64,000 bases of DNA from a virus: the IMG/VR virus record IMGVR_UViG_3300031963_000006, positions 62,001-126,000 of that record; one strand, given 5' to 3'. A program made the position numbers and the translations under genes. The notes under the pieces were generated by a model that was given only the letters and a program-made list of their open reading frames with translations, was not told the origin of the DNA and did no database searches. Position 1 is the stretch's first letter. The number at the start of each line of letters is the position of its first letter. Below, in pieces: positions 1 through 64,000 of the stretch.

Positions 1-668
1 GTATTAATATTACCATAACATCTGCGGCAACTAATACACTTGTATTTAGTGCGGGAACAGGTGGAGCCGGTGCCGTTAGTTCAGTTACTGCAGGCTCAGG
101 ATTATCAGGTAATTCAACAACAGGGGCAATTACATTAATTAATACTCAAGTTCAAGGAATAACAGGAATTACCGCTGGTTCAGGTATTTCGGTTAGTACC
201 ACCGATAATGTAACCACAATAACAAATGGAGTACAAGTTGCAATGCTGACATCCGACCAAACCAGTCTTACAACAACACTTGCGGACATTACTGATTTAT
301 CTTTTGCGGTTGTTAGTGGGAGTATCTATAGATTTAGGTTTGTATTTCATTATGAGGCCTTTAATACCTCAACAGGTAGTAGATGGACTATTAATGGCCC
401 TACCACCAGCATTCTGTCATATAGGTCAATGTATACTTTAGGTGTTGGAACACAAACATTAAACCCAGCCATAAATACTTATGATACACCAGCGACAGCA
501 AACGCATCATCAACCGCAACCGCAGGAAATATTGCGATAGTTGAAGGTGTTATAAAACCTTCGGCCAATGGGACTGTTGTTGCAAGATTTGCTTCAGAGT
601 TTCCGATTGCCGGTGCTTTTATTAGAGCAAAAGAAGGGTCATATGTTGAATATCAAAAAATTTCATAA
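1..668 (+). CDS. Tail-fibre-like structural protein, C-terminal part (5' end outside window)
   Basis: The frame is open from the first bases of the window (first full codon at base 3), so the gene starts upstream. The visible part opens with Gly/Ser/Thr/Asn-rich repeats (ITSAATNTLVFSAGTGGAG and TAGSGLSGNSTTGAITLIN) of the kind seen in repetitive phage fibre shafts. About 115 residues of a compact beta-rich domain follow and end in GSYVEYQKIS, an ending common in fibre C-terminal domains. Its likely role is a host-contact appendage. An ATG at 243 lies inside the open frame and is probably only an internal methionine. The next gene starts 2 bases after the stop. The receptor and exact fibre type cannot be told. 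Confidence 0.6.
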   Translation, partial: INITITSAATNTLVFSAGTGGAGAVSSVTAGSGLSGNSTTGAITLINTQVQGITGITAGSGISVSTTDNVTTITNGVQVAMLTSDQTSLTTTLADITDLSFAVVSGSIYRFRFVFHYEAFNTSTGSRWTINGPTTSILSYRSMYTLGVGTQTLNPAINTYDTPATANASSTATAGNIAIVEGVIKPSANGTVVARFASEFPIAGAFIRAKEGSYVEYQKIS

Positions 669-670
669 GT

Positions 671-871
671 ATGAAAAAATATATAATATACAATTATGTC
701 GGGAATGGATTTTGGGGCGGGGAATCTCGAGGATTCCAAGAAGGATTTGTTTATAACGATAAAGTAGAAATATTCGAATCTAAAATTGATGCCGAAAATG
801 AAATAACTAGCAACATCATATCTAATTATCAAGGAGTATTTGAGGTAATAGAGGTTTTCAGAAATATATAA
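671..871 (+). CDS. Small hypothetical protein (66 aa)
   Basis: This is a 66-residue protein rich in aromatic and acidic residues (MKKYIIYNYVGNGFWGG at the start), with no signal peptide or membrane segment. It begins 2 bases after the fibre gene stop, so it is probably translated from the same message. I do not recognise the family. A small fibre-associated or chaperone protein would fit the position, but nothing in the sequence shows it. Confidence 0.55.
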   Translation: MKKYIIYNYVGNGFWGGESRGFQEGFVYNDKVEIFESKIDAENEITSNIISNYQGVFEVIEVFRNI

Positions 872-944
872 TCAATTTCAAAGATTTATTATTTCCTATT
901 TAATATTCATATTTAAATTTTATTAAAAAATATAAGATTTAATT

Positions 945-2195
945 ATGAACAGAATATTCGTACAAATCGCAAGTTACAGAGACCCTGAGCTCGTCCCAAC
1001 AATTAAAAGTATGTTGGAAAATGCAAAAAAACCAAAAAATTTAAGATTCGGTATTGCTCGTCAATTTCACCCTGAGGACGGTTTTGATGACCTTTCAGAA
1101 TGGAAAAAAGATAAAAGATTTAGAGTTTTAGATATTCCTCATATGGATTCTGAAGGAGTTTGTTGGGCAAGAAATTTAACTCAACAATTGTACGAAGGTG
1201 AAGAATATACAATGCAAATCGATTCACATATGAGGTTTGAAAAGGATTGGGATGTTGAGTTTATTTCAATGATTAAACAACTTCAAAAAGATGGTTACCC
1301 AAAACCATTATTGACAGGTTACGTTTCATCTTTTGACCCTGATAATGACCCACAAGGTCGCGTTAGAGAACCATGGAGAATGGTATTTGACCGTTTTATT
1401 CCTGAAGGGGCAGTATTCTTTTTACCAGAATCAATTCCTGGATGGCAGATGATGACAAAACCAATTCCGGCTCGTTTCTATTCGGCTCACTTCTGTTTTA
1501 CACTAGGAGCGTTTAGTGAAGAAGTTCAACATGACCCTGATTTTTATTTCCACGGAGAAGAGATTTCGATAGCCGCAAGAGCGTATACCTGGGGTTATGA
1601 TTTATTCCACCCTCATAAAGTTCTTGTATGGCATGAATATACTCGTAAAGGTAGAGTTAAACAGTGGGATGATGTTAGAGATTGGGGTAAGAAAAATGAC
1701 TACTGTCACAAAAAGAATCGCTCATTGTTTGGAATGGATGATGAAGGAGAGATGGACCATGGTAAATATGGATTTGGTCCAATCAGAAGTTTAAGAGATT
1801 ATGAAAAATATTCAGGTTTGTTATTCTCAAAAAGAGCAGTACAACAATACACTTTAGATAAAGAATATCCACCAAATCCATATAACTACGCAAGTGAAGA
1901 AGAATGGATGAACGATTTTGCGGCAATATTCAAGCACTGTATTGATGTTGGTTATTCTCAAGTACCTGAAACTGACTATGAATTTTGGGTAGTTGCTTTC
2001 CATGATGAAAATGATGAGACAATTTATAGAAAAGATGCTGACCCTGGTGAAATTAATATGATGATGAATGACCCCGATGGTTACTGCAAAGTTTGGAGAG
2101 AATTTGAAACCTCAAAGAAACCAAAGTATTGGGTAGTTTGGCCATACTCAGTATCTAAAGGATGGTGTGAGAGAATAAGCGGAAATTTATATTAA
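945..2195 (+). CDS. GlcNAc-transferase family protein (Skp1-type GlcNAc glycosyltransferase, PF11397-like)
   Basis: The pattern matches the GlcNAc family of UDP-GlcNAc:polypeptide transferases: IASYRDPEL near residues 8-16, GVCWARNL at 71-78, and the metal-binding QIDSHMRF at 91-98. FHGEEISIAARAYTWGYD follows at about 202-219, then WHEY at 229-232. The fold is GT-A and the donor is expected to be UDP-GlcNAc or a related UDP-sugar. About 120 extra C-terminal residues follow the catalytic part. No signal peptide is present, so it acts in the cytoplasm. It is the first gene of a sugar-modification cassette placed directly after a fibre gene. Modification of virion protein or host glycan is therefore plausible, but this is inference. 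Confidence 0.85.
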   Translation: MNRIFVQIASYRDPELVPTIKSMLENAKKPKNLRFGIARQFHPEDGFDDLSEWKKDKRFRVLDIPHMDSEGVCWARNLTQQLYEGEEYTMQIDSHMRFEKDWDVEFISMIKQLQKDGYPKPLLTGYVSSFDPDNDPQGRVREPWRMVFDRFIPEGAVFFLPESIPGWQMMTKPIPARFYSAHFCFTLGAFSEEVQHDPDFYFHGEEISIAARAYTWGYDLFHPHKVLVWHEYTRKGRVKQWDDVRDWGKKNDYCHKKNRSLFGMDDEGEMDHGKYGFGPIRSLRDYEKYSGLLFSKRAVQQYTLDKEYPPNPYNYASEEEWMNDFAAIFKHCIDVGYSQVPETDYEFWVVAFHDENDETIYRKDADPGEINMMMNDPDGYCKVWREFETSKKPKYWVVWPYSVSKGWCERISGNLY

Positions 2196-2201
2196 TTTAA
2201 T

Positions 2202-3146
2202 ATGAAATTAAGAATCCATAATCCAACTAATGAGATTACAAAAAAAAATCGTGATTATAATGTTTTTTGGGATGATTTAACTATTGAACTAAAAAAAAAT
2301 AACGAAGTTTATGAAAACAGATTTTTTGAGCAAGCTCATTTTGATAGATTTAATGTGAATTTTAAATCTTTATCAAAACAAGACGGATTATTAATGTTAG
2401 AATGCGAATATCTCATAGAAAATATTGAAACGGGTGATTTTTTAATTTTTTCAGTGGCAGATGATTTAACACACTGTATATTAGATGAGAGAAGTAACCC
2501 AAAACTAAAAAAAGTTTTTGTTTCTCAATTTATAGACTATAAAATAAAACATCACGTAGATGATTATTTTGAAAAATATTCTCCTTGGATTTATTTTCCT
2601 AGTTTTGATGTTGATTTAGAGCAATTTTACCAAAAAAGAAAGGAGAAAAACTCATTTGTTGATAAATTATTTTTTAGGGGGGCAACCGCACATAGACCAA
2701 TTATTAACCATTTTGATAGAAACATTTTAGAAGGATTAAATCCGATAAATACTAATGACTATTTTAATGAGCTAATAAATTACAGCATTGGTTTATCAAT
2801 TGCGGGGGTCGGAGAATTATGTTATAGGGATGTGGAATATATGGCATTAGGAATTCCATTTATACGGTTTGAGTTCCAGTCTCAATTAATTGAGCCATTA
2901 ATACCAGGACATCATTATATTTCAATACCGTATGATAATTCTATCCCAAAACATAACGAAGTTTTTACAGACAGATTAGGAGAATTTAATCACGCAAAAA
3001 TTATTGAGAGTAAATTTAAAGAAATAATTAACGATAAAGAATATTTAAAATTTGTTGGCGAAAACGCAAGAAAATATTATGAAAAGAATTTATCAAAAAA
3101 ATCAAGATTAGAAAACTCAATTAAATTAATAAATGAAATATTATGA
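2202..3146 (+). CDS. Putative GT-B glycosyltransferase (CAP10/exostosin-like)
   Basis: This is a 314-residue cytoplasmic protein. Residues 157-166 (FFRGATAHRP) and the stretch around 200-225 (GVGELCYRDVEYMALGIPFI), followed by EPLIPGHHYISI, resemble the nucleotide-sugar-binding half of CAP10/GT90 or exostosin-like enzymes. In those, a strand, a Glu-rich turn and 'ALG-PFI' build the donor site. The N-terminal half is unassigned. The gene starts 6 bases after the GlcNAc-transferase stop and overlaps the next start by 4 bases (ATGA), so it belongs to the same translated unit. The family call rests on motif resemblance only. The substrate is unknown. Confidence 0.5.
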   Translation: MKLRIHNPTNEITKKNRDYNVFWDDLTIELKKNNEVYENRFFEQAHFDRFNVNFKSLSKQDGLLMLECEYLIENIETGDFLIFSVADDLTHCILDERSNPKLKKVFVSQFIDYKIKHHVDDYFEKYSPWIYFPSFDVDLEQFYQKRKEKNSFVDKLFFRGATAHRPIINHFDRNILEGLNPINTNDYFNELINYSIGLSIAGVGELCYRDVEYMALGIPFIRFEFQSQLIEPLIPGHHYISIPYDNSIPKHNEVFTDRLGEFNHAKIIESKFKEIINDKEYLKFVGENARKYYEKNLSKKSRLENSIKLINEIL

Positions 3147-5395
3147 AAACTTTAATATATACATCAATATATTCTAACCTATGGGGTACCGAATTTGGAG
3201 GGAGACCTAGCAGAGAATTGCATTATAAATATAGTTTATTATCAATTTTAAAACTTAATCCTGATAAACTAATATGTTTCACTAGCGAGGAAGAACTGGG
3301 TGAGTTAAAATCTTGGTTTTATGAAATAAATAAAATTTCAGAAGATAAATTAGAATTTATTGTTTTTGATTTAACTGAAAGTCGTTTTTTCAATGAAATT
3401 AGAAATTTAAAAAATTTGTCAGAAATTATAACTTCGGATAGATGTTATGAAATACAATATAATAAATTTTTTTGGTTGGAAAACATTACAAATATTGAAG
3501 ACTATGAAAAAATTTATTGGTTTGATGCCGGACTATCCCATGGGGGGTTATTTCCTGAAGAGTATTCTTATGGACAAGGGTTCCAAAAACATTTTTCATT
3601 TACAGTATTTAATGAAGATTATTTAAATTACTTAAATACAATAACTAAAGACAAAATTGTGATTGTTAGTAAAAACAACAGCGGTAGATTTTATTGGAGC
3701 TCCTCAATTCCAACAAAGTATTATGACAGTTATAACAATAGTGAACATATTATTGGTGGTTTTTTTGGGGGAAACGTAAGCTTAATGGTAGAATTTAAAA
3801 ATCAATTTGAAAAAATACTTTTTTCATTATTAACAAATGAATCCGAATTATATCATGAAGAATTGATTATGTCTTTTATGTATTTTAATAATCCTGTACT
3901 GTTTACGCCATTAAAATTTGATGATTGGTATAATAGAAATAATCCAGAAACAAATAGTTTAATTATTAAGTATTTTTATGAAATTTTTAAAATAAAATCC
4001 TCCTCTAAAATTTGCATCGCAACCTCTTGTATTGAGATTAATGGTGGAAGTCATTATGTCGAAAAAACTAAAAATCTTATAGAAAGTTATTTAAAATATA
4101 CAAAATATGATTTAGTCATATTAACTAACCAAATGAAACAATTTGAGGAAATAAAAAATTACCGAGTTAAATTTTTTAATTACTACGATAATTTTAATGA
4201 GCCTTTAACATCGGCAAACTTTTTTAATATGCACCTAAAACGGTTACCAATTAAATTATCATTAAATTTAGGATATGAAATTATTTTTTATAATGATTGT
4301 GATTGTTTTATAACAGGATGGGATAATGATAGTTTTATAGAAAAATGTAATGAAGATTTTGATGTGGCATTTGTTTCCCACGCCAATCCCCAATTGGGTG
4401 GATTGAGGTCTATTTATAAACATTTTCAGGATAAGATAGATATTGAATTTAATGAACTATATTATGATGAATTAGATAACGCTCCAAATCCGGCCGAAAC
4501 TAGAGTCATTTTCAAAAAAAATGAAAAATTAATTAAATTTTTACATTTTTGGGATTTAGTTTCTTATAAAAACAACGATTATTTTACATACCATGATGGT
4601 GTTTATTTTGGAACATCGGCGATATACTCAGGTATGAAAATGATTGGAATAACTCCATTCGATGAATTTACAAAATATTGTAGAATAAGTCATGATGGAG
4701 GCGAATTAGACTATTTTGGTATTAAAATTATAGAAAACACGGTTGATATGGAACAAAATCATACAGAAATTGAAAGTTATGTTCACGGCTCCTTTAATTA
4801 TAAAGGACTTTCTATGTTACAACATAGAAATATAAATGATAAATTTAAGAAATTGTTAGAAACGACTAAACCAAAAAAAATTATAGAAATTGGTACTGAG
4901 TTCGGTGGGCTAACACTTTTGTTACAAGACATTGTACATGAATTAAATTTAGATACTATCATAAGAACTTATGATATAAAAGACCCAGTTTTTCTTTTAA
5001 GTCACCCTGAGTTAAAAGATAACGTTGAAATTATAAAAAAAGATTTATTTTTATATAATCCATTTAGATTATCAGAAAATTCTACCAAAGAACTCAAAGA
5101 GTTTATGTCAGATGACGGGGTTAACATAATATTATGTGACGGAGGGGATAAAAAAAATGAATTCAACGCTCTTTCAAAAATACTGAATGATGGTGATATA
5201 ATCATGTTACATGATTATATTACAGATGAACACGAGTTTCAAGAAAAATTTTTAAATAAAATTTGGAATTGGCACGAATCAAAATTTTCAGATATTGAAA
5301 TCTCAGTTAAGGAAAATAATTTAGAACCTTTTATGCCTGATGATTTTTTACAAGTCGTATGGGGTTCATTTATTAAAAAAAGAAATGAGGGCTAA
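3143..5395 (+). CDS. Three-domain fusion: HtrL/YibB-like glycosyltransferase + GT-A domain + SAM methyltransferase
   Basis: Three parts are visible in 750 residues. Residues 1-285 resemble the HtrL/YibB family (IYWFDAGLSHGGLFP at 124-138, GGFFGGNVSLM at 205-215). Residues 288-545 look like a second GT-A glycosyltransferase with a DCD metal-binding triplet at 385-387. Residues 560-750 are a class I methyltransferase: IEIGTEFGG at 581-589 is the SAM loop, with ILCDGGDKKNEF near 663-674 and LHDY at 689-692. The same methyltransferase and HtrL modules recur in the gene at 6908-9277 in a different order. Translation is coupled on both sides: the start overlaps the previous gene by 4 bases, and the next gene starts 11 bases before this stop. 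Substrates are unknown. Confidence 0.65.
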   Translation: MKTLIYTSIYSNLWGTEFGGRPSRELHYKYSLLSILKLNPDKLICFTSEEELGELKSWFYEINKISEDKLEFIVFDLTESRFFNEIRNLKNLSEIITSDRCYEIQYNKFFWLENITNIEDYEKIYWFDAGLSHGGLFPEEYSYGQGFQKHFSFTVFNEDYLNYLNTITKDKIVIVSKNNSGRFYWSSSIPTKYYDSYNNSEHIIGGFFGGNVSLMVEFKNQFEKILFSLLTNESELYHEELIMSFMYFNNPVLFTPLKFDDWYNRNNPETNSLIIKYFYEIFKIKSSSKICIATSCIEINGGSHYVEKTKNLIESYLKYTKYDLVILTNQMKQFEEIKNYRVKFFNYYDNFNEPLTSANFFNMHLKRLPIKLSLNLGYEIIFYNDCDCFITGWDNDSFIEKCNEDFDVAFVSHANPQLGGLRSIYKHFQDKIDIEFNELYYDELDNAPNPAETRVIFKKNEKLIKFLHFWDLVSYKNNDYFTYHDGVYFGTSAIYSGMKMIGITPFDEFTKYCRISHDGGELDYFGIKIIENTVDMEQNHTEIESYVHGSFNYKGLSMLQHRNINDKFKKLLETTKPKKIIEIGTEFGGLTLLLQDIVHELNLDTIIRTYDIKDPVFLLSHPELKDNVEIIKKDLFLYNPFRLSENSTKELKEFMSDDGVNIILCDGGDKKNEFNALSKILNDGDIIMLHDYITDEHEFQEKFLNKIWNWHESKFSDIEISVKENNLEPFMPDDFLQVVWGSFIKKRNEG

Positions 5396-6281
5396 AATTA
5401 TTCTCCATTGCATTTCAGGATTCGGGGACCAATATGCAAATATTTTGACAGGATACAAAGCATGTAAAGATTTTACTAATTTCGGGTACGAAGTTGAAAT
5501 TTTATGGATAAATAAAAATTTATACTTTTCTCCAGATTTACCTTTAGATTATCTTTATGACTTTAGTCTTTTTAAAAAAATGAATATAAAAATAAATTAT
5601 ATACATAATGAGTCTGAGATTTCAGACGGTTTTTTATATTTAAACACCGGTCAAAACGCAATAAAAATATTTGTTGACAAAATAATCGATGAAATTAATG
5701 AATATGAATTACCTGTTTTTGACTATTTTGGTTTTCGCAGAAACTCTTACTCGTCTTTTTGTCCTGAAAAATTACCTGATTTTGATTATCAGTTTATAAA
5801 TGAAGAAGTACTTGAAATTGGAAATAAGTTTATAGAAAAAAAATCAAAAATTAAATCTGTTCATTTTAGATGTGACGATTTATTTATTCTTTCAGATTAT
5901 GATATTGTACTCGAAGATGTTTTTTATAACTCAATGATTAATAGGGTTTACGAATTTATTGAAATGAATAATAATCAGGATATAATGATTTGTTCTAACA
6001 ATAAAAGTTTAGTAAAACATATTACAAAAAATTTCAAAAATACATTTTATAATACATTTGATAGTGACTTAGATTTACATTATTCATATAATAAAAATTA
6101 TGAAGAAATGATTAATATTAATCACGCTAGACAAATTGTGGCAGAAATGACCTTATTTTCAAGATGTGATAATATTTTCACTGTTAGTAAAAGTCTATCA
6201 AACTTTTTAACATACGGTGTTGCTCATAATCATTATCATAAGGACTGGGATACTAAAATAAAAAATTTAATAACTAATTAA
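5385..6281 (+). CDS. Putative fucosyltransferase-like GT-B glycosyltransferase
   Basis: I chose the ATG at 5385 because it gives the conserved opening MRAKIILHCISGFGDQYAN and a short 11-base overlap. An upstream frame-start at 5340 would add 15 unlikely residues. In the 298-residue product, GFGDQYANILTGY (12-24), SVHFRCDDLF (158-167) and EMTLFSRCDNIFTVSKSLSN (254-273) match the layout of GDP-fucose-using transferases. In these (GT11/GT23/GT37/GT68-like), a 'H-R-D' motif and a late 'D/E-LLSRC...S-SNFS' motif bind the donor. The donor and acceptor remain inferred. Confidence 0.5.
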   Translation: MRAKIILHCISGFGDQYANILTGYKACKDFTNFGYEVEILWINKNLYFSPDLPLDYLYDFSLFKKMNIKINYIHNESEISDGFLYLNTGQNAIKIFVDKIIDEINEYELPVFDYFGFRRNSYSSFCPEKLPDFDYQFINEEVLEIGNKFIEKKSKIKSVHFRCDDLFILSDYDIVLEDVFYNSMINRVYEFIEMNNNQDIMICSNNKSLVKHITKNFKNTFYNTFDSDLDLHYSYNKNYEEMININHARQIVAEMTLFSRCDNIFTVSKSLSNFLTYGVAHNHYHKDWDTKIKNLITN

Positions 6282-6289
6282 AAAATATT

Positions 6290-6889
6290 ATGGATTGTTT
6301 TTCACAAATTGGTCAAGATAAAATAGTTTTAAAATACTTAAAAAATAAACAAAATGGTTTTTTTGTAGATATTGGTTGCGGATATCCTAAAAATATTAAC
6401 AATACTTATTTATTAGAAAGTAAATATAACTGGAACGGAATATCTATCGATTTAAATGATTGTAAAGAGGATAATGGTGAAGGATGGGAAAGTATACGTA
6501 AAACTAAAAGAATTCTTTCTGATGCTCTAACAATAAATTATTCTGATTTATTTAAAAATAATAATTTACCATATAATGTTGATTATTTAAGCTTGGATTT
6601 AGAACCACCAGAATTAACGCTAGAATGTTTATATAAAATACCTTTTGACGAGTATAATTTCAACGTAATCTCATTTGAGATTGACACTGGTAGAGAAGGT
6701 GATTATTACAGAATCTCAAAAAGCCGCGAATTTTTACAGTCTAAAGGTTACACATTAATTGGTTCTTTGTGTGGAGGGCAGGATGACATATATCTACATA
6801 ATTCAATATCTCACTTAAAAAATGAATTTAAATTTGAGGACCCATCAATTGAATGGACAACTTGGCCCCAATCTACATTATATAAATAA
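6290..6889 (+). CDS. FkbM-family methyltransferase
   Basis: This 199-residue protein opens with FSQIGQDKIVLKYL, the usual 'SQ-GQD' entry of FkbM (Methyltransf_21) enzymes. The SAM-binding strand FFVDIGCGYP follows at 24-33, then GISIDLN (residues about 51-57) and YLSLDLEPPE near 100-108. These enzymes O-methylate sugars or small molecules. It lies 8 bases after the fucosyltransferase-like gene, so it could cap a glycan made by its neighbours. It is distinct from the CmcI-like methyltransferase modules of the two large fusions. Confidence 0.75.
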   Translation: MDCFSQIGQDKIVLKYLKNKQNGFFVDIGCGYPKNINNTYLLESKYNWNGISIDLNDCKEDNGEGWESIRKTKRILSDALTINYSDLFKNNNLPYNVDYLSLDLEPPELTLECLYKIPFDEYNFNVISFEIDTGREGDYYRISKSREFLQSKGYTLIGSLCGGQDDIYLHNSISHLKNEFKFEDPSIEWTTWPQSTLYK

Positions 6890-6907
6890 ACATTAAAAAT
6901 ATTAAAC

Positions 6908-9277
6908 ATGATTTTTCAAAATAAGATAACTAAAAAAAGTAATTTAGTAGATAACGATAGTTTGTCGGTTTATAATAATGAATGGGTTGCCCAACAAAAT
7001 CATAACGCATTCGAAATTTTCTTTTATTTCATAAAGGAGACCAGACCTAAAAGAATTTTAGAAATAGGAACTGCTCTAGGTGGATTTACTTATTTTTTAA
7101 AAGATACTTGTAATTCTCTAAATATAGATTGTGAAATAATGTCATTTGATATAAATGAAAATCATACATATGAAAAATTAAAAGAATTTGGAGTTGATGT
7201 GAGCGTTGAAAATATTTTTGACTCAAATTATACTACAGTTTCACAAAGTGTTATTGACTTTATTCAATCTGAAGGAACTACAATTGTATTGTGTGATGGT
7301 GGTAATAAAAAATTAGAATTTAATATTTTGTCAAATTATTTAAAAGAAAATGATTTTATATTAGGACATGACTATTCATACGATAAAGAATATTTTGATA
7401 ATAATATAAATCTTAAAATTTGGAATTGGTTAGAATTAACTGAAAAAGATATTGAGGAACCATGTAATAGAAATAATTTAGTTGATTACAGAAGAGATTT
7501 ATTCCAATCTGTTGTTTGGGTATGTAAAATGAAATCTGATGAAAAAATAAATGAACCTAAAGAAAATGAGAATATAGAAATTATGGAACCTGAGAACTTA
7601 AGTCACACAACTTTTGTAACAGGATTGTGGAACATTAAAAGAGATTCATTAACTGAAGGATGGTCTAGAAGTTTCGACCATTATTTGGAAAAATTTAATG
7701 AATTATTAAAAGTAAATGTTAACTTAATTATTTTTGGAGAAAAGGAATTAGAGTCTTTTGTTTGGGAAAGAAGAAGTAAATCAAACACGCAATTTATAGA
7801 AAGAAGTGTAGAATGGTTTAAGTCATCTGTACCGTATGAAAAAATTCAAGAGATTAGAAACAATCCTGAATGGTACGGTCAGTCAGGATGGCTTCCCGAC
7901 TCAACACAAGCGAAATTAGAATGGTATAATCCATTAGTCATGTCAAAAATGTTTTTACTACATGATGCAAAAATAATGGACCAATTTAATTCGGATGAAA
8001 TGTATTGGATTGATGCAGGATTATCAAACACGGTTCATCCAGGTTATTTTACTCACGATAAGGTACAAAATAAACTGAGTAAGTATTTTAATAAATTTAG
8101 TTTTGTTTGTTTCCCATACGAAGCGTCAAATGAAATTCATGGGTTTTCTTATCCTAAAATAAATGAATACGCCGGTTCAAATGTAAATTTGGTTGGTAGA
8201 GGAGGATTCTTCGGAGGACCTAAGGAAAGTATTTCTGAAATTAACTCAATCTATTATTCGATGTTGATTAATACCCTAACAGATGGATATATGGGCACTG
8301 AAGAATCAATATTTTCGATATTATTATACAAGTATTCTAATTTAATTAACTACTTTGAAATCGAAGATAATGGACTTATGGGTAAATTTTTTGAGGATTT
8401 GAAAAATGATACTTTAGAGGTCAAAACTAAACACACATTACCAAGTGGAGAACCTGTTAAAGATATTAGTAAGACATCACTATATGTGATTGGTTTTAAT
8501 AGTCCAAATCAACTAAAAACATTAATTCAATCTATGGTTGAATATGATGAGGATTTTATCAAAAAACCAAAGAAATATCTTTTGAATAACTCAACGGATA
8601 GAAGTACTGATTCGGGTTACGAAGAATTGTGTGCAATGTATGATTTTGAAATAATTAATCCTGGTGAAAACTTGGGTATATGTGGGGGTAGACAATTTGT
8701 TGCCGAACATTTTGATAAGACAGACTCAGAATTTTATTGGTGGTTTGAGGATGACATGTTTTTCTATCCAAAAAAAGGAGAAGTATGTAGAAATGGGTTT
8801 AATAGATACGTGAGTAATTTATACGATAAAAGTATGAGAATTGCTCAATCTGAGAATTTTGATTTTTTGAAGCTCAATTTTTCTGAGTTTTTTGGTGATA
8901 ATTCGGTGCAGTGGTCATGGTATAATACGCCGCAACATGTTAGAGAAGAGTTTTGGCCTCAAAATACTAAATTACCTCAAATGGGATTAGACCCAAATGC
9001 TCCGAGAACTGTCTTCAAAAATATTAAATCTTTAGATGGAGTTCCATATGCCGATGGAGAAATTTATTACTGCAACTGGCCACAAGTAATTTCTAAGAAA
9101 GGTAACCAAAAAATGTTTTTAGACACAAAGTGGGCACACCCATACGAACAGACTTGGATGTCGTTTATGTATCAGGAAACTAAAAAGGGTAACTTAAATG
9201 GTGGAATATTATTGATGACTCCTACTGAGCACAACCGTTTTGAACACTACGCGGCCGAACTTAGAAAAGAAAGTTAA
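6908..9277 (+). CDS. Three-domain fusion: SAM methyltransferase + HtrL/YibB-like + GT2-like glycosyltransferase
   Basis: Of 789 residues, 40-208 form a methyltransferase with SAM loop LEIGTALGG (51-59), VLCDGGNKKLEF (127-138) and GHDY (153-156). It is clearly paralogous to the C-terminal domain of the gene at 3143. Residues 233-495 are HtrL/YibB-like (MYWIDAGLSNTVHPGY at 365-380, GRGGFFGGPKES at 430-441). Residues 520-789 are GT-A like, with LYVIGFNSPNQLKTLIQSM (525-543), NPGENLGICGGRQF (584-597) and the acidic metal triplet FEDD at 613-616. The gene closes the cassette. The HNH gene meets it tail to tail with a 3-base overlap of stop codons. Confidence 0.65.
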   Translation: MIFQNKITKKSNLVDNDSLSVYNNEWVAQQNHNAFEIFFYFIKETRPKRILEIGTALGGFTYFLKDTCNSLNIDCEIMSFDINENHTYEKLKEFGVDVSVENIFDSNYTTVSQSVIDFIQSEGTTIVLCDGGNKKLEFNILSNYLKENDFILGHDYSYDKEYFDNNINLKIWNWLELTEKDIEEPCNRNNLVDYRRDLFQSVVWVCKMKSDEKINEPKENENIEIMEPENLSHTTFVTGLWNIKRDSLTEGWSRSFDHYLEKFNELLKVNVNLIIFGEKELESFVWERRSKSNTQFIERSVEWFKSSVPYEKIQEIRNNPEWYGQSGWLPDSTQAKLEWYNPLVMSKMFLLHDAKIMDQFNSDEMYWIDAGLSNTVHPGYFTHDKVQNKLSKYFNKFSFVCFPYEASNEIHGFSYPKINEYAGSNVNLVGRGGFFGGPKESISEINSIYYSMLINTLTDGYMGTEESIFSILLYKYSNLINYFEIEDNGLMGKFFEDLKNDTLEVKTKHTLPSGEPVKDISKTSLYVIGFNSPNQLKTLIQSMVEYDEDFIKKPKKYLLNNSTDRSTDSGYEELCAMYDFEIINPGENLGICGGRQFVAEHFDKTDSEFYWWFEDDMFFYPKKGEVCRNGFNRYVSNLYDKSMRIAQSENFDFLKLNFSEFFGDNSVQWSWYNTPQHVREEFWPQNTKLPQMGLDPNAPRTVFKNIKSLDGVPYADGEIYYCNWPQVISKKGNQKMFLDTKWAHPYEQTWMSFMYQETKKGNLNGGILLMTPTEHNRFEHYAAELRKES

Positions 9278-9300
9278 ATTATAACTTTATTACTTTTTTT
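9270..9300 (+). terminator. Possible weak intrinsic terminator after the glycan cassette
   Basis: A 7-bp inverted repeat (AAAGTTA / TAACTTT, loop AATTA) spans the stop codon of the preceding gene and is followed within 6 bases by seven T residues. The stem has little GC, so it may be weak. Confidence 0.4.
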
Positions 9301-9861
9301 CAAATTATCTTCAGCCCAAAGGGGCTGAAGATTTGTATAATGACATAGTTTAAAAATTTCATCCTCAGTTTTTGCAATTGACAAAGGGGTTATATGGTCA
9401 ATATGGATATATTGACCAACTAACTCCCAACTCATACCCTCAGTAAATTTAGATTCTATGTATTCCTTTAAGAATTCAGGGGTACATCCTATAATTTCAA
9501 ATGTTTTTCCCTTTTTAAAAGATTTCTTTGATTTAAGAAATAGTTGTAATCTGGCTCTCATAATGACCTTCAGTCTATATATTATATCGGTCTTATAATT
9601 ATACATAGCCCATTCTTTCTGATAAGTTGGATTTTTCTCGAACCACTTTTTTTTAGACGTTTTAACCTTTTCTTTGTTTTTGTTAACATATTTTTGTTTT
9701 ATAAGGTTAATTTTTTGTTTGTTTTTTTTATTGTAAATTACTGATAATTCATTAGAACAAATTTTACACTCAGGTCTTTTTCCATCACGACTTTTTTTTC
9801 TGTTGTAAAACTCACAAACCTCTTTTTCAATACCACATTTACTACACACTTTTGTTTCCAT
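9274..9861 (-). CDS. HNH endonuclease with N-terminal zinc ribbon (homing-type)
   Basis: This 195-residue protein opens with two zinc-binding Cys pairs (C6/C9 and C32/C35). A basic Lys-rich segment and an HNH core follow: YIHIDHITPLS near 151-161, TNLQPLWAEDN at 176-186 and NLKKSNK at 186-192, a frequent form of free-standing phage HNH nucleases. It should cut DNA in a metal-dependent way and could move itself as a homing element. It lies on the strand opposite the flanking cassette and fibre genes. It overlaps the ribbon-helix-helix gene upstream by 20 bases. Both facts fit an inserted selfish unit. Confidence 0.85.
   Translation of the reverse strand: METKVCSKCGIEKEVCEFYNRKKSRDGKRPECKICSNELSVIYNKKNKQKINLIKQKYVNKNKEKVKTSKKKWFEKNPTYQKEWAMYNYKTDIIYRLKVIMRARLQLFLKSKKSFKKGKTFEIIGCTPEFLKEYIESKFTEGMSWELVGQYIHIDHITPLSIAKTEDEIFKLCHYTNLQPLWAEDNLKKSNKVII
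9307..9332. repeat. Perfect 11-bp inverted repeat inside the HNH gene
   Basis: ATCTTCAGCCC and GGGCTGAAGAT are separated by four bases. On the minus strand the same bases encode the conserved HNH stretch LQPLWAED, so codon constraint may explain part of the symmetry. The hairpin lies just past the end of the rightward cassette and could also pause transcription there. Confidence 0.55.
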
Positions 9862-9997
9862 AGTATTCTCTAAGTAACTTGTTTATCAAGGTTGACTTTT
9901 TAATTTTATCTTTAACCATTATATCAAATAGTTCTCGGTCTAAACTAATACCGAATTTAACTTTACAATCTTCTGTTTGTTTTTTTGGTCGTCCCAT
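9842..9997 (-). CDS. Small ribbon-helix-helix-like DNA-binding protein (51 aa)
   Basis: Read on the minus strand, an ATG at 9997 opens a 51-residue frame beginning MGRPKKQTEDCKVKFGISLD and ending at 9842. A basic GRPKK start is followed by a beta-like strand (CKVKFGISLD) and two helices (RELFDIMVKD, KSTLINKLLREYY). This is the arrangement of Arc/MetJ-type repressors. The last 20 bases overlap the HNH gene start, so the two are probably co-translated and this protein may control the pair. Upstream lies TACTTATATAAT, a variant of the TATTTAT motif described below. Confidence 0.65.
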   Translation of the reverse strand: MGRPKKQTEDCKVKFGISLDRELFDIMVKDKIKKSTLINKLLREYYGNKSV

Positions 9998-10058
9998 ATT
10001 ATATAAGTATTTCAAAAATATAAAAAAGTTTCACTATTACTAAAGATTTGAAACAACA

Positions 10059-10096
10059 TATTTATTATCGTCTATTTCTTAAATAGAAATATTTAT
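10059..10096 (+). promoter_or_regulatory. Two TATTTAT motifs before the P-domain adhesin gene
   Basis: TATTTAT occurs at 10059-10065 and again at 10090-10096, the second 16 bases before the ATG at 10113. Between them lies an inverted repeat, TCTATTT/AAATAGA (10071-10087). The core is the one found before most structural genes of the window and is read here as a phage promoter element. The region 9998-10112 holds no other gene. Confidence 0.5.
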
Positions 10097-10112
10097 AAGA
10101 TAAAATAGATTG

Positions 10113-12224
10113 ATGGAATTCTTAATTAAGAAAAATGCAACTCTCCCACTTTTAAAGTTACAGGTAGTTAAGGACGGTAGAAGTGACTACAATAATTTTA
10201 TGAAACTTATTGAAGTTTCATCAATCTATTTTTCTATGACGGACCTTGAGACGGGAATTCCAAAAATAATGTCTCGTCCTGCAGGTTTTGTTGAAAAAAC
10301 TTTTGATGACCCAAATGCAGAAACTGAGTATTATCTATACTACCAATTCACTTCTACCGACACCAATATGGAAGGTAGGTTTGAGGGCCAGTTCATGCTT
10401 AGAAACTCTGAAGGAGTTTTGATTCTACCAATTAGAGAAAAATTATATATTTCAGTTCAGGAATCATTTATTGCTAATGATTTAAATTATGAAAGTTGTT
10501 ATGTTTCAGAATTTCCATGTTGTATTGAATCACCTATTGAACCTATTTGTCCTCCGTGTCCTACTTTACCTCCTCCATCATCAACACCACAACCTACACC
10601 ATCGGTAACTCCTAATTATTGTAAAATATTTCCATCCGAAGAGCAAGATATATCAATATTTGACGACTCTGAGGCCTCAGTATATCCCGTTACATTTTTA
10701 GTTTATGGTATAACTAATGCCATAGATAGTATAAGTTTAACTTTAAATGGATATAGTCATACTTATGTTGGCGATGTTGGTATGATATTATTATCACCGG
10801 ATGGTTTAAGATATTCTATAATAACAGGGAGGAAAGGGTCTGTTTATGGTATAGATAACGGAACTGTCACGTTAAGCACATTGTCAAATACTTTATGGGA
10901 CGGACACTCAACCGGAAATTTTATAAATGACCCTTATGTTTATGAAACAGTTTTATTTGGTTCCCCATGTCCATATCAGTTTATCCAAGGTCAGTCTACT
11001 TTGGACTTGAGTGTTTTTATAACTGAGACTCCAGCTGAATATGCAAATGGTTTATGGACTTTATATATTCAAGATTTCGCTCCTGAAGACGAAGGTTTTC
11101 TACAGTCAGCGACCTTGACCATATGTGACTCTGGAATTCCAAGAACACCAACACCCACACCGACTCTAACCCGTACCCCAACATTAACTCCTGGGTTGGT
11201 TATAAAAATGAATTTATTTGGATTAATAAGTCCTGGTTCAGTTAATATAGAATATTATTTGGTTATAGATAAGCCATTTTTTGATGATATAATATTAGAA
11301 TTTACTCATGTCTTATTATCGTCAGGTGGTGAAATAGAGATTACATCTCAAATAGAAATAGATAAAGAGAAAACATCAAATGTATTAACATTAACATTAG
11401 ACTATGATTTTGAGTCACTTAGCGGAACCAGTTATTTTAAAAATGTTAATATTATACCTGCCGAATATTCTAACAAATTCATAGTTACTGAGATTGTAGA
11501 ATTCAATTATCCGACACCTACACCGACACCTACCCCAACTCCAACACCTCAATGTAACTTATATTTGGCGACTGATTTTGATTTTGATTATGTTCTTATT
11601 ACTGAGGACTTCCAAAATTTAGTATTAGAAGAAACCTGTAATTTAATTAACATAAACGCAATTTATTATGAAGTTTTAGGTGGCATTTTATTTACGTATA
11701 CCGTAACTTCATCATATCCGGTCGATACCGACGTTGAGGTATCGTTCCAAAACATTATTGGTTATGGATACGAATCTGTACAGTTATTTAATTTGTCACT
11801 TGTGATTTCAGCAGGAACTCAATCGGCTCAAACTTTATTCTACGATTTTACAACTCCATATTCAAGTTATTATGGGGTATCGGCGTTTTACGAGGTTGGA
11901 ACTTCGGTGACGGGATATACTTCATATGGTTACAGTGTTTATACAAATTATAGTTTTGTACCTCCGATTAATAACCCGGTTATCCCTCCTGCTCCGACAG
12001 ACTTAATTCCAACTTCTTTACCTCCAACTCCTACACCGACTAATACTCAAACATCAACTAATACACCAACCCCAAGTGTTACGAATACTAATACTCCAAC
12101 TACTAGTGAAACCCCAACTCCAACCCCTACCCCTACATCAACACCTCCGGTACCACCTTTGACAATAATAGATACATTGACAGACCCTAATGGAGAAAAT
12201 CTAAAAGGTGTTATTGTAATTTAA
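10113..12224 (+). CDS. Large modular virion adhesin with P-domain and Pro/Thr linkers
   Basis: The ATG at 10113 is preferred to a TTG one codon earlier. Residues 1-140 resemble the N-terminal attachment domain of phage upper-baseplate proteins (BppU type). Residues 170-338 look like a proprotein-convertase P-domain: SISLTLNGYSHTYVGDVGMI early and GLWTLYIQDFAPEDEGFL late. Pro/Thr-rich linkers separate domains at about 146-168, 341-361, 467-480 and 625-683. The third has perfect PT dipeptide repeats. Two further beta-rich domains lie between them. The layout suggests beads-on-string domains displayed on the particle for host contact. P-domains are frequent in secreted Bacteroidota proteins. It has no signal peptide. 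Confidence 0.6.
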   Translation: MEFLIKKNATLPLLKLQVVKDGRSDYNNFMKLIEVSSIYFSMTDLETGIPKIMSRPAGFVEKTFDDPNAETEYYLYYQFTSTDTNMEGRFEGQFMLRNSEGVLILPIREKLYISVQESFIANDLNYESCYVSEFPCCIESPIEPICPPCPTLPPPSSTPQPTPSVTPNYCKIFPSEEQDISIFDDSEASVYPVTFLVYGITNAIDSISLTLNGYSHTYVGDVGMILLSPDGLRYSIITGRKGSVYGIDNGTVTLSTLSNTLWDGHSTGNFINDPYVYETVLFGSPCPYQFIQGQSTLDLSVFITETPAEYANGLWTLYIQDFAPEDEGFLQSATLTICDSGIPRTPTPTPTLTRTPTLTPGLVIKMNLFGLISPGSVNIEYYLVIDKPFFDDIILEFTHVLLSSGGEIEITSQIEIDKEKTSNVLTLTLDYDFESLSGTSYFKNVNIIPAEYSNKFIVTEIVEFNYPTPTPTPTPTPTPQCNLYLATDFDFDYVLITEDFQNLVLEETCNLININAIYYEVLGGILFTYTVTSSYPVDTDVEVSFQNIIGYGYESVQLFNLSLVISAGTQSAQTLFYDFTTPYSSYYGVSAFYEVGTSVTGYTSYGYSVYTNYSFVPPINNPVIPPAPTDLIPTSLPPTPTPTNTQTSTNTPTPSVTNTNTPTTSETPTPTPTPTSTPPVPPLTIIDTLTDPNGENLKGVIVI

Positions 12225-12246
12225 AAAATTAAAAAAAAATAAAAGA

Positions 12247-12258
12247 TATTTATAAATA
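12247..12258 (+). promoter_or_regulatory. TATTTATAAATA palindrome (late-type promoter candidate)
   Basis: A perfect 12-bp palindrome that includes the T4 late-promoter octamer TATAAATA (12251-12258) lies 8 bases before the ATG at 12267. The AAAAGA before it and the AAA after it are also kept before the genes at 30217 and 46235. Confidence 0.6.
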
Positions 12259-12266
12259 AAATTAAA

Positions 12267-15200
12267 ATGGCGAATATTAAGATATCTCAATTAGTTTTGG
12301 CAACACCAGGTCCTGAGAGTATTTTTCCTTTCACAGATAATGGTGCTACATATAAAGGATACGTTTCGGGACTAACCACTAACTATATTGAGGTTACTAA
12401 AAATGAACTTGAATCTTTAATTCAAACATCAAGTTTAATTCCTGGTTATTTCTATATAATAAGTGGGGTTGATTTTGACCTATATGGTGGAACAACAATA
12501 ATTTTAGAGTCAGTTTCCCCAAATAAATTATCTGAGAAAGGTGTTGGTTTATTTTATAATCCAAAATATGACCAAACTATCGACGGATATGGAATTTGGA
12601 CGAGACACATGACTCCTACATTCGATAGTATTAGTGGAGGGATATTTACACCAAATGAAACTGTTACATGTGATTTGGGTGGAACTGGAACTTATATATC
12701 TGATGAATTAATAGAATGGGTAAATGGGGATTGGAGTGGTGCGACCTCAATTACTGGAAACACAAGTGGTGTTATTGCAACTATTAGTCGTTCATTGACT
12801 CCTGAATATGTATTTGGTGATGAAAATTCCAGCTCGGCTATATGGGGAGGATTTTTATGGGTAAATCAAGGTGGTGATATTTCTAATGAGTCCGTTGGAA
12901 TTGGTGATGGTTCATCGATATACAGCGGATTTACCGAAAATAGACCAATATTTCCATCAACATTGTCAATAGACACTGGTATAGAACAATTTTTAGATAA
13001 TGGAAGTGGTCAATTAGTCGGAAATGGTGGAGGTACAGGGACCACAAATTATGATACCGGTGAATGGTCTTTAGAGACTACAGGTTCTGTAAGTTCTGGT
13101 TATAGTATAACCGCATCATATATGGCATCGACCGTTGGTGTTTCATTAAATAAGTATGAATTAAGTTCTACGTGGTCTCCCATTCCGTTTAATGATTTTA
13201 ACTATAATTTAGTTGCCGACGAAATAATTTATGATTACGAAAAAGATAAAATAATTTACAGAAGAGATGGATTTGGAAATGAAGTTTCTTGTACGTATCA
13301 AAGTATAAAACAATTTGAAATAGACAATTATGGTAATCCAATTAAGGATTTTCAGTGGGGTAATAATCAAACAAATTGGGGTAATTCTACAGGGTTATTT
13401 TTATTTAATGATGTTCCTGATTTAGGAAGTGATATTTTGTATGGAGGTAACGATTTATTCGATACTGGTAACATTTTAAATACTGAATTATTCACCCAAA
13501 TACCTTACACCCACACTCAAATGGTTGACCCACCTGTTCACAGTAATCAAGAAACTTCTCCATTTTATTTTACTTTAAACGGAATTGTTTTATCTGGCGA
13601 TTCTTATTTCGGGGCAGCGTCAAGTTATTTTACAAATCTTTATCCCGGATTATTTGTTATGATGGCTACAAATACTTCTGTAGATGAGTTTTACATTAAT
13701 GGTTCACTTGGTACAGATTGTGATTCTGTTTTAGATTCTTATCAACAAACCTACACAGGATTCTCTGAAACTTATACCGCGTTTGTTAAAAGATATTTTA
13801 ATAACACAAATAATGAACCATCAAACAACCATATTATAATTGTTAATAGTGATGGTACGGGAATAAATCATGATTATAGTAGCGGAGGATGTGATAGTGA
13901 TTTTGACCAAATATCGGGTTTAACGGCATCTAGTGTAACCAAAATTTATTATTTACTGATGTCATTATCACCCATAGATAAGATAAGTGACAATGAGATT
14001 GATAATATCGTAAGTATTTTTCTATCACTTGTTGATGGGTATTTTATCGAGGAATCTAAATTTAATATAGACACTCAATATACTAATATTACTGGTTTAT
14101 TTAATAATAGTCAAACCACAACTAAATACGGTATAATGGGTAATAAAATAACAGACAGTTATCTTGATTGCTTAAATTTCCAAGGAGGGTTTATTTGGGA
14201 TAATAATTTAACTCAAAGTAGTGTTTTCTCTGAAAACTATTTCGCACCAACTAGAAACTCAAATTTTTCCTACAATAATGTTATCTCAGAAACAATATTT
14301 TCAGATAATATATTTAGTCCTAGGTCTGAATTTCAAAATTGTGAAATATCAAACTCGGTAATAAATAGTAATATACTTGGAGGTTATAACACAAATAATA
14401 CTTATATTGCGGACAGTGAAATATTTTTAAGTGTTGTTTATAACAATCAATTTCACAATACTAATATTAATAAAATAAATTTGAAATTTGGTTCTGAGTT
14501 TTCTAATAATATAACTGACAACTCTAATATTGGTTCAAATAATATAATTACAGATAGTTTGTTAAATGATAATATATTTATTTCAACTAGTATTGAAGGT
14601 AATGAAATCATAGATGATTCATCCATAGAATTTAATAATTTATCAATTTCAAATATTGCATTTAATACAATACATAATTCATCGATATCCAATAACACAT
14701 TAATTAATAATGGAAATATTTTATATAACACATTAAGTCAAATTTCAATTATTGATTATAATTACTTATCGGCAAATACTTTTGTACAAAATAACACTTT
14801 AAGTCAGAATTCATCGATAGAATATAATTCAGGATTCACTAATTCTTATATTGAATATAATAATCTTTCATTAAGTTATTTATCAGGAAACACGTTAGAT
14901 GATAGTTCTTTTATTTCCGAAAACGAGATAACCCAAACATCTGAAATATCAATTAATACTATTTTATCATCATCTTTTATTAGTAATAATATAGTAAAAA
15001 ATCAGTCAAATATAATTGATAATACTCAAAATGGTGGTTCAGAATTAAGATTAAATGACCTAAACAATAGTTTTATTTATAATAATACTCTTAGTGCCAG
15101 TACAATTAATCAAAATTATTTAAATTCATTTTCTGAAATACTATACGGTGTTTTAAATAATTCAACATTTGAAAATAATTTACTAAAATATTCGTCACTT

Positions 15201-15701
15201 GATTTATCGTCAATATGTTTAATGGATAATAAAAATATATCTAAAACAAATTTTGTTGATTCAAATATAAATGATATTTCAGAAAATTCAGTGGTAATTT
15301 ACGACTCTTACTCTAAACAAGTGTTCACAAATTCAACTGGAGGAACTAGGATAAGTTATTATGATGGTACTGATACATTAATCATTGGTAATATAAATGA
15401 TTCGGTGGTACCGACTTTAAATATTACGGGATGGACCGCAGTTAGTTCTTATGATATTGATGTTTACGTTAATATTACATTGGATGGAGGAAATTCAGTA
15501 ACTGAACGAGGGGTGGTATGGGACACTTCTCCATATCCAACTATTTCTAATAATGTTGTTGTAGAAGGGGGAACGGGTATTGGTTCTTACACCACTAACT
15601 TAACCGGACTAACTTCAGGCTCAACAATATACTTCAGAGGATACGCCGTTAACTCAAGTGGAACCGGATACACATGTCAAGATTCATATGATACACCTTA
15701 A
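12267..15701 (+). CDS. Fibre/adhesin-like protein with Asn/Ser-rich beta-solenoid and C-terminal Bacteroidota-type domain
   Basis: This 1144-residue protein opens with MANIKISQLVLATP, a short motif common at the start of phage appendage proteins. Residues 614-1008 are a long series of Asn/Ser/Ile-rich repeats (SNNIISDS-like, 'N-x-L-x-x-S-x-I-x-x-N' spacing) that most likely fold as a right-handed beta-helix. Residues 1050-1144 form a fibronectin-like domain with GGNSVTERGVVWDTSPYPTI and FRGYAVNSSGTGYT, closely resembling repeat domains of Bacteroidota surface proteins. Such proteins usually contact receptors or glycans. The solenoid region is very rich in Asn codons. No catalytic residues are recognised. 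Confidence 0.6.
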   Translation: MANIKISQLVLATPGPESIFPFTDNGATYKGYVSGLTTNYIEVTKNELESLIQTSSLIPGYFYIISGVDFDLYGGTTIILESVSPNKLSEKGVGLFYNPKYDQTIDGYGIWTRHMTPTFDSISGGIFTPNETVTCDLGGTGTYISDELIEWVNGDWSGATSITGNTSGVIATISRSLTPEYVFGDENSSSAIWGGFLWVNQGGDISNESVGIGDGSSIYSGFTENRPIFPSTLSIDTGIEQFLDNGSGQLVGNGGGTGTTNYDTGEWSLETTGSVSSGYSITASYMASTVGVSLNKYELSSTWSPIPFNDFNYNLVADEIIYDYEKDKIIYRRDGFGNEVSCTYQSIKQFEIDNYGNPIKDFQWGNNQTNWGNSTGLFLFNDVPDLGSDILYGGNDLFDTGNILNTELFTQIPYTHTQMVDPPVHSNQETSPFYFTLNGIVLSGDSYFGAASSYFTNLYPGLFVMMATNTSVDEFYINGSLGTDCDSVLDSYQQTYTGFSETYTAFVKRYFNNTNNEPSNNHIIIVNSDGTGINHDYSSGGCDSDFDQISGLTASSVTKIYYLLMSLSPIDKISDNEIDNIVSIFLSLVDGYFIEESKFNIDTQYTNITGLFNNSQTTTKYGIMGNKITDSYLDCLNFQGGFIWDNNLTQSSVFSENYFAPTRNSNFSYNNVISETIFSDNIFSPRSEFQNCEISNSVINSNILGGYNTNNTYIADSEIFLSVVYNNQFHNTNINKINLKFGSEFSNNITDNSNIGSNNIITDSLLNDNIFISTSIEGNEIIDDSSIEFNNLSISNIAFNTIHNSSISNNTLINNGNILYNTLSQISIIDYNYLSANTFVQNNTLSQNSSIEYNSGFTNSYIEYNNLSLSYLSGNTLDDSSFISENEITQTSEISINTILSSSFISNNIVKNQSNIIDNTQNGGSELRLNDLNNSFIYNNTLSASTINQNYLNSFSEILYGVLNNSTFENNLLKYSSLDLSSICLMDNKNISKTNFVDSNINDISENSVVIYDSYSKQVFTNSTGGTRISYYDGTDTLIIGNINDSVVPTLNITGWTAVSSYDIDVYVNITLDGGNSVTERGVVWDTSPYPTISNNVVVEGGTGIGSYTTNLTGLTSGSTIYFRGYAVNSSGTGYTCQDSYDTP

Positions 15702-15714
15702 ATAAAATAAAAAA

Positions 15715-15990
15715 ATGAGACCAAATAGAAGAAATACTCAAAATCAAAGCGAAGGTTTAATAATCTCTTTACCAACTGAGGTTGTTGTTAGAGAAATACC
15801 TGCAGTTCAAATTAAAACCTCAACAATTGAAGTTCTTTCTGTAGAAGACCTATCAAAACAAAGAAAAATTGTTGCCAATACAAAAGAACTTGGTCCAGTT
15901 ACCCTTTGGGAAAATCAAATGTATGATAGAATAGGTCAATGGACTGATGTTGACATTGAAACAAGATTAATTGAATTATTTTTAAAGTAA
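15715..15990 (+). CDS. Hypothetical protein (91 aa)
   Basis: This is a 91-residue soluble protein starting MRPNRRNTQNQSEGLIISLP, with a conserved-looking C-terminal half (GPVTLWENQMYDRIGQWTD). It lies 13 bases after the solenoid protein, and its stop overlaps the ATG of the peptidase gene (TAATG), so translation of the two is coupled. I do not recognise the family. A structural or chaperone role beside the fibre genes is possible. Confidence 0.55.
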   Translation: MRPNRRNTQNQSEGLIISLPTEVVVREIPAVQIKTSTIEVLSVEDLSKQRKIVANTKELGPVTLWENQMYDRIGQWTDVDIETRLIELFLK

Positions 15991-16673
15991 TGGAAACAGA
16001 AAATACCGAAATAACTTATAAATTAGGGAGACAATATATTCCTGATGAGAGAGACCAAAACTATCTCATATCAACTCATTTGTTAAAAAGAACAAATAGA
16101 ACTAGAATTACCAGTCGTTATTGGGATGACACAATTTGGTGGGGAGACCAAGGCAATACACCTCAGTGTGTAGGATATGCATGGTCTCACTGGCTAAGTG
16201 ATGGTCCTGTATATCATAGAGGAATCGCTCCAAAAATACAACCAAACATTATTTATGAAAACGCTCAAAGATTGGATATTTGGCCCGGAGAAAACTATGA
16301 TGGAACCTCAGTAAGAGGAGGTGCAAAATTCCTACAAAATCAAAAATTAATCTCAAGGTATTATTGGGGGTTTAATTTAAAAACACTAATTGATTCTGTA
16401 TTAAATTTGGGACCAGTTGTTGTTGGTACTAATTGGTATTATGGTATGTTTTTTCCAAATTCTTCAGGGGTTATTAGAGCAACAGGACCATTAGCTGGAG
16501 GTCATGCTTATGTGATAAACGGAATTGCAACAACTTCACAAATGTTCAGAATTAAAAATAGTTGGGGTAAGGGATGGGGTCAAGGAGGTCATGCCTATAT
16601 AAGTTTCACAGATATGAATAGACTTATAATGGAACAAGGTGAAATTTGTTTGGCGACAGAGATAAGAACTTAA
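15990..16673 (+). CDS. Papain-like (C1A) cysteine peptidase
   Basis: All four active-site positions of the papain fold can be placed in the 227 residues. The oxyanion Gln is Q54 and the nucleophile is C60 in GDQGNTPQCVGYAW. The base is H172 in GGHAYVINGI. N190 lies in KNSWGKGWG, the classic ending of the family. There is no signal peptide and no long inhibitory pro-region, so the enzyme is made in an apparently active form in the cytoplasm or is carried in the virion. Possible roles are maturation of the neighbouring fibre proteins or attack on host protein. The sequence cannot decide between them. Confidence 0.8.
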   Translation: METENTEITYKLGRQYIPDERDQNYLISTHLLKRTNRTRITSRYWDDTIWWGDQGNTPQCVGYAWSHWLSDGPVYHRGIAPKIQPNIIYENAQRLDIWPGENYDGTSVRGGAKFLQNQKLISRYYWGFNLKTLIDSVLNLGPVVVGTNWYYGMFFPNSSGVIRATGPLAGGHAYVINGIATTSQMFRIKNSWGKGWGQGGHAYISFTDMNRLIMEQGEICLATEIRT

Positions 16674-16702
16674 TTGATTTAGTGGGTTTTAATATTTATA
16701 AT
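16674..16702 (+). promoter_or_regulatory. Sigma70-like promoter for DNA polymerase, overlapping a TATTTAT motif
   Basis: TTGATT (16674-16679) and TATAAT (16697-16702) are separated by 17 bases. A TATTTAT core (16693-16699) overlaps the -10 element, so both promoter classes could act here. A leader of about 45 bases with a GC-richer patch (TTTCGCGGCAGCC) precedes the ATG and could hold a translational control site. Confidence 0.55.
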
Positions 16703-16754
16703 TGATACAAAGGTAAATGTCGTAATTTCGCGGCAGCCAATAAACCAATCAATT

Positions 16755-19562
16755 ATGACAAGTCAAGAAGAAATCAAAGCGTTTCTAGAAGGAAACGACC
16801 CTGAAGAGCACATCGTTGCCATAGAATTTGATTACGTTTCAGATTCTATATATAAAATCAAAGAAGTACCTGGTAAAGGTAAAGAAATCAAAAAAGACAC
16901 ATTCGTTGCATTTGCGTGGGTCGGAGACCTACGAGGTTTAAATTTTTATCAGTCATCAAAGGCATTACAGAAAGAAGCTATGTCTAAGTATGGAATTATG
17001 ATTGATAAACTTGAGACAGGCGGTAATGAACGAATGGAAGAAGGTTTAAAGTATATGGTTAAATCCTTAAAGGGTTATCGTTCTTTAATTCAATTCTTCC
17101 GTGATGGGGGTGTTGACCCTTGGGGTGAAAGAACAAAAGACCTAATTATGATTTTACCACCAACCGAACAATATCTTATATCGAGAGAAAAACGACTATT
17201 TAAAGGATACGACGAATACAATGATATTACGAGGTTTGTATTCGACTTAGAGACGACCGCACTCGAACCAAAAGACGGTCGTATCTTTATGATAGGTATC
17301 AAGACAAACAAAGGATACCAAAAAGTAATTGAGTGTTCTAATGAGGACGAGGAGAGACTAGGACTTGTAGAATTCTTCAACATCATAGATGAGTTAAAGC
17401 CTAGTATTTTGGGAGGTTACAATTCCGCGAACTTCGATTGGTATTGGATATTCGAACGTTGTAAGGCTCTGAACCTCGATATTAAAAGAATTTGTAAAAC
17501 ACTTAACCCAAAACATACAATAAAGGAAAGTGAGAACTTACTTAAACTCGCCAACGAAGTTGAAAGATACAATCAGGTTGGAATGTGGGGGTATAACGTA
17601 ATTGATATTATTCACTCAGTCCGTAGAGCACAAGCAATTAATTCAAGTATTAAGTCAGCGGGTTTGAAATATATCACTCAATATATTGACGCGGAATCCG
17701 AAGACCGAGTTTATATTGACCACACCGAGATTGGCCCGATGTATGCCAAAAAGGAAGAATATTGGTTAAACATTAAGAACGGAAAATACAAGAAAGCCAA
17801 CAATCCTGAATTTAATTATTTAGATACAAGATTTCCTGGCACATACATTAAGACAACAGGTGATGATATTGTAGAGAGGTATCTCGACGATGACTTGGAG
17901 GAAACCTTACTTGTTGACGAAGAATTTAACCAAGGAACATTCCTACTTGCATCCCTTGTACCAACGACCTATGAGAGGGTATCTACTATGGGTACGGCAA
18001 CACTTTGGAAAATGTTGATGCTTGCTTGGAGTTACAAACACAAACTTGCAATTCCAAAAAAACAATCAAAAACGGATTTTGTTGGCGGATTGTCACGACT
18101 ATTAAAGGTTGGTTACTCTACAAAAGTATTGAAGCTTGACTACTCGTCACTTTATCCTTCAATCCAACTTGTACACGATGTGTTTCCTGATTGTGACATT
18201 ACAGGCGCAATGAAGGGTATGTTATCTTACTTCCGTAATTCTCGTATCATGTATAAGAACTTGGCGGCAGAATGGTATGATAAAGATAAAAAGACATCTT
18301 TAAAGTATGACCGTAAACAACTTCCGATTAAGATTTTCATCAACTCAATGTTCGGAGCTTTGTCGGCCCCACAAGTATTTGCGTGGGGTGATATGTATAT
18401 GGGAGAACAGATTACTTGTACTGGTAGACAATACCTTCGTATGATGATTAAGTTCTTTATGAAAAAAGGTTATACCCCACTTGTAATGGATACTGACGGT
18501 GTTAACTTTTCAAAACCTGAAGGTGTGGAGGATAGAGTTTATATCGGTAAAGGTTTAAACTGGAAAGTTAAGGAGGGTAAAGAATATCGTGGGGACGACG
18601 CAGATGTTGCCGAGTTTAACGACACATTTATGAGAGGTGAGATGGCATTAGATACTGATGGAACTTGGCCATCGTGTATCAATCTTGCTCGTAAGAATTA
18701 CGCGGTTATGGATGCCAAGGGTAAGATTAAACTCACGGGTAATACAATTAAGTCAAAGAAACTTCCACTTTACATTGAGGACTTTTTGGACAAGGGTGTT
18801 AAACAATTACTAGAGGGTAAGGGTCAAGAATTTATCGAATGGTATTATGAGTATGTTCAAAAAATCTATAACAAACAAATCCCACTTATGAAGATTGCCC
18901 AAAGAGCGAAAGTTAAATTGTCTATTGATGATTATAGAAAACGCTCAAAGGAAAAAACAAAAGCGGGTAATGAAATGTCGAGAATGGCACATATGGAACT
19001 TGCAATTCGTGATAATGTGGCAGTCAATCTTGGTGATGTGATTTACTATGTTAATAACGGTATTAAGGCTTCACACGGAGATGTTCAGAAAGTTAATAAA
19101 CCTAAAAAGGGTTGGTCAGATGAAACAAAAGAACAACATCTAAAAGAATTTGGTAAACCATTAAATGACAGTATTAATTCAATCATACAATTAAACTGTT
19201 ATAGGATTGAGCCATCAGATTTGGAAAACAATCCTGAAATGACAGGTGATTATAATGTACCAAGAGCGATTGCAACATTTAACAAACGAATTGAACCACT
19301 ACTTGTGGTATTCAAACAGGAAGTTCGCGATGGTTTGATTGTTGATAATCCTGAGGAAAGAATGTTCTTTACGAAAGACCAATCAGAACTAATTAATGGT
19401 TTACCGTTTGAAAAAGGTGACCAAGATACTTTGGAAGAAGTTTTGACAATATCAGAACCTGAAATGAAGTATTGGGAAAAACGAGGATTACATCCTGATT
19501 ATATGTATGAATTGGCGGATAAAGGGTGGGAAGAAAAATTAATTCAGTTTGAGTCCGTCTGA
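16755..19562 (+). CDS. 43: Family B DNA polymerase (T4 gp43-like)
   Basis: This replicative polymerase has 3'-5' proofreading. Exo I is FVFDLETTAL with D164 and E166. Exo II is the stretch GGYNSANFDWYWI. Polymerase motif A is KLDYSSLYPSIQ (Asp 462), motif B is KIFINSMFGA (526-535), and motif C is VMDTDGVNFS with D579 and D581. The length of 935 residues is close to T4 gp43 (898). The start is supported by the upstream promoter and leader. The 3' end overlaps a convergent minus-strand gene by 24 bases. Unlike T4, the gene sits between fibre and neck genes rather than next to the other replication genes. Confidence 0.95.
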   Translation: MTSQEEIKAFLEGNDPEEHIVAIEFDYVSDSIYKIKEVPGKGKEIKKDTFVAFAWVGDLRGLNFYQSSKALQKEAMSKYGIMIDKLETGGNERMEEGLKYMVKSLKGYRSLIQFFRDGGVDPWGERTKDLIMILPPTEQYLISREKRLFKGYDEYNDITRFVFDLETTALEPKDGRIFMIGIKTNKGYQKVIECSNEDEERLGLVEFFNIIDELKPSILGGYNSANFDWYWIFERCKALNLDIKRICKTLNPKHTIKESENLLKLANEVERYNQVGMWGYNVIDIIHSVRRAQAINSSIKSAGLKYITQYIDAESEDRVYIDHTEIGPMYAKKEEYWLNIKNGKYKKANNPEFNYLDTRFPGTYIKTTGDDIVERYLDDDLEETLLVDEEFNQGTFLLASLVPTTYERVSTMGTATLWKMLMLAWSYKHKLAIPKKQSKTDFVGGLSRLLKVGYSTKVLKLDYSSLYPSIQLVHDVFPDCDITGAMKGMLSYFRNSRIMYKNLAAEWYDKDKKTSLKYDRKQLPIKIFINSMFGALSAPQVFAWGDMYMGEQITCTGRQYLRMMIKFFMKKGYTPLVMDTDGVNFSKPEGVEDRVYIGKGLNWKVKEGKEYRGDDADVAEFNDTFMRGEMALDTDGTWPSCINLARKNYAVMDAKGKIKLTGNTIKSKKLPLYIEDFLDKGVKQLLEGKGQEFIEWYYEYVQKIYNKQIPLMKIAQRAKVKLSIDDYRKRSKEKTKAGNEMSRMAHMELAIRDNVAVNLGDVIYYVNNGIKASHGDVQKVNKPKKGWSDETKEQHLKEFGKPLNDSINSIIQLNCYRIEPSDLENNPEMTGDYNVPRAIATFNKRIEPLLVVFKQEVRDGLIVDNPEERMFFTKDQSELINGLPFEKGDQDTLEEVLTISEPEMKYWEKRGLHPDYMYELADKGWEEKLIQFESV

Positions 19563-19856
19563 AGATATAATGTACCAAATATTGTTTAGTTTCAATAGAT
19601 GAACACATGACCCTTTTTCTAATAAAATTTCATCATATTCTTCATCTATTTTATTTTCGGTACATGAAACAATCACAGGAGATAATGATTTAATTGTTAT
19701 TTCATTAGTTTTTTTATTATCTAAAACAACTTTATCCACTGTATTTTTAACCAAAATAAATTCTTCATCACTCGTCCAATATACAGGCTCCTCAACAATT
19801 TTTTTAATTGTGTAAACTTTTTGCCCCACTTGTTTTCGTAAAAATTTATTATCCAT
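19539..19856 (-). CDS. Hypothetical protein (105 aa) downstream of neck gene
   Basis: I chose the ATG at 19856, which begins MDNKFLRKQVGQKVYTIKKI 1 base after the stop of the gp13-like gene. An upstream start would overlap that gene by 65 bases. The protein is a small soluble alpha/beta protein with an acidic middle (ENKIDEEYDEILLEKG) and a repeated Ile/Val-rich strand pattern. It is last in a minus-strand unit with SNF2, SOD and the neck protein. Its 3' end overlaps the DNA polymerase gene on the other strand. The family is not recognised. Confidence 0.55.
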   Translation of the reverse strand: MDNKFLRKQVGQKVYTIKKIVEEPVYWTSDEEFILVKNTVDKVVLDNKKTNEITIKSLSPVIVSCTENKIDEEYDEILLEKGSCVHLLKLNNIWYIISSDGLKLN

Positions 19857-19857
19857 A

Positions 19858-20979
19858 TTAAATAACGTATATTTGTCTCGGCATTGCTGTAAATTTCTTT
19901 TGTTTGTTAAGATTTTCGGCAATCAATGCCTCTCTTTCCATTACTTTTTCAGGTTTCAATCTTGTCAAACGACCTTCAGCTCCGATTAATTCTTCAATTA
20001 ATTTTGATTTTTCATCTTTAGCCTCAGTGGCCAATGAAGCGTAGTCCATTGTTAATTCAGAATCAGGAGTTTTAATGTTACCACTAAACTTACCTCTTAC
20101 TCTTGATAAAGTTTCTTTTGCATATGCGAAAAACCACCTACGAACCCATATTTGAGATGGATTATTTAGGTCAATCCAATTTATTTTTTCAAAAGGTACA
20201 TCAGATGGTAACTTAATAATATCAGGATTGTCCTTTAAACATTTATCTCTATCGGCACCCTCAACATCATAATACCAATACCATACTTTTCCTCTCATTA
20301 GGGTGGCGTTACCGAAATCAAATTTACCTCCAGGTGTATTCATAAGATGTAACGCCTTTTTACCTTCAGGTAATGCGGTTACTCTATATGTTAAATCTCC
20401 AGCAATGATTCTTCTTTGAATGTTGATTTCTTGCATTCTTAATAACATGTCGAATGCTGGCATCATAAAGTATGACCCTGAATAACCCATCTGAGAATAA
20501 CCCGCGGGTCCACCTAATCCAACACCACCTAAGGCTCCAAATGACCAAGGGTCAAATAGTAAATTATTTAACTCGGCCGGAGTAAACCATAAAAGTTCAT
20601 TAAGTTCTCTATTAGCGGGAATTTCATAAATTTGTTGATTTGGTTGTAGTTGGACATAATCCTTCTTTAACACAGAATCACCTCCTGTCTGTAAACCAAC
20701 TATCTTAGAATAGGCATAGGTATATCTTTCTTCATAGTCTAAACTTTTTGTAATAAAAGCCTTTGACAAAGACTGAGTATCTAAATTAAGTCCATATAAC
20801 GAGGACCATTGTGACTCTATTAACCAATCTTGTACATATTGTGAATAATCATCAATAGATAATTCTAACAAAGAGTCTAATTGTTCGTCCTCAAGTTCCA
20901 CACTTCTAAGTGGGGCACCTAACAAGTGTCTTAATCTCTTATAGAGCTCACTTCTATATGGTTCTTCAATTATGGCCAT
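19858..20979 (-). CDS. 13: Probable neck protein (T4 gp13-like)
   Basis: The first 50 residues (ELYKRLRHLLGAPLRSVELE, then EQLDSLLELSIDDYSQYVQDW) follow the pattern at the start of gp13 neck proteins of T4-like phages: a short helix, 'LGAP', then an acidic helix ending in a Tyr/Asp-rich stretch. The middle has a Gly/Met-rich segment (LGGVGLGGPAGYSQMGYSG). The conserved-looking WIDLNNPSQIWVRRWFFAYA precedes a charged C-terminal helix. At 373 residues it is longer than T4 gp13 (309). Unlike the gp14- and gp15-like candidates, it is on the minus strand. A TATTTAT motif lies 15 bases upstream. Confidence 0.5.
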   Translation of the reverse strand: MAIIEEPYRSELYKRLRHLLGAPLRSVELEDEQLDSLLELSIDDYSQYVQDWLIESQWSSLYGLNLDTQSLSKAFITKSLDYEERYTYAYSKIVGLQTGGDSVLKKDYVQLQPNQQIYEIPANRELNELLWFTPAELNNLLFDPWSFGALGGVGLGGPAGYSQMGYSGSYFMMPAFDMLLRMQEINIQRRIIAGDLTYRVTALPEGKKALHLMNTPGGKFDFGNATLMRGKVWYWYYDVEGADRDKCLKDNPDIIKLPSDVPFEKINWIDLNNPSQIWVRRWFFAYAKETLSRVRGKFSGNIKTPDSELTMDYASLATEAKDEKSKLIEELIGAEGRLTRLKPEKVMEREALIAENLNKQKKFTAMPRQIYVI

Positions 20980-20994
20980 TGATTTGTTTATTAT

Positions 20995-21001
20995 ATAAAT
21001 A
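20995..21001 (-). promoter_or_regulatory. TATTTAT motif before gp13-like gene
   Basis: On the minus strand, AAATATTTATATAAT lies 15 bases before the ATG at 20979. It matches the core seen before most structural genes of the window and is oriented toward this gene. Confidence 0.5.
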
Positions 21002-21016
21002 TTTACTTAAATAGAA

Positions 21017-21796
21017 TTATTTTTGACCAAAGTTTACAGGTCCTTTTATACTCTCTAAAATTTGGGTTTTTGTGGTCTTTACTGACTCATTAGTTTCCTT
21101 ATCAGTTTTCAACTTGTAAAGTTCATTTACAAATTGCCAATTTACTACATCCCAAAAATTTTTAATATACTCGTCTCTTTTACTTTGGTATTTTAGATAA
21201 TACGCATGTTCCCAAAGGTCCAAACCTAGCAAAGGATATCCACCATCAATAACATTCATAAGTGGATTATCTTGATTGGCGGTTGACATAATCTTTAATT
21301 TATTATTCTTGGTTAAGATTAACCAAACCCATCCCGAACCAAATCTATCTTTAGCAGTTTCCTCAAATTCTTGTTTGAACTCATTAACACTACCAAAATG
21401 TTTTTTAATTTTTTCTATAACTTCACCTTCGGCCTTTTGTTTTTTTGGTGACAACATTTTCCAAAACATTGCATGATTAAAAGCCCCACCGGCGTTATTT
21501 CTAATTTTGTTATTATATCTACTTATTGATTTTACAATTTCCTCGAGTTCAACATCACCATAATCTTTTTTTGACAAAGCGTCGTTTAATTTTTTGACAT
21601 ATGTTTTGTAGTGATTGTTATAATGAACATCCATTGTTTTAGAATCAATGAAATTTTTTAAAGAAGAATATGAATATGGTAATTTATCGATACCAATTCG
21701 TTTCATTTCAGTTATAAGAAAGTTTTGATTATCTTTCTTTTCTTGTAAAATAATTTCTTCCTTAAGTAATTCGGCTTTAGACTCTAAGTTTTTCAT
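21017..21796 (-). CDS. sodA: Superoxide dismutase, Mn-type of the Fe/Mn family
   Basis: The enzyme converts superoxide to hydrogen peroxide and oxygen. Metal ligands are H58 (MDVHYNNHYKTYV), H108 (GGAFNHAMFW), and D193 with H197 (LDLWEHAYYLKY). The active-site Gln lies in the C-terminal domain (Q175 in TANQDNPL), and Gly occupies the alternative site before FNH. That is the MnSOD arrangement rather than the FeSOD one. The first 36 residues are a charged extension that ordinary SODs lack. The ATG at 21796 is preferred to a TTG one codon earlier. The gene sits between an SNF2 helicase and a neck gene, so it may protect the infected cell or be virion-associated. Confidence 0.9.
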   Translation of the reverse strand: MKNLESKAELLKEEIILQEKKDNQNFLITEMKRIGIDKLPYSYSSLKNFIDSKTMDVHYNNHYKTYVKKLNDALSKKDYGDVELEEIVKSISRYNNKIRNNAGGAFNHAMFWKMLSPKKQKAEGEVIEKIKKHFGSVNEFKQEFEETAKDRFGSGWVWLILTKNNKLKIMSTANQDNPLMNVIDGGYPLLGLDLWEHAYYLKYQSKRDEYIKNFWDVVNWQFVNELYKLKTDKETNESVKTTKTQILESIKGPVNFGQK

Positions 21797-21813
21797 CAAG
21801 ATATTTTATAGAT

Positions 21814-21820
21814 ATAAATA
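21814..21820 (-). promoter_or_regulatory. TATTTAT motif before sodA
   Basis: The minus strand reads AGATATTTATATCTATAAAA, 17 bases before the sodA ATG. AGATATTTATATCT is a near-palindrome. It has the same core and orientation as the other copies. Confidence 0.5.
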
Positions 21821-21833
21821 TCTCATTTTAGAC

Positions 21834-23573
21834 TTATAAACGAGAGTTTATTCTATTCATCAATTCTTCTATAAAATCAGCCTTATCCAAATTATCCCCC
21901 ATAACAGTATCGATTATATTTTTCTTTTTGGATAACATGTCATAAATAACCCCTTCAATCGTGTTGTCAAAAATTGGATAATAAACGGATACTGAATTTT
22001 TTTGACCGTATCTATAAGCTCTATCTTCGGCTTGTTGATGATGAGCGGGAACGAAAGATAGGTCGTTGAATATAACCGCCTCGGCAGCGGTCAAGGTTAA
22101 ACCAACTCCTGCAGCCAACAAATTACCCACGAATACTTTAATCTTATCGTTCTCTTGAAATTGGTCAACGGCATGTTGTCTCATTGGTTTACTTGTTGAC
22201 CCATCTAAACGAACCGCTTGTTTACCAAAATGGTCGGCAATTTTATTTAATGTGTCAGTAAAGTTGGTAAAGACTATAACTTTTTTATCTTGGTCAATAA
22301 TATTTTGAATTAATTCTATGGTATCTGAGACTTTTTCATCGGCAATTGTTTGTCTTACTTTCATTAACTTGTTAAATTGAACAGTTAATGATGATGATTC
22401 GTCTTTTCTATTTTCATACCAATTGTAATAATCACCCATCAACTCCTCATAAACTTTTGACTTTAATCTGAGATATACAGGAGAAATAATTTTATCGGGT
22501 AAATCTAAAACTTCAGTTTTTAATCTCCTGAGAACCTGTCGAGAAGTCCTATCTCTTAATTCCTCCAAATTTGAAGCCCCTGTAACATTCCAAACTTTTC
22601 TATTTCCGGCCTTAAATTGATATCCTTGACAATATCTTATGGCGTAGGCCATCCAATTTTGAGCAACGGGACTATCAATTAAACTTAATAGGTTAAAATA
22701 ATTCATCGGACGAGATGTCATTGGAGTTCCCGTTAACAACCACAGTCTTTTTACATTTTTGGCAAAACTATTAATCAATTTGGTTCTTTGAGCTTGAACA
22801 TTTTGAACATAGTGAGCCTCATCTATTATAATTAAATCAAAATTTCCTTGGGTTATAGGTGAATTTTGTTTGTCTTTTAAATCATAAAAATTCTTTATGA
22901 TATCATAGTTAACAATCACAAAATCATGTTCTAATGAGAAGTTTTTTCCCTCCGCAATATAAACACTCCTATCAGTGTAGTTTTGAATCTCTCTCATCCA
23001 ATTAATTTTGAGAGATGCGGGACATATTATTAATACTTTTTGAATACCCGTCTCTAACGCGGCAATAATTGTTGCGGTGGTTTTACCCAATCCCATGTCG
23101 TCAGCCAAAATAAACCTTGTACTACCAACCAATTTTTCAATAGCAATTTTCTGATGTTCTAAAGCGGGTCTATGTTTATACTTTTCATAGTCAACTGTAA
23201 CATCTTTAATAACGTGCGTTTTAATTATGGCACCTTTGGGTAACCAAAAATCGTGAAGAGTTTCCCCCGAAAAAACTTTACCCCATACATGATATGATTT
23301 TTCTTTTTCAACTAATAGTTTCTCAATCCACAATTCAGTAGGTATTTCAGAATAAAGTTTTTCATCGGCAATTTTCTTAGCAAAATATGGGTCCAAATCA
23401 ACCCATTTTTTAGCCACTTTCGGAACAACGTCATGATAAGTTGTAATATATTCAGATTGGGCTCTTGTAGGGTAAAACTTTTTGTTTGATTCTTTTTGAG
23501 TTTTTAATCTTAAAATATAATTGTTAGCACCCGAATACGACTCTAAAATATTCAGAGCTCTATTTTCAATCAT
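21834..23573 (-). CDS. SNF2-family DNA helicase/translocase
   Basis: This is an SF2 ATPase of the SNF2/SMARCAL1-like branch. Motif I is ADDMGLGKTTA (about residues 157-167 from the chosen start). Motif II is IIIDEAHYVQN (D251). Motif III is LLTGTPMTSRP. The C-terminal lobe has KVIVFTNFTDTL, then the SNF2 hallmark motif VI in QQAEDRAYRYGQKN. Such enzymes move on double-stranded DNA and remodel forks or protein-DNA complexes. In T4 the related job is done by UvsW. I chose the ATG at 23573 because a start at 23654 would overlap the divergent gene and add a hydrophobic stretch unlike the family. It heads the minus-strand unit. Confidence 0.85.
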   Translation of the reverse strand: MIENRALNILESYSGANNYILRLKTQKESNKKFYPTRAQSEYITTYHDVVPKVAKKWVDLDPYFAKKIADEKLYSEIPTELWIEKLLVEKEKSYHVWGKVFSGETLHDFWLPKGAIIKTHVIKDVTVDYEKYKHRPALEHQKIAIEKLVGSTRFILADDMGLGKTTATIIAALETGIQKVLIICPASLKINWMREIQNYTDRSVYIAEGKNFSLEHDFVIVNYDIIKNFYDLKDKQNSPITQGNFDLIIIDEAHYVQNVQAQRTKLINSFAKNVKRLWLLTGTPMTSRPMNYFNLLSLIDSPVAQNWMAYAIRYCQGYQFKAGNRKVWNVTGASNLEELRDRTSRQVLRRLKTEVLDLPDKIISPVYLRLKSKVYEELMGDYYNWYENRKDESSSLTVQFNKLMKVRQTIADEKVSDTIELIQNIIDQDKKVIVFTNFTDTLNKIADHFGKQAVRLDGSTSKPMRQHAVDQFQENDKIKVFVGNLLAAGVGLTLTAAEAVIFNDLSFVPAHHQQAEDRAYRYGQKNSVSVYYPIFDNTIEGVIYDMLSKKKNIIDTVMGDNLDKADFIEELMNRINSRL

Positions 23574-23634
23574 ATTTTCTATTTGTCCTGTTTCCAAAAC
23601 AATCTTTAATGTTATAAAAATAGTAAAAATTAGA

Positions 23635-23641
23635 TATTTAT
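23635..23641 (+). promoter_or_regulatory. TATTTAT motif 4 bases before a start codon
   Basis: AGATATTTATCAATATGG places the core only four bases before the ATG at 23646. The same arrangement occurs before the gene at 55692. If the core is a -10 element, the message would be leaderless or nearly so. Confidence 0.5.
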
Positions 23642-23645
23642 CAAT

Positions 23646-24161
23646 ATGGGACAACCAAGAGTACCGATTTCAAGAATAGGTAAATTTTTCGGAGCGGAGG
23701 ATTATGACCTTGATATATCAATGGGAGAGGAATGGTTACATGGTGATATGAATTTCACATTGGTTTTGTATAGTGTTGATAGATATAAGACTAAAACCGA
23801 TGATGTTTATGGAGAAACTCTAACTGACGGTATAAAGTTTAATCCACCAGTTGAATTTAAGGCATTTGTTCAAATAATGGCTCCTGAGAATAAAAATTTG
23901 GGAACTTCTAAAATAGAACAAACGGAACCTGGTAATATTAAAATTTCAGTATATCAAAAACATTTGGAGGAACTTGGGATTGATATAAACTTTGGTGATT
24001 ACATTGGATATTATGAAACTGAATCACGAGTTAGATACTATACGGTTAATAATGATGGTCGTGTTGTTTCAGATAACAAACACACATACGCTGGATATTT
24101 ACCTTTTTATAGAACAATAACCGCATCACCTGTGACGGATAACGAATTTAGAGGATTATGA
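23646..24161 (+). CDS. Probable neck/head completion protein (gp14 position)
   Basis: This 171-residue beta-rich protein starts MGQPRVPISRIGKFFGAEDY. The middle stretch (EPGNIKISVYQKHLEELGID, then INFGDYIGYYETESRVRYYTV) resembles the part of T4 gp14 where a hydrophobic strand pair is followed by 'GD-IYFP...FEI'. Position supports the call: it precedes a gp15-like gene and the sheath gene, as in the T4 order 13-14-15-18-19. It is shorter than T4 gp14 (256). Its stop overlaps the next start (ATGA). Confidence 0.4.
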   Translation: MGQPRVPISRIGKFFGAEDYDLDISMGEEWLHGDMNFTLVLYSVDRYKTKTDDVYGETLTDGIKFNPPVEFKAFVQIMAPENKNLGTSKIEQTEPGNIKISVYQKHLEELGIDINFGDYIGYYETESRVRYYTVNNDGRVVSDNKHTYAGYLPFYRTITASPVTDNEFRGL

Positions 24162-24316
24162 AAATAAAAATAACTGAATTACAATTACAAAAATTAACCG
24201 AAATGGTTGATTCAGAAAAAGTGGTTTGTGATGAGTGTGGGTGGTCGTGGAAATTATCAGAAGGAGGAGACGACCTTTATATCTGTCATAAATGTGGACA
24301 TAACAATGAAGAATAA
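24158..24316 (+). CDS. Small zinc-ribbon protein (52 aa)
   Basis: A 52-residue frame fits exactly between two structural genes, sharing ATGA with the gene before and TAATG with the gene after. A helical N-terminus (MKIKITELQLQKLTEMVDSE) leads into a four-Cys ribbon: C24-x2-C27 in VVCDECGWSW and C43-x2-C46 in ICHKCGHNN. It probably binds one zinc. Coupled translation with neck and tail-completion genes suggests a role in tail or neck assembly, but the function is unknown. Confidence 0.75.
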   Translation: MKIKITELQLQKLTEMVDSEKVVCDECGWSWKLSEGGDDLYICHKCGHNNEE

Positions 24317-25353
24317 TGCCATTACCTAAAAAAATTAAAAAACATATTCCTTTAACTCAACCTAAGACTTTATTAAGTAGGAGATATGAACTTGCTGAAA
24401 AAATTCAACAAGACGGGACATTTTTACCGAAGTCATTATTACATGCGGATTTGGATAAAGGATTTTTAGATTTTGTTAAAGATGAGTTAAAAACAATTGT
24501 TGATGGTAAAGTGGTCCCAATGGTTGACATTCTTATAACCACTCAAAATTGGGCTCAATTTACAGAAACTTGGAATTTCCAAAATTTAGATAAAAACGCG
24601 GAACCTCCATTCATTACAGTAGTCAGGGCACCTGAAGTTAAATTTGGAACGAATCCTGCGGTAATGTACAATATACCAAATAGAAAACAATATTTTTATG
24701 CTCAAGTTCCGACTTGGGACGGGAATAGACAAGGGTTCGATGTATATAAAATACCACAACCTGTTCCTGTAGATATAACTTATTCTGTGAAAATTATTTG
24801 TAATAGAATGAGAGAATTAAACTCATTCAATAAAAATGTCATAGAAAAATTTGCATCAAGACAGGCTTATCAGGTTATTAAAGGTCATTATATTCCAATT
24901 ATAATGGGTGAAATTTCTGATGAATCAGTTATGGAACTCGAGAAAAGAAAGTTTTATATACAAAATTATTCATTTACAATGTTAGGTTTTTTAATTGATG
25001 AGAATGAATTTGAGGTGTCACCCGCAATTTCAAGAGTTTTACAATTAACTGAAACTGAAAGAAAAGATGTTAGAAGGCAAAAGAAAAGAAATTCAAATCC
25101 TGATAGCACAACTATGAACATAGATTTTCCTGTGGATGTCGACATTTATACCAAAAAATTTGATTATTCAGTTAATGTCAATATTAGTAATCCTGTCAAT
25201 ATATCGTCATATTCGGTTTATATTAATGACAATTATTTTGGTGATGATGTTTTACAAATACAGATTAATAATGGGGACGTTTTAAAAATATCGGTAGTTA
25301 AATCAGATTACTATAGTCAAACATCTATGGTATTCAACAATCTTTTGGTTTAA
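24316..25353 (+). CDS. 15: Probable tail completion/sheath stabiliser protein (gp15-like)
   Basis: This protein has 345 residues. The central part follows the plan of T4 gp15. A strand block (VPMVDILITTQNWAQFTETW) is followed by PVDITYSVKIICNRMRELNS, a helix, IPIIMGEISDESVMELEKRK, and FYIQNYSFTMLGFLIDE. In gp15 this corresponds to 'IYELSIFTRYEDDMFQ' and then 'RRRIEWSLTFEVNGWM'. The last 80 residues are an added beta-domain after a basic linker (DVRRQKKRNSNPD). gp15 caps the tail end and joins it to the neck. Placement just before the sheath gene agrees. I infer this from fold-level resemblance, not close identity. Confidence 0.45.
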   Translation: MPLPKKIKKHIPLTQPKTLLSRRYELAEKIQQDGTFLPKSLLHADLDKGFLDFVKDELKTIVDGKVVPMVDILITTQNWAQFTETWNFQNLDKNAEPPFITVVRAPEVKFGTNPAVMYNIPNRKQYFYAQVPTWDGNRQGFDVYKIPQPVPVDITYSVKIICNRMRELNSFNKNVIEKFASRQAYQVIKGHYIPIIMGEISDESVMELEKRKFYIQNYSFTMLGFLIDENEFEVSPAISRVLQLTETERKDVRRQKKRNSNPDSTTMNIDFPVDVDIYTKKFDYSVNVNISNPVNISSYSVYINDNYFGDDVLQIQINNGDVLKISVVKSDYYSQTSMVFNNLLV

Positions 25354-25514
25354 TCCTCACCGTAAATATCTTTTTTTTCTTTACAGGTTTCAATAATAAG
25401 TTTCTCTAAAAACCTATAAATCTTAACTCCTTTCTTGTCACAATAATCTTTTAATAGTTTGTGAACATCTTTTGAAATCTTTAAATTCTTTATTTCTCGA
25501 CCGTTCTGCAACAT
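25350..25514 (-). CDS. Small ribbon-helix-helix-like protein (54 aa)
   Basis: On the minus strand, ATG at 25514 opens a 54-residue frame: a strand-like start (MLQNGREIKNLKISKD), then two helices (VHKLLKDYCDKKGV and KIYRFLEKLIIETCKEK). This is the size and layout of a small Arc-type or CopG-type regulator. Its stop overlaps the stop of the gp15-like gene by 3 bases (convergent). A TATTTAT motif and a terminator-like hairpin lie in its leader. It could be a local repressor of the sheath region. Confidence 0.65.
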   Translation of the reverse strand: MLQNGREIKNLKISKDVHKLLKDYCDKKGVKIYRFLEKLIIETCKEKKDIYGED

Positions 25515-25518
25515 AAGA

Positions 25519-25543
25519 TAAAAAAGGCAGAAAATAGTCTGCC
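25519..25543 (-). terminator. Terminator-like hairpin in the leader of the small RHH gene
   Basis: On the minus strand GGCAGA, a 6-base loop and TCTGCC are followed by TTTTTT, an intrinsic terminator pattern. It sits between the TATTTAT motif (25550-25556) and the start codon (25514), so it would stop most transcripts before the gene unless bypassed. Confidence 0.6.
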
Positions 25544-25549
25544 CAATTT

Positions 25550-25600
25550 ATAAATACTTATCATAAAGTCAAGAATTTTGGTTTTTTCTCAAATATTTAT
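25550..25600. promoter_or_regulatory. Divergent pair of TATTTAT motifs between the RHH gene and the sheath gene
   Basis: The minus-strand copy is TATTTATAAAT at 25546-25556, pointing to the RHH gene. The plus-strand copy is AAATATTTATCTATAAAA with its core at 25594-25600, pointing to the sheath ATG at 25636. The interval 25515-25635 has no other coding content. Confidence 0.5.
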
Positions 25601-25635
25601 CTATAAAAATAAATTAACTAACAAAAAAATTAATA

Positions 25636-28600
25636 ATGGCTTCTAACAGTAAAGTATTCGTATCTCCCGGGGTTTATACCTCTGAGGTCGATTTGAGTTT
25701 TGTATCACAAAGTGTTGGTGTTACAACTCTAGGTATTGTTGGTGAAACTTTAAAGGGTCCGGCTTTTGAGCCAATCTTTATTACCAACTTTGATGAATTC
25801 ACCACCTATTTTGGTGGGACTACACCAGAAAAGTTTATAAACACACAAATCCCAAAATATGAGGCGGCTTATATAGCTAAGGCTTATTTACAACAATCTA
25901 ATCAATTGTTTGTTACAAGAATTTTAGGTCTATCAGGATATGATGCAGGACCATCTTGGTCTATAAGAGTTAAAGCCAACGTTGATACAACTACAGTTGG
26001 GTTTAATTGTTTGTCATTTGCGGGTCCTGATATTTCTACAGGATGTGCTGTTGAATGTACTCAGTTTGAAGAATATCCATTCCAAATAGACTTTTCAGGA
26101 TGTAATACAGGTATAGATTCGATTGTTTATTTAGATGAAACTCAGATTCCTGATATAATTTTAAATAAATTAAATTTACCTTATGAGCAATTTGATGGTG
26201 GAATTTCGTCATTGGATGAAAATATTAAAACACAAATAAACAACGCAATCGAGGATAATAGTTTACAATCAACTCAAATAAATTATTACGGTGTTGTTCC
26301 GACAACAATATACAATGATTTTATAAGTTTTGGTTACACTGGAATATCAAATGTATTTGAAGTTGATAATATTAGTTTTGATAATGCTGATTTTTCAGAC
26401 CCTAACAATGACCCTTGGTATTATGCAATGTTTGATAACGTAGGTAATGCGGTATACACAGGTTCATCTTTCTATTCTTATTTAAGTATAACCCCAACAA
26501 CAACCTCAACTAATTGTGCGACTTTCTATAATTATAGTGTTTTAGGTGTAGAAGGTAGTATAAATTATGATACAAATACAATTGATGTCGTTTTACCATA
26601 CGCTTCTTTCTCAGGAACTGATTTAACATCAATCGTAAGTGATTTTAGCGCTTGTTGTAGCGGAGTTACTGTAAATACAATACTACAAGAAAGTGGTATA
26701 ACTACAAATGACTTTAGTTTCGGTAGTTTAACATACGAATTAGTATCGAATGACTCAACAGTTACAACATATTGGACAGTTTCTGTAACTATACAAAATC
26801 CATGTAATCCTATAGTTTCAGGAAACACTGGTTCTGGTAATGTAGGTGAAGTACTGGAATGTTTTAGTGGAAGTGTTTTCGGTGTGATTTATGTTTATTC
26901 AGGAATGGCTTATACTAATTATGATGATTTAGTAATTGCAACACTCCGTTCAAGAGGTTTGGCCACTTATTCATCAGATAATGGAGCGGTATATGAAGTA
27001 CCTAGTTTAACAGGTGTTACTTTAAATTGTACAGGTTCTTACTCAGGAATAACTAAAAACCCATACCTAACATTTGGAGTTAATGTAACAAGTAAAGATG
27101 GGGACGTGTATTTCTTTGAAACATCATTTACTAATTCAGATACCGAATATATAACTAAAGTTTTTGGAACAACTAACTTCTCAAAACCTAGAACTGTGGT
27201 TCCACTTTTTGTAGAAGAGAAATTCCAATTACTTTTAAACTATGGTTATAGAAAAGGTTATATAAGAGGTTTGGATTGTGAGTTAATTGCTTTACCCGAC
27301 GCAAGACAAGGATTTGACCCAACTTCAATTGGGTGGTATTTAGAACAATATCAATCCCCAACATCTCCTTGGGTTGTTTCTGAATTAAGAGGTAATAAAG
27401 TTTATAACTTATTTAAGTTTACAACTATTGCTGACGGTAACGACGCAAATACCGAAGTTAAAATTTCTATAGCAAATATTTCATTTGGTAATGGAACATT
27501 TGATGTTTTAGTTAGAGATTTTTATGATTCAGACGCCAACCCTGTTGTAATTGAGAAATTCACTAACTGTACTATGAATCCAAATGAAAACAGTTTCATA
27601 GCTAAAAAAATTGGTACTAAAGACGGTGAATATCAATTAAACTCAAAATATGTTATGATTGAGATAAATGAGGACGCTCCAGTTGATGCGTTACCTTGTG
27701 GATTCTTAGGTTACAATATGAGAGAGTATGCCGGTGCTAGACCTCCGTTCCCAATTTATAAAACAAAATATGATTTCCCTGGAGAAGTAGTTTATGACCC
27801 ACCATTTGGTTTGGCCACAGGTGGTAATGATGCGATTACATCTCCTGGTGACAATGTTCGTAGAACTTATTTAGGTGTATCAGATACTATAGGTATCGAT
27901 GTTGATTTTTACCAATATAAAGGTAAACAAACACCATTAAATATTTGTACTGATACTACAGGTGATGATTGGGCATATAGAACAAGAGGTTTCCACATGG
28001 ATATAAACGCAAGTGCTATAACTATTGGAAACGGATATACAACCTCAGGTGCACCAGCATTCTATGTTGGGTCTGCATCATTCACTAGTGACCCTGATAA
28101 TGAAACAAATCCATACTACAGAATATACGCTCGTAAATTCTCATTGTTGTGCCAGGGTGGTTTTGATGGATGGGATATATACAGAGAATACAGAACTAAT
28201 TCTGACAGATTTGTGTTAGGAAAGAGTGGATATTTAAGAGGGGCTTGTCCCGATACAAGATATCCAAACGCAACAGGATGGGGAGCATTCAAACAGATAT
28301 CAGTTGGTGATAATACTATGGACTATGGTAACACAGACTATTACGCTTATTTGTTAGGACAAAGAACATTCTCAAATCCTGAAGCTGTTAATATAAATGT
28401 GTTTGTTACACCTGGTATTGACTATGTTAATAATTCTAATTTGGTTGAGGCGGCTGTAGAAATGGTAGAATTTGATAGAGCAGATTCGTTGTACATTACA
28501 ACTACTCCTGACTATAACATGTTCTCACCAACTGCAGGTGAACCAACTGAATTAATTTACCCACAGGAAGCGGTAGACAATTTGGAAACCGCTGGTTTGG

Positions 28601-29223
28601 ATTCTAACTACACATGTACTTATTATCCTTGGGTATTAACTAGAGACACAGTTAATAACACTCAAATTTACATTCCTGCAACCGCCGAGGTTACTAAAAA
28701 CTTAGCGTTGACTGATAACATTGCGTTCCCATGGTTCGCAGCTGCTGGTTACACTCGTGGTATAGTAAATGCGATTAAGGCTCGTAAGAAGCTAACTCAA
28801 GAAGACAGAGATACTCTTTATCAAGGTAGAATTAACCCAATTGCAACCTTTTCTGATGTAGGAACTGTAATTTGGGGTAATAAAACTCTACAGATTAGAC
28901 AGTCGGCTCTTGACAGAATTAATGTTAGACGATTACTATTACAAGCTCGTAAGTTGATTTCGGCAGTTTCTGTTAGATTGTTGTTTGAACAAAATGACCA
29001 AAAAGTCAGACAAGATTTCTTGGATGCGGTTAACCCAATCTTAGATGCTATCAGAAGAGACAGAGGATTATACGATTTCCGTGTAACAGTTTCTTCAGAT
29101 ACTGCTGACTTAGATAGAAACCAAATGACAGGTAAGATTTATATTAAACCAACTAGGTCACTTGAATTTATCGATATTACATTCTATATAACCCCAACAG
29201 GTGCGTCGTTTGAAAATATCTAA
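25636..29223 (+). CDS. 18: Contractile tail sheath protein (gp18-like), enlarged
   Basis: The start VSPGVYTSEVDLSFVSQSVG, followed by TTLGIVGETLKGPAF, is the hallmark of T4-type sheath proteins. The C-terminal third carries the conserved sheath core: FPWFAAAGYTRGIVNAIKAR near residue 1030-1050, LTQEDRDTLYQGRINPIATF, then IDITFYITPTGASFENI at the end. At 1195 residues it is nearly twice T4 gp18 (659). The extra length lies in the middle (roughly 115-480 plus further insertions), as added Ser/Thr/Asn-rich beta-domains that would decorate the tail surface. A TATTTAT motif precedes it and a strong terminator follows it. Confidence 0.95.
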   Translation: MASNSKVFVSPGVYTSEVDLSFVSQSVGVTTLGIVGETLKGPAFEPIFITNFDEFTTYFGGTTPEKFINTQIPKYEAAYIAKAYLQQSNQLFVTRILGLSGYDAGPSWSIRVKANVDTTTVGFNCLSFAGPDISTGCAVECTQFEEYPFQIDFSGCNTGIDSIVYLDETQIPDIILNKLNLPYEQFDGGISSLDENIKTQINNAIEDNSLQSTQINYYGVVPTTIYNDFISFGYTGISNVFEVDNISFDNADFSDPNNDPWYYAMFDNVGNAVYTGSSFYSYLSITPTTTSTNCATFYNYSVLGVEGSINYDTNTIDVVLPYASFSGTDLTSIVSDFSACCSGVTVNTILQESGITTNDFSFGSLTYELVSNDSTVTTYWTVSVTIQNPCNPIVSGNTGSGNVGEVLECFSGSVFGVIYVYSGMAYTNYDDLVIATLRSRGLATYSSDNGAVYEVPSLTGVTLNCTGSYSGITKNPYLTFGVNVTSKDGDVYFFETSFTNSDTEYITKVFGTTNFSKPRTVVPLFVEEKFQLLLNYGYRKGYIRGLDCELIALPDARQGFDPTSIGWYLEQYQSPTSPWVVSELRGNKVYNLFKFTTIADGNDANTEVKISIANISFGNGTFDVLVRDFYDSDANPVVIEKFTNCTMNPNENSFIAKKIGTKDGEYQLNSKYVMIEINEDAPVDALPCGFLGYNMREYAGARPPFPIYKTKYDFPGEVVYDPPFGLATGGNDAITSPGDNVRRTYLGVSDTIGIDVDFYQYKGKQTPLNICTDTTGDDWAYRTRGFHMDINASAITIGNGYTTSGAPAFYVGSASFTSDPDNETNPYYRIYARKFSLLCQGGFDGWDIYREYRTNSDRFVLGKSGYLRGACPDTRYPNATGWGAFKQISVGDNTMDYGNTDYYAYLLGQRTFSNPEAVNINVFVTPGIDYVNNSNLVEAAVEMVEFDRADSLYITTTPDYNMFSPTAGEPTELIYPQEAVDNLETAGLDSNYTCTYYPWVLTRDTVNNTQIYIPATAEVTKNLALTDNIAFPWFAAAGYTRGIVNAIKARKKLTQEDRDTLYQGRINPIATFSDVGTVIWGNKTLQIRQSALDRINVRRLLLQARKLISAVSVRLLFEQNDQKVRQDFLDAVNPILDAIRRDRGLYDFRVTVSSDTADLDRNQMTGKIYIKPTRSLEFIDITFYITPTGASFENI

Positions 29224-29235
29224 TCAATAATATAA

Positions 29236-29268
29236 GACAGGTCGGCAAAAGTCGGCCTGTCTTTATAT
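29236..29268 (+). terminator. Intrinsic terminator after the sheath gene
   Basis: GACAGGTCGGC and GTCGGCCTGTC form an 11-bp stem (two G-T pairs) with an AAAA loop at 29236-29261. It is followed by TTTATATTTATTT. The T-rich tail also contains the TATTTAT core (29266-29272) of the next gene. Confidence 0.85.
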
Positions 29269-29272
29269 TTAT
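29266..29272 (+). promoter_or_regulatory. TATTTAT motif before the HAD-like gene
   Basis: The core lies 8 bases before the ATG at 29281 and inside the tail of the sheath terminator, so one gene's stop signal and the next gene's promoter element share bases. Confidence 0.45.
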
Positions 29273-29280
29273 TTAATAGT

Positions 29281-30099
29281 ATGAGAGTAAAATCAATTAA
29301 CGAAGGAATCACAGAAACCGGAACTCCCGACATGAAGTATTACGCATTTGATTGGGATGATAATATTTTAATAATGCCAACTAAAATAATTCTTAAAGAT
29401 GAAAAGGATGATGAAGTTGGTATGTCTACCGAAGATTTTGCCGAATATCGAATGAAAATAGGTAAAGAACCATTTGAATATGATGGTCACAATATTGTGG
29501 GGTTTGCTGAAAATCCATTTAGATACTTCAGTGTGGAGGGTGATAAACAGTTTATAATTGATTCTCTATTAGGGAAACCAGGACCCGCTTGGTCTGATTT
29601 TGTGGAGGCAATTAATAACGGTTCAATTTTTTCAATTGTGACTGCTAGAGGACACACTCCTGAAGTTATGAAAGAGTCAGTCTACAACATGATAATTTCA
29701 AACCATATGGGAATTGATTCTAATGAACTTTTAAAAAACTTAGAAAAATTTAGAGACATAGAAGGTATTGGTAAATCATCAAAAAAAGAAATGATAAGAG
29801 AATACTTAGATATGTGTCGATTTTACCCTGTGACTTATGGTAAAGGTAGTGCGGTTAGTCCCGAAGAAGGAAAAATTAAAGCTTTAAATGAATTTGTGGG
29901 ATATGTTAAAAGAATCTCTAAACACATAGAGAAAAAGGCATATTTAAAGAATAGAATATCAAATAATTTTGTACCTACAATTGGATTTTCTGATGATGAC
30001 CTAATGAATTTGGAAAAAGTTAAAAGTCATTTTGAAAATGAACCAGATAATATAATTAAAACAATTTCAACTGCAGGAGGAGTAAAAAAACCTTATTAA
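29281..30099 (+). CDS. HAD-superfamily phosphatase-like protein
   Basis: The three HAD motifs can be placed in 272 residues: motif I YAFDWDDNIL with the nucleophile and acid pair D24/D26, motif II SIVTARGHTP with its Thr, and the late acidic motif IGFSDDDLMN near 233. A large alpha-helical insert lies between. Such enzymes remove phosphate from nucleotides, sugars or DNA 3' ends. The closest T4 analogy would be the phosphatase part of polynucleotide kinase, but no kinase domain is present. It sits alone between the sheath and tube genes. Confidence 0.75.
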   Translation: MRVKSINEGITETGTPDMKYYAFDWDDNILIMPTKIILKDEKDDEVGMSTEDFAEYRMKIGKEPFEYDGHNIVGFAENPFRYFSVEGDKQFIIDSLLGKPGPAWSDFVEAINNGSIFSIVTARGHTPEVMKESVYNMIISNHMGIDSNELLKNLEKFRDIEGIGKSSKKEMIREYLDMCRFYPVTYGKGSAVSPEEGKIKALNEFVGYVKRISKHIEKKAYLKNRISNNFVPTIGFSDDDLMNLEKVKSHFENEPDNIIKTISTAGGVKKPY

Positions 30100-30173
30100 T
30101 TATTTACTAGTGATTTATAACTAGAAGTTATTTGAAAAAACCCAAAAGTAAATAGAAAAAAATTATTATTAGA

Positions 30174-30185
30174 TATTTATAAATA
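30174..30185 (+). promoter_or_regulatory. TATTTATAAATA palindrome before the tube gene
   Basis: The perfect palindrome is preceded by AGA and followed by AAAAG, matching the copies at 12247 and 46216. The tube ATG follows 31 bases later, giving this gene an ordinary A-rich leader. The rest of 30100-30216 shows nothing recognisable. Confidence 0.6.
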
Positions 30186-30216
30186 AAAAGAATAAAAAAT
30201 TTAAAACAAAAATACA

Positions 30217-30705
30217 ATGGCTGATTTATTAATGAAAATGCCCATACCTTATGAACCCAAAAGGAATAACCGATTTATTTTACGTTTTCCTTCTACATTA
30301 GGTATAAACGAGTGGTTCGTTGAATCTGCCGCTCGACCTCATATTACGATTGTTAGTACTGAGATTCCATTCTTAAATACCTCAACTTATGTTGCTGGTC
30401 GTTTTACGTGGGGAGAAATAAGTGTGGTATTTAGAGACCCAATTGGACCTTCGGCTTCACAGGCACTTATGGAATGGGTTCGTTTATGTGCGGAATCTGT
30501 TACAGGTCGTATGGGTTATGCTGCGGGTTATAAAAAGAATGTTGACCTTGAAATGTTGGACCCTACAGGTGTTGTAGTAGAAAAATGGATTTTAGAAGGA
30601 ACATTCTTAAACGATGTTAACTTTAATTCTTTAAGTTATTCTGATGATAAGTTAGCAACAGTTACGGCTAAAATGAGAATGGACCGTTGTATCTTGGTTT
30701 ACTAA
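30217..30705 (+). CDS. 19: Tail tube protein (gp19)
   Basis: At 162 residues it is almost the same length as T4 gp19 (163). It opens with MPIPYEPKRNNRFILRFPST, the usual tube start in which 'P-R-N-RF-+-F-' begins the first strand. It continues with the conserved GRFTWGEISVVFRDPIGPSA and ends with ATVTAKMRMDRCILVY. Hexameric rings of this protein form the inner tube through which DNA passes. It is a single gene with its own promoter motif and a strong terminator, as expected for a very abundant product. Confidence 0.95.
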   Translation: MADLLMKMPIPYEPKRNNRFILRFPSTLGINEWFVESAARPHITIVSTEIPFLNTSTYVAGRFTWGEISVVFRDPIGPSASQALMEWVRLCAESVTGRMGYAAGYKKNVDLEMLDPTGVVVEKWILEGTFLNDVNFNSLSYSDDKLATVTAKMRMDRCILVY

Positions 30706-30730
30706 TTTAATACTTTACAATATTATATAA

Positions 30731-30760
30731 ATCCCATATTATTAATATGGGATTTTTTTT
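30731..30760 (+). terminator. Intrinsic terminator after the tube gene
   Basis: A perfect 10-bp stem (ATCCCATATT / AATATGGGAT, loop ATT) runs into a T tract of at least nine. It is among the clearest terminators in the window. Confidence 0.9.
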
Positions 30761-30764
30761 TATT

Positions 30765-30896
30765 ATGGAAAACAATACAGGATTTACATGTAATACTTGT
30801 GGTAAAGTCTTCGAAACCGAGGAAGAGTTTTTGAATAGACATAATAATAAGAAAAAACCCGAAGAAAATCAACAAAAAGACAATTTAAAGGAATAG
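30765..30896 (+). CDS. Small zinc-finger-like protein (43 aa)
   Basis: A 43-residue frame begins 5 bases after the terminator and ends 4 bases before the gp26-family gene. Its first half resembles a C2H2 finger: FTCNTCGKVFETEEEFLNRH, with C9, C12 and H26. The second His is replaced by an Asn/Lys run, so the finger is incomplete or uses another ligand. The tail is Lys/Glu/Gln-rich. The role is unknown. It may simply be read through from the tube message or expressed with the next gene. Confidence 0.6.
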   Translation: MENNTGFTCNTCGKVFETEEEFLNRHNNKKKPEENQQKDNLKE

Positions 30897-30900
30897 TATT

Positions 30901-31656
30901 ATGGATGAATCATTAATAAAGGCTGCGACTGAAAATTTTAATTTACCACATGACGTGGTGGTTCTACCAACTGGTGGAGTGTTTTACAAATCAAAAAAGA
31001 AAAGTATTAAAGTTGGTTATTTAACGGCTAACGATGAGAACTATCTAATGTCAGGATTGGGTACTAGGGACAATATAGTTATGACATTGTTAAGGAACAA
31101 AATTTACGAGCACGACTTAAGACCTGAGGAACTCTTAGAAGAAGATATTCAGGCAATACTTTTATTCTTGAGAAATACCTCGTTTGGTCCTGAGTATATA
31201 GTCAAATTAGAAGACCCAAAAAGTAAAAAAGAGTTTGAGGAAACACTAATATTGGACGAAATTAACATCAAAAAGGGGAAAATTTTACCAAGTGAAGATG
31301 GTACTTTTACCACGAAATTACCGGTTAGCGGCAGTTCTGTAAAACTAAGACCCTTATCTTTTGGTGAATTGTTTGAAATAGATAAATTATTAGAAAATTA
31401 CCCCAAAGGAAGGGTTGCACCTAGAGTGACTATGAGATTACAAAGACAAATTATGGAAGTTGACGGTAACTCAGATACAAGTCAAATTTCTCTTTTTATA
31501 GATAAATTACCAATAGGTGACTCCAAATACATTAAAAACTTTATAAAAGAAAATATTCCGTCGTTAGATTTAAATAAAACAGTAATTACCCCATCAGGAG
31601 ATAAGATAGATGTTGACATCGTCTTTGGGGTAGAATTTTTTCGGCCTTTCTTCTAA
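30901..31656 (+). CDS. 26: T4 gp26-type baseplate/tail assembly protein
   Basis: This 251-residue protein belongs to the T4 baseplate hub/chaperone family (PF12322-like). The 'LP-GG-FY' entry is at VVVLPTGGVFYKSKKKSIKV, followed by GYLTANDENYLMS and later RPLSFGELFEIDKLLENYP. It lies directly before the tape-measure gene, where tail assembly chaperones usually sit. The end of the frame is odd. It stops at a TAA after GVEFFRPFF, while an open second frame with no start codon of its own continues for 54 codons. A shift at TTT TTT CGG near 31636-31644 would give a 298-residue product. Confidence 0.75.
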   Translation: MDESLIKAATENFNLPHDVVVLPTGGVFYKSKKKSIKVGYLTANDENYLMSGLGTRDNIVMTLLRNKIYEHDLRPEELLEEDIQAILLFLRNTSFGPEYIVKLEDPKSKKEFEETLILDEINIKKGKILPSEDGTFTTKLPVSGSSVKLRPLSFGELFEIDKLLENYPKGRVAPRVTMRLQRQIMEVDGNSDTSQISLFIDKLPIGDSKYIKNFIKENIPSLDLNKTVITPSGDKIDVDIVFGVEFFRPFF

Positions 31657-31798
31657 ACATAAAATTTCTTTAGCGAACGAATACATTATATTATCTAAGA
31701 ATCTTAGTACATCTTACTTTGATTTTACATCAATGCCGACTTATTTCAGAAAATATCTGATAGATAAGGTTATTGAGATGAATACTCCTAAAACCTAA
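31634..31798 (+). other. Likely frameshift extension of the gp26-type gene
   Basis: Frame 2 is open from 31634 to the TAA at 31796-31798 and has no ATG, GTG or TTG start before the internal ATG at 31733. It encodes GLSSKHKISLANEYIILSKN, then SYFDFTSMPTYFRKYLIDKV. This resembles the short C-terminal partners of tail assembly chaperones, with a 'F-x-MP-R-' motif. Slippage from TTT to TTC by one tRNA-Phe, with the rare Arg codon CGG waiting in the A site, would be a +1 shift. A -2 slip on the six-T run gives the same frame. A -1 slip is closed by a stop at 31671. Confidence 0.6.
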
Positions 31799-31805
31799 AA
31801 CAAAG

Positions 31806-31812
31806 TATTTAT
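31806..31812 (+). promoter_or_regulatory. TATTTAT motif before the tape-measure gene
   Basis: AAAGTATTTATTTTAAAAGG lies 15 bases before the ATG at 31828. The AAAGGA that follows is one of the few Shine-Dalgarno-like sequences in the window. Confidence 0.45.
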
Positions 31813-31827
31813 TTTAAAAGGATAATA

Positions 31828-33657
31828 ATGATGTATCAACCAACACCAGGAGGCTCAAATCAGGAGGCAGCGAGTGATTTTTATGATTACGTAAGTAAAT
31901 TGGGTAGTAAAAGTATGGAAGCCTTTTTTGGCAACTTTTACCCAGGATTAAGAAATCTTGTTAACACAGTTCAAGAAATTGACGCTGACGCCACTAAAGT
32001 GGCTAAAACTTTTGGACAAGGTAGAGAAAATATTGCGGGTATTAAAATTGCGTTGGTCGACGCTGCGACTTCAGTTGAGGCTTTGGGAGGTAAATTTGTT
32101 GATGTTGCAAAAATACAAACTGACTTAACTAATAGTTTAGGTAGGTCGGTTATGCTAACATCAGAATCATACGACGACATTTTTGCAACAACACAAGTAA
32201 CTGGACAAGAAGCTGGAAAACTGTTTACTAGTTTTAAAAATATTGGGACATCCGCTTATGGTGTTGCCTCCGGAATGCAAAAAATTGTTGACACCGCTAG
32301 ACAACAAGGTCTTAGTGTTGAGAAGGTTAGTGAGCAGGCGATGAGTAATATGGAATCAATGAACAAGTACAATTTTCAAGGGGGTGTTGACGGATTGGCT
32401 AAAATGGCAGCCCAAGCAACTAGTTTAAGAATTGATATGGCAACTACTCTTAATTTTTCAAATGATTTATATAAGCCCGAAAAGGCGATTGAAATGTCAG
32501 CGGCACTCCAAAGACTTGGGGTTACTCAGTCTGAATTGTTGGACCCACTAAGATTAATGGATTTATCTATTAATGACCCAACAGAACTTCAAAATCAGTT
32601 AGTACAAATGACTCAACAATTTGTAACTATGAATGAAGCCGGACAATTTGAGATTGCTCCTGAGGGAAAACTTAGAATGAGAGAATTAGAACAAGCCACT
32701 GGAATTGCGTATGGAGAGTTAACAAAAATGGCTTTAGGTTCCGCAGAATTAGAAAATAAGTTGTCTAAAATAAGATTTCCTGAGTTTATGACCGAAGAGC
32801 AACAAAAAATGGTTGCAAATTTGTCCGAAATGAAGGATGGTCAATATGTAATATCAATTGATGGTACAGAACAAAACTTACAAGAGTTACTTGCTAGAAC
32901 AGATAGTCAGGAAGAAATTAACAAAATATTAGAGGCTGCCAAACCTAAAACAATGGAAGATTTGGCTAAGGAACAGTTGAACCTCCAACAAAGTATGGAA
33001 GCGAGCTTAGCAAAAATGGCCGGGAGAACCTCAAGAGCGTTGGCGACATCTAAAATAGGTGAGGAAGTTACTGAGGCGATAAAAGAAGGTTATACAAATA
33101 TGACAGATGTTGTAACCGATAGAGATGTTATGTCGGCAAAAAGTATTCGTGAGTTGTTTAACATTGCGGACCCTAAAGAGATGACGAATTTAATGAAAGA
33201 TGTTTTGTCAGGTAAAGATGTTGATGTTGGAGGAAAATTCATGGAAATGGGTGAAGATGCCGGAGGTTTATTAGGTGAACAAATGAAAAGTTTGGCTCAA
33301 AATTTGGCCGAACAAGGAAAAAAATTAGAAGAGTCTGATAATATATTTGCCGGTGTTGTAAATACGTTAGTTGATGAACTTTCTGGATACATAAAAGAAG
33401 TTAGTGGAGTTGACATAAAAGCAAAAATTGCGGAATATCAAGGTAATGAAACACAGTCAACAAAAACTACCCCACAAACCAATACACAAACTATTAACAA
33501 TAATTCAACTGTGGATGTAAATATAAAATTAGATGTTCCACCTGGAATGTCAGTTCAAGAAGTTTCAGACGCATTAAGAACCGAACAAATTAAACAAGAA
33601 ATAGTTAAAATTGTTGAGGAAAAATATCCCGACCTTAAGTTAAAACCAGCACATTAA
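31828..33657 (+). CDS. Tape measure protein (gp29 position)
   Basis: This 609-residue, mostly helical protein is rich in Ala, Gln, Met and Glu, with tape-measure features: GVASGMQKIVDTARQQGLSV, GGVDGLAKMAAQATSLRID and long helical stretches. The C-terminus is Gln/Thr-rich and ends in a small Lys-rich domain. Its length is near T4 gp29 (590), which fits a T4-sized tail. No transmembrane segment or lytic domain is seen. It follows the gp26-type gene and its frameshift candidate. ATG codons at 31828 and 31831 are both possible starts. Confidence 0.7.
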   Translation: MMYQPTPGGSNQEAASDFYDYVSKLGSKSMEAFFGNFYPGLRNLVNTVQEIDADATKVAKTFGQGRENIAGIKIALVDAATSVEALGGKFVDVAKIQTDLTNSLGRSVMLTSESYDDIFATTQVTGQEAGKLFTSFKNIGTSAYGVASGMQKIVDTARQQGLSVEKVSEQAMSNMESMNKYNFQGGVDGLAKMAAQATSLRIDMATTLNFSNDLYKPEKAIEMSAALQRLGVTQSELLDPLRLMDLSINDPTELQNQLVQMTQQFVTMNEAGQFEIAPEGKLRMRELEQATGIAYGELTKMALGSAELENKLSKIRFPEFMTEEQQKMVANLSEMKDGQYVISIDGTEQNLQELLARTDSQEEINKILEAAKPKTMEDLAKEQLNLQQSMEASLAKMAGRTSRALATSKIGEEVTEAIKEGYTNMTDVVTDRDVMSAKSIRELFNIADPKEMTNLMKDVLSGKDVDVGGKFMEMGEDAGGLLGEQMKSLAQNLAEQGKKLEESDNIFAGVVNTLVDELSGYIKEVSGVDIKAKIAEYQGNETQSTKTTPQTNTQTINNNSTVDVNIKLDVPPGMSVQEVSDALRTEQIKQEIVKIVEEKYPDLKLKPAH

Positions 33658-33673
33658 AAAAAACCTTTTATTG

Positions 33674-33680
33674 TATTTAT
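33674..33680 (+). promoter_or_regulatory. TATTTAT motif before the 1684-aa baseplate gene
   Basis: GTATTTATATATAAAATG lies 15 bases before the ATG at 33696. An earlier ATG at 33688 is followed at once by TTA TAA and is not a gene. Confidence 0.45.
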
Positions 33681-33695
33681 ATATAAAATGTTATA

Positions 33696-36600
33696 ATGTC
33701 AGAGAGCACTTTATCATTTGCATCTAGTGAATCTTTTCGTAAATCACTTATTGTAAGAAATTTACAACCTTATTCTGTTACAGGTGTTTATACTCCACCG
33801 TCTGGCGATATAACTTATGAGTATAATCAATCTGATTTTTCAGTAATTGATTCACCTGATAAATTGATTGCAAAAAATCCATTTGCAAATCAATTATATC
33901 CTCTTAATGAATTTGGACCATCGGGTGGATTTGATTTCAACATCAACTATAATGGACCTCTTGTTCCAGTAAAACCAACCGCTCAACCGTACTATCCATT
34001 AATTGATAGCCCCTTAGTCGGGTTGAGTAATTATTGGTTAAATGAATTAGTTACAGGTCCTGCAAATCAAAACAGCTTTATACCCGATGGAGGATTCAAA
34101 TTTTTATATGAGGTTGACGATTTACCTAACTTAAATAAATATTTTTCGCCTTATTGGGACCCACCAACATTTGTTCCATCATTTTATAGTCCGTATGAGA
34201 TATTAACATCTACAAATCCGGTTGGTTCAGACGGACCATTATCACAAGATTCATTTATCGCTCGTTTAGGTGCTCAAACATTAAAGGAACTTTTTATTGA
34301 GAGAATTAATTTTGAGATTTATCAAAACACGGTAGGGGCTGTCAACTTAGCTAGTTTACAGGACCCATTCGAGGCTAGTTTATTAATAACAGGTCAACAA
34401 CCTTTAGTTTACAGAAATTGGAGAATTACCGTACCTGAAAATCCTATATTAGCGGCGGTTGATTTTGCGACAAGATTAGCTGGTGCTTATTGGCCCGTGT
34501 CACCAATACCTGGTGATTATTTTGATGAAAACACCAACGGTAATTTACAGACCAGTCAAACATCAACGGCATTAAATGTTACTAATAATTTAACAGGTGG
34601 TTTTTTAGGACCGATTTTAAATATAACTAGAAATCCATCCGAAATATTTTTAGCAAATACAGGAAATGGACAAAGGTCGGCACTATTCAATAATATAGAT
34701 TATAATAGATATAGACCCGCATATGATAGAGGATTATTAGGTACTTTAGCTCAAGGGTTGACAAACCTACTAGCATCCGCAATTAATCCTAATAATGGAA
34801 CGTTAATAGGTGGTTATTATGTTGGAAGTAATACTTCAGAACCTTCACAAATAAATTCACCACCCAATCAGTTGCCAATAAATCCATATGGACAACAGGT
34901 CCAAACACCTGTTTATGGTCCATCCGAATTAGCTATATTATACGAAGGAAATCAAGAAGTTCTTAATTTTGGATTAGCTGGAAAATCTTTATCAGATGGA
35001 GGAGGAATTGATGGTCAATTTGTTTGGACATCGCCAAAATATAAAGGAAATGCGGGATACAAACCAACACCAGGTGGCGGAGCGGGAAGTTTGGACGAAC
35101 AATTCAATTTAGTTAGTTCTAATTATACTCGTGACTCATCAACAAATATTGATTTTAAAGATAACTCAATATTAGACCAAACTCAAAGGTTAATTGAATC
35201 TGCTGACTTAGTAGAAGGTATTGCTAGATTAAAACACGTAGGTAATGCAATCAATCAAGTTTCTAAAGTATTCAATGATGGATATAAAGAAATGACTAAA
35301 GGTTCTAAAGTTTTATCTTATGTTGATAATACCACAGGAACTCAAGCGGGTATTGAATATTGTAGAGTCTTTGCTAAAGATACTCCTTACTATACCTACT
35401 CTGATTTACAAAAGACTGAGGGTATTACTAATTCAGGAAGAAGATTTTCATATTCCGTATTAGATAACACCTTCAATTTGAATATTTCTCCAACTAAAAA
35501 CCCTGGCTCAACAAATATTATTGCTGACGGAAATAACGGAACAGGTGGGTATGCTAAAAAATATATGTTCTCTATTGAAAATTTAGCGTGGAGAACATCC
35601 AGTAGACCCGGATATACCTATGACGAACTTCCAACATGTGAAAAAGGTCCAAATGGGGGTAGGGTAATGTGGTTTCCTCCATATGATTTAAAATTTAGTG
35701 ATACAAGTAAACCAAGTTTTAGTCCGACTTCTTTTTTAGGTAGACCTGAGCCGATTTATACATATAAAGACACTAGTCGTAGTGGAACTTTAAGTTGGAC
35801 TATTATAGTTGATAGTCCTTCAATTATGAATTTAATTATTGAAAAACAATTGAAAGGTACTGCAAGAGAAAGAGTTGATTCTATTATTGATTCCTTTTTT
35901 GCGGGGTGTGTAAAGTACGATATATATGAGTTAGCCCAAAAATTTAATACTATACCGGCCAAGGATTTATATACCTACCAAGAAATTTTGAATAATCCAC
36001 AATTAACCGAAGAAGAGGTAAACTATGTTGTTGAATCAATACCAAAAGACCCTGAAGTTTGTGTGTCGGATTTATGGGGAGATGTTCCTGAAACTAAAAA
36101 AGTGTCTAATGAGCCTGAATTAGAAGCATTTGCCGATACCTATACTAATTTGTCATTTTATTTTGATAATAATGTGCCAGGGCCTAATAATGGTACAACA
36201 TCGAATGAGGATTATTTGAGTGCTTACAACTCATATGTTAGTAATAAACAAGTTTACGGAGCTCAGGCTAATAATTTATTTAATACTGATGATTTTAATG
36301 GTAATGTTCTTGATTTCTTTGATAATGTTATAACAAATAATTTTGAAAAAATTAATAGTGGTTCATCTTGTATGGTACAAGATTTATATAAGATATTATC
36401 AGAACAAAAGGGAACTATTGTTATAACTTTAGAAGGTGCGGCTTCGGCTAAGGCAACGCCTGAATATAATCAAAAATTATCCGAAAGAAGAATTGATTCT
36501 GTAATAAAATATTTACAAAATTATTCTGAAGGTGATGTTTCGTTTAAAAAATATTTAGAAGACGGTTCTTTAAAAATAAATTCTGCCGGAGGGTCTGGTG

Positions 36601-38750
36601 AAAACACAACAATTCCGGTTGGGGAAGGTAATATATCTCAAGACCCAATTAATTGTACCGAAGAAACTAAAGATAAGAACGGTAAAACTAATCAAGGTTC
36701 GTTAATTTATTCTGTAAGTGCTATGGCCTGCAGAAGGGTAAGGATTACTAGTATTAACTATACCGATATACCAAAAGAAGAAACGACATTTGTTAATAAA
36801 GTTACAGGTCAAACAACTACAATTGAAAATCCCCCTTCTGACGAAACATCAGGACAAGGTATAACCCCTCAGTTTCCAAAACCACAACCAACCATAACTA
36901 TTGAGAAGAAACTAAAAGAAGGTATTAGTAAAAAAATATTAAGAAACTTATTAAGTGAATGTGATTATTTTGAGGTACTAAAACAAGACGTACCAATGGT
37001 ATATGATTCGATTAAAGAAAAAATTAAATATTTTAATCCGGCGTTCCACTCAATGACACCTGAGGGTTTAAATGCTAGATTAACTTTCCTTAATCAGTGT
37101 ACTAGACCTGGAGAAACAGTTCCTACTATAGGAGCGGATGGTAAACCAAAAACAAATGATGCAATTAACACTTCATTTGGAGCTCCCCCCATTTTAATAT
37201 TAAGAATTGGAGATTTTTATAATTGTAAGATAGTGCCTGATAATATAGCATTTACATATGAGCCATTAATTTATGATATGAATCCTGAGGGTATTGGATT
37301 ACAACCAATGGTGGTGAAAGTTCAAATGTCTTTTTCCATGATTGGAGGACATGGATTGAAAGAACCAGTTGACCAATTGCAGAATGCGTTGTCATTTAAT
37401 TATTATGCTAACACAGAAATTTATGATGAAAGGTCAACATGGACTGATGATTCATGGAAAGTAATTGATAAGAAATTAATAGACTCAATTGAACAGTCAG
37501 AACAACCAGCAACAGTTGCTAATGTAGAGAACCAACGAACTAATGATGGAGGAACAACAATTGGTGAAATTATAACTAATATACCTGTTGAAAGTGGTCA
37601 AACTGGTGAAATAGCATATCAAAAAATAATGGATACCCTGTTTGACCAAACAAAAGGATATATTGATGCGGTTCCTAATCTTTTAGAAAAAATAATGTTG
37701 AATACAAACCAAGGTATTGTTCAGATTATAAGTAATAATAGATTATATAGTGAAGGTTTACTTAATGTTGATTTGGATGAAGTTGGCTCGGCTCCAATTT
37801 ACGGAGCCCCAAATAAAATGGACGCGAAAATAAAAGAAATTTTTGATAAAGTAATATTAGAAATTCAGGACCAAACTAACCCAATTATTAGTGAATTAAA
37901 CACTATTGAATGGCAACCAAAAGATTTATCTGCGGTCATTACCAATATGGTCGATTATATTAATTCTCTTTCTTCTGAATTCTCAAACGGAATATTCACT
38001 ACTATACAGGAATTAGTTTTGTTGGAACAAGATTATGTGCAAAATTTAAGAAAAATAAATTTGGTTGCAGATTTAACTGATGGTAAAATTATTGATAAGG
38101 GAGTTCCAAGACCCTACACTCTTTCGGGAACTGATAAGGTGAGTGAATCAACAACCATTGATGACGATACTATAACAACAACAGATGATGAATTGTGGAA
38201 TGATATTGCGAGATTACAATTAACGCTAGAAGAGTATTATGAATTTTTACAAGATAAAAAGATATTTGAACCAATAGGTGATTTTACTGCAGATTTTATC
38301 CCGATATATCAAGATTTTATAGGTAATGCAGAGTCACCAACACCGGAAAAAACATTCTTTTTAGTTGTCGGTAGAATTTTTGATAATAGAACAAAACGTC
38401 AAGAATTTGTAAATGCGGTAATAAAAGGTGATTTAGAAAATGTAAAAGACCCACAAAAATTAAAAAAGAAATTCGAGGATATTGTTGATGATTTAGCTAA
38501 AGAATACAGTAAAGAAATTTCCGCCGAAGAAAAGTTATATAAAGACTTTAAGAAAAGTAGTGAATTTAAAGATTTTTCTGAAGGTTTGGACGAAAAACTA
38601 TACCCTAAAGGAAAAACTCGTAAATTTACTTATACCACAGTACCTGGAACTGATGCGGAAACTCAAAAAACTGCTATTTCACAGTTATATAGTGGAGGAA
38701 ATACCGGTGAGGATAGTACATATATAGGAAAAGCAAAATTCAATTCATAA
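33696..38750 (+). CDS. Very large baseplate/hub protein with an OmpA-like domain
   Basis: This is a 1684-residue structural protein in the baseplate hub region. Residues about 685-760 hold SGTLSWTIIVDSPSIMNLII and FFAGCVKYDIYELAQKFNT. Residues about 880-1010 look like an OmpA/MotB C-terminal domain (TIVITLEGAASAKATPEYNQ, KLSERRIDSVIKYLQNYSEG), a fold that usually grips peptidoglycan. Residues about 1165-1240 carry FYNCKIVPDNIAFTYEPLIY and DQLQNALSFNYYANTEIYDE, a stretch typical of tail-associated hub proteins. The C-terminal 400 residues are helical and charged. It is followed 3 bases later by the gp53-like gene. No T4 counterpart of this size is known to me. Confidence 0.6.
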   Translation: MSESTLSFASSESFRKSLIVRNLQPYSVTGVYTPPSGDITYEYNQSDFSVIDSPDKLIAKNPFANQLYPLNEFGPSGGFDFNINYNGPLVPVKPTAQPYYPLIDSPLVGLSNYWLNELVTGPANQNSFIPDGGFKFLYEVDDLPNLNKYFSPYWDPPTFVPSFYSPYEILTSTNPVGSDGPLSQDSFIARLGAQTLKELFIERINFEIYQNTVGAVNLASLQDPFEASLLITGQQPLVYRNWRITVPENPILAAVDFATRLAGAYWPVSPIPGDYFDENTNGNLQTSQTSTALNVTNNLTGGFLGPILNITRNPSEIFLANTGNGQRSALFNNIDYNRYRPAYDRGLLGTLAQGLTNLLASAINPNNGTLIGGYYVGSNTSEPSQINSPPNQLPINPYGQQVQTPVYGPSELAILYEGNQEVLNFGLAGKSLSDGGGIDGQFVWTSPKYKGNAGYKPTPGGGAGSLDEQFNLVSSNYTRDSSTNIDFKDNSILDQTQRLIESADLVEGIARLKHVGNAINQVSKVFNDGYKEMTKGSKVLSYVDNTTGTQAGIEYCRVFAKDTPYYTYSDLQKTEGITNSGRRFSYSVLDNTFNLNISPTKNPGSTNIIADGNNGTGGYAKKYMFSIENLAWRTSSRPGYTYDELPTCEKGPNGGRVMWFPPYDLKFSDTSKPSFSPTSFLGRPEPIYTYKDTSRSGTLSWTIIVDSPSIMNLIIEKQLKGTARERVDSIIDSFFAGCVKYDIYELAQKFNTIPAKDLYTYQEILNNPQLTEEEVNYVVESIPKDPEVCVSDLWGDVPETKKVSNEPELEAFADTYTNLSFYFDNNVPGPNNGTTSNEDYLSAYNSYVSNKQVYGAQANNLFNTDDFNGNVLDFFDNVITNNFEKINSGSSCMVQDLYKILSEQKGTIVITLEGAASAKATPEYNQKLSERRIDSVIKYLQNYSEGDVSFKKYLEDGSLKINSAGGSGENTTIPVGEGNISQDPINCTEETKDKNGKTNQGSLIYSVSAMACRRVRITSINYTDIPKEETTFVNKVTGQTTTIENPPSDETSGQGITPQFPKPQPTITIEKKLKEGISKKILRNLLSECDYFEVLKQDVPMVYDSIKEKIKYFNPAFHSMTPEGLNARLTFLNQCTRPGETVPTIGADGKPKTNDAINTSFGAPPILILRIGDFYNCKIVPDNIAFTYEPLIYDMNPEGIGLQPMVVKVQMSFSMIGGHGLKEPVDQLQNALSFNYYANTEIYDERSTWTDDSWKVIDKKLIDSIEQSEQPATVANVENQRTNDGGTTIGEIITNIPVESGQTGEIAYQKIMDTLFDQTKGYIDAVPNLLEKIMLNTNQGIVQIISNNRLYSEGLLNVDLDEVGSAPIYGAPNKMDAKIKEIFDKVILEIQDQTNPIISELNTIEWQPKDLSAVITNMVDYINSLSSEFSNGIFTTIQELVLLEQDYVQNLRKINLVADLTDGKIIDKGVPRPYTLSGTDKVSESTTIDDDTITTTDDELWNDIARLQLTLEEYYEFLQDKKIFEPIGDFTADFIPIYQDFIGNAESPTPEKTFFLVVGRIFDNRTKRQEFVNAVIKGDLENVKDPQKLKKKFEDIVDDLAKEYSKEISAEEKLYKDFKKSSEFKDFSEGLDEKLYPKGKTRKFTYTTVPGTDAETQKTAISQLYSGGNTGEDSTYIGKAKFNS

Positions 38751-38753
38751 GTT

Positions 38754-39080
38754 ATGGCAAAAAAACAATATTATAATAGATATAGTGAGTTTCTTGTTGA
38801 TGGTTCACCATCGGTAGTGACATATGTTGATTTGCCTTCTAAAAGTACTGACAAAAGGTACATTTATAAAGTTGGTCAATCTAGATTAGATAAGGTATCA
38901 CAACAATATTATGGGACTCCTTTTTTTGGGTGGTTAATTTTAATGGGTAACCCAAAATTTGGAGGACAAGAATGGAATATAGTTGACGGCAGTGTATTGA
39001 CTATTCCATTTCCGCTGATAACTTCATTACAGGACTATAAAAATCAGTTAGACAATCATTTCTTTTATTATGGCAGATAA
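38754..39080 (+). CDS. 53: Baseplate wedge protein gp53-like (LysM-type fold)
   Basis: In 108 residues, RYIYKVGQSRLDKVSQQYYG, followed by TPFFGWLILMGNPKFGGQEW and VDGSVLTIPFPL, matches the LysM-like half of gp53. The YYGTPFFGW motif is typical of baseplate LysM domains. gp53 joins wedges to the hub in T4. The protein is shorter than T4 gp53 (196), so the second domain is missing. The gene overlaps the next start by 11 bases. Confidence 0.65.
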   Translation: MAKKQYYNRYSEFLVDGSPSVVTYVDLPSKSTDKRYIYKVGQSRLDKVSQQYYGTPFFGWLILMGNPKFGGQEWNIVDGSVLTIPFPLITSLQDYKNQLDNHFFYYGR

Positions 39081-42000
39081 TTCAGAGAACATATTAGTAG
39101 AATTTGATTACAACAACATTACCATAATAGACCCAAACAAAGTTATTGATGAAAATGGTAACGCTAAAGAAAGATACGTAAGTCAGGAAGACTTAGTCAT
39201 GTATGCTAATTTGGAATGTAAACCAATTCCAAGAACAAAATTAGCTGTTGGGTCTAATAATGACGATATCATCCGAAATACATCAATTGCCTCTATTAAT
39301 TTCTTAAAACCGGGTGGTAAACGAATACTTGAAAATGATTATACAGATAATTTAACAGGTCAGGAGAATCTAAAGTCGGAAAACAAGATTAATTCAAAGG
39401 ATGAAGAGTATTATGCAAAACAAACCAATTTATCGGGAGGAAATAATGGTACGGTAGATAGTGGGTTGTTAGGTATAACATCAATTTCTATACAACAAAA
39501 CACCTCTTTTACTCCTGTGATAACAATTGAGTTAGAAGACGTTAAAGGTAGAGCGTTATTTGAATCGGGTAATAATTCACCATATGCTGCATTTTTTAAT
39601 ATGCCATACCCAATATTTTATTTGACTATAAAGGGATATTATGGAAAGGCGGTAAGATTACCATTAATGTTACAAAGTTTTAATAGTAGGTACAATACAT
39701 CTTCGGGTAATTTCCATATTACTCTTAGTATGATTACCTATAAATATAATGTGTTAAATGAGGTAACTATGGCGGCAGCAATTGCAACACCACAAATGTA
39801 TCAAAAAAATATTGATATAAAAGGTGTTGAAGGAGGACCGTCACAATTTGCAAATATAACTAGTGTATCGGTTTCGTTAGGTAAACAGAAAATGCACGAG
39901 ATGTATAGTGAATATAAAACCAAAGGACTAATACCCGATGATTTTCCTGAGATAACAATTCTCCAAATGTATTATAGATTGGAGAATTTTATCAAAAACA
40001 CTTTAGAATCTTATATACAACAAAACCTTGACCCATTAAACAACGTACAAGAATATGAAAAAAAGTTAAGAGAATATCAGGGAAATATCGCAACTTATCA
40101 AAAATCGTGGAAAGATAAGTATATGGATAACGAAAATTTCTATGTTAGTAATTTAAGTGGGGAAAAACTTTATTCGTTCAAAAAAGAGTTCGATGAACAA
40201 TCGAAACGAGAGGTGGCCTTAGCGGAGTTAAAAAAATACATTACTGAGTATAATGAAATTTTGAATAAAAATGAAACAGTAGGTACTAACGGGTCATATG
40301 AAATAAATGGAAACTTAGAAAAATGTGCTATCCCAAATAATATAACCTTCGACATATTTTTAGAAATAATTGATAAACCCGAAGATGTCAATTTACAAAA
40401 AACATTAAATCAAAGGTCGAGTAAGAAAAAATTTACTAACGATGAAATTAGTAAATTACAAGCCGAACTAAACACAAATATGACATTTAATTCGGGAAAA
40501 ATTATAATGAAAGATGGGGGCATTGTTCCTGAATATACGTATTACAAATTTGGTGATTTAAATGAAGAACAGTCACCTGTACCATTGTTTAGAACATTTT
40601 TAGGTGAAATTAATAGAATGTTCAAAGATGTTAAATCATATCGAGAAAAAATTCAAGACGCTCTTACTAAAGCTTTAACAGAAAAAATTCAATCAAAAGA
40701 TAACGGAATTGGATTTGTGCCTACGATTAGAAATGTTCTATCTGTTATTTTTGCAAATGGAGAGGCGTTTCTAAGAATAATGGACGATGTCCATGCAAAG
40801 GCGTGGGAAGTTAGAGACGACACAGACAGAAAGAAGGCTATTTTAGACCCATCAGTTTCGAACGCAAATCCTGATAATTTATCAAGTGGTGATAATACTA
40901 ACCTACCGATATATCCATGGCCACAATATATTGTAGAAACCGCCGGAGAAAATGGGCAAGAAAAATACATTGTTGCGTACCCTGGTGACCCTAAGTATTC
41001 TAATTTAACTAACGCTACTTCTTATGAAAAATGGCCTGAAGTTGAATTTGTTGAAGAATTTATTAATGCGTTTGTAAATAGAAATCCTGAAATAGATAAT
41101 CCAGAACCAGTATCTAATGAACAAACCGATATTAATAGACTTAGTTTTAATGCTATAGAATTTCCTGTTGAGAATATTGTTTATGGCAATAAAGAAGAAG
41201 TTAAATTTTTCTTTGAAATATACGAAAGACTATTTTATACAATTTATTATTCAAGGTTATCAAGAGCAGAATCATCAATTCAAGAAAAAGATTTGGTTAG
41301 TAGTATCATCGCAGACGCTGAAAAAACTAATTTGCTTTATGCTTTAGGTACTGACAACCCATTTTTAATTGAAAAATTTAAACAGTATGGAATTAATTCT
41401 GCTAATTTTGAAACCACACTCAGACATATATCAAATGGAGGTACAGGACAAAGCTGGCAAAATTTTATTAGAGGTATATTCAATACAAGTTACATAAGAA
41501 ATACGGTACAAAATTCACAATTTGAATTTTTAAATTTAGACAAAATTTTAGAAACTAAATCAAATCCACTACTTTCTTTGGATAGAGAGGATGATTTTTT
41601 AAATTATATAACAGGTAGTAGCTCTTCTAATAGTTATGATTATTCAGACATTTATCCTTTAACTAATTTAAGTTGGTGTAAAGATAAATTAGCTAATGGT
41701 CAATCAATTTCGGATAATAAATCGGCGTTTAACACTACAAAAATTTTGACTTATAATAAGTCAAATAAGACTATTACTAATTTTCCTTATAATTTATCTA
41801 CATTAGAAAAAAGACCAATAACTAATTTTATATACGAAAATACTGTAGTACCAACCGCTGATACTACAACAAATCTAGTTGATTTTTATAACGAAAGAGT
41901 ACGTTCTGAACAATTAGTAACTGAAGGAGATTTAATTTATTACAATTATTCAGGACAAGTAGGATTTTATCAAACAACTTCCATGTTGAATACACCGTTT

Positions 42001-45000
42001 TATGTGAACTCAATACAACAGGCGGTAGAAAAATTTAGAAATTATGATGACTATCCTTACACCGTACCTGCGTATTTGTTCTTAAATAGTTTACCACTAT
42101 CAACTCTAAGAGAAAAGTATAAAACTTATAAAACTTCCGATTCAAATATTACTGTTGAAGATTTAGATTATATCTTGGCTAGTTTGAAAAAATTCGGAGC
42201 GATACACAAAGTACCTTATGCGTGGATTTTGAAAATTGGTTCAATTTACCACAGATACAAAAAATATGTTGAAGACAATATTGACATATTAGATGATTGT
42301 TGGCAAAACTTTAAACAAGTTGAGAATTTTGACCCTATTACTAATGTACCAACTAGAAATTATGGTTTAATAATTAATGGGGCAAATATCGACATAGTTT
42401 TAGAAAAAGATACAATCATTGGTACCGAAACATCCACTCTGATAAACACAGGTTTTTATCCAAAACTAATAAATGATTTCAATGTGTTTTATCAGGGATA
42501 TATGATTTATAGTACTTTTACCGATACTGATATTCAGAACGGTTTCGATAGTGGAGTGACTTTAAATTATGTGTCAGAAGCCATTATTGACGAACCTGAA
42601 GGGTTTGACGATGCCAACCCTATGAGAGATTTACGAGTAATACCATGGTCTGTTAATGTGGATAATATAATAAAAACTTTTACATATCCGATACCATCCC
42701 AAGGTTCATTACTTAACCAAACATTTAATGAATGTTTTATTAAGGAAGGTAACATTGACAAATTAAAATTGGAAGTTAAGGGTAATCAGGCAATGTACGA
42801 TGGCTCAATTAGAAATTTTTGGGCGGCACCTCACTATGGATATTTTGATTTATCAAAAATAAAAAAACCAGAATATGATGAATATATAAAAATAATTTTT
42901 ACCGAAAGCGATGTATCGTCACAAGAAAATTTTGGTTTACACAACCCTATTGTAGGATACTCAAAAATCAGTGAAATATTTTCGGCATTTGATACAGAAA
43001 TTTTAAATAAGTTTGAAGAAGAGTTTTTAAATTTTTCCAAATCAGTATATGATTACGATTTAAAAAATTTATCTGAAACTTTAACCAAAACTGAAAAATC
43101 TTTCAAAAATTTCCAATTTTTAATGAGAGAAATGATGAAAGTGCCTAAACAAAGTACCACAGGAGCAACAGGTACCGAAGCGGTTTCAAGAACTCAAGAA
43201 ATTCAATGTCAAACAATTAATTCATACATTAAAGAATTTTTAAATTTTGACTACGTATTCAAATATGGAAATCCATCGTCATTCGATAAAAAACTATTCT
43301 ACAGTTTTTCCAATAAATTTATTGAAGACCCATACACATGGGAAAAATATACTGAGGCAACACCAGACGCATTACCAGTTCAAGGGGGGTCTGTTACATT
43401 AACAACATCACAAACAAATTTCCCTGAAGAATGGAAAACTCTTAGAATATATGTTGGATTTTCAGATATACCTGAACTCACTTATAAAGATAGTGGTTCA
43501 TTTATAACCGATTTCTTCATAGATTTAAATGTTGGATTTAATGTACAGAATATCAAAAATTTTGCACCGATAATTAAAATTTATGCAACACAAAAATTAA
43601 CACAAACTCAACCACAAACTTCGGTTTCCCCATTACCAATACCGCCTGTTTTACCTACACAACAATTTGTGGGATTAATAATAGAAATTTTTACTTTAAA
43701 TGATGGGTCAACTGTAACTATCTATAAACAAAACGAAAATAAATTTTCATTATTTAGGAATTTTTCACAGGAAATAAAGTTTGTTGGAGAACAAGTAGGT
43801 ATATCTGGAGAAACCAATTTGAATTTAGCAAAAATTGCAATAACTGAAATTTACGGTTTTTATTCACAATCACCTTTAGACCCACAATATATTGCCGCAG
43901 TAACAACTCCTCCCGAACCACAGTTCCCATTAGTACCGAGTTCAACCAACAATTGGGGTAAAGTCACATTCATTAACAATATGGATAACTACCTAAGTGC
44001 TGTTGACAGATTCCAAGGAACAATTGTAGATAATTTAATGATAACATTAAGGTCTAAATTACCTTTAATAACTGTTGAAAACAGTAAAGGTGTTAGAAAA
44101 GATTTAGATGGTTCTCAGACAAAATTAGAACTATGGGAGTCATTTAAAGCAACTAACGATAAATGGATTTCTGGTGGTGATTTTAAAAATAAAACAATTT
44201 TTGAAGATTTACTATTATTAGATAGAGCTAGTAGGAATATTGGTGACACGGTTATTGCCGACATTTTTCATTTGAAAAATTTTATAATGGATGCTAGTCC
44301 CAAAATGTCAGTATTAAGTTTTGCTCAGTCTGTCTTATTAAGAAATAACTTCATGGTGATGAATATACCATCGTATGTTAATTTCTATAATGTACAAGAT
44401 GCGGTTAAAAATCCAAAACCTAGACCCGAAGGTACTTTAGAATTCGCTAATACTTTGTTTGGTACTTTTTTGAATGTTGACTATAGAGATTCATCATCTA
44501 AAATGGTTTGTTTTTTCATCTCAAAACCATCAGAACATTTAGCAATAAATAAAAATGTTGATTACAGGTTCAAAGATGACGCTTTTGATTTGAGAAAAAC
44601 TTCTAATCCATTAGTAGAAAATCAAGTTGGTAAAACAGATTGGGACAAATCGAATAAAGTTGTAGGATTTAATGTTGATATTGGGACACAAAATCAACAA
44701 ATATTCCAAAGTTTTGACGTATCTCAAGAGGCAGGAACCTCTACTGCTGAGTCATTAGAGGTGATTAATCAAATGGCAAACCAATCAGGTAATAGAGGAG
44801 GTGCAACGCAGAATTTATCTTTATATAACATTTATAAAAACAGAAGTTATAAATGTAAGATAATGATGATGGGTAACGCAATGATACAACCAAGTATGTA
44901 TTTTAATTTGAGGTATGTACCTATGTTCAGCGGACCATATATGATTTTGGATGTAACACATAACATAGTCCCTGGTATGTTTCACACCACAATTACCGGT

Positions 45001-46206
45001 ATTAGACAACCAACCGCGTCTTTACCGAAAGTTGACCAATTTGTCCAAACGATAAGAACAAATCTTTTAAAAATAATAAAGGATAAGTTAAAAGTTGAAT
45101 CAAGTTCAAATACACCTCAAGTTGCGCAATCAACACAAAATGTAACAAATACAAACGCAGCCGCAGGAACATCAAATAGTGTGACTTCTCCGACTCTAAC
45201 CACCGGACCAACCTCGAATACAACAACTAATTCAATTGACCAATTAAGATTATTGAATTATGAATTGAATAATAGTCCCGCAAGTACAAAATCTGCTAAT
45301 CAAGAATGTGTATCTAATTCAGACTACGCATCTTACACTAAAGCTGAAATTGTTAAAAAAGAATTTAACTTAACTCAAATGTATGAAATTGTTAATTCTG
45401 TTTTAAATTTAAATGGAGGTGCAAACATTAAGTTAGCCCATACAATTTATGCATTTATTTGGTTAAATTCAAATGGTTCGGCAGCGGGTTTTTCGTCAAA
45501 CAATTTCAATTTTGGGGGGATTGACTTAACAAGTTCATGGGGACAATCAGGAGAGTCAAACTTCTTAAAAGAATATTTTTGTTCTACCGACAATGTACCA
45601 TATGCATCTTTCCAAAATACTGATAAGTTTGTTACATTTTTATCTAATAGGTGGAGAAGTAGAGTTGCGACAATTAGTGAGGACAATTATAAAGAAATAA
45701 CTAAATTTATTATTTTAAATTCTAAACAAAATATTAAACCTGAAACCATATATGAAGACATGGATATTGTTGATTTAGGAAATATTGAAAGTCAAGTTCA
45801 ATCTGCGATTTTTGCATACGACCAAGTTAATAGACAATCTGCAACTTCGACAGAACCAACACAGTTATTAAGTATAACAAGAACCTCAGTAGGTGACCCC
45901 AAATTTGTTGTGACAGTTAATAACACAAATAATGAAAAATGGGTTATGATAGTTGCGGAGTATAAAGTGACTTCACCATCTGAATGTTCACAAACTGATT
46001 ATCAATATAATATATCAAACTTGATTTCTAGTGACAAACAAAGTTTATCAATATCTTTAGAGGACATTCAATTAGATTCGGATTGTTCAGACACTCCAGT
46101 AGAATCTGTGAAATTTAGAGTAACTTTGAACCCTGTATTGTCCGATGGAGTAACGCTTGATAATAGTAGAAGTCAAACTGTACAATATATTAGTGGAAAT
46201 TTCTAA
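39070..46206 (+). CDS. Giant baseplate hub protein (2378 aa) with GH73-like C-terminal region
   Basis: The N-terminal 250 residues include ITIELEDVKGRALFESGNNS, YPIFYLTIKGYYGKAVRLPL and GNFHITLSMITYKYNVLNEV, patterns seen in T4-like hub and wedge proteins. Residues about 1920-2000 (KIMMMGNAMIQPSMYFNLRY, GPYMILDVTHNIVPGMFHTT) match the C-terminal beta-domain of phage hub proteins. Residues about 2090-2215 (LAHTIYAFIWLNSNGSAAGF, SNNFNFGGIDL) resemble a glucosaminidase (GH73/FlgJ-like) fold, but the usual catalytic Glu is not at its expected place. The last 120 residues are a beta-sandwich. It may combine roles that T4 divides among gp27, gp5 and others. Confidence 0.55.
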   Translation: MADNSENILVEFDYNNITIIDPNKVIDENGNAKERYVSQEDLVMYANLECKPIPRTKLAVGSNNDDIIRNTSIASINFLKPGGKRILENDYTDNLTGQENLKSENKINSKDEEYYAKQTNLSGGNNGTVDSGLLGITSISIQQNTSFTPVITIELEDVKGRALFESGNNSPYAAFFNMPYPIFYLTIKGYYGKAVRLPLMLQSFNSRYNTSSGNFHITLSMITYKYNVLNEVTMAAAIATPQMYQKNIDIKGVEGGPSQFANITSVSVSLGKQKMHEMYSEYKTKGLIPDDFPEITILQMYYRLENFIKNTLESYIQQNLDPLNNVQEYEKKLREYQGNIATYQKSWKDKYMDNENFYVSNLSGEKLYSFKKEFDEQSKREVALAELKKYITEYNEILNKNETVGTNGSYEINGNLEKCAIPNNITFDIFLEIIDKPEDVNLQKTLNQRSSKKKFTNDEISKLQAELNTNMTFNSGKIIMKDGGIVPEYTYYKFGDLNEEQSPVPLFRTFLGEINRMFKDVKSYREKIQDALTKALTEKIQSKDNGIGFVPTIRNVLSVIFANGEAFLRIMDDVHAKAWEVRDDTDRKKAILDPSVSNANPDNLSSGDNTNLPIYPWPQYIVETAGENGQEKYIVAYPGDPKYSNLTNATSYEKWPEVEFVEEFINAFVNRNPEIDNPEPVSNEQTDINRLSFNAIEFPVENIVYGNKEEVKFFFEIYERLFYTIYYSRLSRAESSIQEKDLVSSIIADAEKTNLLYALGTDNPFLIEKFKQYGINSANFETTLRHISNGGTGQSWQNFIRGIFNTSYIRNTVQNSQFEFLNLDKILETKSNPLLSLDREDDFLNYITGSSSSNSYDYSDIYPLTNLSWCKDKLANGQSISDNKSAFNTTKILTYNKSNKTITNFPYNLSTLEKRPITNFIYENTVVPTADTTTNLVDFYNERVRSEQLVTEGDLIYYNYSGQVGFYQTTSMLNTPFYVNSIQQAVEKFRNYDDYPYTVPAYLFLNSLPLSTLREKYKTYKTSDSNITVEDLDYILASLKKFGAIHKVPYAWILKIGSIYHRYKKYVEDNIDILDDCWQNFKQVENFDPITNVPTRNYGLIINGANIDIVLEKDTIIGTETSTLINTGFYPKLINDFNVFYQGYMIYSTFTDTDIQNGFDSGVTLNYVSEAIIDEPEGFDDANPMRDLRVIPWSVNVDNIIKTFTYPIPSQGSLLNQTFNECFIKEGNIDKLKLEVKGNQAMYDGSIRNFWAAPHYGYFDLSKIKKPEYDEYIKIIFTESDVSSQENFGLHNPIVGYSKISEIFSAFDTEILNKFEEEFLNFSKSVYDYDLKNLSETLTKTEKSFKNFQFLMREMMKVPKQSTTGATGTEAVSRTQEIQCQTINSYIKEFLNFDYVFKYGNPSSFDKKLFYSFSNKFIEDPYTWEKYTEATPDALPVQGGSVTLTTSQTNFPEEWKTLRIYVGFSDIPELTYKDSGSFITDFFIDLNVGFNVQNIKNFAPIIKIYATQKLTQTQPQTSVSPLPIPPVLPTQQFVGLIIEIFTLNDGSTVTIYKQNENKFSLFRNFSQEIKFVGEQVGISGETNLNLAKIAITEIYGFYSQSPLDPQYIAAVTTPPEPQFPLVPSSTNNWGKVTFINNMDNYLSAVDRFQGTIVDNLMITLRSKLPLITVENSKGVRKDLDGSQTKLELWESFKATNDKWISGGDFKNKTIFEDLLLLDRASRNIGDTVIADIFHLKNFIMDASPKMSVLSFAQSVLLRNNFMVMNIPSYVNFYNVQDAVKNPKPRPEGTLEFANTLFGTFLNVDYRDSSSKMVCFFISKPSEHLAINKNVDYRFKDDAFDLRKTSNPLVENQVGKTDWDKSNKVVGFNVDIGTQNQQIFQSFDVSQEAGTSTAESLEVINQMANQSGNRGGATQNLSLYNIYKNRSYKCKIMMMGNAMIQPSMYFNLRYVPMFSGPYMILDVTHNIVPGMFHTTITGIRQPTASLPKVDQFVQTIRTNLLKIIKDKLKVESSSNTPQVAQSTQNVTNTNAAAGTSNSVTSPTLTTGPTSNTTTNSIDQLRLLNYELNNSPASTKSANQECVSNSDYASYTKAEIVKKEFNLTQMYEIVNSVLNLNGGANIKLAHTIYAFIWLNSNGSAAGFSSNNFNFGGIDLTSSWGQSGESNFLKEYFCSTDNVPYASFQNTDKFVTFLSNRWRSRVATISEDNYKEITKFIILNSKQNIKPETIYEDMDIVDLGNIESQVQSAIFAYDQVNRQSATSTEPTQLLSITRTSVGDPKFVVTVNNTNNEKWVMIVAEYKVTSPSECSQTDYQYNISNLISSDKQSLSISLEDIQLDSDCSDTPVESVKFRVTLNPVLSDGVTLDNSRSQTVQYISGNF

Positions 46207-46215
46207 AATAAAAGA

Positions 46216-46227
46216 TATTTATAAATA
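46216..46227 (+). promoter_or_regulatory. TATTTATAAATA palindrome before the 74-aa gene
   Basis: AAAAGATATTTATAAATAAAA is nearly the same string as at 12243 and is followed 7 bases later by the ATG at 46235. A -10 role would leave a leader of only a few bases. Confidence 0.6.
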
Positions 46228-46234
46228 AAAACTT

Positions 46235-46459
46235 ATGGGTACTAAAGAGATATTAGATAGTTATTTGGGTAAGAACACTCGAATAACAGAAAGAGATAAC
46301 GGTAACGGTTATAAAGAAGTTTGTGATTTAGATACGGGTGAGTGTTATACTCTTAGAATTAAAGATGGTTTAATTGAGAGAGTTGATAACACTATGAATA
46401 CCAATAAAAAAATTCAGGTTGAAACTTTACATGGAGTTAAACAACTTTTAAACGGTTAA
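46235..46459 (+). CDS. Hypothetical protein (74 aa)
   Basis: This 74-residue soluble protein opens MGTKEILDSYLGKNTRITER, with a beta-hairpin-like middle (EVCDLDTGECYTLRIKDGLI) that has two Cys residues. Another 74-residue unknown occurs at 48116, but the sequences are unrelated. It lies 3 bases before the Pro-rich gene and shares its promoter motif. The family is not recognised. Confidence 0.55.
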   Translation: MGTKEILDSYLGKNTRITERDNGNGYKEVCDLDTGECYTLRIKDGLIERVDNTMNTNKKIQVETLHGVKQLLNG

Positions 46460-46462
46460 AAA

Positions 46463-47119
46463 ATGGGAATAGATACTAAAATATTAAACGAATTAAAAAG
46501 ATATAACGATATCAATCGATATATAACTGAACAAGACGTTCCACCTCCACCTCCTGGAGAAGAAGCAGTTCCACCACCAGCACCCGCCGACCCAGGCGCG
46601 GTCCCACCACCTCCTGGTGCTCCGGCCCCTGAAGCGGCGGTACCACAACCTGTTGATGTTGCAACAGACCCTGATGTTGAAAAAATTGGGGACGAGGAAG
46701 GAAAAGAATCTAAAGGTGAAGAGTTAGAAATAACTGACTTAGTTAAGTCACAAAAAAATATTGAAACAAAACAAGAAGAATACTTTGATAACTTATTTAA
46801 ACATTTAGAAGAGTTGGAAAGTAAATTGTCTAATATGGACTCTATAGTTACCAAATTGAATGATTTGGAGGCTAAAGTTGAAAAATATAGAACAAAAACT
46901 CCGGAGGAAAAACTTGAATTACGTAGTTTAGATTCAGGACCGTTTAATCAGAAACTTAGTGATTTTTTTGAAGATAAAGAGATTGATATGGAAAAAACGG
47001 GAAAGAATGATTATGTTTTAACTCAGGATGATGTTGAAGGTTATTCACCTATAGACATCAAAAAAAGTTTTAGAGATTTTGGAGATGAGGAATCGGGAGA
47101 CTTCACCGAGGTAAGATAA
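46463..47119 (+). CDS. Pro-rich, coiled-coil hypothetical protein
   Basis: This 218-residue protein has three parts. Residues 1-25 are helical. Residues 26-62 are a Pro/Ala/Gly-rich segment (PPPPPGEEAVPPPAPADPGA) that is much richer in GC than the surroundings. An acidic linker follows, then a coiled coil at about 93-150 (EEYFDNLFKHLEELESKLSN). The acidic C-terminus ends GDEESGDFTEVR. An extended assembly factor or scaffold-like role is possible, but I recognise no family. A strong terminator follows. Confidence 0.55.
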   Translation: MGIDTKILNELKRYNDINRYITEQDVPPPPPGEEAVPPPAPADPGAVPPPPGAPAPEAAVPQPVDVATDPDVEKIGDEEGKESKGEELEITDLVKSQKNIETKQEEYFDNLFKHLEELESKLSNMDSIVTKLNDLEAKVEKYRTKTPEEKLELRSLDSGPFNQKLSDFFEDKEIDMEKTGKNDYVLTQDDVEGYSPIDIKKSFRDFGDEESGDFTEVR

Positions 47120-47120
47120 T

Positions 47121-47145
47121 AAAAGGGGTCATTTGACCCCTTTTT
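47121..47145 (+). terminator. Intrinsic terminator between the Pro-rich gene and gp32
   Basis: AAAAGGGGTC and GACCCCTTTT form a perfect stem around ATTT and run into TTTTTAA. Because A and T tracts flank both sides it could work in either direction. It separates the late structural unit from the replication unit. Confidence 0.9.
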
Positions 47146-47148
47146 AAT

Positions 47149-47177
47149 TTGACAAAACAAAGGCTGACACTTATTAT
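47149..47177 (+). promoter_or_regulatory. Sigma70-like promoter for gp32
   Basis: TTGACA (47149-47154) and TATTAT (47172-47177) are separated by exactly 17 bases, with an expected start about 20 bases before the ATG at 47205. No TATTTAT core is present, unlike before most structural genes. It is a good early-promoter candidate using unmodified host polymerase. Confidence 0.6.
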
Positions 47178-47204
47178 TAATAAACAATTTTAAATTTAAT
47201 TATT

Positions 47205-48056
47205 ATGGCGACAAACAATTCTTTAGATGCGATTCTTTCGCAGTACGAAAATTCAAAACAAGGCGGTTCATCTAACGCCTCAAAAATGTCTCAAGATGAA
47301 AGAATGAAAAAGTATTTCGCGGCTATCCTCAAGGATAACGAGAAACAAGGTCAAAAACGACTACGAATACTCCCAACAAAAGACGGAAGTTCACCATTCA
47401 AAGAGGTATGGTTCCACGAAGTTCAAGTTGATGGAAAATGGCAGAAGTTTTTTGACCCAGGTAAAAATGACAACGAGCGTTCTCCATTGTCTGAAGTTTA
47501 CGAAGAACTTATGTCAACAGGAAAAGAGTCTGATAAGGAACTTGCAAAACAGTACAAACCACGTAAATTCTATATTGTTAAGGTTATTGACCGTGACAAC
47601 GAACAAGACGGAGTTAAGTTTTGGCGTTTCAAGCATAACTATAAGAACGAAGGTATCTTGGATAAAATCATCCCAATTTTCCGTCAAAAAGGAGATATCA
47701 CTGACCCTGAAAATGGTAGAGATATCATTCTTGAATTGACAAAGGCTAAGACCCCAAAAGGAGCTACTTATACTGTCATTCAGACAATTATGCACGATGA
47801 CCCATCTCCTCTACATGAGGATAAGGAGACAAAAGAAACTTGGGTTAATGATGAATTGACTTGGGGTGATGTATATTCTAAGAAGCCGGCCGAGTATCTC
47901 GAAGCTATTGCTCGTGGCGAAGTTCCACGTTGGGATTCTGACGCTGGTAAGTATATCTACGGAAGTGAAATTGAGGAAACGGTATCTATGGGTGGTAAGA
48001 AATCAGTCGTTGACCCACAGTCAGACGATGAACCATCAGACGACCTTCCTTTCTAA
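47205..48056 (+). CDS. 32: Single-stranded DNA-binding protein (gp32-like)
   Basis: In this 283-residue protein, a basic N-terminal arm with SLDAILSQYENSKQG precedes the binding core. The core contains KRLRILPTKDGSSPFKEVWF, ELAKQYKPRKFYIVKVIDRD and GVKFWRFKHNY, the pattern of T4-like gp32. The acidic tail ends DDEPSDDLPF and should recruit replication partners. The Cys/His zinc site of T4 gp32 is absent, and no Cys is seen at all. It starts the replication block and is followed by its own hairpin terminator. Confidence 0.9.
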   Translation: MATNNSLDAILSQYENSKQGGSSNASKMSQDERMKKYFAAILKDNEKQGQKRLRILPTKDGSSPFKEVWFHEVQVDGKWQKFFDPGKNDNERSPLSEVYEELMSTGKESDKELAKQYKPRKFYIVKVIDRDNEQDGVKFWRFKHNYKNEGILDKIIPIFRQKGDITDPENGRDIILELTKAKTPKGATYTVIQTIMHDDPSPLHEDKETKETWVNDELTWGDVYSKKPAEYLEAIARGEVPRWDSDAGKYIYGSEIEETVSMGGKKSVVDPQSDDEPSDDLPF

Positions 48057-48072
48057 TAAAAAATGTTAAACA

Positions 48073-48101
48073 AACTACCCCTGAAATATGGGGTGGTTTT
48101 T
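48073..48101 (+). terminator. Intrinsic terminator after gp32
   Basis: AACTACCCC and GGGGTGGTT pair over 9 bp (one G-T pair) with an 8-base loop and are followed by TTTAAT. It would lower expression of the downstream genes relative to gp32. Confidence 0.75.
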
Positions 48102-48115
48102 AATACCTTAAAAAA

Positions 48116-48340
48116 ATGACAACTCAAGAAAAAATTACGCAAAAATTGTATGAGGCGTTGACAAACAAGTACTCCGCCCAAATTTCAGAAGCTGAAGCAA
48201 CATTAATGGTCTATTTCAATAATCCTGTTGGTATCGGAGAACATCCTCAACATTTGGAAGAGATGGATAAATTTGTTGACCAATTGGCAAGTGCAAAAGA
48301 TAAGCTAGACGCTTTACAACAATTCAAGAAATATAGTTAA
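48116..48340 (+). CDS. Hypothetical protein (74 aa) before uvsX
   Basis: This is a helical, soluble 74-residue protein (TQKLYEALTNKYSAQISEAE at the start; HLEEMDKFVDQLASAKDKLD near the end) that looks like a helical hairpin. It ends 1 base before the uvsX start, so translation is coupled. I do not recognise the family. The position suggests a small replication or recombination accessory. Confidence 0.6.
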   Translation: MTTQEKITQKLYEALTNKYSAQISEAEATLMVYFNNPVGIGEHPQHLEEMDKFVDQLASAKDKLDALQQFKKYS

Positions 48341-48341
48341 T

Positions 48342-49352
48342 ATGGCAATTAAGAAAAAAGAATTAGGTTTAGATTCAATCAAATCTAAGTTCTCTACTTC
48401 GGCAAAATATAAACCTCAAAGATATTTTGACTTGGGTACAGAATTTTTGGATGCGGTTGGAATACCAGGGCCGGCGATTGGACACATCAATATGTTCTTG
48501 GGTCACTCTGATACGGGTAAAACCACTGCACTTGTAAAGGCGGCGGTCGATGCTCAGAAAAAAGGAATCCTACCTGTATTCATTATCACCGAACAAAAGT
48601 GGTCATTTGAACACGCTCGTATTATGGGGTTCCAATGTGAGGAGGTTGTGGATGAATCAACAGGTGAGATTGATTGGGATGGTTTTTATCTATTCAACAA
48701 TAATTTTGATTACATCGAACAAATTACCGAGTATATCAACAACTTGTTGGATGCCCAAGAAAAAGGTGAATTGGATTATAGTTTGCTTTTCCTTTGGGAC
48801 TCAGTTGGTTCAGTTCCTTGTAAGATGACTTTTGAAGGTAAAGGTGGTAAACAACACAATGCTTCAGTTCTTGCTGACAAGATTGGTATGGGTATTAACC
48901 AAAGAATTTCAGGTAGTCGTAAAGCTGATTCAAAGTTTGAAAACACACTTGTAATTGTTAATCAACCTTGGGTTGAACTTCCTGATAATCCATTTGGTCA
49001 ACCAAAAATTAAGGCAAAAGGTGGTGAAGCAATTTGGTTAAACTCATCTTTGGTATTTTTGTTTGGTAATCAAAAAGGTGCTGGTACTACAAAAATTACC
49101 GCCACAAAAGATAAGAGAACTGTTAAATTTGCAGTTCGTACCAAAGTATCTGTACTTAAAAATCATATCAATGGATTAGGTTATGAGGATGGTAAAATTA
49201 TAGTAACACCACACGGATTTATGGCTGGTAAAGAACCGGCAGAAGAAAAGGCATCTATCGAAAGTTACAAAAAAGAACACGCTGAATATTGGAAAGATAT
49301 TTTGGGTGTATCTGATTTGGATTTTGATTTGAAAGAAGAAGTCGAACCTTAA
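48342..49352 (+). CDS. uvsX: UvsX RecA-like recombinase
   Basis: This 336-residue ATPase has Walker A GHSDTGKT at 54-61, catalytic Glu 84 in IITEQKWSFEHA, and Walker B LLFLWDSVG with D153. INQRISGSRKADSKFENTLV follows, then QPWVELPDNPFGQPKIKAKG, the DNA-binding loop region. The fold is that of T4 UvsX (391 residues) and it catalyses strand exchange in recombination-dependent replication. It is followed 11 bases later by the 5' nuclease gene. Confidence 0.95.
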   Translation: MAIKKKELGLDSIKSKFSTSAKYKPQRYFDLGTEFLDAVGIPGPAIGHINMFLGHSDTGKTTALVKAAVDAQKKGILPVFIITEQKWSFEHARIMGFQCEEVVDESTGEIDWDGFYLFNNNFDYIEQITEYINNLLDAQEKGELDYSLLFLWDSVGSVPCKMTFEGKGGKQHNASVLADKIGMGINQRISGSRKADSKFENTLVIVNQPWVELPDNPFGQPKIKAKGGEAIWLNSSLVFLFGNQKGAGTTKITATKDKRTVKFAVRTKVSVLKNHINGLGYEDGKIIVTPHGFMAGKEPAEEKASIESYKKEHAEYWKDILGVSDLDFDLKEEVEP

Positions 49353-49363
49353 TTAAATAAAAG

Positions 49364-50368
49364 GTGACCAAAACATTATTAATTGACGGAAACAATTTAT
49401 TAAAAATTGGATTTCATGGTGTGAAAGATTTCTTTCACGAAGGTAAACACGTTGGGGGTATTTGGCATTTTCTAAATACTACCCGACGTTTTATTGAAGA
49501 AGAAAACTTTGATAAAGTAGTCGTATTCTGGGATGGTGAAGGGAGTTCTCTCACAAGAAAAATAATATACCCCCAATACAAGGAGAACAGAAAACCTGGT
49601 TATGACTTTAAAGAGGAGTCGTTTTACCAACAAAAACATAGAGTAAAACAATATCTTGAAGAGATGTTTGTTCGTCAGGTTGATATTAACAACAATGAGG
49701 CTGATGACCTTATTGCTTATTATTGTCAGATTGCAAATGATGAGATTATAACCATTTTCTCGAGTGATAAAGACCTAACACAGCTTATATCACAAAACGT
49801 GTCTATATACTCACCCAGTAAAAGATTAACCTATAAAAAAGGTGATTTTATCAAACTACACGAGGTTGAGATACCCCACTATAATGTAAAAACATATAAA
49901 ATATTGTCAGGTGATAAGTCTGATAATATTGATGGTATCTATTATTTGGGTGAAAAAACTTTAGTCAAATTATTTCCTGAGATACTTGACCATGAGGTTT
50001 CTTTTAACGATATTTTAACAAGAGCCGAGGTATTACTTACTGAGGACAAAAAAAACAAAATATTACAAAACTTACTTTCAGGTAAAACAAAATCAGGTAT
50101 CTATGGAAATGAATTTTTTGAGATTAACAACAAAATCGTGGATTTGTCTAATCCGTTAATCACAGAGGAAGGTAAGGAAATAGTCAAATTATATTATAGT
50201 GAAACATTAGACCCCGAGGGGAGAGGGTATAGAAACCTAATCCGTATGATGATGGAGGATGGGTTCTTCAAATTTCTCCCAAAACATGACGAGGCTTGGG
50301 TAAACTTTGTAAAACCGTTTATGAAATTAACAAGAAAAGAAAAAAAACAATTTAAAACCAAAAAGTAA
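49364..50368 (+). CDS. rnh: 5'-3' exonuclease of the FEN family (T4 RNase H-like)
   Basis: The start is GTG at 49364, since no in-frame ATG fits, and the first residues VTKTLLIDGNNLL match the family opening. Metal-binding motifs in order are LLIDGNN (D8), VVVFWDGEGSSLTRKII, NNNEADDLIAYY, FSSDKDLTQLI and SGDKSDNIDGIYY (helix-hairpin-helix region). It removes RNA primers and flaps from the lagging strand. The length of 334 is close to T4 rnh (305). The tail is Lys-rich. A short AAGG overlaps the start as a weak ribosome site. Confidence 0.9.
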   Translation: MTKTLLIDGNNLLKIGFHGVKDFFHEGKHVGGIWHFLNTTRRFIEEENFDKVVVFWDGEGSSLTRKIIYPQYKENRKPGYDFKEESFYQQKHRVKQYLEEMFVRQVDINNNEADDLIAYYCQIANDEIITIFSSDKDLTQLISQNVSIYSPSKRLTYKKGDFIKLHEVEIPHYNVKTYKILSGDKSDNIDGIYYLGEKTLVKLFPEILDHEVSFNDILTRAEVLLTEDKKNKILQNLLSGKTKSGIYGNEFFEINNKIVDLSNPLITEEGKEIVKLYYSETLDPEGRGYRNLIRMMMEDGFFKFLPKHDEAWVNFVKPFMKLTRKEKKQFKTKK

Positions 50369-50374
50369 TTTTTT

Positions 50375-50827
50375 ATGAAAGAGCAAGATTTAACAAAACT
50401 TGAGTTTTTGATGATGGTTAACGATAACATCATCGTTCAGAGGTATTTTAATGTTCGTGATTACAATCCCGAAGCAAAATACTCATCCGAACTTTATGAG
50501 TTTATTTTAGAATTTAAAAATACTCTCATGCATCGTTTGAAGATGAAAACTGTGGATTATATGCTTGAAAATTCTTATGAGATTCAGGGTAACCCATCTA
50601 TTTTGGATACGTCATATACCGACGGACCAGAACACTTTAACATCTTTATTAAACATGGGGACATGACAATTTGTCATCGTCAGATTGATGCTAAGATTTT
50701 CCCTCCTAAAATAAGATACACCGTAGATATCCGCCCTCATATAAAAAGTTTGCTTTCATCACTTACTGACATTTTTTCAGCGAAAAATTTAACTTTTGAA
50801 TTCGCGGGAATTAGTACTAAGCGATAA
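50375..50827 (+). CDS. Hypothetical protein (150 aa) in the replication block
   Basis: This 150-residue soluble protein has a helical first half (LTKLEFLMMVNDNIIVQRYF, YEFILEFKNTLMHRLKMKTV) and a beta-rich second half (FNIFIKHGDMTICHRQIDAK). It lies 6 bases after the nuclease gene and 29 before the helicase gene. The position would suit a helicase loader or other accessory, but it does not resemble T4 gp59 by eye. I assign no function. Confidence 0.55.
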   Translation: MKEQDLTKLEFLMMVNDNIIVQRYFNVRDYNPEAKYSSELYEFILEFKNTLMHRLKMKTVDYMLENSYEIQGNPSILDTSYTDGPEHFNIFIKHGDMTICHRQIDAKIFPPKIRYTVDIRPHIKSLLSSLTDIFSAKNLTFEFAGISTKR

Positions 50828-50834
50828 TATTTAT
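50828..50834 (+). promoter_or_regulatory. TATTTAT motif before the helicase gene
   Basis: GATAATATTTATCAAAAACG lies 22 bases before the ATG at 50857. It is one of only two copies before a replication gene, the other being at the polymerase promoter. Confidence 0.4.
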
Positions 50835-50856
50835 CAAAAACGAACAAAAATTTACT

Positions 50857-52239
50857 ATGGCGTCAAACAAAAATTTCGATTATTTAGGGTCTTCTTTTCA
50901 AATACAATTATTGAATCAAATCATTATTGATAAAGAGTTCGGAAGGTCCATAATTGACGTTATAGAACAACAATATTTTGAAAATAAGTACTTCAAAATC
51001 ATCTTGCAAATGATTAAGGAGTACTATTCCAAATACGAACACGTACCTACTTTTGATACATTAGAGCAAATAACCAAGTCTGAACTACAACAAGAATTGG
51101 CCTCTAAAATTGTGTTGGACACTATCACAAAAATCAAAGACTCCCCAATTGAAGGCAGTGGTTTTATTCAAGAAAAGGCTCTCAAGTTTTGTAAACAACA
51201 AGAACTACAAAAAGCCATTACTAAAGCTCAAAAAGTTATTGATGGTGGTGAGTTTGAAAGTTATGACAAACTAGAAGAACTAGTTAGAGAAGCTCTACAA
51301 GTTGGAGAACGAGAAGATGGAATGGCCGATGTATTCTCTAATTTGGATGATGTACTTAACGAAGACTATCGTCACCCAATTCCGATGGGAATACCAGGTA
51401 TCGACAGATTGTTAAAAGGAGGTTTGGCAAAAGGAGAATTAGGAGTTATCTTAGCCCCCACGGGAGTAGGTAAATCTACATTCTTAACCAAAATTGCAAA
51501 TCACTCATTTAATTTGGGATACAATGTACTTCAAATATTCTTCGAGGATAACCCAAAAATTATTCAACGTAAACACATCACACTTTGGACAAAAGTCCAT
51601 CCCGATGAGTTATCAACTAAAAAAGATGAGGTGATGGATAAGGTTAGAGAGGTACAAAGTAAGATGGAAAACCGTCTTATTTTAAAGAAACTACCATCAG
51701 ATACTTTAACAATGCTTCAAATCAAAAATCAACTTCGCAAGATGATTGCTGATGGAGTTAAGTTAGATATGGTTGTATTAGACTATATTGACTGTATCGT
51801 TCCTGATAAAAATTTGGGTGATGAATGGAAGAGTGAAGGTTCGGTTATGAGAGGTTTCGAAGCAATGTGTCACGAGTTGAATCTGGTTGGGTGGACGGCA
51901 ACACAGGGTAACAGAAGTTCGATTTCATCAGAGGTCGTAACAACAGACCAAATGGGTGGGTCAATTAAGAAGGCTCAAGTTGGTCACGTTATTATATCTG
52001 TTGCGAAAACATTACAACAAAAAGAGATGAAACTGGCCACAATTGCAATAACCAAATCAAGAATTGGTGACGATGGTATTGTGTTTGAAAATTGTAAGTT
52101 CGATAACGGTATGTTAGAAATCGATACCGAAAGTTCGGTAACGTTCTTAGGACTTGAAGAACAGAAAGAAGAACAACAAAGACAACGAGTAAAAGATTTA
52201 CTCGAAAGAAGAAAACAAAGAGAACAACAAAATAATTAA
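50857..52239 (+). CDS. 41: Replicative DNA helicase, DnaB family (T4 gp41-like)
   Basis: This 460-residue hexameric helicase has an N-terminal helical domain, then [20 protein letters not shown]. Walker A is [10 protein letters not shown] near 200-209, Walker B is [10 protein letters not shown] with D309, and TATQGNRSS forms the late arginine/Gln segment. It unwinds DNA 5'-3' at the fork. The C-terminal tail is Gln/Arg/Glu-rich ([20 protein letters not shown]). The gene ends 5 bases before nrdB. Confidence 0.93.
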
Positions 52240-52244
52240 TTAAT

Positions 52245-53192
52245 ATGGAAAAGATTTTAGTAGAGAATCCTAATAGGTTTGTAATATTTCCTATCGAACA
52301 TAACGATATATGGGAATATTATAAAATGCACCAAGCCGCGTTTTGGACGGCTGAAGAGGTTGATTTATCAGGTGATATTCGTGATTGGGAAAACCTTTCA
52401 GAAAATGAACAATACTTTGTTAAAAATGTACTGTCATTCTTTGCAGCATCCGATGGTATTGTAAATGAAAACTTGGCGGAGAATTTCTATAGAGAAGTAC
52501 AATACCCTGAAGCAAAATTCTTTTACGGATTTCAACTTGCAATGGAAAACATTCACAGTCTAATGTACTCACTCTTGATTGATACATATGTGTCAAATCC
52601 AAAAGAAAAAGATGAATGTTTTCATGCGATTGACAGACTTCCAGCGGTTCAAAAGAAAGCAAAATGGGCTCTTGATTGGATTACAAACGCATCATTCCAA
52701 GAAAGACTTGTGGCTTTTGCGGCCGTAGAAGGAATTTTCTTTTCAGGTTCATTCTGTTCAATATTTTGGTTGAAATCAAGAGGACTTATGCAAGGTTTAT
52801 GTAATGCAAATTCGCTCATCTTTAAAGATGAAAATCTTCACTGTGACTTTGCAATTCACCTCTTGAATAATCACTGTGAAAACAAACCAAGTGAAAAGAG
52901 AATTAAAGAGATTTTGTTGTCAGCTCTTGAGATTGAAAAAGAATTTATTACCGAATCACTTCCAGTTTCACTTATCGGAATGAACTCAAATCTTATGAAA
53001 CAATATCTTGAGTTTGTTGTTGATGGTCTACTTGTTAAAATGGGATGTAAGAAACAATTTAATGTTGAACAACCATTTAAATTTATGGAACAAATCGCAG
53101 TTGAAACAAAAGGTAACTTCTTTGAATCAAGAACTGTTGAGTACCAAAAAGCAAAGTTGAACGAAACATTGTCCTTTACGGACGACTTTTAA
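52245..53192 (+). CDS. nrdB: Class Ia ribonucleotide reductase small subunit (NrdB)
   Basis: This 315-residue di-iron protein has its ligands visible: D70 in [13 protein letters not shown]101 and H104 in [14 protein letters not shown]162 in [12 protein letters not shown], and E196 and H199 in [10 protein letters not shown]. The radical Tyr is Y108. The wording [10 protein letters not shown] and LLIDTY is of the type shared by Bacteroidota, eukaryotic and poxvirus R2 proteins rather than E. coli NrdB. It ends in SFTDDF, a short acidic tail that docks to NrdA. nrdA follows 19 bases later. Confidence 0.95.
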
Positions 53193-53211
53193 TTGATTAT
53201 CTTTTAAAACT

Positions 53212-55644
53212 ATGATGTCTTTAAAAATTAAAAAAAGAAGTGGGGAGGACTCGTCCTTTAACCCACAGAAAATATATAACCGAATTAAAAGAGCGGCAAA
53301 AGGTTTGAACGTAAATTCGGACGAAATCTTTATTAAAGTAATCACTTCGGTACCAACCGAAGGTGAGATTATGACCAAAGATTTGGATAAATTAATTTAT
53401 GAAATAGCCGCCGCTTATACTGGTAGTCACCACGATTATTCTAGACTCGCATCGTCTGTTGCAATTTCATCTTATCACAAAGAAACAAACCCAAGTTTCT
53501 CAAACACTATGATGGAACTTTACAAAGAAAGAATTGTTAATGATGAGTTTATCAATATGATTAGCAGTTACGGTCCGTCAAATATTGATGAGGTTATCAA
53601 TCACGACAATGACTATAATTTTGATTACTTTGCTTGGAGGTCATTACAAGAGATGTATCTTTTGAAACTACCAAGTGGTAAGACAATCGAGCGTCCACAA
53701 CATATGTATATGCGTGTTGCAATATGGGTAACTAAATCATTTGAACAAGCGGTCGAATACTATAAGTCACTATCAAGTCAGCTTATTTCACCGGCAACAC
53801 CAATTATGATTAATGCCGGTACAAAAATTCCACAACTCGCCTCTTGTGTTCTTCACTATAATGATGCGGACTCTAGAGAAGGTCTTTTGAACACGATGAA
53901 AGATATTTCAACATATTCATCAGACGCTGCGGGTATTGGTTTATCTATGTCAAATATCCGAAGCAAAGAAAGTAGAATTTCATCATCAGGTGGATTTGCG
54001 GGAGGACTTTTAAAGTATTTAAAAATTGTTAATGAATCACTTCGTTTCTTTAACCAACAAGGACGTAGACCTGGTTCCGCAGCAATTTATTTGGAACCTT
54101 GGCATAAAGATATTTTTGACCTTTTAGATATTAAAAAGAATACGGGAGCTGAAGAATTGAGAGCACGTGATTTGTTTACCGCACTTTGGATTCCTGATAA
54201 CTTTATGAAAGCTGTTAAGAACAATGGTGATTGGTATTTGTTCTGTCCTAACGATATTAAGAAAGCGGGTGTTAAACCCCTCCAAGAATGTTATGGTGAT
54301 GAATATGAAGAAAACTATAACAAAGCAGTTGAATTAGGTCTTGGTAAAAAAGTTAAAGCCCAAGAAATTTGGTCAAAGATTATTGAGTCACAGATTGAAA
54401 CTGGTGTACCATATCTCTGCTCAAAGGATAACGCAAACAAAAAGACAAACCACCAAAACATCGGTGTAATCAAACAGTCAAATCTTTGTAATGAAATTTA
54501 TCAATACACAGATGAAAACACAACTGCGATTTGTACACTATCATCAATGGTATTAAAGAACTTCATTAAAGAAGGAACATTTGACCATCAGTTGTTGTAC
54601 GAGGAAACTCGTAAAGTTGTAAGGGCTCTTAACAAAGTTGTGGATATTAACAACTACTCAACTGAAAAGGGAAACAAGGGTGGTCGTGAACAAAGAGCAA
54701 TTGCCATTGGAACACAGGGTCTTGCTGATGTATTCTATTTGATGGATTATATCTTTACATCTGATGAAGCGAAGAAACTAAATAAAGAAATATTTGAAAC
54801 AATTTATTTTGCGGCAATTACTGAAAGTTGTCGTTTATGTAAGTCAGAAGAATATAAACCATATGATTTCTTTAACGGCTCACCGATGTCAGAAGGAGTG
54901 TTCCAATTTGATATGTGGGGACTCAATGAAGGTGATTTATCAGGAAGATGGGATTGGAAATTACTTAAAGAAGAAGTTAAAGATTATGGTGTTTGCAATT
55001 CTTTATTCACCGCTCAAATGCCTGTTGCGTCATCTGCTAAAATTACAGGCTCATATGAGATGACAGAACCCGCTCACTCGGCAATCTTTAACAGACGTGT
55101 TGTTGGTGGTGAAATTATGATTGTTAACAAATACTTGATTAATGATTTTGAGAAGCTCGGTATTTGGGGAGAAGACCTGAAGAATGAAATTATTCTTAAT
55201 GAAGGTTCAGTTCAGGGGATTAATTTCAATAACTACCTTGACCCTGAGGACAAACAGTACAATAAGAAAGTTAAAAGAATTGAGCACCTTATTCCAAAGT
55301 ATAAAACAATTTGGGAAATCTCACAGAAGGAATTGATTGAAATGGCGGCCGACAGAGCTCCGTTTATTGACCAATCACAGTCGATGAATATCTATATGGG
55401 TAACCCAACTCTATCTAAGATTTCATCATCACACTTCTATGGTTGGGAAAAGGGGCTAAAAACACTTTGTTATTATGTTAGAACAAAGGCAATTTCAACA
55501 GGGGCAAAACACTTGGCGGTTGACATATCAAAAATGTCAAAACCAAATGTTACACCTGAACCACCAAAAGTTGATTATAGTAACATGAATTTACCACCAA
55601 AACCAGCTAATTCTGAGTTTGAATGTTTTGGTTGTTCATCATAA
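53212..55644 (+). CDS. nrdA: Class Ia ribonucleotide reductase large subunit (NrdA)
   Basis: This 810-residue catalytic subunit starts with an ATP-cone (KIKKRSGEDSSFNPQKIYNR). The redox Cys is in IPQLASCVLHY. The active-site radical site is SNLCNEI with N424, C426 and E428, and the partner Cys is in AICTLSSM. The tail CFGC at 805-808 reloads electrons from thioredoxin or glutaredoxin. It makes dNDPs for phage DNA together with NrdB. The usual PTAS phosphate loop reads PVASSAKI here, a mild change. ATG codons at 53212 and 53215 are both possible starts. A terminator closes the operon. Confidence 0.95.
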   Translation: MMSLKIKKRSGEDSSFNPQKIYNRIKRAAKGLNVNSDEIFIKVITSVPTEGEIMTKDLDKLIYEIAAAYTGSHHDYSRLASSVAISSYHKETNPSFSNTMMELYKERIVNDEFINMISSYGPSNIDEVINHDNDYNFDYFAWRSLQEMYLLKLPSGKTIERPQHMYMRVAIWVTKSFEQAVEYYKSLSSQLISPATPIMINAGTKIPQLASCVLHYNDADSREGLLNTMKDISTYSSDAAGIGLSMSNIRSKESRISSSGGFAGGLLKYLKIVNESLRFFNQQGRRPGSAAIYLEPWHKDIFDLLDIKKNTGAEELRARDLFTALWIPDNFMKAVKNNGDWYLFCPNDIKKAGVKPLQECYGDEYEENYNKAVELGLGKKVKAQEIWSKIIESQIETGVPYLCSKDNANKKTNHQNIGVIKQSNLCNEIYQYTDENTTAICTLSSMVLKNFIKEGTFDHQLLYEETRKVVRALNKVVDINNYSTEKGNKGGREQRAIAIGTQGLADVFYLMDYIFTSDEAKKLNKEIFETIYFAAITESCRLCKSEEYKPYDFFNGSPMSEGVFQFDMWGLNEGDLSGRWDWKLLKEEVKDYGVCNSLFTAQMPVASSAKITGSYEMTEPAHSAIFNRRVVGGEIMIVNKYLINDFEKLGIWGEDLKNEIILNEGSVQGINFNNYLDPEDKQYNKKVKRIEHLIPKYKTIWEISQKELIEMAADRAPFIDQSQSMNIYMGNPTLSKISSSHFYGWEKGLKTLCYYVRTKAISTGAKHLAVDISKMSKPNVTPEPPKVDYSNMNLPPKPANSEFECFGCSS

Positions 55645-55647
55645 AAT

Positions 55648-55673
55648 AAATCCCGAGTAATCGGGATTTTTTA
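55648..55673 (+). terminator. Intrinsic terminator after nrdA
   Basis: AAATCCCGA and TCGGGATTT form a perfect 9-bp stem with loop GTAA and continue into a T tract. It ends the replication and nucleotide unit. Confidence 0.9.
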
Positions 55674-55680
55674 TTTAAGA

Positions 55681-55687
55681 TATTTAT
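55681..55687 (+). promoter_or_regulatory. TATTTAT motif 4 bases before a start codon
   Basis: AGATATTTATTAATATGG precedes the ATG at 55692. Apart from one base it is the same as the sequence at 23632-23649. Confidence 0.5.
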
Positions 55688-55691
55688 TAAT

Positions 55692-56315
55692 ATGGCGGTA
55701 TATAATGAAAATATCGAATTATTTAAATGTTTAGTTAGGGTATCACATTTTACAAAAAATCCTAACGATGATAATAAATTCCACAAGGCTTATGCTTTTG
55801 CCATTCAATCAGTTGCTGGAAAAATATTAACATTCCATGTAATGACGGATTATGGAATGATGAGGTCAAGAGTTCCAATTTCTGAAATATTCATGAAAGA
55901 ACCGACTAACGACATACCGTTTCACTTTAAACAATTATGGGATTGTTTTTCTGAAAACGTAACTGTAACAACTTATGATTATTTATATGAAAAAAGGTGT
56001 CAGGTTGTTTTAAGAGATGGGTCAAAAATTTGGGCAACATATCTTATGACGGTTGATTGGTACAGAAATCCATATTCTGATGAACCTTCAGATTATAAGT
56101 GCGGGCACATTTTAATTGGTGATGACGGTTATCTTTTGTGCCAACCCAATAATAGAATTTATTGGAAGGATTCAAATTGGGTTACAAACAAATTCCCAAT
56201 AGAACCAAAAGAGATTAAAGTTGACACTGATTTACCTTCAGTCGAAACTTTATCCGATAGATGGGTTGCAGAAGATGGGGATTGTTATTATTATAATATA
56301 AAATCGACCGAATAA
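55692..56315 (+). CDS. Hypothetical protein (207 aa)
   Basis: This 207-residue soluble protein is rich in aromatic residues and appears mostly beta (KILTFHVMTDYGMMRSRVPI, CQVVLRDGSKIWATYLMTVD). It lies between the nrdA terminator and the baseplate genes gp25 and gp6, and has its own promoter motif. That suggests late expression with the baseplate set. The family is not recognised. Confidence 0.6.
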   Translation: MAVYNENIELFKCLVRVSHFTKNPNDDNKFHKAYAFAIQSVAGKILTFHVMTDYGMMRSRVPISEIFMKEPTNDIPFHFKQLWDCFSENVTVTTYDYLYEKRCQVVLRDGSKIWATYLMTVDWYRNPYSDEPSDYKCGHILIGDDGYLLCQPNNRIYWKDSNWVTNKFPIEPKEIKVDTDLPSVETLSDRWVAEDGDCYYYNIKSTE

Positions 56316-56322
56316 TATTTAT
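56316..56322 (+). promoter_or_regulatory. TATTTAT motif before gp25
   Basis: AATATTTATTATAAAATATA starts inside the stop codon region of the previous gene and ends 17 bases before the ATG at 56340. Confidence 0.45.
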
Positions 56323-56339
56323 TATAAAATATACACACA

Positions 56340-56786
56340 ATGACATACGGTATAAATTTTCCATTCAGAGATTCTTTCAACGGAACTTATTTTGATTTAT
56401 CATCAACCAATGATGAAGAGATAAGAACTGATTTGGTTCATTTATTATTAACAAGAAAAGGAACTAGATACTTTTTACCTGATTTTGGAACAAGATTGTA
56501 TGAATATTTATTCGAACCATTAGATGGTCCTACTTTTTCCGATATCGAAGCTGAGATTAGGGATACTGTGTCAGAATATATACCCGGTATTACAATAACT
56601 AAAATAGATATAAAACCAGCTTCAAGTGATGACGAGGATAAAGGTTCATATGTTAACGACAATGATGAAAGAGTTTTCAGAGTCCCTGGAATTGGTACTT
56701 TGGAACATACTGCTAAAATAAAAATTGATTATAAAATTAATAACGATGTTTTTAATTCTAGCGATTTCGTTATTATTAATATTTAA
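56340..56786 (+). CDS. 25: Baseplate wedge protein gp25
   Basis: This 148-residue member of the gp25/GPW family (T4 gp25 has 132) opens INFPFRDSFNGTYFDLSSTN. Its core is LVHLLLTRKGTRYFLPDFGT followed by RLYEYLFEPLDGPTFSDIEA. 'G-R-..P-FG-.L' is the family signature. With gp6 it forms the conserved inner baseplate ring that triggers sheath contraction. gp6 follows 5 bases later. Confidence 0.93.
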   Translation: MTYGINFPFRDSFNGTYFDLSSTNDEEIRTDLVHLLLTRKGTRYFLPDFGTRLYEYLFEPLDGPTFSDIEAEIRDTVSEYIPGITITKIDIKPASSDDEDKGSYVNDNDERVFRVPGIGTLEHTAKIKIDYKINNDVFNSSDFVIINI

Positions 56787-56791
56787 AAGTT

Positions 56792-58630
56792 ATGGCGAAT
56801 AAAAAAATATCGTATACTACAAGAGATTTTCAGTCGATTAGGACTGAGTTAATAAATTTCACACAAACATATTATCCTGATTTAGTAAGTAACTTTAATG
56901 ATGCTTCGGTTTTTTCTGCTTTATTAGATTTAAACGCGGCGGTTTCAGACAACCTACAGTTCAATATTGACAGAAGTATACAAGAAACAGTACTTCAATA
57001 CGCTCAACAAAGGTCATCAATTTACAATATCGCCCGAACTTATGGATTAAAAATTCCAGGTCAGAGACCATCTGTTGCATTAGTTGACTTTTCGATTACA
57101 GTACCGGCTTTTGGAGATAAGGAAGATTTGAGATATTGTGGTATTTTAAGAAGAGGAGCTCAAGTTAACGGAGGAGGACAAGTTTTTGAAACCGTATACG
57201 ATATTGACTTTTCATCACCAATTAGTGGTGATGGGTTTCCTAATAGATTAAAGATTCCTGTATTTGATTCAAATAACAAGTTAATTAATTATACAATAGT
57301 AAAAAGAGAAACGGTTGTTAATGGAGTTACTAAAGTGTTTAAAAAAGTTGTAACACCAAATGATGTTAAACCATTTTTTGAATTGTTTTTACCTGAAAAA
57401 AATGTACTAGGGGTTACTAGTGTTATACTTAAAGATGGAACTCAATATGCTAACATACCTTCGGCTCAAGAATTTTTAAACAATGACATCAGATGGTATG
57501 AGGTTAAGGCCTTAATTGAGGATAGAGTTTTTGTAGAAGACCCAACTAAAACTTCGGACAGACCAGGTATCAAGGTTGGGAAATATGTGGTAACTAATAA
57601 CAAATTTATAACTGAATATACACCTGAAGGGTTTTTAAAAATGACTTTCGGTGGAGGTAGTCAATCTGCGGACGAACAATTAAGAGAATTCGCTCGAAAT
57701 GGTTACAAATTAGACCTATACAAATACTCGAATAATTTTGCATTAGGTAGTACCTTAAAGGCTAATACGACTATGTTTGTTCAATATAGAATTGGAGGTG
57801 GGTCTACAAGTAATTTAGGGGTGAATGTTATAACACAAATAGGTACGGTTTCATTCTTTGTTAATGGTCCTTCAGAATCTGTAAATAATAATGTTGTAAA
57901 TTCATTAAGATGTATAAATGTTACTGCGGCAATAGGAGGAGCGCCGGCTCCGACCACTGAAGAGGTAAGAAATTATGTTTCATTTAATTTTGCGGCACAA
58001 AACAGGGCTGTTACAGTTAATGACTATGAGTCTATAATAAGAACCATGCCGTCACAATATGGAGCACCGGCAAAAGTGTCAATAACTGAAGAAAATAATA
58101 AGATAAAAATTAAAATGTTATCTTATGATGATTCGGGTAAATTAACTGAGATAATATCAAACACTTTGAAAAGTAATGTTGCTAATTATTTGTCAAACTA
58201 CAGAATGATTAATGATTATATTTCAGTTGAGACGGCAAATGTGATTGATTTATCGTTAACTATAGATGTTGTGTTAGATTCAACTCAAAACCAAGGAGTT
58301 GTAATTTCTTCTATTATAAATTTAGTTTCAGATTATTTTGACCCTGCTAATATGCAGATGGGACAAAATGTTAATGTATCAGAAATACGTAGACTAATCC
58401 AAAGTGAAAATGGGGTATTGTCGATATCTGATATTTTGGTATTTAATAGAATTGGAGGTCAATATTCATCGTCACAAACGTCTCAGAGATACTTAGATTC
58501 GGACACAAAACAGATTGAATTGGTGGATGACACAATATTTGCGGAACCAAATCAAATTTACCAAATTAGATTCCCCGGTAAAGATATTAATATCAGAGTT
58601 AAGAACCTTTCTACGGTTAATTTTTCTTGA
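56792..58630 (+). CDS. 6: Baseplate wedge protein gp6 (baseplate J-like)
   Basis: At 612 residues it is close to T4 gp6 (660). It starts ISYTTRDFQSIRTELINFTQ with NDASVFSALLDLNAAVSDNL, the typical opening in which each wedge protein pairs with its neighbour. It contains FFVNGPSESVNNNVVNSLRC, GGAPAPTTEEVRNYVSFNFA and NRAVTVNDYESIIRTMPSQY, the J-like core. The C-terminal part (VVLDSTQNQGVVISSIINLV, NVSEIRRLIQSENGVLSISD) matches the dimerising end. It forms the iris-like ring around the hub. Confidence 0.93.
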   Translation: MANKKISYTTRDFQSIRTELINFTQTYYPDLVSNFNDASVFSALLDLNAAVSDNLQFNIDRSIQETVLQYAQQRSSIYNIARTYGLKIPGQRPSVALVDFSITVPAFGDKEDLRYCGILRRGAQVNGGGQVFETVYDIDFSSPISGDGFPNRLKIPVFDSNNKLINYTIVKRETVVNGVTKVFKKVVTPNDVKPFFELFLPEKNVLGVTSVILKDGTQYANIPSAQEFLNNDIRWYEVKALIEDRVFVEDPTKTSDRPGIKVGKYVVTNNKFITEYTPEGFLKMTFGGGSQSADEQLREFARNGYKLDLYKYSNNFALGSTLKANTTMFVQYRIGGGSTSNLGVNVITQIGTVSFFVNGPSESVNNNVVNSLRCINVTAAIGGAPAPTTEEVRNYVSFNFAAQNRAVTVNDYESIIRTMPSQYGAPAKVSITEENNKIKIKMLSYDDSGKLTEIISNTLKSNVANYLSNYRMINDYISVETANVIDLSLTIDVVLDSTQNQGVVISSIINLVSDYFDPANMQMGQNVNVSEIRRLIQSENGVLSISDILVFNRIGGQYSSSQTSQRYLDSDTKQIELVDDTIFAEPNQIYQIRFPGKDINIRVKNLSTVNFS

Positions 58631-58635
58631 TAATT

Positions 58636-58690
58636 TATTTATCTAAATAATGGTCTATCTTTTTTTGAAAATAGCAAATAAACTATTTAT
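58636..58690 (+). promoter_or_regulatory. Two TATTTAT motifs before the giant gp7-position gene
   Basis: The cores are at 58636-58642 and 58684-58690, the latter 14 bases before the ATG at 58705. The interval 58631-58704 has no convincing gene. Confidence 0.45.
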
Positions 58691-58704
58691 AAAAAAGGTT
58701 TTTC

Positions 58705-61700
58705 ATGTCGAATTCATACAGAATAAGAACTCAAGTTGGAGTTGATAAAGCGGTTAATGTATTATTAGAACAAGACTTTGAGTCATTAGAGATTTTATCT
58801 CTTAAAATATTACAAAGTCAGATTTATAATAGACAATGTTCTGATTATGGTGTTGTTGTAGGTAGAGTTAGTGCAAATAACGGATTTGGAATACCGAATG
58901 CTAAAGTTTCTATATTCATTCCTTTATCATTAGAGGATGAATCCAATCCAACTATATCTGAATTGTATCCATACAAAACTTTAAATGATTTAAATGAAGA
59001 TGGATATAGGTATAATTTACTACCTTATGAAGTATCTCATGGGGGGCATACGCCAACAGGAACATTTCCATCGAGAGAGGATGTTTTAATAAATCAATCA
59101 TTAATTGAGGTTTTTGACAAATATTATAAATTCACTGCAAAAACAAATGATAGTGGTGACTTTATGATTTTTGGTGTTCCTATAGGGTCTCAAACAGTTC
59201 ATATGGATGTTGATTTGTCGGATATTGGAGAATTTTCTTTGTCTCCTCAAGACTTGGTTAGACTGAACCTTGCGACTGAAGGGCAATTAAACGGTACTAA
59301 ATTTAAGTCTTCGACTAACCTTGGAGAACTTCCTCAAATAAAACAAGCAAATAGAACAATCGAGGTTGTACCATTATGGGGTCAACCTGAAATATGTTAT
59401 TTGGGTATAACTAGAATTGATTTTGACCTTTCACAGGAGTTCGGTATTAAAATAGAACCTGCTGCAATTTTTATGGGGTCAATTTTATCGAATACTGATG
59501 AAAATATTATTAAGAGAAATTGCAAGGCTAACAAAAAAATAGGTAATTTGTGTAGTATGGTTACTGGTCCTGGTAGAATTATATCGATTAGACAAACAAT
59601 TGAATTGGACAACCTTGGAAGACCTTTATTGGAGGAATTCGACTTAGAAAATGGGGGTAATTGTATAGATGAGGAAGGAACATGGTTGATAGATTTACCT
59701 ATGAACTTGGATTATATATACACAAGTGAATCAGGGGAAAGACTAATATCGACAAACAAATCTATAGGGATACCAACAAGGGCTAGATATAGATTTAAAA
59801 TAAGCTGGCAACAACCTCCAACAATAACTGGTAAAATACTAAGAGCCTCCTATTTAGTTCCTAATATTAAAGAGTGGGGATGGACTGGTACCTCTTATCA
59901 GGACCCATTACTTGTAAATTATGAAGATACAGGTAACACAACAGGTGTTATTGAAATACTTGGGGATATTTTTGGAGTTTGTCGAGCGCCTGAAGATTCT
60001 TTTCTTAATCAAGAAACTTATAAGATGGCGGCGGCTTCTTATGCGTTTAGTGTTGATTGGGAAGAATACGGAGCGGGTCCCGACAAAAACCAGATGATTT
60101 TAGAGGCAATAACATGTCAGGACAGATTTTTTGAATTTAGACACAGTAAAGTTTATACCGTATCAAGTTTAATAACTGAGTTCAGAGCCTCCTCAAATAA
60201 TGACTATAGGTATTTGGCAATTAAAGACATTTTGAACAGTGAATGTGAATCAACAACAAATACATTTCCGGCTAATGATGGACAAAAAAATAATGACATT
60301 ATATATTTGTTGTTTTCTATTTTAATGACTCTTATGGTACCAGTGATGTTTGTATTAATGTTACTTTCACACTTTGTTACTCTTATATTTTGTATATTAG
60401 CCTTTATATTAGGGGCACTAAAGGTTGTTATTTGTGGAATTGCTGATTTTTTAAACCTTTTGGGTGACATACCCTTATTGGGTCTTCCATTTCGATTGGC
60501 AGCAATACCTTTTGAGTTTTTATGTAATCCGATTGAAGATGCATATGACAAAATGAAAGAGGAGTGTGGGACCTCAGGTTTACAATTACCTGTTTTTGTT
60601 TACCCTGATTGTAATTTTTGTGAGTGTGCTCCTTTGACCGCTGAGAAAGTACCCGCAGATTTAGGAGATTTGGGGTATCCTGGTTTAAATGAGGCTTTAC
60701 AAGCGGCAGGAGGGACTAGTCTATTACAAGATTTTCATTCTCCAAGTAAATGGGAATGTAGTAGAGTCCCACAACTTTGGTACGACACTAGCGGGAGTGG
60801 GCTTCCTGAAATAGAAACAACACCAATAGCAGGTGAAGATATATCTAATAATATTGGTGCATTACAAACAGGAGGTCCGGCTTTAAGTGGTGTTAAAGTA
60901 CACGCACCAATACAACAAGATATAATAGTAGATGATATTGAAACTGATGCTGGAGGTAGAGGAAATGTCGATGCTTGGAAAATGTTTACAACTAGCATTC
61001 CATTTTTTGAACGGATAAATCTACTTAATACTAAGGCAAAATACTTTATCCCAACTGTAACAAACCCTGGAGGTGGAAGGAATAGAATCAGAGTAAAATT
61101 CGCGTCTGATAATGCCTCCAATACTGGATTTCACGAAGATAATGTTTTAATATTATTTGTAAAACCAAGTCAACTTGGTAATTTTGAATCAGGAAAGATT
61201 TTCTCACCGGTAGAAAAAGATTTTTCACAAGACCTAAATTTAACAAACCCAAGTTTGACCGAAGAAACTCAGTTTGGTAATTTTGCAACAACAGGAACTA
61301 CTTTAGGTACTCCTGTATTAGATTCGAATGGTAATATAACACATTTTGAACGAGATATTGATGTTTACTACGCTAATGCAAGTGGTGCTGGAAACACAGG
61401 ACCCATCAATTATACAATAACCGCATCAACAGGTGACCTCGGAACCAACGAAAATTTCTACAAATTTCCAAGTGATATTGAGTACTTTCAAGTTATAACA
61501 GGATTAACGGTTGCTGATTATCTTCCTTTATCAAATCCTGGTAGTACCTCGGAAACAATTAGAGGTAGAGTATTAGGTAGTTATATGGACATTGTTCATG
61601 ATTTGTGGGATGATGCTCCTGCACCTCTTGGTGATATTAATAATAGTACACAATTATATTATGACCCCGACACAACTGGACCAATTCCAATGGGAGAAGC

Positions 61701-64000
61701 TTCGGGTAATCCGACTAGATGGGATTGTCAGAAAGATGCTCAAGAAATTGGTATAGTGTTTTTAGTTAGAGGAGTTGACCCTTATAGTAGTAGACAAACA
61801 TGTTCATATGATTTAAGTTTATTATTCGGTCACACTAGTTGGCTAACACCTGGATTAACTATTGAAGGACAGTTCAAATTGAACATTCCAATTCAAGGGA
61901 ATATAAGAAATGTTAGACACGGTACTTCATCTATAACAAACAACACATCGATTGACACATACTCAGGGATACATCTTTTTTATCCATCATATAGTTTTTC
62001 TGTTGATAGTACCATGTACCAACAATATACCACTACGGCAACTTCTTATTACATTCGTGGAGATATTGGAGATACCACTGGAATTGGTACAGTTGCGGCA
62101 GGTGCGTTTATAAGTGGGTTAAGAGTGAGTGATAATAACTGGTTTACAAGACAATTTTGGGAAAGATGGACAGGAGGATATTTCTACAACCCTGAAGTTG
62201 AAGGTTCTTTTTTACTTGGATGTAAGTCAGCATATCCCGACGGTGATAATGACCCAAATGATTTTGATAGTTTTAATCAACCTACTAATACTAGAAACAG
62301 AGGTTATTTTAAAGATGAAGTTGTTGAAGGTGCGGGGGTTATGTATTTAGATGCTAGTGAATATCAACCTGCGCATGTTGGAAATAATACCATATGTCTG
62401 GCCGGAAATGTTACGTCAGGGTATCTTTCTTATTCTTATCGTTCATACAATTCATCAGTTCCTACGTATTCAATTAACATAAACATGAACAATTCACAAA
62501 GAATTGTCATGAGGAGTGATAGGTTACCAACAAGCAGTTCTGAACAAATAAATGGTAGTTTTTCTTACGCATTACACGCCAATCAAAATTTCACATTATT
62601 TGAAGTTAATGATGATGGATATGTGCAGTCTTCAGGTATTGGAAGTGGAGAAGGGGGTCCAAGTGAAGTGGATGTTAGTGGTAATCCTACTTTATCAGGT
62701 GCTGGAGATACTTTTAGCTGTGATGGTATAATACCATTAGAATGTTATCAGTATGATGAAAATACTGGTATGGTAACAGTCGCTCCGGCTGGAGACGATT
62801 GTTATTATAATAATGACCAACCCGGAAAACAAAAAATTGTAGTAAATGGATGTTACGTGTTGGTTACAACACCAATGTTAAGTATTCCATTGGATTCAAA
62901 ATTAATTTTTGAATGGGCGGCTAGAGTTAGACTAGGATTTGCCGCTTGTAGAAATATTTTTGGTCTTATTTTTACTAATTATTGGGTTAATGGTACTTTA
63001 TTTATGTTCCCTTTCGGTAATAGAATACAATATACATCACCGCCTTCTAATTCACCATATCCTTGTATTTGTCCTGATGTTGCATTTGTAGACCATATAA
63101 CCAACAATGTTTATTATAGGTCGGCTCCGTATAGGTACAATGTACCACCACTTAGTACCGGGTTTATAGGTAAAGATAGTCCTATTAATAATGGCGAAGG
63201 TGGTCCCGGAAGTGGTACATTTAAAAACAAACCTAATTATAAGAATTTATTATTTCCGACGACAGTAATGGATTTAGGACCAAGAACATTATATACTACA
63301 GAATTAGTTTTAGACGACAGTTATTTAGGATATGTCATGGATAGATTATCAACAACCTCTTACCAAGACACCTCTGACCTTTTGAATCAATTTATAATGT
63401 CTCGATTATTATCGCAGTCTTTGATTGGTGAAATTATATCTTCTTTAGGTGGGCCAGCGACCGATATTGTGAGAAGACTGTTCTCAAGAGGTTATAATAA
63501 GGTAGACGGAGACTACGCTCAAATGGTCGCAATAAATTCACAAATAGGTGTTTTTCCATACGATACTGATGAATATTTAACACCTGAACCTACAGAGGTA
63601 CCAGCGGCACCACAAGGATATGTTTATACAAATCCAAGTAGTTCTAAGTATAATGTTTTTGGAGTTTTTTATAAACAGAATTTTGAACTAAGAGATTGGT
63701 TGTCACCACACAGACTCTTGACAACCCCTGATGGATTAACGGCCAATCCATGTGTTTTTGAGGATTACCCAATTTTTACACAAACAGTACCTTTTTATCA
63801 GTGGTATACTATAGAAAATAGAGGTAGAGACGAAACTCCTAACCCTGACAGTATTTTTGGTGACCAAAGGAATGATTGGTGGACCCCCCAAATTATTGAC
63901 GGTCCCGATACTTTTTTCACATCATATTATCAAGGGATGGATAGATTAAATTCAGGTTTCATGCAACCCGCGGACGGCTCAATTTATTCATTCCACGGAG
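58705..64000 (+). CDS. Giant baseplate-region protein (gp7 position), 3' end outside window
   Basis: The frame opened by ATG at 58705 stays open to the window end, giving at least 1765 residues. After a helical start (MSNSYRIRTQVGVDKAVNVL), residues about 50-175 look like a carboxypeptidase-regulatory or prealbumin-like sandwich (DYGVVVGRVSANNGFGIPNA, KFTAKTNDSGDFMIFGVPIG). Residues about 532-605 are strongly hydrophobic (IYLLFSILMTLMVPVMFVLM, LIFCILAFILGALKVVICGI), enough for two or three membrane spans. A Cys-rich stretch (FVYPDCNFCECAPLT) follows, then long beta-rich regions. The position directly after gp6 is that of T4 gp7 (1032 residues), but I see no close sequence match. Confidence 0.6.
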   Translation, partial: MSNSYRIRTQVGVDKAVNVLLEQDFESLEILSLKILQSQIYNRQCSDYGVVVGRVSANNGFGIPNAKVSIFIPLSLEDESNPTISELYPYKTLNDLNEDGYRYNLLPYEVSHGGHTPTGTFPSREDVLINQSLIEVFDKYYKFTAKTNDSGDFMIFGVPIGSQTVHMDVDLSDIGEFSLSPQDLVRLNLATEGQLNGTKFKSSTNLGELPQIKQANRTIEVVPLWGQPEICYLGITRIDFDLSQEFGIKIEPAAIFMGSILSNTDENIIKRNCKANKKIGNLCSMVTGPGRIISIRQTIELDNLGRPLLEEFDLENGGNCIDEEGTWLIDLPMNLDYIYTSESGERLISTNKSIGIPTRARYRFKISWQQPPTITGKILRASYLVPNIKEWGWTGTSYQDPLLVNYEDTGNTTGVIEILGDIFGVCRAPEDSFLNQETYKMAAASYAFSVDWEEYGAGPDKNQMILEAITCQDRFFEFRHSKVYTVSSLITEFRASSNNDYRYLAIKDILNSECESTTNTFPANDGQKNNDIIYLLFSILMTLMVPVMFVLMLLSHFVTLIFCILAFILGALKVVICGIADFLNLLGDIPLLGLPFRLAAIPFEFLCNPIEDAYDKMKEECGTSGLQLPVFVYPDCNFCECAPLTAEKVPADLGDLGYPGLNEALQAAGGTSLLQDFHSPSKWECSRVPQLWYDTSGSGLPEIETTPIAGEDISNNIGALQTGGPALSGVKVHAPIQQDIIVDDIETDAGGRGNVDAWKMFTTSIPFFERINLLNTKAKYFIPTVTNPGGGRNRIRVKFASDNASNTGFHEDNVLILFVKPSQLGNFESGKIFSPVEKDFSQDLNLTNPSLTEETQFGNFATTGTTLGTPVLDSNGNITHFERDIDVYYANASGAGNTGPINYTITASTGDLGTNENFYKFPSDIEYFQVITGLTVADYLPLSNPGSTSETIRGRVLGSYMDIVHDLWDDAPAPLGDINNSTQLYYDPDTTGPIPMGEASGNPTRWDCQKDAQEIGIVFLVRGVDPYSSRQTCSYDLSLLFGHTSWLTPGLTIEGQFKLNIPIQGNIRNVRHGTSSITNNTSIDTYSGIHLFYPSYSFSVDSTMYQQYTTTATSYYIRGDIGDTTGIGTVAAGAFISGLRVSDNNWFTRQFWERWTGGYFYNPEVEGSFLLGCKSAYPDGDNDPNDFDSFNQPTNTRNRGYFKDEVVEGAGVMYLDASEYQPAHVGNNTICLAGNVTSGYLSYSYRSYNSSVPTYSININMNNSQRIVMRSDRLPTSSSEQINGSFSYALHANQNFTLFEVNDDGYVQSSGIGSGEGGPSEVDVSGNPTLSGAGDTFSCDGIIPLECYQYDENTGMVTVAPAGDDCYYNNDQPGKQKIVVNGCYVLVTTPMLSIPLDSKLIFEWAARVRLGFAACRNIFGLIFTNYWVNGTLFMFPFGNRIQYTSPPSNSPYPCICPDVAFVDHITNNVYYRSAPYRYNVPPLSTGFIGKDSPINNGEGGPGSGTFKNKPNYKNLLFPTTVMDLGPRTLYTTELVLDDSYLGYVMDRLSTTSYQDTSDLLNQFIMSRLLSQSLIGEIISSLGGPATDIVRRLFSRGYNKVDGDYAQMVAINSQIGVFPYDTDEYLTPEPTEVPAAPQGYVYTNPSSSKYNVFGVFYKQNFELRDWLSPHRLLTTPDGLTANPCVFEDYPIFTQTVPFYQWYTIENRGRDETPNPDSIFGDQRNDWWTPQIIDGPDTFFTSYYQGMDRLNSGFMQPADGSIYSFHG

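Follow-up and report, generated by a model that had tools for sequence, protein, structure and literature searches.

A probable +1 frameshift preceded by a conserved RNA hairpin may extend a T4 gp26-type tail protein in a large bacterial virus

One gene of a large bacterial virus appears to give rise to two versions of a tail-building protein. In the window (the whole 64,000-nt stretch of DNA analyzed here, part of a 215,250-base virus record), a forward-strand gene of the T4 gp26 type (30901–31656) encodes a proposed short chaperone (TAC-N) of 251 aa, and its end overlaps a second open frame on the same strand (31634–31798), proposed to encode the C-terminal part of a long chaperone (TAC-NC). 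A programmed +1 ribosomal frameshift at TTT TTT CGG (31636–31644, also forward strand) probably joins the two, giving a likely 298-residue long form of the tail assembly chaperone beside the 251-residue short one. Comparison with relatives indicates that the second frame, the slip site, and a bulged RNA hairpin directly 5′ of it (31587–31632) are all conserved; the hairpin is new here.

By both sequence and predicted fold, the zero-frame protein is a member of the T4 gp26/gp51 family (PF12322, phrog_150). It matches PF12322 at E 8.7e-8 (32.6 bits, against a curated cut-off of 24.5), the single match to that family across the whole virus record, and phrog_150 at E 1.7e-10. Alignment A4 and the family searches took the fused sequence, read with the +1 step, and 57 of 57 fused relatives match both families at E ≤ 0.01. 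The structure model, by contrast, is of the zero-frame protein alone, without the extension (26 sequences; mean pLDDT 85.2, pTM 0.80). Its matches in BFVD are gp26/gp51-type proteins, among them the SP-15 baseplate hub subunit (E 5.9e-17) and gp26 of Aeromonas phage 25 (E 6.0e-6). A fold search of the PDB with this model gave no matches at E ≤ 0.001, the listed rows being spurious (TM ~0.1 or below), and a profile search of PDB sequences found no TAC among its matches. The missing PDB match lowers the likelihood that the modeled protein has a TAC fold of the kind seen in, for example, HK97 gp13.

A chaperone role for the gp26-type protein is therefore proposed from gene order, the two-product layout, and a published reading of T4-like genes cited in other papers (PMC10885494, PMC12846349), the PDB having given no meaningful match. 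Upstream is a tail tube gene (30217–30705; phrog_4542, E 2.7e-22). The next gene downstream, on the forward strand (31828–33657), encodes 609 aa and is proposed from gene order to be the tape measure; it has no Pfam or PHROG match supporting that name. Between the tail tube and gp26-type genes is a 49-aa ORF (30747–30896) whose match to a C2H2 zinc-finger-like family is weak (E 0.015) and falls below the cut-off. No tRNA genes were found by ARAGORN within the window (1–64000).

The second frame was first pointed out in an earlier note made from the sequence alone, and the observation is confirmed. The gp26-type frame ends in FGVEFFRPFF-stop at 31656, and frame 2 is open from 31634 to 31798 without an ATG, GTG, or TTG before 31733. 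It reads NFFGLSSKHK...FTSMPTYFRKYLIDKVIEMNTPKT and encodes 54 residues, including FTSMPTYFRKYLIDKVIE; a +1 step gives a fusion of 298 residues, the length the note had given. The suggestion that this frame is protein-like is borne out in the window family, for which 80 IMG/VR loci were collected, 78 with the slip site and 41 of these unique. Among the 41, the +1 frame contains no stops, whereas the other two frames average 4.1 and 6.2. Mean pN is 0.279 and mean pS 0.732, compared with pN/pS ratios of 0.99 and 1.30 in the other frames, the ratio being a rough guide because pS is near saturation. By these sequence measures, the +1 frame is under purifying selection in the window family. An overlapping second frame that is conserved as protein and accessible where the first one closes, a mark of TAC-N/TAC-NC pairs, is present here. 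None of 198 listed loci has the two frames fused into one at this site; all have T6, including at least 120 new ones found with a pattern that would accept any run from T5 to T8.

An internal or nonstandard start, coupled to the first gene, could instead allow the second ORF to be translated independently, and the hairpin bulge does contain a Shine-Dalgarno (SD)-like AGGAG. The only start codons in the +1 frame of the window, however, are ATGs at 31733 and 31778 (offsets 97 and 142 from 31636), and a TAG closes the frame directly before the slip site both here and in one relative (L006); another (L070) has no start codon from the upstream stop to the slip site. TTG at −11 is common among relatives, but in the window a stop comes after it, and the start codons of other relatives vary in position. 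None of the window-family relatives has a conserved start for the second ORF, and initiation at such a codon was rejected. In three more distant loci (L086, L170, and L176), the second ORF does begin with an ATG of its own, either overlapping or after the first stop and in a frame other than +1; in these, it is possible that separate initiation replaces the frameshift. For the window, an independent start is very improbable.

The slip site consists of T6 (31636–31641) followed by CGG, and has the form TTT TTT CGN in 41 of 41 unique relatives. Its Arg codon is CGN in all 41, though AGA accounts for 72.5% of Arg codons in the gene family, and the Gly codon of the preceding FGVE is GGG in 39 of 41, vs. 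a 14.8% background. The site, direction, and target frame proposed in the earlier note hold up, and its interpretation as a programmed shift is supported. Its idea of a rare CGG waiting codon can be kept in part. In the nine large ORFs counted, just one of 214 Arg codons is CGG, namely the one at the slip site, which fits a hungry codon in this genome; relatives, however, use any CGN here (CGG in 17 of 41). The note had also raised a −2 slip on the T run, which would lead to the same frame with one extra Phe (299 residues). A ribosomal −2 frameshift is feasible in the window and its family, where T6 is invariant, and is known for phage Mu (PMC5009743), but it would be impossible in relatives without a T run. 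These favor +1 over −2, which is considered quite unlikely.

Such relatives came from wider searches. The Microcystis phage Mel-JY01 protein recovered at least 600 loci, of which 80 were kept and inspected, and a search with a huge phage as query gave 20, of which 18 were inspected. In nearly all of the complete ones, the zero frame closes with FFWP or a comparable motif and is accompanied by a +1 ORF, with slip sites of the forms TTT TTT TGG, TTC TTT TGG, CTT TTT TGG, and TTT TTT TAC. Named phages with the same layout are Mel-JY01, GXN1, LIS04, SP-15, Flavobacterium phage immuto, and RM378; their records (L081, L082, L083, L084, L192, and L193) annotate the short gene only, with no joined long form. 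The GXN1 site (TTC TTT CGT) and that of LR756508 (TTT CTA) lack T6, and fit a +1 step at UUU followed by C or U; one clade with TTC TTT TGG, also without T6, fits +1 as well. So does immuto (TTT CTT TGG), likewise without T6, though a slip at CTT T is also possible there. Window-family extensions are homologous to those of the Microcystis-type family (hhalign, E 6.6e-11). Two observations count against +1: all 41 of 41 window-family members keep the full T6, more than would be required by a +1 step confined to the second UUU, and LIS04 has TTT TTT AGT, where re-pairing from UUU to UUA would be poor.

The predicted hairpin, on the forward strand, consists of an outer stem with arms UACCCCA (31587–31593) and UGGGGUA (31626–31632), a 5′ bulge (31594–31602), and an upper stem and loop (31603–31625). 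The 3′ arm includes the GGG codon mentioned above and ends three bases before the T run. This structure was chosen after viewing the first 41 sequences, when CCCC and GGGG arms with matching changes were noticed in the aligned upstream DNA. A held-out set (A3) of at least 105 new unique sequences was therefore compared; the pattern used to find them fixed GGGG, the slip site, and some of the flanking sequence, leaving the 5′ arm free to vary. All 105 of 105 have CCCC, while the outermost pair is formed in only 59 of 105. In alignment A2 (37 unique sequences), 95.8% of outer-stem cells are paired. Covariation scores were 0.268 for the outer stem in A2 (0.153 shuffled) and 0.408 for the upper stem in A3 (0.214 shuffled), reached in neither case by any of 500 shuffles, counts that are not probabilities because related sequences are not independent. 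The 5′ bulge retains the SD-like AGGAG, of putative function, whose GGA is invariant in A3 though GGT is the commonest Gly codon.

Folding of the 51 nt before the slip site was compared with that of versions in which synonymous codons were redrawn, preserving the protein. The mean z was −2.25 for 34 sequences, vs. −0.28 to 0.20 for twelve control windows in the same gene, and −2.50 for the 105 held-out sequences; the window sequence alone is less striking (z −1.94 vs. dinucleotide shuffles). Downstream of the site, any stimulatory structure is weak (mean z −0.35 to −0.76). A covariance model of the hairpin found the site in the window at E 1.8e-24, with the next match at E 0.062, and there is no match in Rfam. 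The hairpin was found only in uncultured relatives. In 33 distant loci the best E was only 0.016, and the Microcystis-type family has no clear counterpart (mean z −0.86; control windows −0.67 to 0.27).

In the favored ribosomal reading, most ribosomes would end at 31656 and release the 251-residue short chaperone. A fraction would slip one base forward when the tRNA-Phe on the UUU before CGN re-pairs with UUC or UUU, and would read on to 31798 to complete the long form. When the second UUU occupies the P site, the upstream hairpin could refold in the mRNA exit channel and promote the forward step. The C-terminal part of the long form might then be in contact with tail proteins as the tail is assembled around the tape measure.

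The same geometry would also suit an event in transcription, and this is a further point against a ribosomal shift. If RNA polymerase dropped one U in T6, stimulated by the hairpin, an mRNA with joined frames would give the same 298-residue protein. The last U of U6 lies 9 nt from the base of the hairpin, a spacing near that of an intrinsic terminator; T6 is invariant in the window family; and there is a precedent in a Roseiflexus insertion sequence (IS), where one base is lost at T5C5 in a stem-loop dependent manner (PMC5009743). For the window family itself, transcriptional slippage and a ribosomal +1 shift alike appear to fit the sequence. Slippage would not, however, call for conservation of CGN, though CGN could be kept for the Phe encoded in the +1 frame, and the second frame is retained in relatives whose site reads T3, T2CT4, or T3CT3. 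Since sites without a T run occur in relatives, a ribosomal +1 shift is more economical for the group as a whole, and transcriptional slippage is considered unlikely. The more general proposal is that, in a T4-type chaperone gene, a bulged hairpin sitting in the mRNA or RNA exit channel causes the frame to advance by one base, by stimulating either a ribosomal +1 step or transcriptional slippage; it could equally turn out right or wrong.

T4 has two separate genes, gp26 and gp51, where the window has one. Both match phrog_150, as the window protein does, gp51 over positions 13–280 and gp26 over 14–235 of 282, and a comparison of just these two sequences shows weak similarity (E 3e-6). That gp26 ends at 235 while gp51 reaches 280, together with this similarity, suggests that in T4 the short and the long form are each encoded by a gene of their own; PRFect (PMC10885494) describes some T4-like phages as having a short copy and a long one. 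The extension in the window was compared with the gp51 C-terminus in five hhalign comparisons with gp51 profiles, two using extensions and three using fused proteins. None was significant, which is a point against the proposal; the best is collinear (E 0.0045, probability 7.7%, not significant). As T4-type relatives carry the frameshift layout, an origin of the T4 two-gene arrangement from a frameshift becomes testable. The cultured phages immuto, SP-15, Mel-JY01, and RM378, which have the layout, are candidates for study.

Tail chaperone frameshifts are a classic case of programmed shifting, with −1, −2, and +1 examples on record, and T4 has been listed as the exception among long-tailed phages (PMC5009743). 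The title of Vladimirov, Gautam and Davidson (2022; Virology 566:9–15) and papers citing it (PMC10885494, PMC12846349) indicate that it deals with T4-like chaperones and a mechanism other than frameshifting, while one of these (PMC12846349) credits it with poly-T signals in T4-like TAC-N genes. A frameshift in part of this group may therefore already have been described there, and its novelty is uncertain. In the literature searched, no 5′ hairpin at such a site was found, nor any description of a 5′-hairpin-driven ribosomal +1 shift or transcriptional slippage in a phage tail gene. The conserved 5′ hairpin offers a case in which ribosomal and transcriptional mechanisms would yield the same protein yet are distinguishable.

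Among known systems, the layout resembles lambda gpG/gpGT, with short and long chaperones encoded before the tape measure gene and a frameshift placed shortly before the short ORF terminates (PMC5009743); lambda, however, shifts −1, whereas the window would shift +1 with a hairpin 5′ of the site, and no relation between the gp26-type protein and gpG was detected. The Vandenendeviridae TAC (phage Adele) likewise has a conserved poly-T slip site ending TAC-N before the tape measure, but is described as −1 with GTTTTT (PMC12846349). RF2 (prfB) shares a +1 slip with a 5′ stimulator, there CUU UGA with an SD sequence 3 nt away (PMC5009743) rather than UUU CGN with a hairpin. Two further precedents may apply here by analogy (PMC5009743). 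In T4 gene 60, a 5′ stem-loop is proposed to exert a pull on the mRNA where it leaves through the exit channel, although the outcome is the bypass of a coding gap and not a one-base shift. In the Roseiflexus IS, a stem-loop is located directly 5′ of a T-rich slip motif at which one base is lost; its stem adjoins T5C5 without a spacer, whereas in the window 3 nt separate the stem from T6C.
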